The notes beneath the pieces were generated by a model, which was not told the origin of the DNA, did no database searches, and saw only the letters and a list, made by a program, of their open reading frames with translations. The position numbers and the translations under genes were made by a program. A stretch of DNA of 64,000 nucleotides from Bradyrhizobium sp. 139 (lineage in GTDB: Bacteria > Pseudomonadota > Alphaproteobacteria > Rhizobiales > Xanthobacteraceae), in contig NZ_JADPKS010000051.1 of NCBI RefSeq assembly GCF_023074175.1, positions 1-64,000 of the forward strand, given 5' to 3'. Every line of letters begins with the position of its first letter. Positions within the stretch are counted from its first letter, which is position 1. Positions 1-64,000 of this stretch are shown here, piece after piece.

Positions 1-132
1 GCTGGGATTGCCCCGTCTCTCATGACCTCAACTTCTCGAACCGCCCGGTGCGGACCCGCATGCCGGGTGGTGTGGCAGGGGAGCGACCCACAAGGTCGCC
101 CCCTATGCCGATTCCGCGTGGCTGAAGCGCCG

Positions 133-537
133 ATGAATGCTCCCCCTAATCCAATCGAAAACAGCTTCGAACTCGCAGCCTCGCGCTGCGCGGATCTCAC
201 GCCACTCGTTTACCAACGGCTCTTCGAACAGCATCCCGAAACGCGGGCGATGTTCCGCACGCAAGGCAGCGAGCTCGTGATGGGATCGATGCTCGCGCTG
301 ACGATCGAGGCGATTCTCGACTTCGCCGGTGATCGTCGCGGGCATTTCCGGCTGATCGCGTGCGAGGTCGCCTCGCACGATGGCTACGGCACGCCGCGCG
401 AGCTGTTCATCGCCTTCTTTGCCGTGATCAGGGATACGCTGCGCGGGTTGCTCGGCGATGAATGGTCGCCGGATGTCGCGCAGGCCTGGGACCGACTGCT
501 CATCGAGATCGACGCATTTGCCGCCGTTCAGGCCTGA
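133..537 (+). CDS. Single-domain globin (flavohaemoglobin globin-like)
   Basis: A 134-aa protein with the fold signature of the bacterial flavohaemoglobin/Vgb globin family and no reductase domain. The segment LVYQRLFEQHPETRAMF (residues 25-41) matches the helix B/C-CD region, and His82 in VASHDGYG sits where the proximal haem ligand is expected. The usual family length is about 135-150 aa, so it looks complete. The frame is open from base 22, but residues before Met at 133 look like non-coding translation, so I take 133 as the start. It probably binds haem and O2 or NO; the ligand is an inference. It stands alone, 135 bp ahead of an ABC operon on the same strand. Confidence 0.75.
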   Translation: MNAPPNPIENSFELAASRCADLTPLVYQRLFEQHPETRAMFRTQGSELVMGSMLALTIEAILDFAGDRRGHFRLIACEVASHDGYGTPRELFIAFFAVIRDTLRGLLGDEWSPDVAQAWDRLLIEIDAFAAVQA

Positions 538-672
538 CGCTTGCGCTGCACCAACACCGGTTGCGGCGATCTCGCGTGATTGCAGATTGAGTGGCATCAA
601 CTCTTGTGAGACACTTTCCGTATCGGTCGCGCAATCAATGACGCGCCGACGATAAATATATGGGAGCGAGCG

Positions 673-1695
673 ATGTCCGGGACGAAAGATTTCTCGACGA
701 CGAGGCGCGATCTTCTTCAAGCGGCGGCAACCGCCGGCGCCGGGGCTGCCATCCTCGGCGGCATGGGCATAAACCCCGCCCTTGCAGCCGAAGTCGGACG
801 AAGCGAGAAGCCGCTGAAGGCGGCGTTCTCCAATGCGGGCCTCCAGGCCACCTGGTGCGCGCAGGGCAAGCAGGCCGCGGAGTTCTGGGGCAAGCTGTTT
901 AACGTCGAGGTCACCTGGTTCGACGGCCAGCTCGATGCGGTGAAGCAGCGCGCGGCAATCGACAACATGGCCTCGCAGAAATGGGATTTCGTCGCCATCC
1001 AGGCTTTTGGCATCGGCACCCTCACCCAGCCCGTGCAGAAGATGATCGACGCCGGCACGCCCGTGATCGACATGGACACGCTGATTGCCCCTCTCGACCA
1101 GATCAACGTCCACTCTTTCCTCGCCCCCGACAACGAGTTCATGGGCGCGTCCGTGACGCAGGCGCTGTGCAACGCCATGGGCGGCAAGGGCAAGATCATC
1201 ATGACGCAGGGCGCGCTCGGCCATACCGGCGCGCAGGGCCGTGCCAAAGGCTTCAACAATGTCGTGAAGCAATTCCCTGGCATCGAGGTGCTGGATACTC
1301 AACCCGCAGATTGGGACGTCTCCAAGACCGCACGTCTCTGGGAAACCTATCTGACCAAGTACCCGCAGATCGACGCAGCGTTCTTCCACAATGACGACAT
1401 GGCGCTTGCCGCCGCCAACATCATGAAAGCGCGGGGCCGCACCAACATCCTGATCGGCGGCGTCGATGCGATGCCGCCGGCGATCCAGGCCGTGAGTGAA
1501 GGCCGCATGTTCGCGACCGTCCGCAATCCGTCCTGCCGCATCCATGGCGGCGCGATCGTCGCGGGCGTTTCCGCGGTCGTCGGCGGGGAGAAGAGCGGAC
1601 AGGGCATTCCCAAGAACGTCGTCACCGACGGTCCGGTTGTGACCAAGGCCAACGCACCCGGTATGCAGTGGATGGAGGATCACTTCCTGATCTGA
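673..1695 (+). CDS. Sugar-type ABC transporter substrate-binding protein
   Basis: A 340-aa periplasmic binding protein of the RbsB/type 1 fold (Peripla_BP_4). The N-terminus carries a twin-arginine signal: TTRRDLLQ with Arg11-Arg12, an Ala/Gly-rich hydrophobic stretch, and a likely cleavage site after ALA near residue 38. Tat export is less common than Sec export for this class. The start at 673 follows a purine-rich site (gggagcgag). It is the first gene of a three-gene importer: the ATPase begins 6 bp after its stop and the permease follows. The family imports sugars, polyols or related small molecules; the substrate cannot be read from the sequence. Confidence 0.85.
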   Translation: MSGTKDFSTTRRDLLQAAATAGAGAAILGGMGINPALAAEVGRSEKPLKAAFSNAGLQATWCAQGKQAAEFWGKLFNVEVTWFDGQLDAVKQRAAIDNMASQKWDFVAIQAFGIGTLTQPVQKMIDAGTPVIDMDTLIAPLDQINVHSFLAPDNEFMGASVTQALCNAMGGKGKIIMTQGALGHTGAQGRAKGFNNVVKQFPGIEVLDTQPADWDVSKTARLWETYLTKYPQIDAAFFHNDDMALAAANIMKARGRTNILIGGVDAMPPAIQAVSEGRMFATVRNPSCRIHGGAIVAGVSAVVGGEKSGQGIPKNVVTDGPVVTKANAPGMQWMEDHFLI

Positions 1696-1701
1696 CCCTC
1701 C

Positions 1702-3204
1702 ATGCCTGAGGGACGTCAGCCCATCCTGGAACTGCAGGGCATCACGAAGAGCTTCGGCGGCGTCGAAGCGCTTCGCGGTGTCGATTTCGCGCTCTCAGCC
1801 GGCGAGATCCACGGTCTCGTCGGCGAGAACGGCGCCGGAAAAAGCACGCTGATGAAGATCATCGCCGGCGTGCACAGCGAATTTTCCGGCCGCTTCCTGA
1901 TCGATGGGAAGCAGACGCATTTCCGCTCGGCCCGCGATGCACACGCGGCCGGCATCGCCATGGTGCACCAGGAGCTGAGCGTCGCGCCCGATCTCACAGT
2001 CGCGGAGAACGTGTTCCTGGGCAACCAGCCGACCAACCGGCTCGGCCTGGTACAATGGCGACGGATGGCGCGCGAGGCCGGCGAGCAGCTCGCCCGCTTC
2101 GGCATCGACGTCGATCCGATGAGCAGGCTCGGCGACCTCCCGATCGGGCTTCAGCAATTGATCGAGATCGCGCGCGTGCTGTTTTCCGGCGCGCGCATCG
2201 TCATCCTGGACGAGCCGACCTCCGCTCTTTCCCCGCCCGAGGTCGAACGGCTCTTTTCCACACTCCGACGATTGCGCGAGCAAGGCACCGGCATCGTCTT
2301 CATCTCGCATTTCATCGAGGACATCTTGCTTGTGTCCGACACGGTGACCGTGTTCCGCAACGGACGGAAGGTCGCCGAGACCGCGGCGGCCGCGACCAGC
2401 AAGGGTGCGCTGATCGAGGCCATGATCGGCCGCGGCGGCGAAGCGCTCGAGCACAGCTACACCGATGACCTCATGCTGCCCCGGCCGAGCGACAGCGCGG
2501 TGGTCCTGAAGGTCGACCAATTGTCGCTGGCCCGCAGCCTGAAGGACATCTCCTTCGAAGCGCGCGCCGGCGAGGTGCTCGGCGTCTACGGGTTCATGGG
2601 CTGCGGCCAGCAGGAGCTGTCGCGCATCCTCTTTGGCAAGCTGAAGCCGGACGGCGGCACGCTCGCCGTCGAGGGTAAGCCCAAAACCTTCGCCAGCACG
2701 GCGGCGGCCCGACGCGCGGGCGTGGCGCTGGTGCCGGAGAGCCGGCGCGCGATGCTGTTCCACCAGGAGCCGGTCTACAAGAACGTCTCGATCAGCATCC
2801 TCGACCGCATCTCGGCCCTGCTGCTCAAGCCGGCGCGGGAGCGCGATATCGCGAGGCGCCAGGTGGAGCAATTGCAGATCAGGCCACCGGTGGTCGGTCT
2901 CGATCTCGGCATGCTCTCCGGCGGCAACCAGCAGAAAGTCGCGCTGGCAAAATGGCTGACCTTTCCGCCGAAGCTGCTGGTGTTGTGCGAGCCGACCCGC
3001 GGCATGGATGTCGGCGCCAAGAACGACGTCATCAACATCGTCCGCGACCTCCGTGCCAAGGGGCTTGCGATCATCGTGCTGTCGACCGAGCCGGAAACGG
3101 TGCTGTCGCTGGCCGACCGCATCCTCGTGCTCAAGCGCGGCACGGTGGTGCGGGAATTCAGGAACGAGCCGGTCAGCAAGGACCGCCTGCTGCAAGCGGC
3201 GTGA
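1702..3204 (+). CDS. Sugar-type ABC transporter ATPase with two ABC domains
   Basis: A 500-aa double ATPase of the RbsA/MglA/XylG class that energises import by the neighbouring permease. Domain 1 has Walker A GENGAGKST, a signature-like LPIGLQQLIEIARVL and Walker B IVILDEPTSAL. Domain 2 has the degenerate P-loop usual for this family (GFMGCGQQEL), the signature LSGGNQQKVALAKWL and LLVLCEPTRGMDVGAK. In this last motif the usual Walker B Asp is replaced by Cys429. The gene lies 6 bp after the binding-protein gene and 12 bp before the permease, so the three are almost certainly one transcript. Confidence 0.92.
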   Translation: MPEGRQPILELQGITKSFGGVEALRGVDFALSAGEIHGLVGENGAGKSTLMKIIAGVHSEFSGRFLIDGKQTHFRSARDAHAAGIAMVHQELSVAPDLTVAENVFLGNQPTNRLGLVQWRRMAREAGEQLARFGIDVDPMSRLGDLPIGLQQLIEIARVLFSGARIVILDEPTSALSPPEVERLFSTLRRLREQGTGIVFISHFIEDILLVSDTVTVFRNGRKVAETAAAATSKGALIEAMIGRGGEALEHSYTDDLMLPRPSDSAVVLKVDQLSLARSLKDISFEARAGEVLGVYGFMGCGQQELSRILFGKLKPDGGTLAVEGKPKTFASTAAARRAGVALVPESRRAMLFHQEPVYKNVSISILDRISALLLKPARERDIARRQVEQLQIRPPVVGLDLGMLSGGNQQKVALAKWLTFPPKLLVLCEPTRGMDVGAKNDVINIVRDLRAKGLAIIVLSTEPETVLSLADRILVLKRGTVVREFRNEPVSKDRLLQAA

Positions 3205-3216
3205 CGGAGAGGTACA

Positions 3217-4245
3217 ATGGCGAGCAGTGAAACGGCTTTGGCGGCAGGTCAGCGGGCGCGGGGCATCGCGCCGTTCCTGCGCTCGCAGATGCGCAACATC
3301 GCACCGTTCCTCACCCTGATCTTCCTGTCCGCCTTCTTCGCTCTCGCCAGCCCGTCCTTCGCCACGCTGGACAATCTCGGCAACATCCTGACGCAAGTCT
3401 CCGTCACAGGCATCATCGCCGTCGGCCTCACCTTCGTGATCCTCTGCGCCGAGATCGACCTCTCGATCGCCAGCATCGCCAACGTCACCGGCATCGCGGT
3501 TGCCTACTTCACGCTGCAGGAATCCTACGTCAACATCCCCAACATTCCCCTCCCCGGCGCCGCCGCAATCCTGATGGCGATTTTGCTGTGCGCGCTGCTC
3601 GGGCTCGTCAATGCGCTGGGGCTGACCGTGATTGGCATCCCCTCCTTCATCATGACCCTCGCCATGATGCAGATCGCGGCCGGCATCTCCGCGCTGCTGG
3701 TGCGCGGCCAGATCGCCTACAAGGTGCCTGGCGTGATCACCACGCTCGGCTCAGGATCGATCGGCGGCATTCCCTGGATCGTCATCGTCGCGGCGATCAT
3801 GCTGCTCGGCGGCCATCTGGTGCTGACCTACACGCGCTTCGGCCGCTATGTCTACATGGTCGGAGGCAACCGCGAGGCGGCCGAATATTCCGGCCTCAAC
3901 GTCAAGCTCATCCTCGGTGCCGTCATGGTGATCTCGGCGGTGTGCTCCGGCATCGGCGGCATGCTCGGCGTCGCCCATTTCGGCAGCGCGCAGCAGAACG
4001 AGTTCGACACCTATTTGCTCGACTCCATCGCCGCCGTCGTCGTCGGTGGCACCAGCCTGTTCGGCGGCCGCGGCGGCATCGGCAACACCATCGTCGGCCT
4101 GTTCGTGTTAGGGGTGCTCAACAACGGCCTCGACCACGTCAACATCGACAGCTTTTTGAAGATCCTGATCCGCGGCCTCATCCTGCTGGCGGCGCTGGTG
4201 ATCAATGTTTATGCCCAGCGGCTAAGGGAAAAAGCGGCGGAGTAG
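3217..4245 (+). CDS. Sugar-type ABC transporter permease
   Basis: A 342-aa inner-membrane permease of the RbsC family (BPD_transp_2). It shows about nine to ten hydrophobic segments and the family pattern EIDLSIASIANVTG near residues 80-93, which corresponds to the EIDLSVG-type motif. The conserved GGTSLFGGRGGIGNTIVG lies in the C-terminal half. The family length is about 320-340 aa, so it is complete. It closes the importer that starts at 673. About 250 bp without a recognisable gene separate it from the convergent IclR gene. Confidence 0.9.
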   Translation: MASSETALAAGQRARGIAPFLRSQMRNIAPFLTLIFLSAFFALASPSFATLDNLGNILTQVSVTGIIAVGLTFVILCAEIDLSIASIANVTGIAVAYFTLQESYVNIPNIPLPGAAAILMAILLCALLGLVNALGLTVIGIPSFIMTLAMMQIAAGISALLVRGQIAYKVPGVITTLGSGSIGGIPWIVIVAAIMLLGGHLVLTYTRFGRYVYMVGGNREAAEYSGLNVKLILGAVMVISAVCSGIGGMLGVAHFGSAQQNEFDTYLLDSIAAVVVGGTSLFGGRGGIGNTIVGLFVLGVLNNGLDHVNIDSFLKILIRGLILLAALVINVYAQRLREKAAE

Positions 4246-4495
4246 CGCCCTCCAAACAAAAAACGCGAAAACAACCCCATGCACAGTACAAATCATTGAA
4301 GAATTTTGCGCTGGGTGGCCCAGGCCGGCGCCTCAGGGGCGTTTGACACGTCGGGCAAAACAGGCGCAAGATCACATCATGCGGCGGCACCGTGTCGCCT
4401 GAGATCCGCCGCTCGGTGCGCGCTGCGGCGAGCGCTTTTCCGGAGTGCGCGTCTCGCCGGCTTGATGCTCCTGAACCCGGCCGCCTCTTCCTGAA

Positions 4496-5305
4496 TCACG
4501 ACGTCGAGACCGATTGAGTCCGAATGTCCTGCGCGGTCTTTTGAAGCCGCACGAGATATCGTTTCTTTGCGGCGACTTCGCTCACAGTACCGGAAATCAA
4601 ATTGATGCTGATCGCGGCAACGACGCTACCACCCTGATCGCGAATAGGAACGGCGATGCCGCAAATCGCCGGATCGAGTTCGCCATCGACCCAGGCGTAG
4701 CCCCGCTCCTGCGTCAATCGCAGCTCCCGAGCGAGGCGATCGGTGTCGATGATGGTGCGTGGCGTAACTGACCTGAGCGGCGTGTTCGCCAAATGTCGGT
4801 CTCGCTGCTCCGGCGGAAGATTAGCCAGAAGCACCCGTCCCAGCGAGACGAGATGCGCGGGGAGCCGGCTGCCGATTCCGAGATTGGCCGAGAGGATACG
4901 CCGCGCCGGAAGTCTCAGGGCATAGACGATATCAGTTTCATCGAGCACGGCGAGCGCGCAGGATTCGCCGATGTCGTTGCGGAGATCTTCGAGCGCCCGC
5001 TGGGCATAGCCCCAGAACGGCAAGGCGTTCAGATAGGACAATCCAAGACCGAGAGCGCGAGGCCGCAGGCGGAAGTAACGGCCGTCGGCTTCGCAATATT
5101 TCAGCGTGACGAGGGTGGCGAGCATGCGTCGCGCCGTTGCGCGATTGAGGCCCGCGTGGACGGCGGCCTCCGAAAGCGTGTGCCGACCTGGGGATCGGCC
5201 AAGCGCTTCGATCAGGGCGAAACCTCGTTCTATCGCTCGAACATATCCATCACTCTCTTTTGGCAATTTCAAAGCCCCTTGCGGAGTCGGGCAAGCTCCG
5301 CGCAT
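4496..5305 (-). CDS. IclR family transcriptional regulator
   Basis: A 269-aa regulator with the IclR layout. The N-terminal winged helix-turn-helix (roughly residues 20-80) includes the ALIEALGRSPGRHTLSEAA type segment. The C-terminal effector domain contains VSLGRVLLANLP and a near-C-terminal GIAVPIRDQGGSVVAAISIN motif, and members sense aromatic or short organic acids through it. The gene is divergent from the MaoC/CoA-transferase cluster, 57 bp away, and probably controls it. A perfect 15-bp palindrome lies between the two starts. The ATG at 5305 is used; internal TTG starts near codons 12-15 are possible. Confidence 0.9.
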   Translation of the reverse strand: MRGACPTPQGALKLPKESDGYVRAIERGFALIEALGRSPGRHTLSEAAVHAGLNRATARRMLATLVTLKYCEADGRYFRLRPRALGLGLSYLNALPFWGYAQRALEDLRNDIGESCALAVLDETDIVYALRLPARRILSANLGIGSRLPAHLVSLGRVLLANLPPEQRDRHLANTPLRSVTPRTIIDTDRLARELRLTQERGYAWVDGELDPAICGIAVPIRDQGGSVVAAISINLISGTVSEVAAKKRYLVRLQKTAQDIRTQSVSTS

Positions 5306-5329
5306 AGTGTTTCACAAATCGACTAATTC

Positions 5330-5344
5330 GTTCGCCTGGCGAAC
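5330..5344. promoter_or_regulatory. Perfect palindrome, candidate IclR operator
   Basis: The sequence GTTCGCC-T-GGCGAAC is a perfect 7-bp inverted repeat around one base. It lies in the divergent promoter between the IclR gene (25 bp upstream of its start) and the MaoC gene (18 bp upstream of its start). IclR-family proteins generally bind short palindromes in such positions. Assignment to this regulator is inferred from location. Confidence 0.5.
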
Positions 5345-5362
5345 AATATGGGAGGAGACGCG

Positions 5363-5839
5363 ATGACGCAAGCGCCCGCATTCGAGACCGATTTCTGGAA
5401 GGACGCTAATCTGCGCAAGGTATGGGACGAGATCGTCCCCGGTGAGCCGCGCAAAACACTTCCCTACAAGCTGACTTTGGAGGCCATCCAGCTCTACTGC
5501 CGCTCGGTCGGCGAAGATCACCCGCTCTATTTCGACGAGGCTTACGCCAGGAAGACCCCGTATGGCGGGCTGATCGCGCCGCCGTCGATCCACATCTTGC
5601 TGATGTTCGCCTGCACCCCAACCGACGACTGGATGCGAACGCCGGGGACCATCAATGCCGGCCAATCCTGGAGTTACAACAAGCCGGCGCGGCCCGGCGA
5701 TACCATCACCCTGCAAGCCCGCGCACTGGATAAGTTCATCAAGCGCGAGCGCCTCTTCGTCGTCCACGACAACGTGTTCTTCAATCAGCACGGCGACGTC
5801 ATCTGTTCCGGCCGCGGCCAGACCATCCGCCCCGCTTGA
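5363..5839 (+). CDS. MaoC-like hydratase/dehydratase (first of pair)
   Basis: A 158-aa hot-dog-fold protein of the MaoC dehydratase N-terminal-like group. Motifs include YCRSVGEDHPLYFDE and YGGLIAPPS, where hydratase-2 enzymes keep the catalytic Asp/His region. The start at 5363 directly follows a strong ribosome site (ggaggag); an in-frame ATG at 5348 would place that site inside the gene. It is followed after 27 bp by a second MaoC gene. Such half-size pairs often form a heteromeric enoyl-CoA or hydroxyacyl-CoA hydratase, so this pair probably hydrates or dehydrates a CoA thioester. The substrate is unknown. Confidence 0.82.
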   Translation: MTQAPAFETDFWKDANLRKVWDEIVPGEPRKTLPYKLTLEAIQLYCRSVGEDHPLYFDEAYARKTPYGGLIAPPSIHILLMFACTPTDDWMRTPGTINAGQSWSYNKPARPGDTITLQARALDKFIKRERLFVVHDNVFFNQHGDVICSGRGQTIRPA

Positions 5840-5866
5840 TCGCAACGACAGAAAAGGAAACACGGC

Positions 5867-6319
5867 ATGAGCACCAGCTTCGAAAATCTCTCCGTCGGCG
5901 ACACTATCAACGGCCCGAAGTTCGACGTCTCGCGGGAGTCCATCCGCCTGTTCTGCGACGGATCGCTCGACTACAACCCGCTGCATCTCGACGACGACTA
6001 CATGAAGAACAGTTTCGGCAAGACCAATTTCGGCGGCATCATCATGCACGGCATGAACAATTTCGGGCTGATCACCCGAATGCTGACCGATTGGGCCTAT
6101 CCTGCCGGTGCCATTCAGCGTCGCCTGGAGACGCGCTGGCTCAAGCCGGTCAAACCCGGCGACACGATTCAGCCCTTGGGCGTGGTGAAATCCAAGCAGT
6201 CGACGCAGAAATCGCGCTGGGTGCTGATCGACGTGCTAGTCCGCAATCAGAAGGGCGAACACGTCGCAGCCGGTGAAGCCATGGTTGAATTTCCGGTATC
6301 CGGTTCAATCGCGGCCTGA
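5867..6319 (+). CDS. MaoC-like hydratase/dehydratase (second of pair)
   Basis: A 150-aa MaoC-domain protein with FCDGSLDYNPLHLDDDY and GGIIMHGMNNFGLI. These correspond to the hydratase-2 motif of Asp, then Asn-Pro-x-His, with the downstream GxxxHGM segment. It therefore retains the catalytic residues better than its upstream partner. The C-terminal half (LETRWLKPVKPGDTI) is the usual beta-sheet segment. It forms a tight pair with the preceding gene and probably acts on the acyl-CoA made by the CoA-transferase at 7449. Confidence 0.85.
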   Translation: MSTSFENLSVGDTINGPKFDVSRESIRLFCDGSLDYNPLHLDDDYMKNSFGKTNFGGIIMHGMNNFGLITRMLTDWAYPAGAIQRRLETRWLKPVKPGDTIQPLGVVKSKQSTQKSRWVLIDVLVRNQKGEHVAAGEAMVEFPVSGSIAA

Positions 6320-6431
6320 CCCCGGGCGTAACACTGCGCTTCGCAGCGCCGAGATCGGCATCGATCGCGCCAAGCCTTTACGACAACGATAACAAGACGA
6401 GCGCGCGTCGACCGCTCGATGGGAGAACGAC

Positions 6432-7421
6432 ATGAACTGGACTGCAAGGGTGAAGACGCTCCGGCTCGCTATTGGCTTGGCGCTGCTATCGCTCACGATC
6501 TCGCCGGGCTCGGCGTCTGCCCAGCAGTTTCCCCCGAGTCAGATCAAGATCGTTGTTCCGTTCCCGGCCGGCGGCACAACGGACATTCTTGCGCGCTTCA
6601 TCGCGCAATACCTCGGCGAAAAGCTCGGCGTTTCGACCATCGTGGAAAATCGCGCCGGTGCGTCAGGTACCATCGGGTCCGAGATGGTGGCGAAATCCCC
6701 GGCGGACGGCAGCGTGCTGCTGATCACCGCAACCCACCACGTCATCAATCCGAGCCTGTTCCGCAAGCTGCCATATGATACGGAAACCGCGTTCTCGCCC
6801 GTGGCCGTGGTCGCGAGCGCGCCGAACGCGCTTGTGGTTTCCAAGGATTTTCCGGCGAAGACCGTGGCCGAACTGATCGCCATGGCCAAGAAAGATCCGG
6901 GCAAGTTGTCGTTCGGCTCCTCGGGCATCGGCGGCGCCAATCATCTGTCCGGCGAGTTGTTCAAGCAAATGGCGGGCGTCGATATCGTTCACATTCCCTA
7001 CAAGGGCGCCGCGCCGGCAATGAACGATCTGCTTGGCGGCCATATCCCGATCATGTTCGACACGCTGCCGACCGTGCTTCCGGCGGCTTCGGCCGGCAAC
7101 ATCCGCGTGCTCGCCGTCACCAGCATGACGCGCGCCGCGTCGCTTCCCGATGTCCCGACGCTCGACGAGGCCGGCGTCAGAGGCTTTGAAGCCACCGCGT
7201 GGTTTGGCATGTACATGCCGGCAGCCAATGGCAATGCGGCCTATACCCGCCTAGTGGAAGTGATGAAGGAAATCCTGGCTACGCCGGCGATCGCCGAGAA
7301 GTTTGCAACTCAAGGCGTCGCTCCCGGCAAACTGTCGGGGGCTGATTTCACGCGTTTTGTGGATGCCGAAATCAAGAAATGGTCTGCCGTAGTGAAGACC
7401 GCCAACGTGCCCCTGGAATAG
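6432..7421 (+). CDS. Tripartite tricarboxylate transporter-type binding protein (Bug family)
   Basis: A 329-aa Bug/TctC family periplasmic receptor. A Sec signal peptide covers residues 1 to about 31 and ends ASAQQ. The mature protein starts with the family hallmark IKIVVPFPAGGTTDILAR, and VENRAGASGTIGSEMVAKSPADG follows as in other Bug proteins. These receptors bind carboxylates such as citrate, aromatic acids or amino-acid-like ligands. No TctA or TctB membrane subunit is adjacent, so it must either use a distant permease or act in sensing. It sits inside the MaoC/CoA-transferase cluster. Confidence 0.9.
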   Translation: MNWTARVKTLRLAIGLALLSLTISPGSASAQQFPPSQIKIVVPFPAGGTTDILARFIAQYLGEKLGVSTIVENRAGASGTIGSEMVAKSPADGSVLLITATHHVINPSLFRKLPYDTETAFSPVAVVASAPNALVVSKDFPAKTVAELIAMAKKDPGKLSFGSSGIGGANHLSGELFKQMAGVDIVHIPYKGAAPAMNDLLGGHIPIMFDTLPTVLPAASAGNIRVLAVTSMTRAASLPDVPTLDEAGVRGFEATAWFGMYMPAANGNAAYTRLVEVMKEILATPAIAEKFATQGVAPGKLSGADFTRFVDAEIKKWSAVVKTANVPLE

Positions 7422-7448
7422 GCGTACGCGGACACAGACGAAAACATT

Positions 7449-8630
7449 ATGACCGACAAGGAAGCCTTCAGTGGAATTCGCGTTCTGGATCTTAGCCAGG
7501 GCATCGCGGGACCTCATAGCGCCATGCTGCTGGCACAGCACGGCGCCGACGTCATCAAGGTGGAGCCGATCGCAGGAGATTGGGGGCGCACCCTCGGCCG
7601 CCCCTATGGTCAGAACACTGCGCACTCGATCGCCTTCAACCGGGGCAAGCGGTCGATCGCCCTTGACCTGACCAAACCGCGTGGGCTCGAAGTCGCGCGG
7701 AAGCTGATGAAACTGAGCGACGTCGTCATCGAGGCGTTCCGGCCCGGCGTGATGGCGAAATACGGTCTTGCCTATGAGGAGGCGAAGTCCGCCAATCCTG
7801 GCATCATCTATCTGTCGATCAATGGATTTGGCAGCCAGGGCCCGAACGCGATGCTGCCGGTGACAGACGCGGTGATCCAGGCCTTTTCGGGCTTGATGAC
7901 GGTCGCCCGGTCAAGCGATGGCGTGCCCAACCGTCTCACCATGATCCCGGTCGACGTCGTCACCGGTCTCTATGCGTTCCAGGCGGTCGCGACCGCATTG
8001 GTGCGCAAGTTTCGGTTTGGAACGGGCGGCTATATCGAAGCCAGCCTGATGCAGGCTGCAGCGGCATTCCAGGCGGCAAAGATCATGGAATATCATCTGG
8101 AAGGCGGCGAGCCGCAGCCGCTCTATTCTCCTGTAGCGACGATGCGTACCAGCGACGGCTATCTCAACGTCACGGCGATGCGGGAGCAGCACTTCGTTGC
8201 CCTGTGCGAAGTCATTGGACGGCCCGATGTGGCGGCCAATCCGGTCTATCAAGGCCGCGAACTGCGGATAAAAAACGAAGCGTCTCTGCTCGCGATCCTG
8301 CGTACAGAGTTCGCTAAACAGCCGACCGCCTATTGGGCGGGAAAATTGACGGCGGCCGGCGTGATGAACGCGCCCGTGCAGACTTACGGCGATTTTCTCG
8401 ATCATCCGCAAACCAAGGCTCTAAGCACGGTGGAGTATGTCGAACATCCCGGCGTCGGCACGATTGCGGTCGCGCAGATACCGGGGACGTCCCCCTTTGC
8501 GAGCCAACCGATCAGCCGCAGCCGGTCGCCTCTGGTCGGCGAACACACCGCAGGGATACTCGGTGAAATCGGTTACGCGGAGTCTGAAATCCTCGCCATG
8601 CAAACCGAGGGATCGATCGCTGGGCGATGA
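7449..8630 (+). CDS. CaiB/BaiF (family III) CoA-transferase
   Basis: A 393-aa enzyme of the formyl-CoA transferase class, which moves CoA between carboxylic acids. It opens with GIRVLDLSQGIAGPHSAMLL and carries VIKVEPIAGDWGRTLG. It has Asp169 in MIPVDVVTGLYAF, the position of the acyl-enzyme Asp in characterised family members. Length is typical (about 390-400 aa). It lies 27 bp after the Bug protein gene. A likely role is activating the imported acid to a CoA ester for the MaoC pair; substrate and donor are not readable. Confidence 0.9.
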   Translation: MTDKEAFSGIRVLDLSQGIAGPHSAMLLAQHGADVIKVEPIAGDWGRTLGRPYGQNTAHSIAFNRGKRSIALDLTKPRGLEVARKLMKLSDVVIEAFRPGVMAKYGLAYEEAKSANPGIIYLSINGFGSQGPNAMLPVTDAVIQAFSGLMTVARSSDGVPNRLTMIPVDVVTGLYAFQAVATALVRKFRFGTGGYIEASLMQAAAAFQAAKIMEYHLEGGEPQPLYSPVATMRTSDGYLNVTAMREQHFVALCEVIGRPDVAANPVYQGRELRIKNEASLLAILRTEFAKQPTAYWAGKLTAAGVMNAPVQTYGDFLDHPQTKALSTVEYVEHPGVGTIAVAQIPGTSPFASQPISRSRSPLVGEHTAGILGEIGYAESEILAMQTEGSIAGR

Positions 8631-8679
8631 TGCAAGTGACGTGGAATCGACCGATCACTCGTCGGGCGCCCCCTCCTTC

Positions 8680-9709
<1,030 letters not shown>

Positions 9710-9717
<8 letters not shown>

Positions 9718-10690
9718 GGTGATGACACCTCACCAAACCGCCTGATGCCAGCGATGTCGTCTCCGGTGCGGTGGTCCGGCAAATGTCGGTCGCCTGCCCG
9801 CAACGCGGATTGAACCGGCAGCCGTCAGGGAAATTCGTGATGGCCGGGACGACGCCCGCGATCTCCTTGAGCCGGTTGCGGCCAACCGCGGCGCGACTGC
9901 CGAGCCGCGGCAGCGAGTCGACAAGACCCTGGGTATAGGGGTGCGAGGGCGCGCGGAAAATTTCGGCCGAGCCGCGCTCCTCGACAATGCGGCCGGCATA
10001 CATGACGGCAACGCGGCGGCAGACATTGGCGACCAGGCCGAGATCGTGGGTGATCATCAAGATCGCCGTTCCTCGCTCGGCGCACAGATTCCGCATCAGC
10101 TCGATGATTTCGGCTTGCACGGTCACGTCGAGTGCCGTGGTCGGCTCGTCGGCGATCAGCAGGTCCGGACCGCATGCGAGTGCGATGGCGATCATCACAC
10201 GTTGACGCATGCCGCCGGAGAGCTGGTGCGGGTAATCGTTGACGCGCCGCTCCGGCGCGGGGACACGGACGCTGGCCAGCGCCTCGACCGCCAGCCGGTT
10301 GGCCTCTCGCCAGCTCTTGCCCTTGTGCAGCACGAACATCTCGGCGATCTGCCGCCCCACCGGTGAGACAGGGTTCAGTGCCGTCATTGGCTCCTGGAAG
10401 ATCATGGCGATGCGATTGCCGCGCAGCTCCCGCTGTTTGGCCGCTGAAAGGTGCTGGATCTGCCGCCCCTCAAATCGAATGACGCCGCCGCCGACCGACA
10501 ACGGCTGTCGCAACAGGCCAATCAAAGCGAGAGCCGTAATGCTCTTGCCGCAGCCGGATTCACCGACCAGGCCGAACGTCTCGCCACGATCGATGCGGAA
10601 CGACACGCCCTCCACGGCGGGAACCTTGCGGGATCCATGGTTGAGATCGATGCGCAAATCCTCGACTTCGATCAGCGGCGAGCCGGTCAT
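9710..10690 (-). CDS. Oligopeptide-type ABC transporter ATPase (DppD/OppD-like)
   Basis: A 326-aa partner ATPase with GESGCGKSI (Walker A, Ser/Ile at the end), [15 protein letters not shown] and [15 protein letters not shown]. The C-terminal Cys-containing oligo_HPY region is [14 protein letters not shown]. The frame is open far upstream, but those residues are the antisense-like tail of the permease. The Met at 10690 begins the typical N-terminus [13 protein letters not shown] and overlaps the permease gene end by 4 bp (ATGA). It pairs with the 8680 ATPase to drive the permeases. Confidence 0.92.
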
Positions 10691-11508
10691 GTCCGTCGGC
10701 TCCGCGATTGTGGATCGAGAATGTCGCGCAGGCCGTCGCCGAGCAGGTTGAGGCCGAGCACCGTCAGGAAGATGGCAAGGCCTGGAAAAACCGAGAGCCA
10801 CGGCGCCGTCGTGATCTGGTCGCGGGCTTCCGACAACATGCTGCCCCAGCTTGGAAACGGCGGGCGGACGCCGAGGCCGAGGAACGAAAGCGCGGCTTCG
10901 GACAAGACCGCGCTGCCCATGCCCAGCGTGCCGATAACGACGATGGGTCCGAGCATGTTAGGCAGCAGCTGCGTGATCATGATCCGCAAGTCACCGTAGC
11001 CGAGCACGGTTGCGGCCTGCACATAGCCCTGGCTCCGAAGCGACAGCGCCGAGGCCCGAGCGATCCGACACGTGAAGGACCAGTTGGTCAACCCGAGTGC
11101 GATGAGCAGGCTGGTCAGGCCGGGGCCAAGCACCGCCATGATGGCAAGCGCGAAAATCAGGGATGGGATTGCGAGCATGAGATTGGTCAGGCCATTGACG
11201 ACATCGTCCCACCAGCCGCCCCAATAGCCGGCGCTCAGGCCCAGGGCCACGCCGATGACGCTGTTGATCAGCTGCGAGACGATGCCGACCGTCAGCGAGA
11301 TGCGCGCGCCGTAGACGACGCGGGAATAGATGTCGCGGCCCTGCCCGTCGGTCCCGAACCACCAGGTCCAGCTCGGCGCCTCTTCCGCATTCATCAGGTT
11401 GGCGTCCAGGACGGGATCCGTGTGCGCCAGCCAGGGCGCGAGCAGGCCGACCAGGATGGCAAGCGCAAACAAGGCGCCACCCATGACGAGATTGGCACGG
11501 AGCTTCAT
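10687..11508 (-). CDS. Oligopeptide-type ABC transporter permease (DppC-like)
   Basis: A 273-aa inner-membrane permease of the DppC class. It has an N-terminal helix, the family segment WFGTDGQGRDIYSRVVYGAR, five further hydrophobic segments, and the EAA loop ending in EAALSFLGLGVRPPFPSWGSM. I place the start at 11508 (MKLRANLVMG), which overlaps the stop of the upstream permease by 4 bp. The long open frame further upstream is a shadow of that gene. Confidence 0.9.
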   Translation of the reverse strand: MKLRANLVMGGALFALAILVGLLAPWLAHTDPVLDANLMNAEEAPSWTWWFGTDGQGRDIYSRVVYGARISLTVGIVSQLINSVIGVALGLSAGYWGGWWDDVVNGLTNLMLAIPSLIFALAIMAVLGPGLTSLLIALGLTNWSFTCRIARASALSLRSQGYVQAATVLGYGDLRIMITQLLPNMLGPIVVIGTLGMGSAVLSEAALSFLGLGVRPPFPSWGSMLSEARDQITTAPWLSVFPGLAIFLTVLGLNLLGDGLRDILDPQSRSRRT

Positions 11509-12428
11509 GCGTATCTGATCCTGGGATCGATCACGCCGTAGAGCACGTCGATCAGCAAGTTGATCGCGAGAAAGAACAGCACCACCATGAGAATGGAGCC
11601 CTGGACGGCCGGAATGTCGCGCTGCAGGACACTGTCGACGAGCAGCGAGCCGATGCCTGGCCACGAGAACAATTTCTCGACGACGACCGCCTGCCCCATC
11701 AACGCGCCGAATTGCAGGCCCATTGTCGTGAGAATCAGGACGAGCGCGTTGCGCATCACGTGCCACTTCACGACCCGAGTCTCGCTCATGCCCTTGGAGC
11801 GCGCCGTGCGGACAAAATCGGCGGTCATGATCTCGAGGACCGCGGCGCGCGTGGTCCGGGCCAGCAGCGCCATCGGCGAGACGCCGAGTGTCACGGCCGG
11901 CAGGATCAGATATTTGCCCCCTCCGTCGCCATAGCCAAAACTCGGCAGCCAGCCGAGTTTCAACGCGAACAGGTACATCAGCAGCAGCCCGAGCCAGAAT
12001 TTGGCCATCGAGAGGCCCGACACCGCCACGACCATCGAGACCGTGTCGACGATACCGCCCGGCCGCAACGCAGCGACGAAACCGAGCGGCACGCCGACCA
12101 CGATCGCGAACGCCATGGCTGCGAATATCAGTTGCAGCGTTGGCCATGTCCGTTTGGCGATCATGGCTGTGACCGGCTCGCGGGTCCGGAACGACGTCCC
12201 GAAATCCCCGGTCGCGAGCTTGGCGATGTAGGCGCTGAAACGGACGTAGACGGGCTCGTCGAGGCCGAGCTGCTTCTTCATGCGCATCTCGACCTGCGGA
12301 TCGGCATCATCGCTCATGGTCGAGGCGATGCTGCCGGGAACGACGCTGAACAGCACAAAGACCAGCAGCACGACAGCGAGCACGGTCGGAACGGTCTGCA
12401 AGAGACGACGGAACAGGAAGGAGAGCAT
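11505..12428 (-). CDS. Oligopeptide-type ABC transporter permease (DppB-like)
   Basis: A 307-aa DppB-class permease with about six membrane segments. It has the N-terminal LFRRLLQTVPTVLAVVLLVF, the DLGTSF-type motif as TGDFGTSFRTREPV, and the EAA loop around ARSKGMSETRVVKWHVMRNA. The ATG at 12428 is used; a GTG at 12434 in the same frame is nearer to a purine-rich site and would add two residues. It follows the binding-protein gene after a 60-bp gap holding a hairpin. Confidence 0.9.
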   Translation of the reverse strand: MLSFLFRRLLQTVPTVLAVVLLVFVLFSVVPGSIASTMSDDADPQVEMRMKKQLGLDEPVYVRFSAYIAKLATGDFGTSFRTREPVTAMIAKRTWPTLQLIFAAMAFAIVVGVPLGFVAALRPGGIVDTVSMVVAVSGLSMAKFWLGLLLMYLFALKLGWLPSFGYGDGGGKYLILPAVTLGVSPMALLARTTRAAVLEIMTADFVRTARSKGMSETRVVKWHVMRNALVLILTTMGLQFGALMGQAVVVEKLFSWPGIGSLLVDSVLQRDIPAVQGSILMVVLFFLAINLLIDVLYGVIDPRIRYA

Positions 12429-12441
12429 CGGCACTTTTCCT

Positions 12442-12474
12442 CTCTCCCTCCATCGCTTGTTGCAATGGAGAGAG
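12442..12474 (-). other. Intercistronic hairpin between binding protein and permease genes
   Basis: The segment ctctccctccat pairs with atggagagag across an 11-base loop with a 2-base bulge. It lies between the stop of the binding-protein gene (12489) and the permease start. Hairpins in this place commonly stabilise the upstream binding-protein message and attenuate the rest. The function is an inference from position only. Confidence 0.3.
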
Positions 12475-12488
12475 CGCGAGAGCGCGTG

Positions 12489-14078
12489 TCACTTCGCGGG
12501 CGAGTTCTCGTCCACCCAGAGGTCTTCGACGTTCTGATGGGTCAGCTCCGTCGCGTTCAACTGTATCCCCTTGAGCCACGGCTGCACGGCCATGACTGCC
12601 TTGTTGTAGTTGAAGAACCAGACCGGCGCCTCTTCATAGAGTAAGGCGTTGGTCTTTTGCAGCAGCTGACCGCGCTTTGCGACGTCGTCGCTCTGCCCGG
12701 CCTCATCGACCAACTTGTCGAACTCGGCATTTTTGAAGTTCATGTAGTTGCAGGCCGATTGCGGCGTCGACGAGTGGAAGCATTTCAGCGCCGCCTGCGG
12801 ATCCGGGCCGGTCGCCTGGGAATAGACGAAGGCCTGGTAGTCGCCGCTGCGAATCACCTCCGCCAGCACCGCGGTCTCGACCTGCTTGACCTTCGCCTTG
12901 ATGCCCACTCTATCGAGCATCGGAATGACGGCCGTAACGATCGGCAGGCCCCAGCTTTCATTCTGGCTGGTGGTCCATTCGAATTCGAATCCTGAGGGAT
13001 AGCCGGCGTCGGCAAGCAGCTGCTTGGCCTTGGCGGGATCGAAGGCGTAGGGCTTCATGGCCTTGTCGTAGGCGGGAGAGGTCAGCGGCAGCCAACTGGT
13101 GGCGCGATAGGCCTTGCCTTTGACCAGCTTGTTGATGATCAGGTCGGTATCGATCGCGTAGTTGATCGCCTGCCGGACGCGCTTGTCCGCGAACGGCTTG
13201 AATGCGGGATTCATCCCCATGTAACGCGTGAAGACCTCGGCGACTTCGACGATGGTGCCCTTGAGGTCGGCGTCGTTCTGATAGGCGACATACTGCGCAG
13301 GTCCCAGCACCGAGGTGTCGATTTCCTTGTTGCGGAAGGCGACATCGCGTGCCGCGGCTTCACCCATGACCGACACGATGACCTTGTCGGCGTAGGGCTT
13401 GCCGGCCTTGTAGAACCGGTCCCACCGCTCCAGAACGATGCGCGATCCCGGCACGTGCTCGACGAATTTGAAGGGTCCAAGACCGATCGGCTTCTGAAGG
13501 TAACTTTCCTTCGCGGCCTCGTCGGCGGGATAGATCGACGTCAGCGCGTTGAAGAAGTAGAAACCCGGGTCGACTTTCTCGGTCAGCTTCATCTCAATAG
13601 TGAAATCGTCGATCTTCTTGAGGCCGGAGATGTCCTTGGCCTGGCCCTTCTCGACCGCGGCCGCCCCCTCGATCACGCGGACAAAGCGCGCGCCGGGATA
13701 GGCCTTGGTGCCGTCCATGATGCGGTTGTAGGACCAGATGATGTCGTCGGCCGTCATCTTGCGGCCGTGGTGGAAATAGGCGTCGTCGCGCAGCTTGAAG
13801 GTGTGGACGAGACCCCCGCCCGAGACCAAATCCTCCTTGGCAAGCTCGAGAACCGGCTTGCCCGCAGCGGAGTCCCAGATGTAGAGCGACCGGTGCAGAG
13901 CCTTGGCGTAGATCTCGTCCTGGGCGCGCTGGGTGGTGTGAATGTCCAGGCTGGTGAAACTCGAGCCATAGGGCGCGGTCATGCGGATGGTTCCGCTCTT
14001 GCGCGGGGTCTGGGCCTCTGCCGTGGCGGCGAGCGTCAGTCCCAAACCAGCAACGATCGCCATCATCCTGAACGTCAT
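12489..14078 (-). CDS. Oligopeptide-type ABC transporter substrate-binding protein (SBP family 5)
   Basis: A 529-aa periplasmic receptor of the DppA/OppA class (SBP_bac_5). A Sec signal covers residues 1 to about 22 and ends TAEAQ. Family motifs follow: RDDAYFHHGRKMTADDIIWSYNRI in the first domain and RVRQAINYAIDTDLI in the second. Family members bind peptides, but also nickel, opines, glycans or other solutes. It begins the transport operon 128 bp downstream of methylthioribose kinase on the same strand, which raises the possibility of a non-peptide ligand. Confidence 0.9.
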   Translation of the reverse strand: MTFRMMAIVAGLGLTLAATAEAQTPRKSGTIRMTAPYGSSFTSLDIHTTQRAQDEIYAKALHRSLYIWDSAAGKPVLELAKEDLVSGGGLVHTFKLRDDAYFHHGRKMTADDIIWSYNRIMDGTKAYPGARFVRVIEGAAAVEKGQAKDISGLKKIDDFTIEMKLTEKVDPGFYFFNALTSIYPADEAAKESYLQKPIGLGPFKFVEHVPGSRIVLERWDRFYKAGKPYADKVIVSVMGEAAARDVAFRNKEIDTSVLGPAQYVAYQNDADLKGTIVEVAEVFTRYMGMNPAFKPFADKRVRQAINYAIDTDLIINKLVKGKAYRATSWLPLTSPAYDKAMKPYAFDPAKAKQLLADAGYPSGFEFEWTTSQNESWGLPIVTAVIPMLDRVGIKAKVKQVETAVLAEVIRSGDYQAFVYSQATGPDPQAALKCFHSSTPQSACNYMNFKNAEFDKLVDEAGQSDDVAKRGQLLQKTNALLYEEAPVWFFNYNKAVMAVQPWLKGIQLNATELTHQNVEDLWVDENSPAK

Positions 14079-14206
14079 GTTTCCTCCGACAATGCAGGCG
14101 TGCTCCGATCAGCGAGTTGATCATTCGCAGCATGTCGAGCGCAAGCTCCTTGAGGGGGCGTATGCGAATGTAGCGCTCGCGAGCTCCCGATTTGTGAGTC
14201 CGCGCC

Positions 14207-15499
14207 CTAGCCGGTCGCAAACTCCGGCTGCCAGTCGCGCAATTTTTGCGCCGCAGCGGCAACATCGGCGATCGCTGGAAACGCCCACGTCTGCACCATC
14301 ATAGCCCTCGCCAGCCGCACGGCGCGGGCCTCGCTGATCGCCCGTCTGCGCGGATCCTCGATCAGCTCGAAATCGATATTGTGCGCGAGGCCGAAGATGC
14401 GGCGGATGGTCTTTGCGGCGGCAAAGCCGACCGTGTCGGCGAACAGACGCTGCATGTAGGCCTGCCGCTCGGCTTCCAGGCGTACCGCGCCCTTCTCGCC
14501 GGCGAAGAGCGAGACCGGATAGGCGTCGCCGGCGGCGCCCGCGCGCCAGAGCTCGAGGAATTTTCGCGCGAACTCGCTCCAGACCTGCTCCACCGTCTCC
14601 AGCACCCAACTCTCGAACGCGATCCGCTCGCCCGGCGCGCGTTCGTGGCCCGCTGACGCAAAATAGGCCATCAGCAAATTGGCCAGCACGGCGCCGACGT
14701 CGAACCCCATCGGGCCGTAGAACGCGAATTCGGGATCGATCACGCGGATCTGGCCCTCCGTCACCATGATCGAGCCGGTGTGGAGATCGCCGTGGAGCAG
14801 CGCCTCCGGGCTTGCCATGAACTTCAGCTTCAGCCGGGAGATCGCAACGTGCAACTCCATGTCATCGCGCAATTCAGCAGCCAGAGCATCGAGATAGGGC
14901 ACGGTCCAGCGGTTCTGCTCGGCGATGCGATAGGGATCGGTGAAGATCAGGTCTTCGGTGATCTTGCAGAGCGCATGGTTGCCGGCAAACGCCGCGATGC
15001 CCTCCTTCTTCTCGGCGGCGGAAAGCGCGAGGTCGGAGGTGAAGAACAGCGTCCGCGCCATGAAGGTGGTGATGTCACCGGCGAAGCGCGGGTACTGCGT
15101 GCCGGCGACCATCCCTTTGCGCATGATGATGTGGGGCTCGAGCAGCTCCATCACCGTCAGCGCCAGTGTCTCATTGTGATGCAGCAGGCCCGGCACGAGT
15201 CCGGGGGCGAGCTGGGCCTGCCGGGACAAAGCCAAATGTTCGTAATGGGCCCGCGACAGCGGCAGCGGCCAGCTTTCGCCGACGAGCCGGACATAAGGCA
15301 GTGCCTGTTTCACGGCGACACCGCCGCGGCCGCCCTTGACGATGAAGACGAGATTGAGATTGCCGTCGCCGACTTCGGTGATCTCCCAGGCGGCGGGCTC
15401 GCCGCCAAGGAGCGCCTTGAGGTCCGGAACGCCTGCGAGATAGTCCCGCAGGACCGCCTCATGCAGAATCCGGTAGTCTTCCGCCTTCCCCTCGGTCAT
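14207..15499 (-). CDS. mtnK: S-methyl-5-thioribose kinase
   Basis: A 430-aa kinase of the MtnK branch of the aminoglycoside-phosphotransferase fold. It phosphorylates methylthioribose to methylthioribose-1-phosphate in methionine salvage. Visible landmarks are GDGNLNLVFIVKG with VAVKQALPYVR (nucleotide loop and Lys), the catalytic LLHGDLHTGSIMV, and the metal-binding VIDPEFAFYGPMGFDVG. The Met at 15499 begins the typical N-terminus; the open frame further upstream belongs to the antisense region of the next gene. The usual partner mtnA is not in the window. Its downstream neighbours are the 12489-8680 importer genes. Confidence 0.9.
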   Translation of the reverse strand: MTEGKAEDYRILHEAVLRDYLAGVPDLKALLGGEPAAWEITEVGDGNLNLVFIVKGGRGGVAVKQALPYVRLVGESWPLPLSRAHYEHLALSRQAQLAPGLVPGLLHHNETLALTVMELLEPHIIMRKGMVAGTQYPRFAGDITTFMARTLFFTSDLALSAAEKKEGIAAFAGNHALCKITEDLIFTDPYRIAEQNRWTVPYLDALAAELRDDMELHVAISRLKLKFMASPEALLHGDLHTGSIMVTEGQIRVIDPEFAFYGPMGFDVGAVLANLLMAYFASAGHERAPGERIAFESWVLETVEQVWSEFARKFLELWRAGAAGDAYPVSLFAGEKGAVRLEAERQAYMQRLFADTVGFAAAKTIRRIFGLAHNIDFELIEDPRRRAISEARAVRLARAMMVQTWAFPAIADVAAAAQKLRDWQPEFATG

Positions 15500-15534
15500 G
15501 ACGATCCCATCCCATGCCTGGCATGGCCGGATCG

Positions 15535-15882
15535 CTACTCCCGCTCCAGGAAGCTCGAGCCGATCTCGGCCTTTCTTTTGATCGGATCGTAATCGCAATA
15601 GACGCTGTCCGCCACCAGCGTGTAGCTGGCGCTCACGGTGTATTTGTCTGTTTTGACCGAGTTCAGCCCGATGACCGAGGTGCTCTTGCCGCCGTTCCAT
15701 TTGAACGGCGTCGAGCTCTTTGCTTGCTCGCAGGCCATCACGGCTTCATTGAAGACGTAGCCCTCGACGAACGCCTTCAGCGTCCGGACCTGCACGGCCA
15801 TCTTCCACTCCAAATAGCCAATGCCGCCAAGGCCGGCGACGATCAGCACCAGAAGCGCGATGACCATCCTCTGAAAAGTCAT
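15535..15882 (-). CDS. Small membrane-anchored protein of unknown function
   Basis: A 115-aa protein I do not recognise. It has one N-terminal hydrophobic segment (residues about 5-25, MVIALLVLIVAGLGGIGYL) without a clear cleavage site, then a hydrophilic domain with two Cys and a conserved-looking YTLVADSVYCDYDP. The start at 15882 has a G-rich ribosome site (ggggggaac); the frame extends 19 codons upstream without support. It lies 35 bp upstream of mtnK on the same strand and may share its transcript. The likely location is the inner membrane with a periplasmic domain. Confidence 0.6.
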   Translation of the reverse strand: MTFQRMVIALLVLIVAGLGGIGYLEWKMAVQVRTLKAFVEGYVFNEAVMACEQAKSSTPFKWNGGKSTSVIGLNSVKTDKYTVSASYTLVADSVYCDYDPIKRKAEIGSSFLERE

Positions 15883-15957
15883 TCGTTCCCCCCAACAACG
15901 ACGCAGACAAAATTCTAAGCAAGTGACGAGACTAAACAAGGTCTGCCGAGGTGCTAC

Positions 15958-16256
15958 ACCTCTCCCGAAGGGCTAAGGCGTGCACACATCTTTCGGCCGT
16001 TGGTCAGCATCAATAGAAAGCGCAAGTCTTTTCAATGATAGCTGACCGACCGCTCTTTGGGCGGTTCCGAAACCTGGGGTCATCTAAGTCCCTGTATTAG
16101 ATTCCGTTTTTGAGATGTGTGCATGCCTTAGCCCGAAGGGAGAGGTCGGATCGCATCGAAAGATGCGATCCGGGTGAGGGGTTACAGTCTCACCGCCTAC
16201 TGCGGCCCCTCACCCGGATTGCTGCGCAATCCGACCTCTCCCCTCCGGGGAGAGGT
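15958..16256. repeat. Nested palindromic repeat element filling a 378-bp gap
   Basis: The gap between the small membrane protein and the DUF1467 gene is built of inverted repeats. A 34-bp arm at 15958-15991 is repeated inverted at 16113-16146 with few mismatches. Next comes an 11-bp perfect stem with GAAA loop (16147-16157/16162-16172). A ggtgagggg/cccctcacc pair follows, then cggattg/caatccg, and finally a 10-bp stem acctctcccc/ggggagaggt (16234-16243/16247-16256). The last hairpin could also terminate transcription. The shape fits a dispersed REP- or MITE-like unit; no protein is encoded. Confidence 0.7.
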
Positions 16257-16260
16257 GAAA

Positions 16261-16536
16261 CTAGAACGGCATTCCCATCAATTTCGACAGGCGTTCGATC
16301 GAGAGATAGCCTGCGTGATAGGCCGCTATGCCGATCCCGTAGATGATCGCCGAGATGATCGTGGTCCAGATCAGCTTGCCTCGCATCCGCGTCAGGATCG
16401 GCGCGCCGGGATCGGTGCCTGGCGCGCCCACGCCGTCCTCGTGCTGGCTACGCACACCGAACGGCAGCGTCAGAAACAGCGCGACCCACCAGATGACGAA
16501 GTAGATCGCAACCGCGGTCGATATCTGGATGGCCAT
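16261..16536 (-). CDS. DUF1467 family membrane protein
   Basis: A 91-aa protein with two hydrophobic segments (about residues 8-26 and 55-75) and the family signature YFVIWWVALFLTLPFGVRSQ. DUF1467 proteins are found in alphaproteobacteria and have no assigned role. It lies 9 bp after methylmalonyl-CoA epimerase, which is its usual neighbour, and ends the long leftward run that starts with nuoA. Confidence 0.85.
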   Translation of the reverse strand: MAIQISTAVAIYFVIWWVALFLTLPFGVRSQHEDGVGAPGTDPGAPILTRMRGKLIWTTIISAIIYGIGIAAYHAGYLSIERLSKLMGMPF

Positions 16537-16545
16537 GGGGCGGCC

Positions 16546-16950
16546 CTATGCCTGCTCGATTTCGACCAGCGCGCCGGAAAAATCTTTCGGGTGCAGGAAC
16601 AGCACCGGCTTGCCGTGGGCACCGATCTTCGGCACGCCGTCGCCGAGCACCCGGGCGCCCTCCCTCACCAGCGTGTCGCGCGAAGCGATGATGTCGACCA
16701 CCTCGTAGCAGACATGGTGGATGCCGCCGTCGGCATTGCGCTCGAGGAACTTTGCGATCGGCGAGGCCTCGCCGAGCGGCTCGATGAACTCGATCTTGGT
16801 ATTGGGCAGCGTCGCGAACACGGTGGTGACGCCATGCTCGGGCAGCGCCACGGCCTCCGAGATCTGCGCCCCGAACGCCGCGCCGTAGATCTTGGCGGCC
16901 TTGACGGCGTCCTTGGTCGCGATCGCGACGTGATTGAGCCGGCCCAGCAT
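16546..16950 (-). CDS. mce: Methylmalonyl-CoA epimerase
   Basis: A 134-aa vicinal-oxygen-chelate (glyoxalase-fold) protein that interconverts (2R)- and (2S)-methylmalonyl-CoA in propionyl-CoA metabolism. It begins LGRLNHVAIATKDAVKAAKIY, where His7 is the first metal ligand. IHHVCYEV supplies the second His and the C-terminal GALVEIEQA the last Glu. Length matches the family (about 134 aa). It lies between RNase J and DUF1467, a conserved alphaproteobacterial arrangement. Confidence 0.9.
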   Translation of the reverse strand: MLGRLNHVAIATKDAVKAAKIYGAAFGAQISEAVALPEHGVTTVFATLPNTKIEFIEPLGEASPIAKFLERNADGGIHHVCYEVVDIIASRDTLVREGARVLGDGVPKIGAHGKPVLFLHPKDFSGALVEIEQA

Positions 16951-16965
16951 GGTTCTCTCCCCTGG

Positions 16966-16990
16966 AGCATGATCCGTTTCCGACCATGCT
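16966..16990. repeat. Short palindrome of the GCATGATCCG type
   Basis: The arms AGCATG and CATGCT enclose GATCCGTTTCCGAC between the mce and rnj genes. The start agcatgatccg matches the dispersed palindrome seen at 24562-24606 in the nuo operon, so this looks like a shortened copy. Confidence 0.45.
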
Positions 16991-16998
16991 TGAACGAT

Positions 16999-18672
16999 TT
17001 AGACTGTCAGGACATGTACCAGACAGAGGGGCTTTTTACCCCAATGTTCGTTGATGACGGCCCGCACCGCGCGTCGCACCGACTCGGCCAGCGCATCCGC
17101 ATCGCGGCGGCGCGCCTTCGGCAGGCCCTCGATCGTGGAGACCACGGCGTCGAAGACGAGATCGTCGAAGGGCTCGCCGGCCCTGTTTTTCTCGGGAATG
17201 CCGACGAGATCGACCTCGGGATCATCGACCAGATCGCCCTGCTCTGTCATCGCCACCGCGACGAAGGCGCAGCCGGAGAAGGCCATGCGGCGGCGCTCGA
17301 TCACGGCGCGCGATTTGGAGTCCTCCAGAATCGTGCCGTCCTTGTAGAGACGACCCGAAGGCACCTGGCCGACGACGCCGGGATCGCCGGGGCCGAGCTT
17401 GACCAGATCACCGTTGCGAACGACCAGGACGCGCGGCACGCCGGCGGCGCGCGCGAGCTTGGCGTGCTCGTGCAGATGCAGGGCCTCGCCATGGACGGGA
17501 ATCAGAAGCTGCGGCTTTACCCAGGAGATCATGTCGCGCAATTCGTCGCGGCGGGGATGGCCGGAGACGTGGACCAGATGGTCGCGGTCGGTGATGATTT
17601 CCACGCCCTGAAGCACCAGATTGTTCATGATCGAGCCGACGGCCTTCTCGTTGCCCGGGATGGTGCGCGAGGAGAAGATCACGCTGTCGCCGCGGTTGAG
17701 CGTGATCTCGGGATGGTCGTCGTTGGCGATGCGCGCCAGCGCGGCGCGCGGCTCGCCCTGGCTGCCGGTGCACAGCGCCAGCACCTTGTCCTGCGGAAGG
17801 TGGCCGTAGATCTCGGGCGAACGGAAATTCTGCACGCCATCGAGATAACCGGTCTCGCGCGCGACCTGCACCACGCGCTCCATGGCACGGCCGACCACGA
17901 CCACCTCGCGGTCGGAGGCCTTGGCCGCGGCGGCGACGGCCTTGATGCGCGCGACGTTGGAGGCGAAGGTCGTCACCGCGACGCGCCCCTTGGCGGCCTT
18001 GACCAGGTCGATGATGGTTCGCGCGACCTCGGCCTCGGAGGGTGAGCGGCCGTCACGCACTGCGTTGGTGGAATCGCCGATCAGGGCGAGCACGCCCGCC
18101 TCGCCCAGTTCGCGCAGCCGCTTCTCGTCGGTCGGCCTCCCCAAGGTCGGGGTCGGGTCGATCTTCCAGTCGCCGGTGTGCAGCACCGTGCCGGCTGTGG
18201 TGTGGATCGCCAGCGCGTGCGCTTCCGGGATCGAATGCGCGACGGGAATGAACTCGACGTTGAACGGGCCGATATCGACGCGCCCGCCTGACGGCACCAC
18301 CGTCACCGGGATCTTCGGCGCATTGCGCTCGGCGGCGCATTTGGCCTCGAACAGTGCGGCGCTGAACTGGGTCGCATAGATCGGGCATTTCAGCTTCGGC
18401 CAGAGATCGATGATGGCGCCGAAATGGTCCTCATGGGCATGGGTCAGCACCAGGCCCATCAGGTTCTTGCGTTCCTTCTCCAGGAAGCTGATGTCGGGCA
18501 TGATCAGGTCGATGCCCGGCAGATGCTCCTCGTCGCCGAAGGAGACGCCGAGATCGACCGCGAGCCAGGCGCGCTGCTGGCGATTGCCGAGGCCGTAAAT
18601 CGACAGGTTCATGCCGATCTCGCCGACGCCGCCGAGCGGCGCAAAGACCAGTTCGTCAGGTTTCGCCATCAC
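16999..18672 (-). CDS. rnj: Ribonuclease J
   Basis: A 557-aa metallo-beta-lactamase/beta-CASP RNase with 5'-exonuclease and endonuclease activity in RNA decay and rRNA maturation. It shows the zinc-binding HAHEDH (residues 78-83). LLIPVHGEALHLHEH represents the beta-CASP region. Length fits the alphaproteobacterial type (about 555 aa). The start overlaps the stop of birA by 4 bp (ATGA), so the two are translationally coupled. Alphaproteobacteria commonly carry this gene just after nuoN-birA. Confidence 0.95.
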   Translation of the reverse strand: MMAKPDELVFAPLGGVGEIGMNLSIYGLGNRQQRAWLAVDLGVSFGDEEHLPGIDLIMPDISFLEKERKNLMGLVLTHAHEDHFGAIIDLWPKLKCPIYATQFSAALFEAKCAAERNAPKIPVTVVPSGGRVDIGPFNVEFIPVAHSIPEAHALAIHTTAGTVLHTGDWKIDPTPTLGRPTDEKRLRELGEAGVLALIGDSTNAVRDGRSPSEAEVARTIIDLVKAAKGRVAVTTFASNVARIKAVAAAAKASDREVVVVGRAMERVVQVARETGYLDGVQNFRSPEIYGHLPQDKVLALCTGSQGEPRAALARIANDDHPEITLNRGDSVIFSSRTIPGNEKAVGSIMNNLVLQGVEIITDRDHLVHVSGHPRRDELRDMISWVKPQLLIPVHGEALHLHEHAKLARAAGVPRVLVVRNGDLVKLGPGDPGVVGQVPSGRLYKDGTILEDSKSRAVIERRRMAFSGCAFVAVAMTEQGDLVDDPEVDLVGIPEKNRAGEPFDDLVFDAVVSTIEGLPKARRRDADALAESVRRAVRAVINEHWGKKPLCLVHVLTV

Positions 18673-19475
18673 GCAGCTCCCACGGAGGCGGCCGAGCCGA
18701 AGAACACCTCGCCGGCCGCCACCGGCAGGCGTCGGCCGTCAACAGTGCGGACAATCAGGCAGCCGTCATCGTTGATGGTGTCAAAAATGCCTTCGAGCGT
18801 CACTGTTCCGGTGTGGATCGCGACCTTCTCGCCAAGACCGGCGGCGCGCTCGAGCCACAACTTGCGGATCTCGGCAAAGCCGCGGCCGTTGTCCCAGATG
18901 CCGCGGAATTCCACCCAGGCATCGGACAGCGCGGAGAACAGCTCCTCCGCGCTGATCTGGACGCCGAGTGCGGCCAGCGACACCGCGGGCGTCGGCGTGC
19001 CCTCCGGCGCAGCAACCACGTTGGTGCCGATGCCGACCACCACGGCAAGGCGATCGCCGACGGCTTCGGCTTCAAGCCCGATGCCGACGAGCTTCCTGCG
19101 GCCGGCAAGCACGTCATTTGGCCATTTCAGGGCGTATCGGGGACGGTCGGGTCCGAGCCGCAGGGCGGCCTCGATGCTGACCTTCTCAAGGGCCGCTTCC
19201 TCTGCCAGTCCAGCCGCGAAACCGATCGTGGCTGCAACGGCAGGCGCGACGTCGACGATCTCGAGGACGCTGGCCGCGAGATTGCCCTTCGGCGCGATCC
19301 AGGCGCGCTGGCGGCGGCCACGGCCGGCGGTCTGCTCGGACGTGACGAACCACATCGGGCCGCGTTCGCCGCGCCTCGCGTGCTCGATCGCCTCGGTATT
19401 GGTCGAGCCGGTCCGTTCGAAAGCCGCGAGCTTGTAGCCCGCCGACCGTGCGCGAGAACCGAGCGCGAACACCAT
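18669..19475 (-). CDS. birA: Biotin--[acetyl-CoA-carboxylase] ligase
   Basis: A 268-aa biotin protein ligase that attaches biotin to carboxylase carrier proteins through biotinyl-AMP. Substrate motifs are FERTGSTNTEA near residue 20 and the adenylate loop TAGRGRRQRAW, followed by the catalytic-core LKWPNDVLAGRRKLVGI. It lacks the N-terminal DNA-binding domain of E. coli BirA, as is usual in alphaproteobacteria, so it is an enzyme only. It starts 1 bp after nuoN and overlaps rnj. Confidence 0.93.
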   Translation of the reverse strand: MVFALGSRARSAGYKLAAFERTGSTNTEAIEHARRGERGPMWFVTSEQTAGRGRRQRAWIAPKGNLAASVLEIVDVAPAVAATIGFAAGLAEEAALEKVSIEAALRLGPDRPRYALKWPNDVLAGRRKLVGIGLEAEAVGDRLAVVVGIGTNVVAAPEGTPTPAVSLAALGVQISAEELFSALSDAWVEFRGIWDNGRGFAEIRKLWLERAAGLGEKVAIHTGTVTLEGIFDTINDDGCLIVRTVDGRRLPVAAGEVFFGSAASVGAA

Positions 19476-19476
19476 C

Positions 19477-20913
19477 CTAGAACAGCGACTTGGCGGCGGC
19501 GGAGGCGACGCTCACCACCGGGCCCGCAAACAGGGCGAACAGGATGTTGAACAGGCCCGCGACCGCCAGCACCGTCCGCACTTCGATGCGCACCGGGTCG
19601 ACCTGGCCGGCCGGCTCGTCGAAATACATCGTCTTGACGATGCTGAGATAGTAGTAGGCGCCCACCACGCTGGTCAGCACGCCAATCACGGCGAGCGTGA
19701 ACAGGTTCGCCTTGATCGCGGCGACGAAGACGTACCATTTGGCGAAGAAGCCGGCGAGCGGCGGAATGCCGGCGAGCGAGAACAGCAGCATCGCAAACAT
19801 GAAGGCGAGCAGCGGATTGGTGCGCGAGAGACCGGCGAAATCGCTGATCTGCTCCACGGCCTGGCCGTTGCGCTTCATGGCCAGGATGATCGAGAACGAG
19901 CCGAGCGTCATCGCGACATAGATCACGATGTACATCAAGACGCCCTGCGCGCCCTCGACCGTGCCGGAGGCCAGGCCGACCAGGGCAAAGCCCATGTGGC
20001 CGATCGAGGAGTAAGCCATCAGGCGCTTGATGTTGGTCTGGCCGATCGCGGCGAACGAGCCGAGCGCCATCGAGGCGATCGCCACGAACACCAGGATCTG
20101 CTGCCACTGCGAGACGATGCCGGGGAATGCGGTGAGCGTGACGCGGGTGAAGACGGCCAGCGCGGCCACCTTCGGCGCGGAGGCGAAGAAGGCGGTGACC
20201 GGGGTCGGAGCGCCCTCGTAAACGTCGGGCGTCCACATGTGGAACGGCACGGCCGAGACCTTGAAGCAGAGACCGGCGAGGAGGAAGACCAAACCGAACA
20301 CCAGGCCGACATTCGAGACCGTCGCGGCCGACGCGATTCCGGTGAAGCTGACGGTGCCGGTGAAGCCATAGACCAGCGAGGAGCCGTAGAGCAGCATGCC
20401 CGAGGACAGCGCGCCGAGCACGAAGTACTTCAGGCCGGCTTCGGTCGACTTGGCGTTGTCGCGGTTCGAGGCCGCCACGACGTAGAGCGCGAGCGACATC
20501 AGCTCGAGGCCGAGATAGAGCGAGATCAAATCGCCGGCCGAGATCAGCACCATCATGCCGAGCGTCGAGAGCAGCACCAGGATCGCGTATTCGAAGATGC
20601 GGCGCGACGGATCCGACAGGAACTCGGTCGACAGCACCAGCGTCACGGCCGAGCCGATCAGCGCCAGGATCTTCATGAAGCGGGCGAAATCGTCGACGAT
20701 GAAGCTGCCGCCGAACGTCACCTGCTTGCCCGCGGGCTGCGCGTAGACGAGCACGCCGACCACGACCAGGAGCAGGACCGCCAGCGAGGTGACCGTCTTG
20801 GTGGTCGCCTCTCCGCGATAGGCTCCCAGCATCAAGAGTGCCATGGCGCCGACCGCGAGCACGAGCTCGGGCACCACCGGCGCCAATTGATAACCTGCAG
20901 TCTCAAAGCTCAT
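19477..20913 (-). CDS. nuoN: NADH-quinone oxidoreductase subunit N
   Basis: A 478-aa antiporter-like membrane subunit of complex I with about fourteen membrane helices. The family segments [15 protein letters not shown] (with the key Glu) and [20 protein letters not shown] are present, the latter holding the Lys of the central proton channel. [20 protein letters not shown] corresponds to the second helix bundle. It is the last nuo gene, 22 bp after nuoM and 1 bp before birA. Confidence 0.97.
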
Positions 20914-20935
20914 GGCGATATCCTGACCTGCCCGC

Positions 20936-22444
20936 TCACTGGAGCAGTGCGGCGGCCTTCACGGCCGTCACAGCGGTGTTGTAGTTGTTGACGAGTTGCT
21001 GGACCGAGGCCGCCGACATGTCCAGCACCGGCTTCGGATAGATTCCGAACAGGATCGTCAGTGCGATCATCGGGAACAGCATCAGGCATTCCCGGAAGGT
21101 GAGGTCCTTCATGCTCATCAGCGACGGCTTGACCAGCGCGCCGAACACGACCTTGCGGTAGAGCCAGAGCGCATAGCAGGCCGACAGGATCACGCCGAAG
21201 GTGGCGAAGAACGCGGTCGGGATCGAGACCTTGAAAGTGCCGAGCAGCGTCATGAACTCGCCGACGAAGCCGCTCGTGCCGGGTAGACCGACATTGGCCA
21301 TGGTGAAGACCATGAAGGTCAGCGCGTAAAGCGGCATCCGGTTGACGAGGCCGCCATAGGCCGCGATCTCGCGGGTGTGCATGCGGTCGTAGACGATGCC
21401 GACGCAGAGGAACAGCGCGCCGGAGACGATGCCATGCGAGATCATCTGGAACACGCCGCCGGCGACGCCCTGCATGGTGCCGGCGAAGATGCCCATGGTG
21501 ACGAAGCCCATATGCGCCACTGACGAGTACGCGATCAGCTTCTTCATGTCCTCCTGCATCAGGGCGACCAGCGAGGTGTAGATGATGGCGATGGCCGAGA
21601 GCGTGAAGACCAGCGGCGCGAAGTCGTGCGAGGCCAGCGGGAACATCGGCAGCGAGAAGCGCAGGAAGCCGTAGCCGCCCATCTTCAGCAGGATCGCAGC
21701 CAGCACCACCGAGCCCGCCGTGGGCGCCTCGACGTGGGCGTCGGGCAGCCAGGTGTGCACCGGCCACATCGGCATCTTCACCGCGAAGGACGCGAAGAAG
21801 GCGAGCCACGCCCAGGTCTGCAACGAGCGCGGCACGGCGGTGTGCATCAGGGTCGGGATGTCGGTGGTGCCGCCATTCCAGTACAGCGCCATGATGGCGA
21901 GCAGCATCAAGACCGAGCCGAGCAGAGTGTAGAGGAAGAACTTGAACGACGCGTAGACCCGGCGCGGACCGCCCCAGACGCCGATGATCAGGAACATCGG
22001 GATCAGGCCGCCCTCGAAGAACAGGTAGAACAGCACGAGATCGAGCGCCGAGAAGGTGCCGATCATCAGCGTTTCCAGGATCAGGAACGCCATCATGTAT
22101 TCGCGGACGCGGTTGGTGATCGCCTTCCAGCTCGCAATGATGCAGAACGGCATGATGGCGGTGGTCAGGATCACCAGTGGCAGCGAAATGCCGTCGATAC
22201 CCATGTGGTAGGTGATGCCGGTGGCGAGCCAGTTCGCCTTCTCGACGAACTGGAAGTCGGCGTTCGACGGGTCGAAGCGCATCACCAGCAGCACCGACAC
22301 TGCGAAGGTGATCAGCGTGGTCCAGAGCGCGATCCAGCGCGCATTGCGCCGCGCCGCCTCGTCATCGCCGCGGCTGAGATAGACGATCAGCGCACCGACC
22401 AGCGGTAGGAAGGTCGTGACCGAAAGGATGGGCCAGGTCGTCAT
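20936..22444 (-). CDS. nuoM: NADH-quinone oxidoreductase subunit M
   Basis: A 502-aa proton-pumping membrane subunit of complex I. It carries [18 protein letters not shown] (key Glu in helix 5), [22 protein letters not shown] (channel Lys) and [14 protein letters not shown]. Length is typical. The ATG immediately follows the nuoL stop with no gap, so nuoL and nuoM are tightly coupled. Confidence 0.97.
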
Positions 22445-24544
22445 TTACTGGCCTCCAAGGCCGAACATGAACCAGGTGATCAGGCCGGCGGCACCGATCA
22501 GCATGGCGAACGCGTAGTGATAGAGATAGCCGGTCTGGATCTTCACGACGTTGCGGGTGACGTCGAGTACGCGGGCCGAGATGCCGTCGGGGCCCAGGCC
22601 GTCGATGATGAAGCCGTCGCCCTTCTTCCAGAGCTGGTAGCCGATCCACTTCGCCGGACGGACGAAGATGAAGTCGTAGAGCTCATCGAAGTACCATTTG
22701 TTGAGCAGGAACTGGTACAGCATCGGCTGGGTGTTCGCGAGCTCAACCGGCAGATACGGCCGGCGGATGTAAAACAGGTACGACACCAGGAAGCCCAGCA
22801 CCATCATCACCGTCGGCAGGACGGCGATGGTCTCGGGGATGTGGTGCATCTCCTCGATGATGTGCGGGTTCATCTTCACGGACTCGCGGAAGAACTCCTC
22901 GATGCCGTGGCCGGCGAACAGTTCCTTGAACGGGAAGCCGGCCATGATGGAGCCGACCGCCAGCGCGCCGATCGGGATCAGCATCCAGATCGGGGCCTCA
23001 TGCGCCGCCTCAAAGTGCTGCTCGTCATGCGGCTCGCCATGGAAGGTCTTGAAGATCAGGCGCCAGGAGTAGAACGAGGTCAGGCCGGCGGCGATGACCG
23101 TCATCAGGAAGCCGTACATCGCGAACGGATTGTGCGCGGCGTAGGCGGATTCGATGATGGCGTCCTTGGAGAAGTAGCCGGCGGTGAGCGGGAAGCCGGT
23201 CAGCGCGAGCGTACCGACCACCATCACCGCATAGGTGTAGGGGATCTTGCGCCACAGGCCGCCCATGTTGCGGATGTCCTGCTCGTGGTGCATCGCGTAG
23301 ATCACCGAGCCGGAACCCAAGAACAGCAGCGCTTTAAAGAAGGCGTGCGTGAAGAGGTGGAACATGCCGACCGAATAGGCGCCCGCCCCCATCGCGACGA
23401 ACATGTAGCCGAGCTGCGAACAAGTCGAATAGGCGACGATGCGCTTGATGTCGTTCTGGACGAGGCCGATGGTCGCGGCGAAGAACGCGGTGGTGGCGCC
23501 GAAGAACATCACGACGGCCTGCGCGTTCGGCGCGAGCTCGAACAGCGGCGACAGGCGCGCCACCATGAACACGCCGGCGGTGACCATGGTCGCGGCATGG
23601 ATCAGCGCCGAGACCGGGGTCGGGCCTTCCATCGCGTCCGGCAGCCAGGTGTGCAGCAGGAACTGCGCCGATTTGCCCATCGCACCCATGAACAGCAGCA
23701 GGCAGGTCAGGGTCAGTGCGTCGGCGTGCCAGCCGAGGAAGTCGATAGTCTTCCCGGTCAGGCTCGGAGCTGCATGGAAGATGGTCTCGAAATCGGTCGA
23801 GCCGGCCAGCATGAAGATTGCGAAGATGCCAAGCGCGAAGCCGAAATCGCCGACGCGGTTGACCACGAAGGCCTTGATCGCCGCCGCGTTCGCCGAGGGC
23901 CTCTGGTACCAGAAGCCGATCAGCAAATAGCTAGCCAGACCCACGCCCTCCCAGCCGAAGAACAGCTGCACGAGGTTGTCGGCCGTCACCAGCATCAGCA
24001 TGGCGAAGGTGAACAGGCTGAGATAGCCGAAGAAGCGCGGCCGGTTCGGATCCTCGTCCATATAGCCGATGGAATAAAGGTGCACGAGCGAGGACACAGT
24101 CGTCACCACCACCAGCATCACGGCGGTGAGCGTGTCGACCCGCAGCGTCCAGTAGACCTGGAGGTCGCCCGAGAGGATCCAAGGCAACAGCGGGATGCGC
24201 ATGTCGTGGTGCATGAAGCCGACATCGACCAGCGTCATCCAGGACAGCGCCGCCGACACGAACAGCAGTGCCGTCGTGATCAGCTCCGCGCCGCGCGAGC
24301 CGGCCGCCGGCGGCTCGGATACGTGGTGGTCGTCGTGCCCGTCGCCAGGCTCGTGATGGGTCTCGCGGATGACCGAGGCATCCTCGTTGATCGTATCGGC
24401 CGCATGGGCGTGCGCGCCATGGCCGTGATCGTCGTGATGCTCGACCGTGTCGCCCGAGGGGTTGCGGGCATGCGCGCCGAACAGCGCGATCAGGCCAGCA
24501 AGGATGGCGCCCAGCAGAGGCAGAAAAACGATTGCCTGGACCAT
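22445..24544 (-). CDS. nuoL: NADH-quinone oxidoreductase subunit L
   Basis: A 699-aa complex I antiporter-like subunit carrying the long lateral helix at its C-terminus. [20 protein letters not shown] holds the conserved Glu, and [20 protein letters not shown] and [14 protein letters not shown] follow. Between the first and second hydrophobic segments (residues about 28-85) there is a hydrophilic insert with eleven His between residues 36 and 74. Related proteins I know have a shorter linker, so the insert is unusual and makes the protein longer than the roughly 610-660 aa norm. It is followed directly by nuoM; a 65-bp gap with a palindrome separates it from nuoK. Confidence 0.97.
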
Positions 24545-24561
24545 GACTTATTTCTCTTTAC

Positions 24562-24606
24562 GCATGATTTGACCGGAAAACCGGCATCCACTTTTCCGGA
24601 TCATGC
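24562..24606. repeat. Dispersed palindrome inside the nuo operon
   Basis: An imperfect inverted repeat: gcatgatttgaccggaaaa on the left, ttttccggatcatgc on the right. It occupies most of the 65-bp nuoK-nuoL gap. The core GCATGATCCGGAAAA is a repeat family I recognise from Bradyrhizobium-like genomes; a partial copy lies at 16966-16990. On RNA it would fold into a hairpin that could influence message stability. Confidence 0.6.
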
Positions 24607-24609
24607 GCG

Positions 24610-24918
24610 TTAACCCTTCATCAGATTGACGTCCTCAACCGCGATCGAGCCGCGGTTGCGGAAATAGACCACCAGGATGGCGAGACCGATCGCGGCTTCA
24701 GCGGCCGCGACGGTCAGCACCAGAAGCGCGAAGACCTGGCCGACGATGTCGCCGAGGAAGGTCGAGAACGCCACAAGGTTGATGTTGACCGAGAGCAGGA
24801 TCAGCTCGATCGACATCAGGATGACGATGATGTTCTTGCGGTTCAGGAAGATGCCGAGGATCCCAAGCGTGAACAGGATCGCGCCGACGGCAAGATAGTG
24901 TCCGAGCCCGATCGTCAT
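24610..24918 (-). CDS. nuoK: NADH-quinone oxidoreductase subunit K
   Basis: A 102-aa three-helix membrane subunit. It begins [18 protein letters not shown]. It contains [14 protein letters not shown] with the Glu of the central hydrophilic axis, and ends with [21 protein letters not shown]. The Met at 24918 overlaps the nuoJ stop by 4 bp (ATGA) and gives the usual family length; a GTG three codons upstream is less likely. Confidence 0.96.
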
Positions 24919-25553
24919 TTCACCCACTCCGCCGCGTCGGCATCCGAGAGCCCCTGCCCCGGCGCCACCTTGCGCATCGCCATCGCCATATCAGGCGTGC
25001 GCGCGTTCTGAACGTTGATGTCCTGCCGCTTCACGCTCGCCTTGTGGCGCAGCGTCAGCACGATCGCGCCGATCATGGCGACCAGCAGTACCATACCCGA
25101 GAGCTGGAAGTAGTGGATGTACTTCGTATAGAGCACGAGCCCGAGCGCCTCGGTGTTGCTGACATTGGTCGGGATCGCCGCCGTGATCGTCTTGGAGACG
25201 CCGGGGTTGATGACCCAAAAGCCGACAGTGAGCAGCAGTTCGAACAGAAAGATGCCGCCGATCACCAGGCCAACCGGCAGGTACTCGATGAAGCCCTCGC
25301 GCAGCTCGAGGAAATCGACGTCGAGCATCATGATCACGAACAGGAACAGGACCGCGACCGCGCCGACATAGACGACGATCAGGATCATCGCAAGGAATTC
25401 GGCGCCCATCAGCACGAACAGGCCGGAGGCGTTAACGAAGGCCAGGATCAGGTACAGCACGGAGTGCACGGGATTGCGCGAGACAATCACCATCACCGCC
25501 GAGGCGACGCAGACGCCGGCGAAGAGATAGAAGAACAGCGCGGGAAGGATCAT
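24915..25553 (-). CDS. nuoJ: NADH-quinone oxidoreductase subunit J
   Basis: A 212-aa five-helix membrane subunit. It has [20 protein letters not shown] and [18 protein letters not shown], the helix 3 region with the pi-bulge motif typical of NuoJ. The C-terminal tail (residues about 170-212) is hydrophilic. It overlaps nuoK by 4 bp and lies 9 bp after nuoI. Confidence 0.96.
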
Positions 25554-25562
25554 GCTCTCATC

Positions 25563-26057
25563 TCACCGGTACGGCGCGTCGAGCTCGATCGCTTTGGCGA
25601 TCTCGCGTTCCCAGCGGTCGCCATTGGCGAGCAGCTTGGCCTTGTCATAGAACAGTTCCTCGCGGGTCTCGGTCGCGAACTCGAAGTTCGGGCCTTCGAC
25701 GATGGCATCGACCGGACAGGCCTCCTGGCAGAGGCCGCAATAGATGCACTTCACCATGTCGATGTCGTAGCGCACGGTGCGGCGGGTGCCATCATTGCGG
25801 CGCGGGCCGGCCTCGATGGTGATGGCCTGCGCCGGACAGATCGCCTCGCACAGCTTGCAGGCGATGCAGCGCTCTTCGCCGTTCGGATAGCGGCGCAGCA
25901 CGTGCTCGCCGCGAAAGCGCGGCGAGATCGGCCCCTTTTCGAACGGATAGTTCAGCGTCGGTTTCGGCTGGAAGAAATAGCGCATGGCGAGGAAGAACGC
26001 CGAGACGAATTCCGACAGCAGAAGCGAGCGTGCAGTGGCGTTGACGTTGATACCCAT
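25563..26057 (-). CDS. nuoI: NADH-quinone oxidoreductase subunit I
   Basis: A 164-aa ferredoxin-like subunit holding two [4Fe-4S] clusters (N6a and N6b). The cluster motifs are [12 protein letters not shown] and [12 protein letters not shown], each continuing into the usual Pro-x-x-Ala-Ile pattern. The Met at 26057 ([13 protein letters not shown]) is the start. The open frame continues upstream only as an antisense-like translation of nuoH. It lies 8 bp after nuoH. Confidence 0.96.
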
Positions 26058-26065
26058 GACGGCCC

Positions 26066-27133
26066 TCACTTCGGCGCGATGCCGGCGAATTGCAGCACAC
26101 CGGCCACCACGACCACCATCGCCAGCGACAGCGGCAGGAACACCTTCCAGCCGAGGCGCATCAGTTGGTCGTAGCGGTAGCGCGGCACGATCGCCTTTGC
26201 CATCGCGAACAGGAAGAACATGAACAACACTTTGAGCGAGAACCAGATGATCCCCGGCACCCAGTTGAAGGGCGGCAGGTCCACCGGCGGCAGCCAGCCT
26301 CCGAGGAACAGGATCGTCGCCATCGCGCACATCGTGACGATCGCGACATACTCGCCGAGCATGAACAGCAAATACGGCGTCGAGCCGTATTCGACCATGA
26401 AGCCGGCGACGAGCTCGGATTCCGCTTCGACGAGGTCGAACGGCGGACGGTTGGTTTCCGCCAGTGCCGAGACGTAGAAGATCACGAACATCGGGAACAG
26501 CGGCCACACATACCAGTTCAGGATGGTGAGCTGCGGCAGCCCGATCAGACTGGCGAGGCCGCGCGCATGCTGGGCCTCGACGACGGCCGACAGGTTCAGC
26601 GTGCCGGCGCAGAGCAGAACCGTGATGATGACGAAGCCGATCGAGACTTCATACGACACCATCTGCGCCGCCGAGCGCAGCGCGGCCAGGAACGGGTATT
26701 TCGAGTTCGACGACCAGCCGGCCATGATGATGCCGTAGATCGACAGCGACGAGATCGCGAAAATGAAGAGGATGCCGACATTGATGTCGGAGATCACCCA
26801 GCCGAGATTGGTCGGGATCACCGCCCAGGCGGCGAGCGCAAGCACGCACGACACCAGCGGCGCCAGCAGGAACACGCCCTTGTTGGCGCCGGATGGGATG
26901 ATCGGCTCCTTCAGCACGAACTTCAACAGGTCGGCAAAGGACTGCAGCAGGCCGAAGGGGCCGACCACGTTCGGGCCGCGCCGAATCTGCACCGCCGCCC
27001 AGATCTTGCGATCGGCGAGCAGGATGTAGGCGATCGCGACCAGCAGGACGACGAGCACCAGCACGCTCTCCGCGATCATGATGATCAGGGGCCAGAGGAA
27101 CCCGGTCCAGAATGCGCTTTCGAAGAATTCCAT
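26066..27133 (-). CDS. nuoH: NADH-quinone oxidoreductase subunit H
   Basis: A 355-aa membrane subunit that forms much of the quinone chamber, with about eight helices. It has [24 protein letters not shown] near the N-terminus and the loop [20 protein letters not shown] with the conserved acidic residues of the quinone-proton coupling region. It lies 4 bp after nuoG. Confidence 0.97.
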
Positions 27134-27137
27134 CGGC

Positions 27138-29213
27138 TCACTCCGCTGCGGTCAGCATCTGCCCGGAGGCAAGCCGCGAGCATTCCGCCATCACGGCGGA
27201 TGCACGCGCGATTGGGTTGGTCAAATAGAAGTCCTCGACCAGCGGTTTGAACGGCGCCTTCTCCGGCGTGCCGCCCTTCCCGGCCAGCTTCCTGATCTGG
27301 TCGGCCGAGCCGGCCTCGATCTGGTCGAGGCGGATCAGATGCGGCACGGCCTTGAAGATCGCCTGGCGGAGCGCCGACAGCGAATCGTAGCCGAGCTTCT
27401 TGCCGAGCGCTTCCGACAGGGCGCGCACGATCGCCCAGTCCTCGCGGGCTTCGCCCGGCGGGAACGCGGCGCGGCCGGTCATCTGCACGCGGCCTTCGGT
27501 GTTGACGTAGATCGCAGACTTCTCGGTATAGGCTGCCGCCGGCAGGATCACGTCGGCGCGATGCGCGCCGCGGTCGCCATGGGTGCCGATATAGACGACG
27601 AAGGTGCCGTCCGACGGCTTGACCTCGTCGGCGCCGAGCAGGAACAGCAGGTCCAGCGTGCCGAACGTCGTCATCTGCGCGGCGTTCAGCCCGCCCTGGC
27701 CGGCGACAAAGCCGATATCGAGCGCACCGACGCGTGAGGCGGTGTCGTGCAGCACGCCAAAGCCGTTCCAGCCGTCCTTGACCGCGCCGACATCGAGCGC
27801 AAGCCTGGCGGCGGCGGCAAGGATGGCGGCGCCGTCGTGACGCGAGGCCGCACCCGCGCCGACCATAATGATCGGCTTCCTGGCGTTCTTCAGCACGTCG
27901 ATGAACGAGTGCTTGCCGGCCGCGAGCTCGCCGAGCGTCTCGGTGCCCGCGCCGAGATGGTCGTAGTCGTAGGTCAGGTCGGTCTTGGCGCCGATCACGC
28001 CGATCTTGAAGCCGCCGGCACGCCAGCGCTTGCGGATGCGGGCGTTGAACACGGCCGCCTCTTTCCGCGGATTGGCGCCGATGATGAGCAGCGCATCGGC
28101 CTGCTCGACGCCTGCGAGCGTCGGATTGAAGATGTAGGAGCCGCGGCCGAGCGCGGGATCGAAGGCGTCGCCGCCCTGCACCGCCAGATTGCCCGAGCCG
28201 TACTTGGCCAGCAGATCCTTCAGCGCGAACATCTCCTCGATACCGGCGAGGTCGCCCGCGATCGCGCCGATGCGCTTGCCGTCCGTGCGCGCCGCCTTGG
28301 CGGCGATCGCGGCAAAGGCTTCCGGCCAGCTCGCCGCCCGCAGCTTGCCGGCTTCGCGGATATAGGGCCGGTCGAGGCGCTGGGTGCGCAGGCCGTCGAC
28401 GACGTGGCGGGTCTTGTCCGAGATCCACTCCTCGTTCACGGCCTCGTTGATGCGCGGCAGCACGCGCATCACCTCGCGGCCGCGGGTGTCGACGCGGATC
28501 GCCGAACCGATGCCGTCCATCACGTCGATCGACTGGGTCTTGCCGAGCTCCCACGGGCGCGCGGCGAAGGCATAGGGCTTCGAAGTCAGCGCACCGACCG
28601 GGCAGATGTCGACGAGATTGCCCTGCAATTCCGATGTCAGCGCGTGCTCGAGATAGGTCGTGATCTCCATGTCCTCGCCGCGGCCGGTGGCGCCCATCTC
28701 GGGGGCGCCGGCGACTTCCGCCGAGAAGCGGACGCAGCGCGTGCACTGGATGCAGCGGTTCATCGAGGTCTTGACCAGCGCGCCGAGATATTTGTCCTCG
28801 ACCGCGCGCTTGTTTTCGGCAAAGCGGCTGGTGTCGACACCATAGCCCATCGCCTGGTCCTGGAGATCGCACTCGCCGCCCTGGTCGCAGATCGGGCAAT
28901 CCAGCGGATGGTTGATGAGAAGGAATTCCATCACGCCTTCGCGCGCCTTCTTCACCATCGGCGAACGCGTGGAAATTTCCGGCGGCTCGCCCTTGGGGCC
29001 CGGACGGCAGTCACGCACGCCCCAGGCGCAGCTCGCGACCGGCTTCGGACCGCCCTTCACTTCGACGAGGCACATCCGGCAATTGCCGGCGATCGACAGC
29101 CGCTCGTGGTAGCAGAAGCGCGGAATCTCGGCGCCGGCCGCCTCGCACGCCTGAAGCAGCGTGTACTCCGGCGGGACATCGATCTCTTTGCCGTCGATGA
29201 TGAGCTTGGTCAT
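27138..29213 (-). CDS. nuoG: NADH-quinone oxidoreductase subunit G
   Basis: A 691-aa iron-sulfur subunit of the hydrophilic arm. The N-terminal [2Fe-2S] domain has [18 protein letters not shown] and CAWGVRDC. The His-coordinated cluster region is [18 protein letters not shown]. The [4Fe-4S] N5/N4 region has [10 protein letters not shown] and [14 protein letters not shown] molybdopterin-oxidoreductase-like domain without cofactor follows. Length matches the alphaproteobacterial and mitochondrial 75-kDa form (about 690 aa). It lies 5 bp after nuoF. Confidence 0.97.
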
Positions 29214-29218
29214 TCTCT

Positions 29219-30544
<1,326 letters not shown>

Positions 30545-30559
30545 TTCAGTGCTTTCCGA

Positions 30560-30766
30560 TCAACGGTTGGCTTGCTTGTAGGCAAGCCCGGCGGCGCAGA
30601 CGGCGAAGGTCAGCGCCCAGAGCAGGCTGGATTCCTGCGACGCGTTCAGGGCGAAGCGTTGCAGGAGAAAGATGAATGTCGCCGCGACCGCGGCATGCAT
30701 CGCGATGAAGCTCCACTTCTTCATGGCACCGTTCCCCTCCACTGCCGACGACGAAAGATCACGCAT
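30560..30766 (-). CDS. Small single-helix membrane protein inside the nuo operon
   Basis: A protein of 68 aa (start at 30766, overlapping the nuoE stop as TGATG) or 54 aa (start at 30724, with its own ribosome site ggagggg). It has one or two hydrophobic stretches (SFIAMHAAVAATFIFLLQRF and LLWALTFAVCAAGLAY) and a short basic end. I do not recognise a family. It lies exactly between nuoE and nuoF in the same direction and must share their message. A complex I accessory or assembly role is possible but rests on position only. Confidence 0.65.
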   Translation of the reverse strand: MRDLSSSAVEGNGAMKKWSFIAMHAAVAATFIFLLQRFALNASQESSLLWALTFAVCAAGLAYKQANR

Positions 30767-31377
30767 CAGGTGATCTCCTTCAGCGTAGTCGGCCCCGTGA
30801 TCGGCGCCGAGAACTGGCGGCCATTCTGCGGGCCGGGCTTGGACGGATTGCCCGAAGCAAAACCGTCGAGCACCTTGCCGAAGCTCTCCTTGGTCAGGTC
30901 CTCATAGGTGTCCTTGCCGATCAGCACCATCGGCGCATTCACGCAGGCGCCGAGGCACTCCACCTCTTCCCAGCTGAAATCGCCGTCCTTGGAAAGATGG
31001 AAGGGCTCGTGATGGATCCGGTGCTCGCAGACATGGATGAGATCTTCGGCGCCGCGCAGGCGGCACGGCGTGGTGCCGCAGACCTGGACGTGGGCTTTCT
31101 TGCCGACGGGGGCGAGCTGGAACATCGTGTAGAAGGTTGCGACCTCGAGCACGCGGATATAGGGCATGTCGAGCATGTCGGCGACGACGCGGATCGCGGC
31201 CTCCGACACCCAGCCATCGTGCTGCTCCTGCGCGCGCCAGAGGATCGCGATGACCGCGGAGGCCTGACGTCCGGCCGGATATTTCGCGATCTGCTGCTTG
31301 GCGAATGCAAGGTTCTCCTCCGTGAACGCAAAGCTCGCGGGCTGGACTTCCTTCGGTGCTAATCGACGGACGGACAT
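30766..31377 (-). CDS. nuoE: NADH-quinone oxidoreductase subunit E
   Basis: A 203-aa thioredoxin-fold subunit holding the [2Fe-2S] cluster N1a. The ligand motifs are [13 protein letters not shown] and [32 protein letters not shown] is the usual N-terminal helix. A C-terminal tail of about 40 residues ([18 protein letters not shown]) resembles the mitochondrial-type extension. It lies 12 bp after the FkbM methyltransferase gene. Confidence 0.96.
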
Positions 31378-31389
31378 CTCTTCAATCTC

Positions 31390-32352
31390 TCACTGCACGC
31401 GGCGCGTGGTTTTCGCATTCAGGGCATCGATCCTGTCCTGCCAGAATGCGCTTGCGGTGCCGAAAACGTTGTAGCCGACGTGGGTCGAGACCTTGATGCG
31501 GTCGAGGATCGACAGCTCGGTCACGGTCTCCATCCGGTTGCTGCGCGGATCGAATACGATCAGCTTCAGCGGGGTCTGTTCGAGGATGTAGCGCGACACT
31601 GCGTGGCTGCGGTCGCTGCCGTGCTCCTCGCACATGATGACGCTGTCGGCCTCAAGCAGCCGGGCGCCGCCCTTGATCGCCTCGATCTCGACACCCTCGA
31701 CATCGAGCTTGATCAGGTATTTGCCGGTGCTAGCAACCTTGCCATCGTCGATGAGGTTGTCCAGCGCAATGACCGGCACCTCCTCGCCACCTGCCGACAC
31801 ACCGCCGGCGATGCTGAAGGCCTCGTGCTTGGTGCCGGACAGCCGTGCGGTGCCGCGGGCCGCGCCGATCGCGCACTTCATGGTGTCGAAACGGTTGCCG
31901 TTGGCGCGCGCATTGTTGGCGAGCTTCGGATAGTTCTGCCCCGAGGGCTCGATCGCAATCGCCTTGTGGGAGCCGAACCGCTTGCTCGACACCAGCACCG
32001 ACCAGTAGCCGTAATTGGCGCCGCAATCGAGCAGCGTGTAGTCGACGTCGATAGAGTCCGCGAACAGCAGCTCCAGCTCGTCCTCGTAATTGTAGGAGCG
32101 GTTGAGCAGCTTGCTCCAGTAACCGTCGCCGTAAGGGAATTCGAACACGGCGTCGGGATTGAGCTTGATCGCGATGTTGCGCTCGGGCAGCGTCTTCCGC
32201 AGCAGGTTCGCGCAGGCGATGTAGCCCATGTGCGAGAAGTGCGACGATATCTTGGATCCCGTCACCAGCGCCAAGGCAGCCGTCCGCTCCCACAGGTTGG
32301 CCCCTTCAAGGGCCCCCGAGGCACGGTCAAACTGGATTGGCGCCTGCGCCAT
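31390..32352 (-). CDS. FkbM-type SAM-dependent methyltransferase between nuoD and nuoE
   Basis: A 320-aa protein with a Rossmann methyltransferase core of the FkbM family. YTLLDCGANYGYWSVLV (residues about 105-121) is the SAM-binding loop and AIAIEPSGQNYPKL the acidic loop. YLIKLDVEGVEIEAIKGG is the FkbM hallmark. The start at 32352 shares one base with the nuoD stop (TGATG), so translation is coupled. Family members usually O-methylate sugars or small molecules; some act on other targets. Its insertion in a complex I operon suggests, but does not prove, a complex I-related substrate. Codon use looks like its neighbours. Confidence 0.85.
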   Translation of the reverse strand: MAQAPIQFDRASGALEGANLWERTAALALVTGSKISSHFSHMGYIACANLLRKTLPERNIAIKLNPDAVFEFPYGDGYWSKLLNRSYNYEDELELLFADSIDVDYTLLDCGANYGYWSVLVSSKRFGSHKAIAIEPSGQNYPKLANNARANGNRFDTMKCAIGAARGTARLSGTKHEAFSIAGGVSAGGEEVPVIALDNLIDDGKVASTGKYLIKLDVEGVEIEAIKGGARLLEADSVIMCEEHGSDRSHAVSRYILEQTPLKLIVFDPRSNRMETVTELSILDRIKVSTHVGYNVFGTASAFWQDRIDALNAKTTRRVQ

Positions 32353-33548
32353 CACCGATCGACCTCTCCGAACACGATGTCGAGCGAGCCGAGGATCGCC
32401 GAGACGTCGGCGAGCAGATGGCCGCGGCAGATGTGGTCCATCGCCTGAAGATGCGCAAAGCCCGGCGCGCGGATCTTGCACTTGTAGGGCTTGTTGGAGC
32501 CGTCGGAGACGAGATAGACGCCGAACTCGCCCTTCGGCGCCTCGACCGCGGCATAGACCTCGCCGGCCGGCACGTGAACGCCTTCGGTGTAGAGCTTGAA
32601 GTGATGGATCAGCGCTTCCATCGAGCGCTTCATCTCGCCGCGGCGCGGCGGCGCGACCTTGTTGTCTTCGACGACGACGGGCCCCTTCCCTTCGGCTGCG
32701 TTCAGCTTCTGGATGCACTGCCTCATGATGCGCACGGACTGGCGCATCTCTTCCATGCGGATCAGATAGCGGTCGTAGCAGTCGCCGTTCTTGCCGATCG
32801 GAATGTCGAAATCCATCTCGGCATAGCACTCATAGGGCTGCGACTTGCGCAGATCCCAGGCCGCGCCCGAGCCGCGCACCATCACGCCCGAGAAACCCCA
32901 CTCCCAGGCTTCCTTCAGCGACACCACGCCGATATCGACGTTGCGCTGCTTGAAGATGCGGTTGGCGGTGAGCAGCCGGTCGAGGTCGTCCACCACTTTC
33001 AGGAACGGATCGCACCAGGCGTCGATGTCGTCGACCAGCTTCTGCGGCAGGTCCTGATGCACGCCGCCGACCCGGAAGTAGGCCGCGTGCATGCGGCTGC
33101 CCGAGGCGCGCTCGTAGAACACCATCAGCTTCTCGCGCTCTTCAAAACCCCACAGTGGCGGGGTCAGCGCGCCGACGTCCATCGCCTGCGTGGTGACGTT
33201 GAGCAGATGCGACAGGATGCGGCCGATCTCGCAATAGAGCACGCGGATCAGCTGACCGCGGCGCGGCACCTCGATGCCGAGCAGCTTTTCAGCGGCGAGA
33301 CAGAAGGCATGCTCCTGGTTCATCGGCGCGACGTAGTCGAGGCGGTCGAAGTAAGGGATCGCCTGGAGATAGGTCTTCTGCTCGATCAGCTTCTCGGTGC
33401 CACGATGAAGCAGGCCGATATGCGGGTCGACGCGCGCGACGATTTCGCCGTCAAGCTCCAGCACCAGGCGCAACACGCCGTGCGCCGCCGGATGCTGCGG
33501 TCCAAAATTGATGGTGAAGTTGCGAAGCTGTTCGGGTTGCTCGTTCAT
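32352..33548 (-). CDS. nuoD: NADH-quinone oxidoreductase subunit D
   Basis: A 398-aa 49-kDa subunit lining the quinone site. It begins with [19 protein letters not shown], the loop with the quinone-binding His, and has [20 protein letters not shown] (second His/Arg region). The C-terminus ends DIVFGEVDR, the normal family end. NuoC and NuoD are separate genes, as in other alphaproteobacteria. It lies 2 bp after nuoC and overlaps the methyltransferase gene. Confidence 0.97.
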
Positions 33549-33550
33549 GA

Positions 33551-34162
33551 TCAGACCTTCGGCCCCGCCTTCTCATCGCCCGGCAAGGGATAGTCCGCTC
33601 CCTCCCACGGGGACAAAAAATCGAACTTGCGGAATTCCTGGTTGAGCCTGACGGGCTCGTACACTACGCGCTTCTCCTGGTCGTCGTAGCGGACTTCGAC
33701 GAACCCGGTGAGTGGAAAGTCCTTGCGCAGCGGATGGCCCTCGAAGCCGTAATCGGTCAGCAGGCGCCGCATGTCCGGATGGCCGACGAAGAACACGCCA
33801 TAGAGATCGTAGGCCTCGCGCTCGAACCAGTCCGCGCCGGGAAACACCTCGATCAGCGACGGCACCTGCGTGGTCTCGTCGGCCTGGGCCTTGAGCCGGA
33901 TCCGCGTGTTCAGGGTCGGCGACAGGAAGTGATAGATCACGTCGAAGCGCTTCTCGCGCGAGGGATAGTCAGCCGCCGTGATGTCGGTGAAGTTGACGAA
34001 GCGGCACTTCGGGTCGTCACGGAGGTACTTGACCACCTCGACGATCTTGCTGGCCTCGACATCGACCGTGAGCTGATTGAAGGCGACCGAGTGACCGAGG
34101 GCGGCGCCCGGAAGCGCGCTAACGATCGTCTGCCCCAGGGCGTCGAGCTTGGCGTCGTCCAT
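33551..34162 (-). CDS. nuoC: NADH-quinone oxidoreductase subunit C
   Basis: A 203-aa 30-kDa subunit of the quinone module. The signature [20 protein letters not shown] and [20 protein letters not shown] are present, and the end [20 protein letters not shown] is typical. It lies 11 bp after nuoB. Confidence 0.96.
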
Positions 34163-34173
34163 GACGTAAAACC

Positions 34174-34761
34174 TTAGCGTTCGATGGTGCCGGTGCGGCG
34201 GATCTTCTTCTGCAGCAGCAGCACGCCGTAGAGCAGCGCTTCCGCCGTGGGCGGACAGCCCGGCACGTAGATGTCGATCGGCACGATGCGGTCGCAGCCG
34301 CGCACGACCGAGTAGGAATAATGATAATAGCCGCCGCCATTGGCGCAGGAGCCCATCGAGATGACGTAGCGCGGCTCGGGCATCTGGTCGTAGACCTTGC
34401 GCAGCGCAGGCGCCATCTTGTTGGTCAGGGTGCCAGCGACGATCATCACGTCGGACTGGCGCGGCGAGGCACGCGGCGCGAAACCGAAGCGCTCGATGTC
34501 ATAGCGCGGCATCGACACCTGCATCATCTCGACCGCGCAGCAGGCGAGACCGAACGTCATCCACATCAGCGAGCCGGTGCGGGCCCAGGTGATGAGGTCG
34601 TCGGTCGCGGCCACGAAGAAGCCCTTGTCGGACAGCTCGGAATTGACCTCGAGAAAGAACGGATCGTTGGCCCCGATCGGCTTGCCGGTCGACGGATCCA
34701 GGATGCCCTTGGGGGCCGGTGTGATGACCGGACCAGCGGACGGTGCAGGGTTCAATCCCAT
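34174..34761 (-). CDS. nuoB: NADH-quinone oxidoreductase subunit B
   Basis: A 195-aa subunit carrying cluster N2, the electron donor to quinone. Cluster ligands are in [11 protein letters not shown] (adjacent Cys pair), [17 protein letters not shown] and [17 protein letters not shown] use the Met at 34761, preceded by a purine-rich site, instead of an in-frame start 7 codons earlier. It overlaps the nuoA end by 10 bp. Confidence 0.96.
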
Positions 34762-35117
34762 TCCAGTGCCCCTTTCTTCCATTCATAGGCGAACCCGACC
34801 GTCAGCACGCCGAGGAACACCACCATGGACCAGAAGCCGGTCGCGCCAAGCTTGCCGAACGCCACCGCCCAGGGAAACAGGAACGCCACCTCGAGGTCGA
34901 AGATGATGAAGAGGATGGCGACCAGATAGAAGCGCACGTCGAACTTCATGCGGGCATCGTCGAAGGCGTTGAAACCGCACTCATACGCCGACAGCTTTTC
35001 CGGGTCCGGCTGCTGGAACGCCACGACGAAGGGCGCGATCAGCAGCACGAGGCCGATGAGGCCCGCCACCCCTATAAAGACGACAAGTGGAAGATAGTTC
35101 TGAAGAATGCCGCTCAT
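34752..35117 (-). CDS. nuoA: NADH-quinone oxidoreductase subunit A
   Basis: A 121-aa three-helix membrane subunit and first gene of the operon. The loop [20 protein letters not shown] is the conserved NuoA motif with the Cys and acidic residues near the quinone entry. The end [11 protein letters not shown] is typical. Upstream is a 246-bp non-coding stretch that must hold the operon promoter. Confidence 0.97.
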
Positions 35118-35180
35118 TGACGAGCCCTTTTTCCCGCAGCCTCGGGAGCCGCGGATTCGTCCAGTTTGGAATTGTTCTGA

Positions 35181-35209
35181 GCCTTAGCGCAGTGCACCAA
35201 TGGGCGCAA
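35181..35209 (-). promoter_or_regulatory. Possible sigma-70 promoter of the nuo operon
   Basis: On the minus strand, TTGCGC and TAAGGC are separated by 17 bp, about 65 bp upstream of the nuoA start. The spacing is ideal, but both boxes match the consensus only partly. It lies in the only sizeable non-coding stretch ahead of nuoA. Confidence 0.3.
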
Positions 35210-35363
35210 GACACGCTCTTTTTAGGCCCTTTGCCGCTCCCAGAACGGTAGAAATCCCGGAATCACCCCGCCGCTGGTATGAAGCAGATCGTCAGACCCA
35301 GCAAGGGCGGCCACGGTTTTGCAGGGCAGCTGTCCGAAGATTGCGGCGCACCGGCCGAGACAG

Positions 35364-35594
35364 CTATTTGCCGCGTGTCGCCCGCGAAAATTGCCCGCTT
35401 TTTTGAGTGCGGCAGCGCACCCAAACCCAGACAATGACCAGCACCGGGGCGCCCACGCTCACCCAGGCAACATACTGGCCAACCGTTCCCCAGAGCAGCG
35501 CAGCCAGCAGACCGGTGATGGTCGCAACCGCGAGCAGGACAGGTGCAGCAAAGACACGCATCCACAGGCGCGAGCGGTCAGAGGAGCCATGCAT
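35364..35594 (-). CDS. Small two-helix membrane protein after PepSY gene
   Basis: A 76-aa protein with two hydrophobic segments (residues about 12-34 and 38-58, the second ending VIVWVWVRC) and a basic C-terminal tail. Its ATG shares a base with the stop of the PepSY gene (TGATG), so it is almost certainly translated. Small membrane proteins commonly follow the TonB receptor/PepSY pair; I cannot assign a family with certainty. Confidence 0.6.
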   Translation of the reverse strand: MHGSSDRSRLWMRVFAAPVLLAVATITGLLAALLWGTVGQYVAWVSVGAPVLVIVWVWVRCRTQKSGQFSRATRGK

Positions 35595-36730
35595 CACGAC
35601 GGGACCGGGGTTCGACTGGCGAATGCGGCGGACCGGGCGGGCGCACGCTTGCGCCGCCGTGCCAGCCAGAGATAGAGGCCGCTGCCGATCACAACGATCG
35701 TGAGAGTATCGAGGACGGCCCAGATCACCTTGAGCGGCATCCCGCCATAGTCGCCGAAATGCAGCGGCTGCGAGATCAGGAGCGCCTGGAGATAGACCGG
35801 CAGCGCCCGGCTGTCGGCGACCTCCCCCGTCTCGCCGTCGAGCAGGACCGGCTTGAGGAGCCGCGCCGTCAGCGCCGTGTCGCCGCGCATGAAGGCGGCG
35901 AAATGGTGCGAGGAGGTGAACGGCGTGCCAGGAAACGCGATGAACGCGACCTCCATGCCGGGAGCCGTCTGTCTGGCACGCGCGACGACGTCGTCGAGCG
36001 AAGCGAGATGCGAGGGCGGCGGCTTGCCGGCATAGGGCGCGACCATGCTGGCGAGCTCGGTTGCCTTCCACTGGTTGAGCATCAGCTCGGCCCAGGTGTT
36101 GACGACGCCGGTGAGGCCAACCACCAGCGCCCAGGCGACCGTCACCACGCCGATCAGATTGTGCCAGTCGAGCCAGACCACGCGGCGCGAGGCGTGATCG
36201 CGGATGGTGGCAAACCGCTGGCGGCGGGTGAACGGCCAATACAGCACCACGCCGGAGACGATGGCGACGGCGAATAGCAGGCCCATCCCGCCGAGGAACA
36301 GCTTTCCGGGCTGGCCGGCAAACATGTCGGTGTGCAGCTTGAGCACGACCAGCATCGGCCCGATGCCGACCGGTCCGAGCAGCTTGGTCGATCCTGCATC
36401 AAAGGCACGCACGGTCGTGTTGTCAGGCAGCCCGTCGACGGCGCTGTTGGTGAACGCCGTGACGATCCCGGGCTCGTCCTTGTCCCAGGAGATATATTGC
36501 AGCACGCGGCCGGGATCGGCGGCGAGCGCGGCGTCGGCGACGGCTTGCGTCGTCGCACGCGCCGCGCCCGCGTGAGCTTCGGGCTGGGGGGCATAGCCCA
36601 GGAGCTCATCGATCTCGTGATGGAAGATCAGCGGCAGGCCGGTCAGGCAGAGCAGGAGCAGGAAGACGGTCGAGATCAGGCTGGTCCAGGTGTGGACCAC
36701 GGACCAGAGCCTGACCGTGCGCGCCTTCAC
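35594..36730 (-). CDS. PepSY-associated membrane protein (iron-uptake linked)
   Basis: A 378-aa inner-membrane protein of the PepSY_TM family. It has an N-terminal helix (VHTWTSLISTVFLLLLCLTG), a large periplasmic part, two middle helices (GGMGLLFAVAIVSGVVLYWP; DWHNLIGVVTVAWALVVGLTG) and a C-terminal helix before a basic tail. Members next to siderophore receptors are thought to reduce or release iron. The GTG at 36730 has a strong ribosome site (ggggagg) and lies 22 bp after the receptor stop; the longer frame upstream overlaps the receptor gene and is not needed. Confidence 0.85.
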   Translation of the reverse strand: MKARTVRLWSVVHTWTSLISTVFLLLLCLTGLPLIFHHEIDELLGYAPQPEAHAGAARATTQAVADAALAADPGRVLQYISWDKDEPGIVTAFTNSAVDGLPDNTTVRAFDAGSTKLLGPVGIGPMLVVLKLHTDMFAGQPGKLFLGGMGLLFAVAIVSGVVLYWPFTRRQRFATIRDHASRRVVWLDWHNLIGVVTVAWALVVGLTGVVNTWAELMLNQWKATELASMVAPYAGKPPPSHLASLDDVVARARQTAPGMEVAFIAFPGTPFTSSHHFAAFMRGDTALTARLLKPVLLDGETGEVADSRALPVYLQALLISQPLHFGDYGGMPLKVIWAVLDTLTIVVIGSGLYLWLARRRKRAPARSAAFASRTPVPS

Positions 36731-36752
36731 GAGATCCTCCCCTCGTCCGGCT

Positions 36753-39041
36753 TCACCATTTGTAGGAGACGCTGGCTGTGACGCGGCGGCGGTCACCGTA
36801 GAAGCAGGACGACGCCGAGGCACAGCTCGCGACATAGATCTTGTCGGTCAGATTGATCACATTGATAGCCGTGCGCCAGTTCTGCCATTCGTAATGGACC
36901 GCGAGATCGCCGAGCACCACGGAGGGAACCTCGAGGGTGTTGGCGGCATCGGCCCAGGAAGAGCCGACATAACGCACGCCGCCGCCGAAACCAAATCCTT
37001 CGAGCGGCCCGTCCTTGAAGGTGTAGTCCGCCCAGCCCGAGATCAGTGTCTGAGGCGTGTTGGTTGGTGTCTTGCCGACCAGCGTCGGATCGAGGTCCCT
37101 GCTGTTGAAGAGATGATAGGCCGTGAAGGCGCCGATCAACTTCAGCTCCTTCGTGGCATTGGCCACCGCTTCGAGCTCGATGCCGCGCGAGGTCACCTCT
37201 CCGGTCTGGTTCTGCAGCAGCACATTCGACGGATCGGTCGTCGGCACATTCTGGCGCTTCAGGTCGAACACTGAGGCGGTGAAGTAGCCGTCAAATCCCT
37301 TGGGCGCGACCTTGACGCCGATCTCGGCCTGCTTGCCGGTCTCCGGCAGGAATAGCTGGTTCTGGGCGTTGAGACCGATAATCGGATTGTAGCTCGACGA
37401 ATAGGAGATGTACGGCGCGATGCCGTTGTCGAAATTGTAGATCAACCCCGCGCGGCCGCTGAATCTGCTGTCGTCGCGTTGGGCGATGTTTGCGCCAGTG
37501 TCGCGCGCGACCTGTGACGTCTCGACCCAGTCATTACGTCCGCTCAGCACCAGCGTGAAATTGCCGAGCTTCATCTGGTCCTGGAGATAGGCACCCGCCT
37601 GCTTCTGCGTGAGCAGGAAGTTGCGGAACGGCGCGCCCGCGAGGGGGATGTCGATACCATAGGCCGGATTGAAGACGTTGATCGGAGGAACCGTGCCGAA
37701 GTTGAAGGCCTGATAGTCATCGATCTGATAGCCCTTCAGATCGACACCGAACAGCATCGTGTGCCTGACCGGGCCGCTGTTGAAGCGATACTCGAGTTGG
37801 TTGTCGAGATTGGCCTGATTGGCGGTGTTCTTTGCATACCAATTGTAGCGACCCATCGTAGCCGTATTGATATTGTCCCAGCCATTACCGATGTAGCCGC
37901 GATAGGTCAGGTCGATATGTGCAAATCGCGCATTCTGCCGGAACGTCAGATCGTCGGTGAGATTGCGCTCGAACTGATAGCCGAGCATCTCCTGCTCGCG
38001 CGTGAACTTGTCGACGCTGGGATCGCCCACGAAGAAGCTGGTCGGGATCTTGCCGAATGGCGCGTTGGTCACCGTGCCCTGGTAGGGCAGGAAATTGATG
38101 CCGCGCGTGTCCTGCTTCGAGGCCGATGCCAGCACCGTGAATGTCGTGTCCGCGTCCGGCTTCCACGTAAACGACGGTGCGATGAAGTAGTTGTTGTCGG
38201 GCGTGAAGTTGACCTGCGTCGGGCCGTTCTGGACCTGGCCGACGACACGGTAGAACAGCTTGCCGTCCTGGGGCTGCGTCGCCACGGGACCGCCGACATC
38301 GAAACCGACATAGGCGTTGCCGAAATTGTTGACGCCGGTCTCGGTGTAGCGAACCGGCTCGGCCGGCGGCAGCTTGCTGATGACGTTGACGATGCCGCTC
38401 GGGCTCGATCCGCCGTAAAGCACCGCCGACGGGCCGCGCAGCACCTCGACGCGTTCCATATTCGGAGGCTGGAGCTTCCAGCTCGCATAGGACGTGTAGA
38501 ACAGCTGTATGCCGTCGAGGAACAGCCCGACGTCATCGGACTTGAAGCCGCGGATCAGCCACCAATCGTTGCGGGTGTCGGCGCCGAAGGTTCCGGCGCG
38601 CACGCCGGCGGTGTAGCGCAGGACTTCGTCGAGCTTGTTCGGCTTCTGGTCGCGGATCTGGTCGGCGCCGATCACCGACACCGACTGCGGCGTCTCCATG
38701 ATCGGCGTGTTGGTCTTGGTGCCTGACGAGCTGAGACCGGCGACGTAGCCGTTCACCGGTCCGCGGGGCGTCTCGACAAAGCCGACGTTGCGCTGCGGCT
38801 GCGGTTTACGGCTGGCGGCGGTCTGCACCGAGGACCGCGCCGCGCGGCGCACGGCCGCAGCGGGCGCGCGGCGGCGTGCTTCCGGCGCGTTCACGGTCAC
38901 CGACGGCAGATTTTGTGCGCCACTTTGCGCTAACGATTGTGCGAGCGATGCCTGCGGCATCAATACAAAAGCAGACGCGGTCGCCAGGACGGCCGACCGC
39001 AGCATTCCAAGACTGTTCAACGCGCCACCCCAAAGCTGCAT
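36753..39041 (-). CDS. TonB-dependent siderophore receptor
   Basis: A 762-aa outer-membrane receptor of the FhuA/FoxA ferric-siderophore class. After a signal peptide (cleavage near ASLAQ, residue about 35) comes an Ala/Arg-rich linker. The plug domain follows with ETPQSVSVIGADQIRDQKP and the plug end EVLRGPSAVLYGGSSPSGIV. The 22-strand barrel ends in an aromatic residue (SVSYKW). Plug, barrel and terminal Trp are intact, so it looks functional. An alternative start is Met13 (39005). It is followed by PepSY and a small membrane gene; a MarR gene lies upstream on the same strand. Iron control is likely. Confidence 0.93.
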   Translation of the reverse strand: MQLWGGALNSLGMLRSAVLATASAFVLMPQASLAQSLAQSGAQNLPSVTVNAPEARRRAPAAAVRRAARSSVQTAASRKPQPQRNVGFVETPRGPVNGYVAGLSSSGTKTNTPIMETPQSVSVIGADQIRDQKPNKLDEVLRYTAGVRAGTFGADTRNDWWLIRGFKSDDVGLFLDGIQLFYTSYASWKLQPPNMERVEVLRGPSAVLYGGSSPSGIVNVISKLPPAEPVRYTETGVNNFGNAYVGFDVGGPVATQPQDGKLFYRVVGQVQNGPTQVNFTPDNNYFIAPSFTWKPDADTTFTVLASASKQDTRGINFLPYQGTVTNAPFGKIPTSFFVGDPSVDKFTREQEMLGYQFERNLTDDLTFRQNARFAHIDLTYRGYIGNGWDNINTATMGRYNWYAKNTANQANLDNQLEYRFNSGPVRHTMLFGVDLKGYQIDDYQAFNFGTVPPINVFNPAYGIDIPLAGAPFRNFLLTQKQAGAYLQDQMKLGNFTLVLSGRNDWVETSQVARDTGANIAQRDDSRFSGRAGLIYNFDNGIAPYISYSSSYNPIIGLNAQNQLFLPETGKQAEIGVKVAPKGFDGYFTASVFDLKRQNVPTTDPSNVLLQNQTGEVTSRGIELEAVANATKELKLIGAFTAYHLFNSRDLDPTLVGKTPTNTPQTLISGWADYTFKDGPLEGFGFGGGVRYVGSSWADAANTLEVPSVVLGDLAVHYEWQNWRTAINVINLTDKIYVASCASASSCFYGDRRRVTASVSYKW

Positions 39042-39132
39042 ATTTTTGATGCATCATGCCGCCGGTCCCAGGACAGCATGCGCTTGAGGTGAGGCTTATG
39101 GGAGGGCGCGGGAATTCCCTAATTGAAAGCTT

Positions 39133-39183
39133 CTTAGAACGACTCTTAGAAATGATCTAATATTTGGAGACGATCTAATATTT
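39133..39183. promoter_or_regulatory. Tandem motifs ahead of the siderophore receptor
   Basis: Two copies of CTTAGAA (39133, 39145) lie 12 bp apart, and two copies of GATCTAATATTT (39154, 39172) lie 18 bp apart. All are within the AT-rich 160-bp gap between the MarR gene and the receptor gene. TTCTTAGAA is itself a short palindrome. The AT-rich TTAGAA/TTCTAA half-sites recall Irr-type iron-control elements, but the arrangement here is direct, so the binding protein (Irr, Fur-like or the MarR protein) is not settled. Confidence 0.45.
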
Positions 39184-39201
39184 CCCGAGATTTCCGAGAG
39201 A

Positions 39202-39717
39202 TCAGCGCGGAACTTTCTCGGCTTCGAGCATCTTTTCGGCTGTCGCCGTGAGACGGTCGATCTGCGCCATCAGCATCTCGAACTCGTCCTTGCTCAACTG
39301 TTCCAGCAATTGCCGATTGCGCTCCTGCGCGCCGGCGACGATCGCATCATGCGCGGCGAGCCCTGCCGCGGTCAGCGAGACCAGCACCTCGCGGCTGTCC
39401 TTCGGGTTTGCCGATTTCGCGATCAGCTTGCGCGACACGAGTTCCGCGAGCGCGCGGCTGATCTGGCCCTTGTCCTGGCCGACAGCTTCGGCGAGCCGCG
39501 CCACGCTCATCGGCGGCCGCCGGCCAAGCGAAGCAACGAGACCGAACTCGACCGAGGACAGTCCGGCGAGGCGCTTGTAGCGCAGGATCGCGCCGCGCTT
39601 GAGCAAATTGGCGAGCACCATCAGCCGCGATGACAGCATCACGGTGATCGGCGCCGGCGAGTGACTTTCGTCCGCATCGGGCGACGCGTGCCCATCCCTG
39701 CTCGATGTCTGGCTCAT
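39202..39717 (-). CDS. MarR family transcriptional regulator
   Basis: A 171-aa winged-helix repressor-type protein. The core includes SSVEFGLVASLGRRPPMSVARLAEAVGQDKGQ (split here: SSVEFGLVASLG, then RLAEAVGQDKGQISRAL as the recognition helix region). The wing NPKDSREVLVSLTAAG follows. Dimerisation helices are at both ends. It precedes the siderophore receptor on the same strand by 160 bp, and a decayed transporter lies on the other side. Its target is unknown; control of the receptor unit is plausible. Confidence 0.88.
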   Translation of the reverse strand: MSQTSSRDGHASPDADESHSPAPITVMLSSRLMVLANLLKRGAILRYKRLAGLSSVEFGLVASLGRRPPMSVARLAEAVGQDKGQISRALAELVSRKLIAKSANPKDSREVLVSLTAAGLAAHDAIVAGAQERNRQLLEQLSKDEFEMLMAQIDRLTATAEKMLEAEKVPR

Positions 39718-39812
39718 GATCCACCTCTGCCAAGAAAGCCAGGGCGTGCCAAGTGTTCGTAGCCCAACCTCCCCAGCCTGATCGAAATGCGATTAAGACG
39801 CATTCTGGAACA

Positions 39813-40054
39813 TCGTTGACGCCGAGCATGCGGGCTCTGGCCTCCGCCCTCATCGCGCTCACCGCCACCTGCTTCGGCCAGGGCGTCGGCCCGCTTGCCG
39901 TGGGTGTGGTCAACGACGCCCTGAAGGGCACTTATGGCGCGCACGCCGTGCGCTATTCCCTGCTCTCGGCGGCGGTCACGACCACGCTCGGCGCCCTGCT
40001 GTTCGTCTGGCCGCCTGCACGATCCGGAACGATATCGGCCGGGCCGCAGCCTGA
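39813..40054 (+). pseudogene. Decayed C-terminal remnant of an MFS transporter
   Basis: The translation from about 39816 gives LTPSMRALASALIALTATCF and then GPLAVGVVNDALKGTYGA and VRYSLLSAAVTTTLGALLFVW, which is the end of an MFS transporter. After position about 40010 the frame must shift for the expected end TIRNDIGRAA followed by TGA at 40052. Only the last one to two helices remain, and nothing of the first 300 or so residues lies between here and the MarR gene. It is both truncated and frameshifted. Confidence 0.55.
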
Positions 40055-40191
40055 GACCGACCGCCCGCAAACCGGCGAAACCAGCCGGACGGGAGATGAA
40101 ACCATTTTGCGGAACCCGCGAAACCATCCGGAAACAGATGATCCTTAGAAGGGGAGCCATAGACGGCGGCAAAGTCCGTCGGGAGGCTCAG

Positions 40192-40395
40192 ATGAACCAC
40201 TCAATTCACTCTGCTGATCGCGCGACCCACCTGAAGATCGTGGTGGTGGCGCTGGTGGCCGGCATTGCAGTGGCCGGTTTCGGGATCGCAGCCCGCACCA
40301 ATGCCGATTACAGCCAGACCGCCCAGTCCACCCACGTGATCAAGGCCGGCAAGCCGGTGGTGGTGACCAGCGCGGGGAGTTCGGAGATTCGCTGA
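40192..40395 (+). CDS. Small single-helix protein of unknown function
   Basis: A 67-aa protein with a good ribosome site (gggagg, 6 bp before the ATG) and one hydrophobic segment (HLKIVVVALVAGIAVAGFGI). A short polar, probably periplasmic tail ends VVVTSAGSSEIR. It is followed by a strong terminator hairpin, which supports an independent transcript. I do not recognise a named family. Confidence 0.65.
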   Translation: MNHSIHSADRATHLKIVVVALVAGIAVAGFGIAARTNADYSQTAQSTHVIKAGKPVVVTSAGSSEIR

Positions 40396-40421
40396 CGGAC
40401 GACCTTCCGGGCCGACCAGCG

Positions 40422-40446
40422 GCCGCCTCCGGGCGGCCTTTTCGTT
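40422..40446 (+). terminator. Rho-independent terminator after the 67-aa gene
   Basis: A 7-bp GC stem, ggccgcc/ggcggcc, with a 4-base loop is followed by ttttcgtttt. It lies 27 bp after the stop codon of the small gene. Confidence 0.8.
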
Positions 40447-40493
40447 TTCCAGAGCAATACTTAGCTGAGGCGCCCCGGCGAAGCGTAACATCC

Positions 40494-40521
40494 TTGACTT
40501 CACCAAGCCCCGCCTTTAAGT
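40494..40521 (+). promoter_or_regulatory. Sigma-70-like promoter of tRNA-Asp
   Basis: TTGACT and TTAAGT are separated by 16 bp, ending about 33 bp before the tRNA 5' end. This is an appropriate distance for a short leader. The -35 box matches the consensus at five of six positions. Confidence 0.5.
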
Positions 40522-40554
40522 CCCCCCTCGTTCCGCGCGCTTCGAGCGAACCAC

Positions 40555-40631
<77 letters not shown>

Positions 40632-40837
40632 TTTTGGCAATCCCTTCATAGTCTTGGCTCGAACTTCTCAAGGTCCTGCGTGTCTGCGCTGGCCGTCGAT
40701 GGCGCTTGTCGGTGGACCCGCGGCATAGTCAGCCGGCGCCCGAATCGTCTAGGCCTGCCAGGATCAAGAGGATCCCTTCACCTTTTTCGACTTTTCCGGG
40801 GATTCCCCTGCCGTTGGACAATCGAGGAAGGCCAGAC

Positions 40838-41137
40838 ATGGCGAAGAAGGCAGCCGCTCCCGCCACCATCACGCTCAAGCACCTCGCCGCTGACATCGCG
40901 GAGAGCCAGGACCTCTCGAAGAAGCGCGCCGAAGCCGTCCTCACCGACATGGTCGACCTGATCACCAGGCACCTCAAGAAGGGCGACCGTGTCCGCATCG
41001 TCGGTCTCGGCATCCTTCAGGTCCGCAAGCGCGCCGCCCGCACCGGTCGCAATCCCGCGACCGGCGAGCCGATCCACATCAAGGCCAGCAAGAAGGTCGC
41101 GTTCCGCCCGGTCAAGGAACTGAAAGAGGCGATCTAG
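40838..41137 (+). CDS. HU family DNA-binding protein
   Basis: A 99-aa nucleoid protein of the HU/IHF family. It starts AKKAAAPATITLKHLAADIA and carries GDRVRIVGLGILQVRKRAAR and the hallmark GRNPATGEPIHIKASKKVAF that forms the DNA-clasping arm. The N-terminal Lys/Ala lead is slightly longer than in classic HU. It stands alone, 206 bp after tRNA-Asp, and is followed by a terminator. The lon gene, often adjacent to an HU gene, is 12 kb away in the opposite direction. Confidence 0.93.
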   Translation: MAKKAAAPATITLKHLAADIAESQDLSKKRAEAVLTDMVDLITRHLKKGDRVRIVGLGILQVRKRAARTGRNPATGEPIHIKASKKVAFRPVKELKEAI

Positions 41138-41175
41138 CAGCTTACGCTTCGTTAAGCCTGATCCGGCCGCGGTCC

Positions 41176-41197
41176 GGCCGCAACGCGGCCCGCTTTT
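41176..41197 (+). terminator. Rho-independent terminator after the HU gene
   Basis: The stem ggccgc/gcggcc with a 3-base loop (aac) is followed by cgctttt, 39 bp after the HU stop codon. Confidence 0.6.
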
Positions 41198-41242
41198 CTG
41201 GTATACCGCCAGCTTCCCTCAGGCCCGGCGGTTTGACCAGAA

Positions 41243-42493
41243 ATGTCCTTCCTCACCTTCACGCATACCGTGACCGAGCGCTTCCTGCGCTACGTCACCA
41301 TCGACACCCAGTCCGATCCGGAATCCCCGGCCTCGCCCTCGACCGAGAAGCAGAAAGACCTCGGCCGCGTGCTCGCCGCGGAGTTGAAAGCGATCGGCAT
41401 CGCGGACGCCCATCTCGACGACTACGGCTACGTCTACGGAACGATCCCGGCCAACACCGACAAGAAGGTGCCGGTGATCTGCTTCTGCTCGCACATGGAC
41501 ACCTCGCCCGACTGCTCGGGCAAGGACGTCAAGCCGCAGGTGGTGAAGAATTATCGCGGCGGCGATATCACGCTGCCCGGCGACACCAGCCAGATGATCC
41601 GCTTCGCCGAGCATCCCGCGCTGAAGAACCAGATCGGCAACGACATCATCACCACGGACGGCACCACGCTGCTGGGGGCCGACAACAAGGCCGGCGTCGC
41701 CGAGATCATGGATGCCGCGTATTTCTTCGTCAACAACCCCGACGTGAAGCACGGCACCATCAAGATCCTGTTCACGCCGGACGAGGAGATCGGCCGCGGC
41801 GTCGACAATGTCGACCTGAAGAAGCTCGGCGCCGATTTCGGCTACACCATGGACGGCGAGAGCGCCGGCTGCGTCGAGGACGAGACTTTCTCGGCCGACG
41901 GGGCCACCATCACCATCAACGGCGTCAGCGCCCATCCCGGCTATGCCAAGGGCAAGATGGAGCACGCGATCAAGATCGCGGCCGCCATCGTCGAGCGTCT
42001 GCCCAAGGAAGGCTGCTCGCCGGAGACGACCTCGGGCAAGCAGGGCTTTCTGCATCCGATCGGCATCGAGGGCGCGCTGGAGCAGGCAACGCTCTCCTTC
42101 ATCGTCCGCGACTTCACCGAGGAAGGGCTGAAGGAGAAGGAAGTCCTGCTCGAGAACATCGTCAGGGACGTGATAAAGGACTATCCGCGCTCGACCTACA
42201 AGTTCGAGGTGAGGGAGCAATACCGCAATATGAAGCAGGTGATCGACCGTCACCCGCACATCCTCGAATACGCCGTCGAGGCGATCCGCCGCGCCGGCCT
42301 GCGCCCGATGCGCACAGCGATCCGCGGCGGCACCGACGGCTCACGGCTGTCCTTCATGGGCCTGCCCTGCCCCAACATCTTTGCCGGCGAGCACGCGTTT
42401 CATTCGCGGCTCGAATGGGTCAGCCGGCAGGACATGGAGAAGGCGGTGCAGACGATCGTGCATCTCGCCATGATCTGGGAAGAGAAGGCGTAG
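41243..42493 (+). CDS. pepT: Peptidase T (tripeptide aminopeptidase)
   Basis: A 416-aa dinuclear zinc peptidase of family M20B that removes the N-terminal residue from tripeptides in the cytoplasm. Metal and catalytic motifs are CSHMDTSPD (His and catalytic Asp), TTLLGADNKAGVAEI (bridging Asp), TPDEEIGRG (catalytic and metal Glu) and the C-terminal NIFAGEHAFHSRLEWVS with the last His ligand. IRGGTDGSRLSFMGLPCPN is also typical. Length matches the family (about 410 aa). It appears monocistronic. Confidence 0.95.
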   Translation: MSFLTFTHTVTERFLRYVTIDTQSDPESPASPSTEKQKDLGRVLAAELKAIGIADAHLDDYGYVYGTIPANTDKKVPVICFCSHMDTSPDCSGKDVKPQVVKNYRGGDITLPGDTSQMIRFAEHPALKNQIGNDIITTDGTTLLGADNKAGVAEIMDAAYFFVNNPDVKHGTIKILFTPDEEIGRGVDNVDLKKLGADFGYTMDGESAGCVEDETFSADGATITINGVSAHPGYAKGKMEHAIKIAAAIVERLPKEGCSPETTSGKQGFLHPIGIEGALEQATLSFIVRDFTEEGLKEKEVLLENIVRDVIKDYPRSTYKFEVREQYRNMKQVIDRHPHILEYAVEAIRRAGLRPMRTAIRGGTDGSRLSFMGLPCPNIFAGEHAFHSRLEWVSRQDMEKAVQTIVHLAMIWEEKA

Positions 42494-42543
42494 CACCTGT
42501 CTTGATACCTCTCTTGGAGGCGATGTGGCCGGGCTTGCTCCGG

Positions 42544-42588
42544 CCATCATCTTGAGAGCCATCATCTTGGGAGCCATCATCTTGGGAG
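42544..42588. repeat. Three tandem 15-bp repeats
   Basis: Three consecutive units of the type ccatcatcttgggag, the first with one mismatch, lie between the pepT stop and the end of the convergent membrane-protein gene. They are non-coding on both strands as far as I can tell. Confidence 0.7.
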
Positions 42589-43482
42589 CTACGGCACCGG
42601 CATGGAGCGAGGGCTGCGATGGAAGCGGTTCGAGCTCGCCATCCAGTTCGGCAGCGGCTTGCCATCGCGGTGCCGCCCGCCGGCAGCCGCCGCAGCCCAG
42701 GCCACCGCAGCGCCGATCAGGGCCGCTGCAGCCACCGAGAAGGCGACGATGACCGAGTTGCGCCGCGCGCGGTTGATTGCCGTCCGCGCATCCGCGATCA
42801 GGGCGTCGACCCGACGTTCGGACTCGGCCGCCGCCAATCCTGTCAGCGCGGAGACCTGCTGCACGAGGTAGTTGCGATCGTCCGTACTGACGCCGCTATG
42901 GCTCGATGACGTCATCAGGATGCGTCCGGCTTCGGCGCGGGCGTCCCGCATGTCGGTGTTGGGAGGCCGCCGCGGCGCGCGGAACAGCTTGTCGAGCTCG
43001 TAGCTCAACAGCGGCTCGGCGGAGGTCGCATTCCCGGACGAGTTGCGCATCGACGAACGGTCGACCGCGGCCGCGCTGATGATCGCCAGCAGCGCCGCGC
43101 CGATCAAGACGGCGAGAGCCCAGGACGTCAACCCATGAAGCCCATCGCGCCGCTCGCCGTCGTCCTCGATCGTGGCCAGCGCAGGTGCCGGCCGCGCTGT
43201 CCGGCCGGCGATGTAGCCGCCGAAGCCGAAGCTGATGATCGCCTGGATCATCAAATAGAGCCCCGACAGCAGCGCCAGCGCAGCCGATGCATCGCGCCAG
43301 GTCGGTGAAGCCGAGCTGACACCCAGGCCAATGGCGACGCCAAAGCTGACCAGGATGAACGACATCGCGCCCGCGGCCAAAGCGCCGGCGATGACGGAGC
43401 TCCACTGGATGCTCCGGCGTTCCTCGGCGGCTGCGAGTCCGCCTTCCATCAGGTTGTCCTGCACCAGAGTTTCGATCGCCAT
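42589..43482 (-). CDS. Four-helix membrane protein of unknown function
   Basis: A 297-aa protein with three hydrophobic segments in the first half (residues about 28-55, 66-95, 117-141) and a fourth near residues 240-268. The cytoplasm- or periplasm-exposed part between helices three and four is polar and mentions no catalytic motif I know. Gly-rich helices (VIAGALAAGAMSFILVSFG; IISFGFGGYIAGR) resemble small-residue packing motifs of stress-related membrane proteins, but I cannot name a family. It is followed upstream by the 24-aa microprotein gene on the same strand, 10 bp away, which suggests a two-gene unit. Confidence 0.7.
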   Translation of the reverse strand: MAIETLVQDNLMEGGLAAAEERRSIQWSSVIAGALAAGAMSFILVSFGVAIGLGVSSASPTWRDASAALALLSGLYLMIQAIISFGFGGYIAGRTARPAPALATIEDDGERRDGLHGLTSWALAVLIGAALLAIISAAAVDRSSMRNSSGNATSAEPLLSYELDKLFRAPRRPPNTDMRDARAEAGRILMTSSSHSGVSTDDRNYLVQQVSALTGLAAAESERRVDALIADARTAINRARRNSVIVAFSVAAAALIGAAVAWAAAAAGGRHRDGKPLPNWMASSNRFHRSPRSMPVP

Positions 43483-43492
43483 CGCAGCTCTC

Positions 43493-43567
43493 TCAGCGCA
43501 GGCCGAAGAACGACAAGATCGCCATGATCACGACGATCAAGCCGATGAGATAGATCAATCCATCCAT
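43493..43567 (-). CDS. 24-aa hydrophobic microprotein
   Basis: A 25-codon reading frame starting ATG GAT GGA and ending TGA. It encodes a nearly uninterrupted membrane helix, MDGLIYLIGLIVVI, continuing into MAILSFFGLR. A strong ribosome site (gaggaggacgg) lies just upstream. The start, stop, ribosome site and helix composition together make it very likely to be real. It lies 10 bp upstream of the four-helix membrane protein in the same direction. I believe similar short proteins occur in other alphaproteobacteria, but cannot verify it here. Confidence 0.7.
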   Translation of the reverse strand: MDGLIYLIGLIVVIMAILSFFGLR

Positions 43568-43819
43568 GGTCCGTCCTCCTCAACCATTCCTGTCAAACAT
43601 TCTTGGTCGCTAATCAGGAGGAATGAGGAACGTTCCTAATTCGGCATCCCCAGGGAACGAACCGGGGCGATGTGGATTATCTGCTCAAGTCCCAAGGATG
43701 AAGATTGTGAGCACAAAGGCCTCAGCCGGTCAGCCCCGGGCTGGGCCTTTCCGTTTGCACCGCCCAATCTGTCCCCTCCTTGTCCTATGTTAACGACGCC
43801 GGTGCCGCGATCATCAAAG

Positions 43820-44101
43820 ATGCGATTCGGGGCGGAACCTCCAGATGGGGAGCACCGCGTGGATCGCAGAACGGCGTGCCTGCATCAGGCGAATGCATTC
43901 CGGGAGAAGGCGATCGCTGATCCCGAGCACCACGACCAATGGATCGATGAAGCCATTAAATGGCTGGAACGGGCAATGGAAGCCAGCTATCACGCCGTCA
44001 TTACGGTTGAGGCTGACGACACTTGCTGTGCTCCGGAGCCGGCCCGCACAGCGGCGATCGAGACCTTCGCCTCACGCCCGCGCGTCATCGCGCGCCAATG
44101 A
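43820..44101 (+). CDS. Small protein of unknown function
   Basis: A 93-aa hydrophilic protein from Met at 43820; the frame is open further upstream with less protein-like composition, and Met at 43787 is an alternative start. The segment HDQWIDEAIKWLERAMEAS looks like an amphipathic helix. No domain is recognised. The following metal-efflux genes are 120 bp downstream and not obviously related. Confidence 0.45.
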   Translation: MRFGAEPPDGEHRVDRRTACLHQANAFREKAIADPEHHDQWIDEAIKWLERAMEASYHAVITVEADDTCCAPEPARTAAIETFASRPRVIARQ

Positions 44102-44133
44102 AAAGCGGTCACAACGCACGCGCTGCTGCGGCA

Positions 44134-44155
44134 ATTGTTCCACGGACGAAACAAT
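44134..44155. promoter_or_regulatory. Inverted repeat ahead of the metal-efflux genes
   Basis: The arms attgttcc and gaaacaat (one mismatch) are separated by 6 bp and lie about 70 bp upstream of the small HxCHxC protein that leads the efflux operon. This could be an operator for a metal-responsive regulator. No regulator gene is adjacent. Confidence 0.3.
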
Positions 44156-44221
44156 GTTGCGGGTCGACACTGTTCCCACCCCTATGTTAGGCCGGGCGCA
44201 GACCGCAACCAGAGTGACGTC

Positions 44222-44584
44222 GTGCTCGCGAACCGCCAAGCCTCAGGATCTTGCCGCCCGCCCAACTGGCGCGGGCTGCTGTCTGTGCTGATCGCGGTTG
44301 TCTATCTGCTCGCGGGCGCGCTGCACGGCCTGCACGACATCGACGTCACCACGCCCGGCGGCGGCTCGGAGATCGCCGCGGTCCTTGATGGCTCCGCCGG
44401 CCACGGCGACTACAAGACAATCGGCGGCCATCATTGCCATGGCTGCTTCTCGGTGACGGTGGCGCAGCCGACGCCGCCGGCCGCATCGAGCGCGCTCGTG
44501 TCTGCATCGAGCCCGCAACATGCACCCCGGCTCACCGGAATTATCCCCGATACCGACTCCCCGCCTCCCAAGCATATTGCCTGA
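44222..44584 (+). CDS. Small membrane-anchored metal-site protein leading the czc-type operon
   Basis: A 120-aa protein if it starts at the GTG at 44222; an in-frame ATG at 44135 would add 29 residues. It has an N-terminal membrane segment (LLSVLIAVVYLLAGALHGLH), then a polar part with GGHHCHGCFSVTV, a His/Cys cluster suited to metal binding. Its position directly ahead of an outer-membrane factor, adaptor and RND pump is like that of CzcI- or DUF2946-type proteins, which accompany heavy-metal efflux. The family assignment is tentative. Confidence 0.6.
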   Translation: MLANRQASGSCRPPNWRGLLSVLIAVVYLLAGALHGLHDIDVTTPGGGSEIAAVLDGSAGHGDYKTIGGHHCHGCFSVTVAQPTPPAASSALVSASSPQHAPRLTGIIPDTDSPPPKHIA

Positions 44585-44639
44585 ACGGATTGGTCGGGTG
44601 CCCCGCGCCCATTAGGTTCATCCTTCACAGGTCGGTTTC

Positions 44640-45907
44640 ATGTTTCGCAGGGGAATGGCCGCGCGCCTGACGTGCGCGGCAGCGTGTCTGATTGCCGGAT
44701 TGGCGCTTGCTCCGTCTCACGGCCAGACTTTGACCATGCGCGCCGCGCTGTCGCGCGCGCTGACTGCGAGCCCGCGGCTCACCGCAGCGGAGCGCGACGT
44801 CGGCATCGCCACGGGCCAGCGCATCCAGGCCGGCGCCCTGCTCAATCCGGAACTGTCCTATGAACAGGACAATTCGTTCGGGTCGGGCATCTATCGCGGC
44901 ACAAAATCGGCCGAGACCACGGTTCAGATCAGCCAGGCCTTCGAGCTGTTCGGCAAGCGCGACGCGCGGATTGCCGCGGGCGTCGCCGGCGTCGAGGTCG
45001 CCGCGATCCAGCGCAAGGCCGTCAGGCTCGAGGTGCTGTCCGAGACTGCCATCGCTTTTCTGAGCGTGCTCGGCGCGCAGCGCCGCATCCAGATCCTCGA
45101 CGAGCAGATTGCGGCAATCGACCGGCTGACGCCGCTGTTGCGCCGCCGCGTCGAGGCCGGCGCCTCCTCGCCGGCTGAGACCGGCCGCGCCGAAGTCGCC
45201 TCCGCCTTGGTCAAGGCGGACCGCGAACGCTTCAAGGCAACCCTGGCCAGCGCCCGGCGCGAGCTTGCGGTGCTGATGGGCGATCCCGCGCCGAAATTCG
45301 GCGAAGTCTCCGGCCGGCTCGACACGGGACGGCCACCCATGTTCCAGTCCGTGGTCGCCGCCATCGACGCCAATCCCCAACTGGCGCGCTGGACCGCGGT
45401 GTATGCGCAGCGCAACGCGGAGCTGTTGCTGGCGCGGCTCAAGCCCTATCCCGACGTGCGGATCGCCGCCGGTTGGCGTCACTTCAACGAAACCAATGAC
45501 GATGCGGCGCGCATCACCGTCTCGGTGCCGATCCCCGTGTTCGATCAGAACCAGGGCAACATCCTTTCGGCGCAGGAAAGCCTCACCAAGACCAAGGCCG
45601 AGCGCGAGGCCAACCGCAACACGTTGATCGTGGTCGCCGGCCGCGCCTACGATTCGCTCCAGGGCTCGCTGCGCGAGCTCGCGCTGCTGCGCGACACCGC
45701 GATTCCGAAGGCGACCGAAGCGTCGGAAGCGATCGCGCAGGGCTACGGCCAGGGCCGCTTCACCCTGCTCGAAGTGCTCGACGCCCAGGCGAGCGTCGCG
45801 CAAGCGCGGCTGCGCGAGCAGGAGGCGCTCCAAAACTTCCACGCGGGTGTTGCGACCATCGAAGGCCTCGTCGGCAATCCCTTTGCGCTGGCGCGGGAGA
45901 GCGCACG

Positions 45908-45911
<4 letters not shown>
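44640..45911 (+). CDS. TolC-family outer-membrane factor of a metal efflux system (CzcC-like)
   Basis: A 423-aa outer-membrane efflux protein. The signal peptide (residues 1 to about 28) ends SHGQ. The OEP domain repeats follow, with AALSRALTASPRLTAAERDV near the N-terminus, NPELSYEQDN, and the second repeat QGYGQGRFTLLEVLDAQASV near the C-terminus. It forms the exit duct for the neighbouring RND pump. Its stop overlaps the adaptor start by 4 bp (ATGA). Confidence 0.92.
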
Positions 45912-50090
<4,179 letters not shown>

Positions 50091-50092
50091 AT

Positions 50093-51061
50093 TTGAGCAG
50101 CCACGACCATCACGGTCATCGCCACCACGATCATGGCGGCCAGGCGCATGGTCATGGTCACGACCACGGCCACGCCCATGTCCATGCTCCCGCAAATTTC
50201 GGCAAGGCGTTCACGATCAGCATATCGCTCAACGCAGCGCTGGTCGTGGCCGAAGCGGTCTATGGCTATATCGGCAACTCCACTGCCCTGCTCGCGGACG
50301 CCGGCCATAATCTCAGCGACGTGCTCGGCCTCGTCGTGGCCTGGGGCGCATCGATTGCGGCAAGGCGCGCGCCGAGCGGCCGCTTCACCTATGGCTTTCG
50401 CGCCTCCACCATCCTGGCAGCGCTGGCGAACGCCGTGTTCCTGCTGGTCGCAACCGGTGCGATCGGCTGGGAGGCGATTTTGCGGCTGCGCGAGCCGGAG
50501 CCGGTCGCGGGCATCACGGTGATGGTGGTCGCCGGCATCGGCATCCTCGTCAACGGCTTCACCGCCCTGCTGTTCGCGCGCGGACGCAAGGACGACATCA
50601 ACATCGAGGGCGCCTATCTGCACATGGCGGCCGACGCTGCGGTCTCGCTCGGCGTGGTGGTTTCGGCGGCGCTGATCATCTGGACCGGCTGGCTCTGGCT
50701 CGATCCCGTCACCAGCCTCATCATCTGCGTCACCATCCTCTGGAGCACCACCAGCCTGCTGCGCGGCTCCATCGACATGTCGATGGCGGCGGCGCCCAAG
50801 GGCACTGACCTTGCGGCGATCAGGGCCTTTTTGCTCGCGCGTCCCGGTGTTGCCGCGATCCACGATCTCCACGTCTGGCCGATCTCGACCACAGAGACGG
50901 CGCTGACCTGTCATCTGGTCATGCCCGCCGGCGCCGGCGACGTGTTCCTGATGGAGACGGCACAGAAGCTGAAGGCGTCGTTCCGCATCGGCCACACCAC
51001 GCTTCAGGTGGAGACGCATCCCGACAATGGCTGCGCGCTGGCGCCGGATGATGTGGTGTGA
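50093..51061 (+). CDS. Cation diffusion facilitator (CzcD/ZitB-like)
   Basis: A 322-aa inner-membrane zinc-type exporter with six helices. It starts at a TTG, 2 bp after the pump gene. The N-terminus is extremely His-rich: fourteen His between residues 4 and 31. The metal site motif NSTALLADAGHNLSDVLGLVVAW (HNLSD in helix 2) and the helix 5 site LHMAADAAVSLGVVVSA identify the family, with a C-terminal domain of the usual ferredoxin-like fold. It probably feeds or complements the Czc-type pump. Confidence 0.93.
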   Translation: MSSHDHHGHRHHDHGGQAHGHGHDHGHAHVHAPANFGKAFTISISLNAALVVAEAVYGYIGNSTALLADAGHNLSDVLGLVVAWGASIAARRAPSGRFTYGFRASTILAALANAVFLLVATGAIGWEAILRLREPEPVAGITVMVVAGIGILVNGFTALLFARGRKDDINIEGAYLHMAADAAVSLGVVVSAALIIWTGWLWLDPVTSLIICVTILWSTTSLLRGSIDMSMAAAPKGTDLAAIRAFLLARPGVAAIHDLHVWPISTTETALTCHLVMPAGAGDVFLMETAQKLKASFRIGHTTLQVETHPDNGCALAPDDVV

Positions 51062-51090
51062 GGCCGTATTGGCTTGGCCCCAATTTCCGG

Positions 51091-51232
51091 CGTCGTTCCG
51101 GACAAGCGCGCCCAAAGCGCGCGTAGATCCGGACCCATAAGCACAGGACGTGGTTTGGCGAAGACTCGGGGTTGCAGCTTGACGCTACAACCACTCCCCG
51201 GGGTATGGATCCCGGCCTTCGCCGGGACGACA
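51091..51232. repeat. Dispersed palindromic repeats between the CDF and methyltransferase genes
   Basis: The non-coding 222-bp stretch contains two palindromic pieces. TCCGGA (51097) and TCCGGA (51128) enclose two GCGCGC-type blocks. A perfect hairpin CCCGGC-CTTC-GCCGGG lies at 51211-51226 inside the longer motif ggatcccggccttcgccggg. I recognise the latter as a frequent intergenic repeat in Bradyrhizobium-like genomes. Confidence 0.55.
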
Positions 51233-51283
51233 CTGAATGTTTGGCAAACAGCTTACATACAGCAACGTTCAAACAGCAGCGCC

Positions 51284-52144
51284 TTACGCCGCGTTCGCCG
51301 TCACGATCCAGATCGCGCCCTGCAACACCACGCTCTGCCCCTTCAGGAACGGCGCGAGCATCTCGCGGATCGAGGCTTTTGCGGCCTGGTACGTCTCCGG
51401 CGGATGGCCCTGGAGCGCGCGGCTGGCGGGACCGATCTGGAGCGAGCCGTCGACCGCGGCTTCGAGACCACCGCCGATCGCGATGTCCATCGCGAGATTG
51501 TGCGGCTCCATCGCCACGTCGACGAAGCCGGCGCCCTTGAGGATGCGCACCACGCGCTCTTCGGATGCGAAGGCAAACGGGCCCGGCTCTTCCGGCCCGA
51601 CCGGCGGCATTTTCGGGACGTGTTTGTAGACCGCCGTCAGCGGCGCCATCATCCAGGGGTTTTCCTTCGGCTCGCGCCAGCAGGCAAACGCCAGCCGTCC
51701 CGACGGTTTCAGCGCGCGACGGAGGTTCGTGAAGGACGCGACCGGATCGGCGAAGAACATCACGCCGAAACGCGAGGCCAGCAGATCAAAACTCGCCGGC
51801 TCGAACGGATGCACCGTCGCATCCGCCAGCACGAAATCGAGCGGCAGGCCTTTTGGCGCCAGCATGCGTGCCTGCGACAGCATCGGGTCGGAAACGTCGA
51901 GGCCGAGCGCAAAGCCATCAGGCGCGACCGCCTTCGCGAACGCGAACGTCGTCGCACCGGAGCCGCAGCCGACATCGAGGACGCGTTCGCCCGGCCTCGG
52001 CCTGGCGCGGTCGATCAGCACGTCGGCAATGGGTCCAAGCAGGCTTTCCTGCGCCGCGTGGCGATCGGCCCAGCGCTGCCCGCCCGGCCCGTTCCAGTAG
52101 GCGATCTGGTCGGCATTGGGTTCGTGGCCAGTAGCGCTGCCCAT
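51284..52144 (-). CDS. Class I SAM-dependent methyltransferase
   Basis: A 286-aa methyltransferase of the UbiE/Methyltransf_11-25 type. RVLDVGCGSGATTFAFAKAV is the glycine-rich SAM loop and GLDVSDPMLSQARML the acidic loop; motif II is FDLLASRFGVMFFADPVASF, and LKPSGRLAFACWRE is motif III. The N-terminus (NADQIAYWNGPGGQRWADRH) is typical of a subfamily of unknown substrate. It stands alone, convergent with the CDF gene. Confidence 0.88.
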   Translation of the reverse strand: MGSATGHEPNADQIAYWNGPGGQRWADRHAAQESLLGPIADVLIDRARPRPGERVLDVGCGSGATTFAFAKAVAPDGFALGLDVSDPMLSQARMLAPKGLPLDFVLADATVHPFEPASFDLLASRFGVMFFADPVASFTNLRRALKPSGRLAFACWREPKENPWMMAPLTAVYKHVPKMPPVGPEEPGPFAFASEERVVRILKGAGFVDVAMEPHNLAMDIAIGGGLEAAVDGSLQIGPASRALQGHPPETYQAAKASIREMLAPFLKGQSVVLQGAIWIVTANAA

Positions 52145-52363
52145 TATTCCTCTCCAATATTGTCAAGACGAATGTCATGTGACTGCATCCTGTCCAGTTC
52201 AACGCGTCGACTTCGGACCAAGACCGGCAGACGAGGGAACATTACCAGAGCCGCCGCGGTGTGTGCGCATTACAGCCGCATTGGTTTCACCGAACGGCCA
52301 CATCAGAATCAGACGCCAACCAGATTTGGTCGATAGTCTTCCCGTTCCTCAAACCGGAAAGGC

Positions 52364-52726
52364 ATGACCATGCGCAGCTTCACGGTATCCGTCATCGTTG
52401 CAGCTCTCTCCATCGGAACGCCGGCTCTCGTGCAGGCACAGAAACCTTCTTCGCAACCGGGCACCGAGTCTCAGTCCGATCAGTCCAAGACAGTGATACG
52501 GAGCATAGAGGTCGTCGATGTCAAGGAATTGCAGCCGGCAGTGCGCGCGAAGGTCGATGAAATCGTGGCGCATACAAGCGACGAAGACATACAGTCGCTT
52601 CGGAAGTCTATCGACGCCACGCCGCAGGCTGCGTCCGTCCTTAAGGCCAAGGGCTTGAATTCGTCGCAAGTCGTCGCGATCAACATCGCGGACGGCGTCC
52701 TGACGATGTTCACCAAGACCGCCTGA
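52364..52726 (+). CDS. Small secreted protein of unknown function
   Basis: A 120-aa protein with a Sec signal peptide (RSFTVSVIVAALSIGTPALVQAQ, cleaved near residue 26 after VQA). A polar mature part follows. It includes an amphipathic region with IVAHTSDEDIQSLRKSIDAT. It contains no Cys and no known domain. An alternative start is Met at 52370. It stands alone. Confidence 0.7.
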   Translation: MTMRSFTVSVIVAALSIGTPALVQAQKPSSQPGTESQSDQSKTVIRSIEVVDVKELQPAVRAKVDEIVAHTSDEDIQSLRKSIDATPQAASVLKAKGLNSSQVVAINIADGVLTMFTKTA

Positions 52727-53046
52727 GACCGGGCGGGAGGTCTCGTCGAAGTGCTGCGGCGGCGGGCGGGCACGAACATCGCCTCCTCGTCGCGAAGGGG
52801 CGTTGAAATCGATCCTGCTCCGATGACAGATTCGCACTGCAAAAAAGGGAATGCCCTGGCAGCGGGACCTGCCGGGGGGGTTCTTGTGCGACGCGAACAA
52901 AGCGGTCAAATGCTCACAGCATTTGGCCAAGGGGCCGCTGTCAACATTCCGTCGGACACCTGCTCCGCGCCCAATTGCCTGGGGCAGAACTACGACGCGT
53001 ACGGCCCTTGCTCCAACACCCGCCGCGGGGCTAAAGAGACGCTGTG
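52727..53046. other. Non-coding stretch before tRNA-Val
   Basis: 320 bp with no reading frame I can support on either strand. It presumably contains the promoter of tRNA-Val; a weak TTGCTC/TAAAGA pair ends about 9 bp before the tRNA. A short inverted repeat gagacc/ggtctc just after the preceding stop codon could be part of a weak terminator. Confidence 0.4.
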
Positions 53047-53123
53047 GGGCGGTTAGCTCAGCTGGTTAGAGCATCTCGTTTACACCGAGAGGGTCCGCGG
53101 TTCGAATCCGTGACCGCCCACCA
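53047..53123 (+). tRNA. tRNA-Val (anticodon TAC)
   Basis: A 77-nt cloverleaf with acceptor stem gggcggt/accgccc, D-arm tagctcagctggttaga, anticodon loop ttTACac in stem tctcg/cgaga, T-arm ggttcgaatcc and encoded CCA. Confidence 0.97.
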
Positions 53124-53164
53124 GCCTTCGACCGCTTCGCGAGCTTCGGTTTGGCAAGCCGGGC

Positions 53165-53569
53165 TCAATCCCCCGGCCTCCCCGGCAGACCGGGCACCGC
53201 GTCGATCCACACCACAGCCGACTGGCACCAGATCTGGCGGCTCGGCCGCAAGACGTCGCGCTGGCGGATGCTGCCCCAGCGAATGCCCCAATCGTCGGCC
53301 TGGTCGCCCTCGCCGCTCGTGAACAGCGGGGAACCGCAATCGCCGCAGAAGTGCTGGAAGCGCATTCGACCGTTGTCGCCGCGCTTGCCGTAGATTCTTG
53401 GCATGCCGCCGGTCAGCTTGACGTCGGCACTGGTGCAGACCGCGGTCACCCGGAACGGCGATCCCGTCAGGGTCTGACAGTCGCGGCAGTGGCAGACCGA
53501 GACGGCCTCCGGGTCGATCTCGGCCTCATAGGTGATCTTCCCGCAATGGCATTGCCCGTCGATCTGCAT
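53165..53569 (-). CDS. GFA family (glutathione-dependent formaldehyde-activating-like) zinc protein
   Basis: A 134-aa protein of the GFA/Mss4-like fold. Zinc-ligand motifs are GQCHCGKITY, VCHCRDCQTLTG and FCGDCGSPLF. These proteins bind zinc through Cys and most are of unknown activity despite the family name. The Met at 53569 begins the typical MQIDGQCHCG; the longer frame upstream runs through the lon terminator. It lies between tRNA-Val and lon, minus strand, 71 bp after the lon stop. Confidence 0.88.
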   Translation of the reverse strand: MQIDGQCHCGKITYEAEIDPEAVSVCHCRDCQTLTGSPFRVTAVCTSADVKLTGGMPRIYGKRGDNGRMRFQHFCGDCGSPLFTSGEGDQADDWGIRWGSIRQRDVLRPSRQIWCQSAVVWIDAVPGLPGRPGD

Positions 53570-53595
53570 TGACCTCGTCCCTTGCCCCCCAAGCA

Positions 53596-53621
53596 AAAAC
53601 GGCGCCCGAAGGCGCCGTTTT
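53596..53621 (-). terminator. Rho-independent terminator of lon
   Basis: A perfect 11-bp stem aaaacggcgcc/ggcgccgtttt with a 4-base loop and a T-run on the minus strand, 19 bp after the lon stop. It is symmetric enough to act in both directions. Confidence 0.85.
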
Positions 53622-53639
53622 ATCATGTTTCGTTGAACC

Positions 53640-56063
<2,424 letters not shown>

Positions 56064-56415
56064 GGCCTTTTCCTTTTGCTGTGCCCCCTTGCACGCAGCC
56101 CGCCATGCTCATGCGCAACCGCCACAAGGTGCCGAAGTGATCCGCAGAACCGGTCGGTCCCATTATAGACTTGATAGACTTGGACCGGCTTGCCGGATCG
56201 GAACTGAGGCGAATCTTGAACAGTATTCTTGCTCGCCGCCGACATTAGGTGGCTATCGACCGGGGGGGTGTCAAGTCATTGAAAGACGCGCGCCATCAGG
56301 CGCTTACGCATGCGGGCAAGCGACGAAACACCGGCTGCGGAGATACTTTCCGCAGCCCTTACTTGATGGGACGATTGGACCTGTTGGGACGATTGGAGTG
56401 CTCCAGCGCCGCAAA
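56064..56415. other. clpX-lon intergenic region with hairpin and direct repeats
   Basis: 352 bp without a gene. Next to the clpX stop are two copies of tgggacgattgga (56367 and 56385). There is also a 9-bp hairpin ggctgcgga/tccgcagcc (56333-56357) that may end the clpX message, though a T-run is weak. Nearer to lon are a TTGACA box and two tagacttg units around 56166-56181. Confidence 0.55.
56244..56274 (-). promoter_or_regulatory. Possible heat-shock-type promoter of lon
   Basis: On the minus strand, CTTGACA is followed after a C-rich spacer by CCTAAT (19 bp between TTGACA and CCTAAT), about 180 bp upstream of the lon start. The CTTGA -35 box and CC-containing -10 fit alphaproteobacterial RpoH sites loosely. 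The spacing is on the long side, so this is a candidate only. Confidence 0.35.
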
Positions 56416-57687
<1,272 letters not shown>

Positions 57688-58134
57688 TCATGTCTCCGTC
57701 CGCGGTTCGATCCCGCTCCGCTCGTTCGCTCCATTCCGACACGAGGGCCGGCATGAAGTTCAAATAGAGCAAATTCCGTACCAAAAAAGACCCTACGCGT
57801 TACATCCCGTGCGAATCACGGTCGCTCGATTCTCCGCGATCATAGCCGATCATTCGTAGCCAACCATGCTGTCACCCGACTATCAAGAATTCGCTAATCG
57901 AGGGGTCGCCGGCTACCCGTGACAATACCGTGATTTCACGTCTTGGCACGGGCGAAGTGATCGAAATCGCGGTTGCGTGGCTGGATTGCCACCAGAAACA
58001 GGCACGAAAGCGGAACTTTCCGCCTGTCGCAGGGCACAAACGGCTTTTTTGCCCCCGCGAATGCGTCCTTAACGTGAACGCTGCCCTGACGATCCCATGC
58101 AATGCCGGGGATCGCTGTTGCAATCCCGGTAATG
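57688..58134. other. clpP-clpX intergenic region
   Basis: 447 bp between the clpP stop and the clpX start. Short open frames exist on both strands, but none has a ribosome site or protein-like composition I would accept. It must contain a clpX promoter if clpX is transcribed separately; I see no box good enough to name. Confidence 0.4.
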
Positions 58135-58770
58135 CTACGGGGTCTTCGCGGCTGCCGCTTCTTCGGCGCGCTTGTCGATGACCCTATCGACCAGACCAAA
58201 CTCCTTGGCGTCGTTCGCGGTCAGGAACTTGTCGCGTTCCAGCGCGTCCTCAATCGCCTTGTAGGTCTGGCCGGTGTGCTTCACGTAGATCTCGTTGAGC
58301 CGCTTCTTCAGGTTCAGGATTTCCTGGGCGTGCAGCATGATATCGGTGGCCTGGCCTTGGAAGCCGCCGGAGGGCTGATGCACCATGATGCGCGCGTTCG
58401 GCAGCGAGAAGCGCATGTCCTTTTCGCCGGCGGCGAGCAGCAGCGAACCCATCGAAGCGGCCTGCCCCGTGCATAGCGTCGAGACTGGCGGACGGATGAA
58501 TTGCATGGTGTCGTAGATCGCGAGCCCCGACGTCACCACGCCGCCCGGCGAGTTGATGTACATCGAGATTTCCTTCTTCGGATTTTCCGCCTCAAGGAAC
58601 AGCAGCTGTGCGACGATCAGGGTCGACATGCCGTCTTCGACCGGACCGGTCAAGAAGATGATGCGCTCTTTCAGAAGGCGCGAGAAAATGTCGTAGGCGC
58701 GCTCGCCACGGTTGGTCTGCTCGACCACCATGGGCACGAGGTTCATGTAGGTTTCAACCGGATCGCGCAT
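58135..58770 (-). CDS. clpP: ATP-dependent Clp protease proteolytic subunit
   Basis: A 211-aa serine protease subunit forming the barrel that works with ClpX. The catalytic triad is visible: Ser106 in [10 protein letters not shown], His131 in IMVHQPSGG and an Asp near residue 180 in [30 protein letters not shown] is the substrate-binding handle region. A short propeptide is expected at the N-terminus. It lies 284 bp after tig, minus strand. Confidence 0.98.
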
Positions 58771-58981
58771 GAGTCACCTGGGTTTTAGGAGGCGGACATC
58801 GCCAGTCCTGGCTGCCAGTTTGGCTGGATTTGCCGGAAGGCCGATGGACGCCCGTGATGCTGAAAGTTGGTAGAGGTAGAGGCGTAGGTACGGGCTGCAC
58901 CGACAGATATAGCCCAATTCGCGCCAGACAAGTGCGGAGCGAATTAAGGCTTAATCCACGGGGCACTTGAAGCTGATTCTC

Positions 58982-59025
58982 GCAAAGAGGCCCAGCCAGC
59001 CACATGGCTAGCCGGACCCCTTTGC
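58982..59025 (-). terminator. Terminator hairpin of tig
   Basis: A 21-bp stem with a 2-base loop in which the four non-Watson-Crick positions are all G-U on the minus-strand transcript. The base of the stem is GCAAAG/CTTTGC, with T-rich sequence within the 3' arm. It begins 30 bp after the tig stop. Confidence 0.6.
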
Positions 59026-59054
59026 TGATCATCCTTAACAGAAGGCTAGAGTTC

Positions 59055-60416
59055 TCAGGCTGCGGTCTTTTCCGCCTCGTCGTCCTTGTACAGATCCTCG
59101 CGCGAGACCTTCTTCTCGGTCACGTTGGCGAGTTCGAGGATGAAGTCGACGACCTTGTCCTCATAGATCGGTGCACGAAGCTGGGCCAACGCCTGGGCGT
59201 TGTTGCGGTAAAAGTCCCAGACTTCCTTCTCGCGGCCGGGCATCGAGCGCGCCCGCTCGATCACGGCGCGGCCGACCTCGTCGTCGGTCACGGTGATCTT
59301 GTTCTTCTCGCCGATGTCGGAGAGCACGAGGCCGAGCCGCACGCGGCGGTCGGCGATCTTGCGGTACTCTTCCTTGGCGGCGTCTTCGGTGGTGTCCTCG
59401 TCGGCAAAGGTCTTGCCGGCGGAGTCCATCTCGGCCTTGACCGAGTTCCACATCAGATTGAACTCCTCGTCGACGAGCGAAGGCGGCGCTTCGAAGCGGT
59501 GCGCCTCGTCGAGGCGATCGAGCAGCGCGCGCTTGACGCGCTGGCGCGTCGCGCCAGCGAACTCGGCAGCCAGACGCTCGCGCGCGGCTTCCTTCAGCTT
59601 GTCCAGCGATTCCAGGCCGAGCGTCTTGGCGAACTCGTCGTCGATCGCGATGTCCTGCGGCGCCTCGATCGAGGTCGCGGTGGTCTCAAACTCGGCCGGC
59701 TGGCCGGCGAGCTTGTCGTTCATGTAGTTCTTGGGAAATGACACTTTCAGCGTGCGCGTCTCGTTGGCGCCGATGCCGGTGAGTTGCTCCTCGAAGCCGG
59801 GGATGAAGGTGTTGGACCCGATCACGACCTGGATGCCCTCACCGGTGCCGCCCTCGAAGGCCTCGCCATTGATGGTGCCCTTGAAGCTGATGGTGACGCG
59901 GTCACCGGAGGCGGCCTTCTCGCCCTCGGCCTTTGCGGCATAGCCGCGGTTGGTGTCGGCGATGCGCTTGATGGCCTCGTCGACATCGGTATCGGACACG
60001 TCCGCGACTGGCTTCTCAACCTGGAAGCTCTTGAAGTCGGCGAGCGCGATCGACGGCACCACCTCGATCGCAACCGTGTAGGTCAGATCGGTTTTGCCGC
60101 TGAGCAGTTCCTCGACCTCCGCCTGCTCGCTCGGCATGGTGATCTTCGGCTCGGTCGCAAGGCGGAAGCCGCGCTCGGAGAACAGCTGCGTGTTGGTGTC
60201 GCGGATGGTCTGGTCGATGGTCTCGGCCATCACCGAGCGGCCATAGACCTTCTTGAGGTGAGTGACAGGCACCTTGCCGGGGCGGAAACCGTTGATGCGG
60301 ACCTTGTCCTTGAGGTCGACGAGTTTGGCGCCGGCCTTGGCGTCGAGATCAGACGCGGGAACGCTGATCTTGAACTCGTGCTTCAAACCTTCAGAGAGCG
60401 TTTCTGTGACCTGCAT
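59055..60416 (-). CDS. tig: Trigger factor
   Basis: A 453-aa ribosome-associated chaperone and prolyl isomerase. The N-terminal ribosome-binding motif is [18 protein letters not shown], the FKBP-like domain has [20 protein letters not shown] and [19 protein letters not shown], and a long helical C-terminal domain ends with a Lys/Glu-rich tail. The Met at 60416 starts the normal [15 protein letters not shown]; the frame upstream is extension only. It heads the tig-clpP-clpX-lon series. Confidence 0.97.
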
Positions 60417-60591
60417 GGCGTCCAATCTTCTTCTCGTTCGGTCCCGGCACGTTGCGCGTCGGGACGCTCTCATTAATCGATCCGGCGCGAGGCAAACGCC
60501 TCAACGACGGTGGTTCATCGGACCGCTCCCGCCGGAAACACTCCGTGCAGGAAGCCGCCCTTCGGTAATCCGTGCAAACGCTGAAAGCGCT

Positions 60592-60676
60592 TGGTGCGGG
60601 CGGAGGGACTCGAACCCCCACAACTTTCGTCACTGGAACCTAAATCCAGCGCGTCTACCAGTTCCGCCACGCCCGC
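60592..60676 (-). tRNA. tRNA-Leu (anticodon TAG)
   Basis: An 85-nt class II tRNA on the minus strand. The acceptor stem GCGGGCG/CGCCCGC is closed, the anticodon loop is TTTAGGT in stem CTGGA/TCCAG, a long variable arm (GTGACGAAAGTTGT) is present, the T-arm contains GGTTCGAGTCC, and CCA is encoded. Confidence 0.96.
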
Positions 60677-60830
60677 GTAAGTTTGCATCCAGACCGGCCG
60701 CGATGCCGCGGGCGGCCGGGCTTATAGCATGTGCCTGACTGTTCGCAGCAAAAAAATGGCCGGTTGGAGGCACACTTCAAGTAGGCACGATGGCTGGACT
60801 TATCCAGCGCGGCGTGGTCCGCATCGAGCC

Positions 60831-62135
60831 ATGAAAACGCGGATGTTTGACCCTAGCCGACGTGAGGTTCTGGCCGGACTTGGAGCCTCGGTGGCCGGGT
60901 TGACGGCCGGTGGCGCAGCCCCGCCCGTAACCGCCCAGCTCGCCCTCCAGGCCCGCCGCGCGACCCTGGCTCTGAGGCCGACTCAGCCGGCTACACCAAT
61001 CTGGGAGCTGGCGGCTGTAAGCCATATCGGGAACGTCCGTCTCAAGCGAGGCGACCGCTGCGAAGTGGTCTTTCGAAACGACCTGCCTGTCCCGCTTGCA
61101 CCAGTCTGGTACGGCCTCAATGGCCCGGCCGCGGCCGCCCCGTTGCGGGGGCGGGCGCCGACTGGGCCGGACGCGACTGAAACCTCAATCGTTTCAATAC
61201 CAAATGCGGGAACTCTGTCAGCCGACTTCCGTCTCTTCGAAGACGGTCTGAAGCTGCCCGCGCGCCCGCTTCCGATCATCGCCGGCGAGACAAATCGCGT
61301 CGCCGTGGATCGCGACGAGGTCATGTTGATCGAGGAATGGCGCCTGCGGCCGGATGGGACCGCGCTTCCCCCCGGCCGCGACCCGGAGGACACGACACCG
61401 CTCTTTACCCTCAACGGGCGGACCTCATTCGAACTCTCAGCCGCGGCCAATGAGCGGCTGCGGCTGCGCTTTATCAACGGCTCGCAACGCACTGTTGTGG
61501 CAATCAAATTGGAAAGCCACGAGGTCCACGTGATGGCCCTGGATGGACAGCCGGCCGAGCCGTTTCCTGCTCGCAACGGCGCTCTGGTCCTGGCCCCCGG
61601 CGCGCGGGCCGACGCATTTGTGGACGCGGCCACATCGGCCCCATTCCTGCTCCATGACGGCAAGGAGGCCCGCCAGGTCGGGAGCCTCACCGTCACTGGC
61701 AAGCTGGAGCGGCGCGCGCCGCTGCTGCCGCCACAGCCGCTTCCTTCGAATGACCTGCCTGACCAGCTCGATCTGAGAGGCGCCCTGCGGTTCGATGTCG
61801 CGCTCGGCGCACCCGAGACCGGCTGGACGCGTCCTGCAAGTTTCTCGACCTCCTCCGCACCCGCCTTCCGCGCCAAGCCCGGCCGCACCGTCGTGCTGGC
61901 CCTCAAGAACCCAGCCCCTATCGTCACCATCTTCCACCTGCACGGCCACCCCTTCCGCCTGCTCGACAAGCTCGACGATGGCTGGAAGCCCTACTGGCTC
62001 GACACACTCGCGATCGAGCCCGGCCAGACCCAGCGCATCGCGTTCGCGGTGACCTTATCCGGACGATGGCTGATCGAATCCGTCGCGACCGACTGGGCCG
62101 CGCCGCGGCTGGTGCGGTGGTACGCGGTGGAGTGA
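60831..62135 (+). CDS. Tat-exported multicopper-oxidase-fold protein lacking most copper ligands
   Basis: A 434-aa protein with cupredoxin domains of the multicopper oxidase superfamily. Met at 60831 starts a Tat signal (DPSRREVLAGLGASVAG, Arg10-Arg11). In functional enzymes domain 1 has HxHG and a second His pair; here the first position reads VWYGLNG and the second region has no His. The C-terminal domain keeps FHLHGHPF, but the usual HCHxxxH copper motif is replaced by GRWLIESVATDW. It should therefore not hold a complete trinuclear and type 1 copper set. The E. coli SufI/FtsP protein is a precedent for such a fold without copper. The function is unknown. Confidence 0.8.
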   Translation: MKTRMFDPSRREVLAGLGASVAGLTAGGAAPPVTAQLALQARRATLALRPTQPATPIWELAAVSHIGNVRLKRGDRCEVVFRNDLPVPLAPVWYGLNGPAAAAPLRGRAPTGPDATETSIVSIPNAGTLSADFRLFEDGLKLPARPLPIIAGETNRVAVDRDEVMLIEEWRLRPDGTALPPGRDPEDTTPLFTLNGRTSFELSAAANERLRLRFINGSQRTVVAIKLESHEVHVMALDGQPAEPFPARNGALVLAPGARADAFVDAATSAPFLLHDGKEARQVGSLTVTGKLERRAPLLPPQPLPSNDLPDQLDLRGALRFDVALGAPETGWTRPASFSTSSAPAFRAKPGRTVVLALKNPAPIVTIFHLHGHPFRLLDKLDDGWKPYWLDTLAIEPGQTQRIAFAVTLSGRWLIESVATDWAAPRLVRWYAVE

Positions 62136-62138
62136 GCC

Positions 62139-63638
62139 TTAATACTCCACCCCCAGCGCAGCATAAATCCGCCGGTGCACGGCCGGCAGCGTCTCAGCCA
62201 GGTCTTCCGCGATCAACCCCGGCCCCGCTTCGCTCCCCGCCTCGCCATGCATCCACACGCCGATGCTGGCGGCTTCGAAGGCCGGCACACCCTGCGCCAG
62301 AAGCCCTGCGATGATGCCGGCCAGCACGTCGCCGGCGCCGGCGGTGGCCAGCCAGGGCGGCGCGTTGGCGGCGATGGTGGCGCGGCCGTCGGGCGCGGCG
62401 ATCGTGGTGTCGGGCCCCTTCAGCAGCACGACCGCGCCGGAGCGCTCGGCAGCGGCGCGCACGCGTTCCAGCTTCGAGCGTCCCGGATGTTTGTTGCTAA
62501 GGTCGGAGAACAGGCGCGGAAACTCGCCCTCGTGCGGCGTCAGCACCACTGCCTTGTCCTGCGAGGACTTGATCGATTCAAACAGACGCTCGGGGTTTGC
62601 GGCAAAACTCGTCAGCGCATCCGCATCCAGCACCAGATGCCGCTGCGCCGCCAGCGCCGTGTGAACGAGATCGCAGGTGCGATCGCCGACGCCCGCGCCG
62701 GGGCCGATCATGCAGGTGTTGTAGCGCTTGTCGGAGAGGAGCTCGCCGAGCTCGATCGCGGTGTCGACAGAATGGACCATGACCGCAGTCAGCGCGCTGG
62801 CATTGATCGCGAGCGCATCGCGCGGGGTCGCCAGCGTCACGAGGCCCGCGCCGGCGCGCAGCGCCCCGCGCGCGGCGAGCCGCGCCGCGCCGGTCGCGGC
62901 CATATCGCCCGAGACCGCCAGCACGTGGCCCCGCGCGTATTTGTGGCCATCGATCCGCGGCACCGGAAAGGCGGCACCCCAGAAATCCGGATCGTTCTCG
63001 AAGATCTGCGGCGCGATCTCGTCCAGCACCTGGGGGTCGATGCCGATGTCGGCGACGCGCACCCGGCCGCAATGCATCCGCCCCGGCAGAAGCAGATGTG
63101 CCGGCTTCCTGCGGAAGAAGGTGACGGTCTCGGTGGCGTTGACCGCCACGCCCAGCACGGCTGCGCTGGTGCCGTTGATGCCGCTCGGCAGGTCGACCGC
63201 AAGCACCAGGGCGCCGTTGGCGTTGATCGCCTCGATCATCGCACGCGCCTCGCCGTCGACCGGGCGGCTGAGGCCTGCGCCGAACAGCGCATCGATGATC
63301 AGCGCGGGCTTTCCGATCGCCTGCGGAGTGAACGGGAGCACTGGATGCTTCCAGCCGCGCGCGGCGGAAGCCGCATCGCCCTGGAGCTGGTCGCGCTCGC
63401 ACATCAGGATCACCGAAACCTCGCGGCCCTGGGCGGCGAGTTCGGCGGCTGCGACAAAACCGTCACCGCCATTGTTGCCGGGACCGGCCACGATCAGGAT
63501 CGGCCCCTCCTCCACCAGCGCATTGGCGGCTTCGGAGACCGCCTGGCCTGCGCTGAGCATCAGCTTGAAGCCGGGCGTGCCTGCCGTGATGCTGAGCTGG
63601 TCAGCCCGCTGCATTTCGGCGTTGGTCAGAACTTCCAT
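62139..63638 (-). CDS. nnr: Bifunctional NAD(P)H-hydrate epimerase / ADP-dependent dehydratase
   Basis: A 499-aa repair enzyme for hydrated NADH and NADPH (NADHX, NADPHX). The N-terminal YjeF_N epimerase domain (residues 1 to about 215) has ILIVAGPGNNGGDGFVAA and LVLAVDLPSGINGTSA. The C-terminal carbohydrate-kinase-like dehydratase domain has VLTPHEGEFPRLFSD and the catalytic TAGAGDVLAGIIAGLLAQG. I use the Met at 63638 (MEVLTNAEMQRADQL). It ends 3 bp after the stop of the convergent oxidase-fold gene. Confidence 0.95.
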   Translation of the reverse strand: MEVLTNAEMQRADQLSITAGTPGFKLMLSAGQAVSEAANALVEEGPILIVAGPGNNGGDGFVAAAELAAQGREVSVILMCERDQLQGDAASAARGWKHPVLPFTPQAIGKPALIIDALFGAGLSRPVDGEARAMIEAINANGALVLAVDLPSGINGTSAAVLGVAVNATETVTFFRRKPAHLLLPGRMHCGRVRVADIGIDPQVLDEIAPQIFENDPDFWGAAFPVPRIDGHKYARGHVLAVSGDMAATGAARLAARGALRAGAGLVTLATPRDALAINASALTAVMVHSVDTAIELGELLSDKRYNTCMIGPGAGVGDRTCDLVHTALAAQRHLVLDADALTSFAANPERLFESIKSSQDKAVVLTPHEGEFPRLFSDLSNKHPGRSKLERVRAAAERSGAVVLLKGPDTTIAAPDGRATIAANAPPWLATAGAGDVLAGIIAGLLAQGVPAFEAASIGVWMHGEAGSEAGPGLIAEDLAETLPAVHRRIYAALGVEY

Positions 63639-64000
63639 GCCACTTCCCTGGTCCAAACGCCTTTTCAACAGGCACGTTCCGTGCCGACCCACCCGACGGA
63701 ACAACAATCTGCACAAATATTGAACCGATTGCCTATTTCGTAGCCTGAGGTATTTTGAGCCGATGGCTCCACCTATCAGAGATGCTCGTTAAAAGGCTGA
63801 TAACGCTCCAATTATCAGGGCATTTGCAACTTGGCATAGACCCTGCTTTCGAGGAAGCGCTTCGGTTCGTCGTGCTCACTGGCAATCTATCAGGGTGTGG
63901 CCGGCCGTTGTTGCCGGACTGGTCAGGGATCCCGGCATAGCGAAGACAAGATCGTGCGTTAAGAAAAGCGCATCCTGACGAAGACGTTGCTAGAAGACGT
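63639..64000. other. Right-end non-coding region
   Basis: About 360 bp upstream of nnr to the window edge. A 61-codon frame at 63755-63940 on the plus strand has no ribosome site or recognisable composition, so I leave it out. Four TATCAG/CTGATA motifs (around 63774, 63798, 63815 and 63888) and a sigma-54-like site are present. Confidence 0.4.
63832..63847 (+). promoter_or_regulatory. Possible sigma-54 promoter reading out of the window
   Basis: TGGCAT-AGACC-CTGCT matches the -24/-12 consensus TGGCAC-N5-TTGCW at all but two positions, with GG and GC exactly 12 bp apart. No gene follows inside the window (153 bp remain). Nitrogen-control genes such as glnB-glnA would fit such a promoter, but that is a guess. 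Confidence 0.35.

Follow-up and report, generated by a model that had tools for sequence, protein, structure and literature searches.

The general stress response (GSR) is set off when PhyR becomes active under stress and takes NepR off the sigma factor EcfG. Genes dependent on RpoE2 are described as mostly without predicted function (PMC6180224), and the -10 box of GSR promoters is reported to be flexible, as many as 14 kinds being described for Sphingopyxis granuli, with CATT among these (PMC7083833). Among very small membrane proteins, SEP6 (sORF6) of Sinorhizobium meliloti is described as having under 30 aa and a predicted transmembrane helix; it was identified by Ribo-seq and validated by Western blot, is found mainly in the pellet fraction (membranes and ribosomes), and its sORF is reported to be conserved in Hyphomicrobiales (PMC10117765). 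YohP of Escherichia coli is presented as a stress-linked membrane protein of 27 aa that reduces membrane potential and fluidity (PMC12719787).

The window analysed here, a stretch of 64,000 nucleotides from Bradyrhizobium sp. 139, contains a short frame for a membrane microprotein with the following surroundings:

43493..43567, minus strand: microprotein ORF of 24 codons, MDGLIYLIGLIVVIMAILSFFGLR, predicted to form a single hydrophobic helix
43575..43581, minus strand: Shine-Dalgarno sequence GAGGAGG, 7 nt 5' of the microprotein ATG, assigned from sequence
42589..43482, minus strand: partner protein of 297 aa (P0001), predicted by AlphaFold to have four long membrane-type helices and a further helical stretch at about 155-240

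The microprotein frame starts with the ATG at 43567 and its TGA stop ends at 43493, giving a product of 24 aa, and after a gap of 10 bp it is followed by the ATG of the 297-aa ORF on the same strand. The preliminary description had pointed to the excellent ribosome site with start and stop in place and to the 10 bp spacing, both of which were confirmed, as well as to a single hydrophobic helix as the product, which is well supported. The host genome contains one copy of this gene, which is easily missed because it is only 24 codons long.

Conservation and distribution of the microprotein gene

The short frame itself proves nothing, given that 147 ORFs of at least 20 aa overlap the 11 kb around it, and conservation therefore became the deciding question. 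We examined 52 Bradyrhizobium loci that were chosen through the downstream partner protein (at least 75% identity to that of the window) and not through the microprotein. The microprotein was present in all 52 loci, in each case with a Shine-Dalgarno sequence in front of it. Stop codons and frameshifts at the homologous sites, which had been named beforehand as evidence against a gene, were looked for and not found, the stop being at codon 25 in 52/52. The 43 distinct microprotein DNA sequences in this set encoded 6 peptides, the variable sites were distributed 11/0/18 over the three codon positions and the ratio of nonsynonymous to synonymous differences per site was 0.052. This indicated selection on the amino-acid sequence rather than conservation of the DNA as such, which was the distinction that the preliminary description had proposed to check.

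A further set was gathered through the peptide itself, using a profile that includes neither the stop nor the ribosome site, and the 210 loci obtained were reduced to 192 distinct loci. The product was exactly 24 aa long in 188 of these (three were of 25 aa and one of 30 aa), and the start codons were ATG in 185, GTG in 6 and TTG in 1. A Shine-Dalgarno sequence was found in 182/192 loci compared with 32/192 for the control, taken 50 nt further upstream. Positions G9, V12, L18 and G22 were invariant in all 123 distinct peptides and Y6 was present in 121 of them, a constancy that is partly due to selection by the profile. The window copy shares the features that define the family in alignment A1 (24 codons, G9, V12, L18, G22 and Y6). 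Coding status, conservation and fixed length are thereby established at the level of sequence, and by this measure the microprotein is a genuine protein-coding gene whose copy in the window would be translated and inserted into the membrane. With four constant positions in so many distinct peptides it is unusually constrained for a protein of 24 residues. Packing of the helix through one face found no support, since the conservation moment was reached by 43% of shuffles and the small-residue moment by 25%.

As judged from the genomes searched, many alphaproteobacteria have the microprotein in strongly conserved form, and its distribution is patchy in Alphaproteobacteria and beyond. Matches were found in 105/146 sampled Bradyrhizobium genomes (E <= 1), with many identical peptides and with two to four copies in some genomes. 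Profile searches detected the microprotein in 41/248 genomes of the family draw and 106/397 of the order draw (E <= 0.01), and in 20/289 genomes of the class draw and 31/299 of the phylum draw (E <= 0.001), where the four draws overlap one another and include Bradyrhizobium. Named hosts include Bradyrhizobium, Tardiphaga, Bosea, Mesorhizobium, Methylosinus, Methylocystis and Devosia, and furthermore Reyranella, Rubellimicrobium, Pseudotabrizicola and Shinella. Each of the four Sinorhizobium-like genomes searched had one family member, and outside the class, but within the phylum, seven loci (L226-L232) encoded 24-aa peptides without an adjoining partner; two weaker phylum matches (L233 and L234) did not resemble members. 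Members were also read directly in three plasmid records, in which no CDS is annotated over the microprotein in an incomplete gene table. A tblastn search of plasmids with the 24-mer gave no match, a result that is probably uninformative since low-complexity filtering was on. The locus sample as a whole is non-random: L001-L030 are identical top matches, L134-L213 are the best 80 of 288 confirmed, and L031-L070 and L074-L133 were hand-picked from ranked lists.

Several variants of the arrangement were observed. Adjacent microprotein copies occur in L110, L127, L128 and L132, their starts separated by about 130 to 215 nt, as if by tandem duplication, and in L121 and L245 two close copies are located on opposite strands, the second L245 copy being weak. 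A subgroup (L100, L164, L206 and L224) has an extra C-terminal arginine, ending in FFGLRR with a length of 25 aa, and its named members are Mesorhizobium.

Neither Pfam nor NCBIfam gave a match to the microprotein, six 9-residue family strings had no match in the literature searched, and the parts searched of PMC5082802, PMC4842269, PMC3420878 and PMC10903887 contain no sign of it. As far as searched, the family is undescribed. No Rfam match was found at 41000-46000, a search that covers described RNA families.

The four-helix protein and its association with the microprotein

The AlphaFold model of the 297-aa partner protein was obtained with 45 sequences and had a mean pLDDT of 78.6 and a pTM of 0.70. 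The protein had no Pfam or NCBIfam family above the curated cut-off (two Pfam matches were far below it, and NCBIfam gave none). When 45 members of the partner family were scanned, the best Pfam match was Phage_holin_3_6, which was weak and found in 6/45 members (E 5e-5), and the NCBIfam matches were scattered over one or two members, with 0.0032 as the best value. A Foldseek search with the model gave 106 matches, 0 of them at E <= 0.001, comparison with solved structures by VIA-align reached a best Z of 6.4 with no clear relative, and the partner profile matched PDB sequences with a best E of 1.2e-6, over 24 residues only. The plasmid relatives among those listed are annotated, where at all, as hypothetical protein. 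Three plasmid homologues (L216, L218 and L219) were without the microprotein in the stretch read; the homologue on a Bradyrhizobium barranii plasmid (L216) is located near genes for DUF1003, a low-affinity iron permease and DUF892, and the one on a Pandoraea plasmid (L218) adjoins a CsbD-family gene.

The microprotein was found directly upstream and on the same strand in 93/93 Bradyrhizobium partner homologues with at least 53% identity and more than 700 nt, a count that excludes seven partial partner matches of at most 700 nt, of which six had at least 53% identity and none had an adjoining microprotein. The gap between microprotein and matched partner region in the 93 close homologues was 5 to 78 nt, and often 10 nt. 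Among distant Bradyrhizobium homologues (32 to 41% identity) an adjoining microprotein was found in 3/28 and was absent beside 25/28. In total 128 of the 136 partner matches were used for these counts, the eight weakest being left out. Paired partners in other genera had identities to the window protein down to about 30%, and a partner-family ORF was located downstream of the microprotein in 144/210 gathered loci of the non-random sample.

Solo copies were also common, as 54 of the 150 Bradyrhizobium microprotein copies listed, from a larger total, were not beside a partner. We further searched 32 genomes that had been chosen for a microprotein copy without an adjoining partner, or as close relatives, not all of which were read and one of which is 75% complete. 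No partner-family gene was detectable in 23/32, and five of the Bradyrhizobium genomes among these 23 also scored no partner in a single-sequence search; in the other 9/32, to which Shinella and each of the four Sinorhizobium-like genomes belong, a partner-family gene was located elsewhere. Solo copies had no common neighbour among the ten neighbouring ORFs scanned of 30 listed, and these ORFs matched, among others, superoxide dismutase, ferritin-like, helicase and methyltransferase families. In an Enhydrobacter MAG (L188) the solo copy is located between iron/manganese superoxide dismutase and ferritin-like ORFs, a position that fits a stress setting, and L205 has ORFs of similar size and place.

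Given that so many of the chosen genomes are without a detectable partner gene and that the neighbours of solo copies are varied, regulating the partner cannot be the sole role of the microprotein, and neither can serving as a leader peptide. The sequence comparisons indicate that association with the partner is strong in the Bradyrhizobium lineage and is not obligatory, and the microprotein may bind the partner there. The suggestion of the preliminary description that the two proteins work together is borne out as an operon association, which is not an obligatory one, and its proposal that the microprotein modulates the larger protein fails as an account of the whole function, since solo copies exist.

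Putative EcfG-type promoters

Two candidate promoter sequences were located upstream of the microprotein gene in the window:

43611..43636, minus strand: putative EcfG-like promoter GGAAC-N16-GATT(A), which starts 69 nt upstream of the microprotein ATG
43654..43679, plus strand: possible divergent promoter GGAAC-N16-GATT(A), proposed from sequence

The canonical motif GGAAC-N15-18-CGTT was present 40 to 150 nt upstream of the microprotein in 33/192 distinct loci, as compared with a mean of 0.63 and a maximum of 3 in dinucleotide shuffles and with 6 in the reverse complement. It was found at both paired (20/130) and solo (13/62) loci. Among the 45 named loci outside Bradyrhizobium, which include near relatives and are not all independent, 19 had the motif, where 0.0044 per region or about 0.2 in total would be expected from the surrounding DNA; it was positioned at -48 to -50 in 4/4 Sinorhizobium-like genomes and in Shinella. 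This enrichment in the family is established by the controls, and general-stress control of the family is well supported by the upstream sequences.

The canonical motif was found in 0/35 named Bradyrhizobium loci and in 0/52 partner-chosen loci, and all 52 of the latter had GGAAC-N15-17-NATT upstream. The putative window promoter agrees with EcfG promoters in the -35 GGAAC and in N16, but its -10 sequence, GATT, has two of four letters different from CGTT, so that the overall match is a weaker one. Control by stress with a variant -10 box is plausible for the window copy, and the microprotein is probably stress-related. The window-type sequence was not supported as a genome-wide regulon motif, given that its own genome contained 2 matches (one of them being the window) compared with 2 for the reversed control.

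On the other strand, the loose motif GGAAC-N15-17-[ACG]ATT was present in 16/21 Bradyrhizobium loci scanned, a raw count with no chance control. Behind the plus-strand GGAAC-N16-GATT of the window is a divergent frame of 80 aa (43859-44101, plus strand; it starts VDRRTACLHQANAFREKAIADPEHHDQWIDEAIKWLERAMEAS) with a recognisable counterpart in 11/21 Bradyrhizobium loci scanned. This frame is perhaps a second stress gene.

Proposed function of the microprotein and comparison with described systems

The reading that we consider probable is that of a stress-regulated, single-pass membrane microprotein, which in this lineage is located in an operon with, and possibly binds, an uncharacterised membrane protein, and which elsewhere occurs alone. 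In the scheme that goes with this reading, RNA polymerase with EcfG would transcribe the microprotein gene after stress has freed EcfG. The transcript would here be a two-gene mRNA that includes the 297-aa membrane protein, and elsewhere would encode the microprotein alone. The peptide would insert as one helix into the inner membrane, with its C-terminal arginine probably facing the cytoplasm, and would act by packing in the membrane. In the present lineage it would most likely associate with, and tune, the co-expressed four-helix protein. The existence of solo copies implies a partner-independent role as well, perhaps a change of membrane properties under stress.

A rather unlikely alternative, which has to be taken seriously all the same, is that the microprotein is autonomous and, in analogy to YohP, alters bilayer properties or the membrane potential under stress, so that the operon reflects shared regulation only. 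The unpaired copies in Bradyrhizobium and the partnerless genomes agree with this explanation, solo copies bear the EcfG motif as well, and the lowered membrane potential and fluidity reported for YohP (PMC12719787) provide a precedent. However, pairing in every one of the close homologues goes beyond what shared regulation would call for, and nine of the chosen genomes, the four Sinorhizobium-like ones and Shinella among them, do have a partner-family gene.

The other explanations are far less probable. A hydrophobic peptide of the type I toxin kind, which would permeabilise the membrane and be restrained by an antisense RNA, could account for a short hydrophobic product, for the several copies in some genomes and for the adjacent pairs (L110, L127, L128 and L132), but it is hard to reconcile with the strong ribosome site, a stable operon with a conserved partner, the wide and strong sequence conservation and the lack of an Rfam match at 41000-46000, and we regard it as improbable. 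Slightly more doubtful still is a leader peptide or translational-coupling device, in which translation of the frame controls the downstream gene and the peptide itself is inert. The short ORF with its strong ribosome site just before a gene, often at 10 nt, has this appearance, but the amino-acid sequence is conserved beyond mere translatability, the gap to the matched partner region varies over 5 to 78 nt and many copies are without such a gene downstream. That the frame is open by chance and is no gene, for which the abundance of ORFs in the same 11 kb could be cited, is next to impossible, being already contradicted by the strong purifying selection on the protein and by the fixed positions of the stop and the ribosome site.

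The preferred reading of a stress-regulated membrane microprotein can be extended, tentatively and with less confidence, to a new 24-residue GSR membrane family that is solo in many bacteria and that in Bradyrhizobium and relatives has become fixed into a two-protein complex with a new four-helix family, the peptide being constant and the partner variable. If the microprotein is part of the general stress response, it would join a regulon whose genes mostly lack predicted function. The solo and paired forms provide a natural experiment on whether such stress microproteins work via partners or directly on the membrane, and the two readings to be told apart are an association with the four-helix protein in the present lineage and direct action on the membrane in others.

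With regard to known systems, the likeness to the EcfG general-stress regulon consists in the GGAAC-N16-CGTT found upstream of many family members (PMC7083833; for RpoE2, PMC6180224), and the difference is that the -10 of the window copy is GATT. The arrangement in the window is also similar to AcrZ and comparable microproteins with a larger membrane protein as binding partner (PMC7267776), in that a small transmembrane protein would act on a polytopic one; for AcrZ a structure with AcrB has been shown, whereas the window microprotein may bind its partner, and members of its family often have none. YohP, as described in PMC12719787, shares with the microprotein its small size, its membrane location and its link to stress, but it comes from a different bacterial group, and the likeness is one of description. 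SEP6 resembles the microprotein family in having fewer than 30 aa and one predicted helix (PMC10117765), and the Sinorhizobium-like genomes have a single family member each, which, unlike that of the window, is without an adjoining partner; the Sinorhizobium member begins MNQIIYLVGL. The comparison was made by description, and as a lead we suggest that SEP6 of Sinorhizobium meliloti may be a member of the microprotein family.
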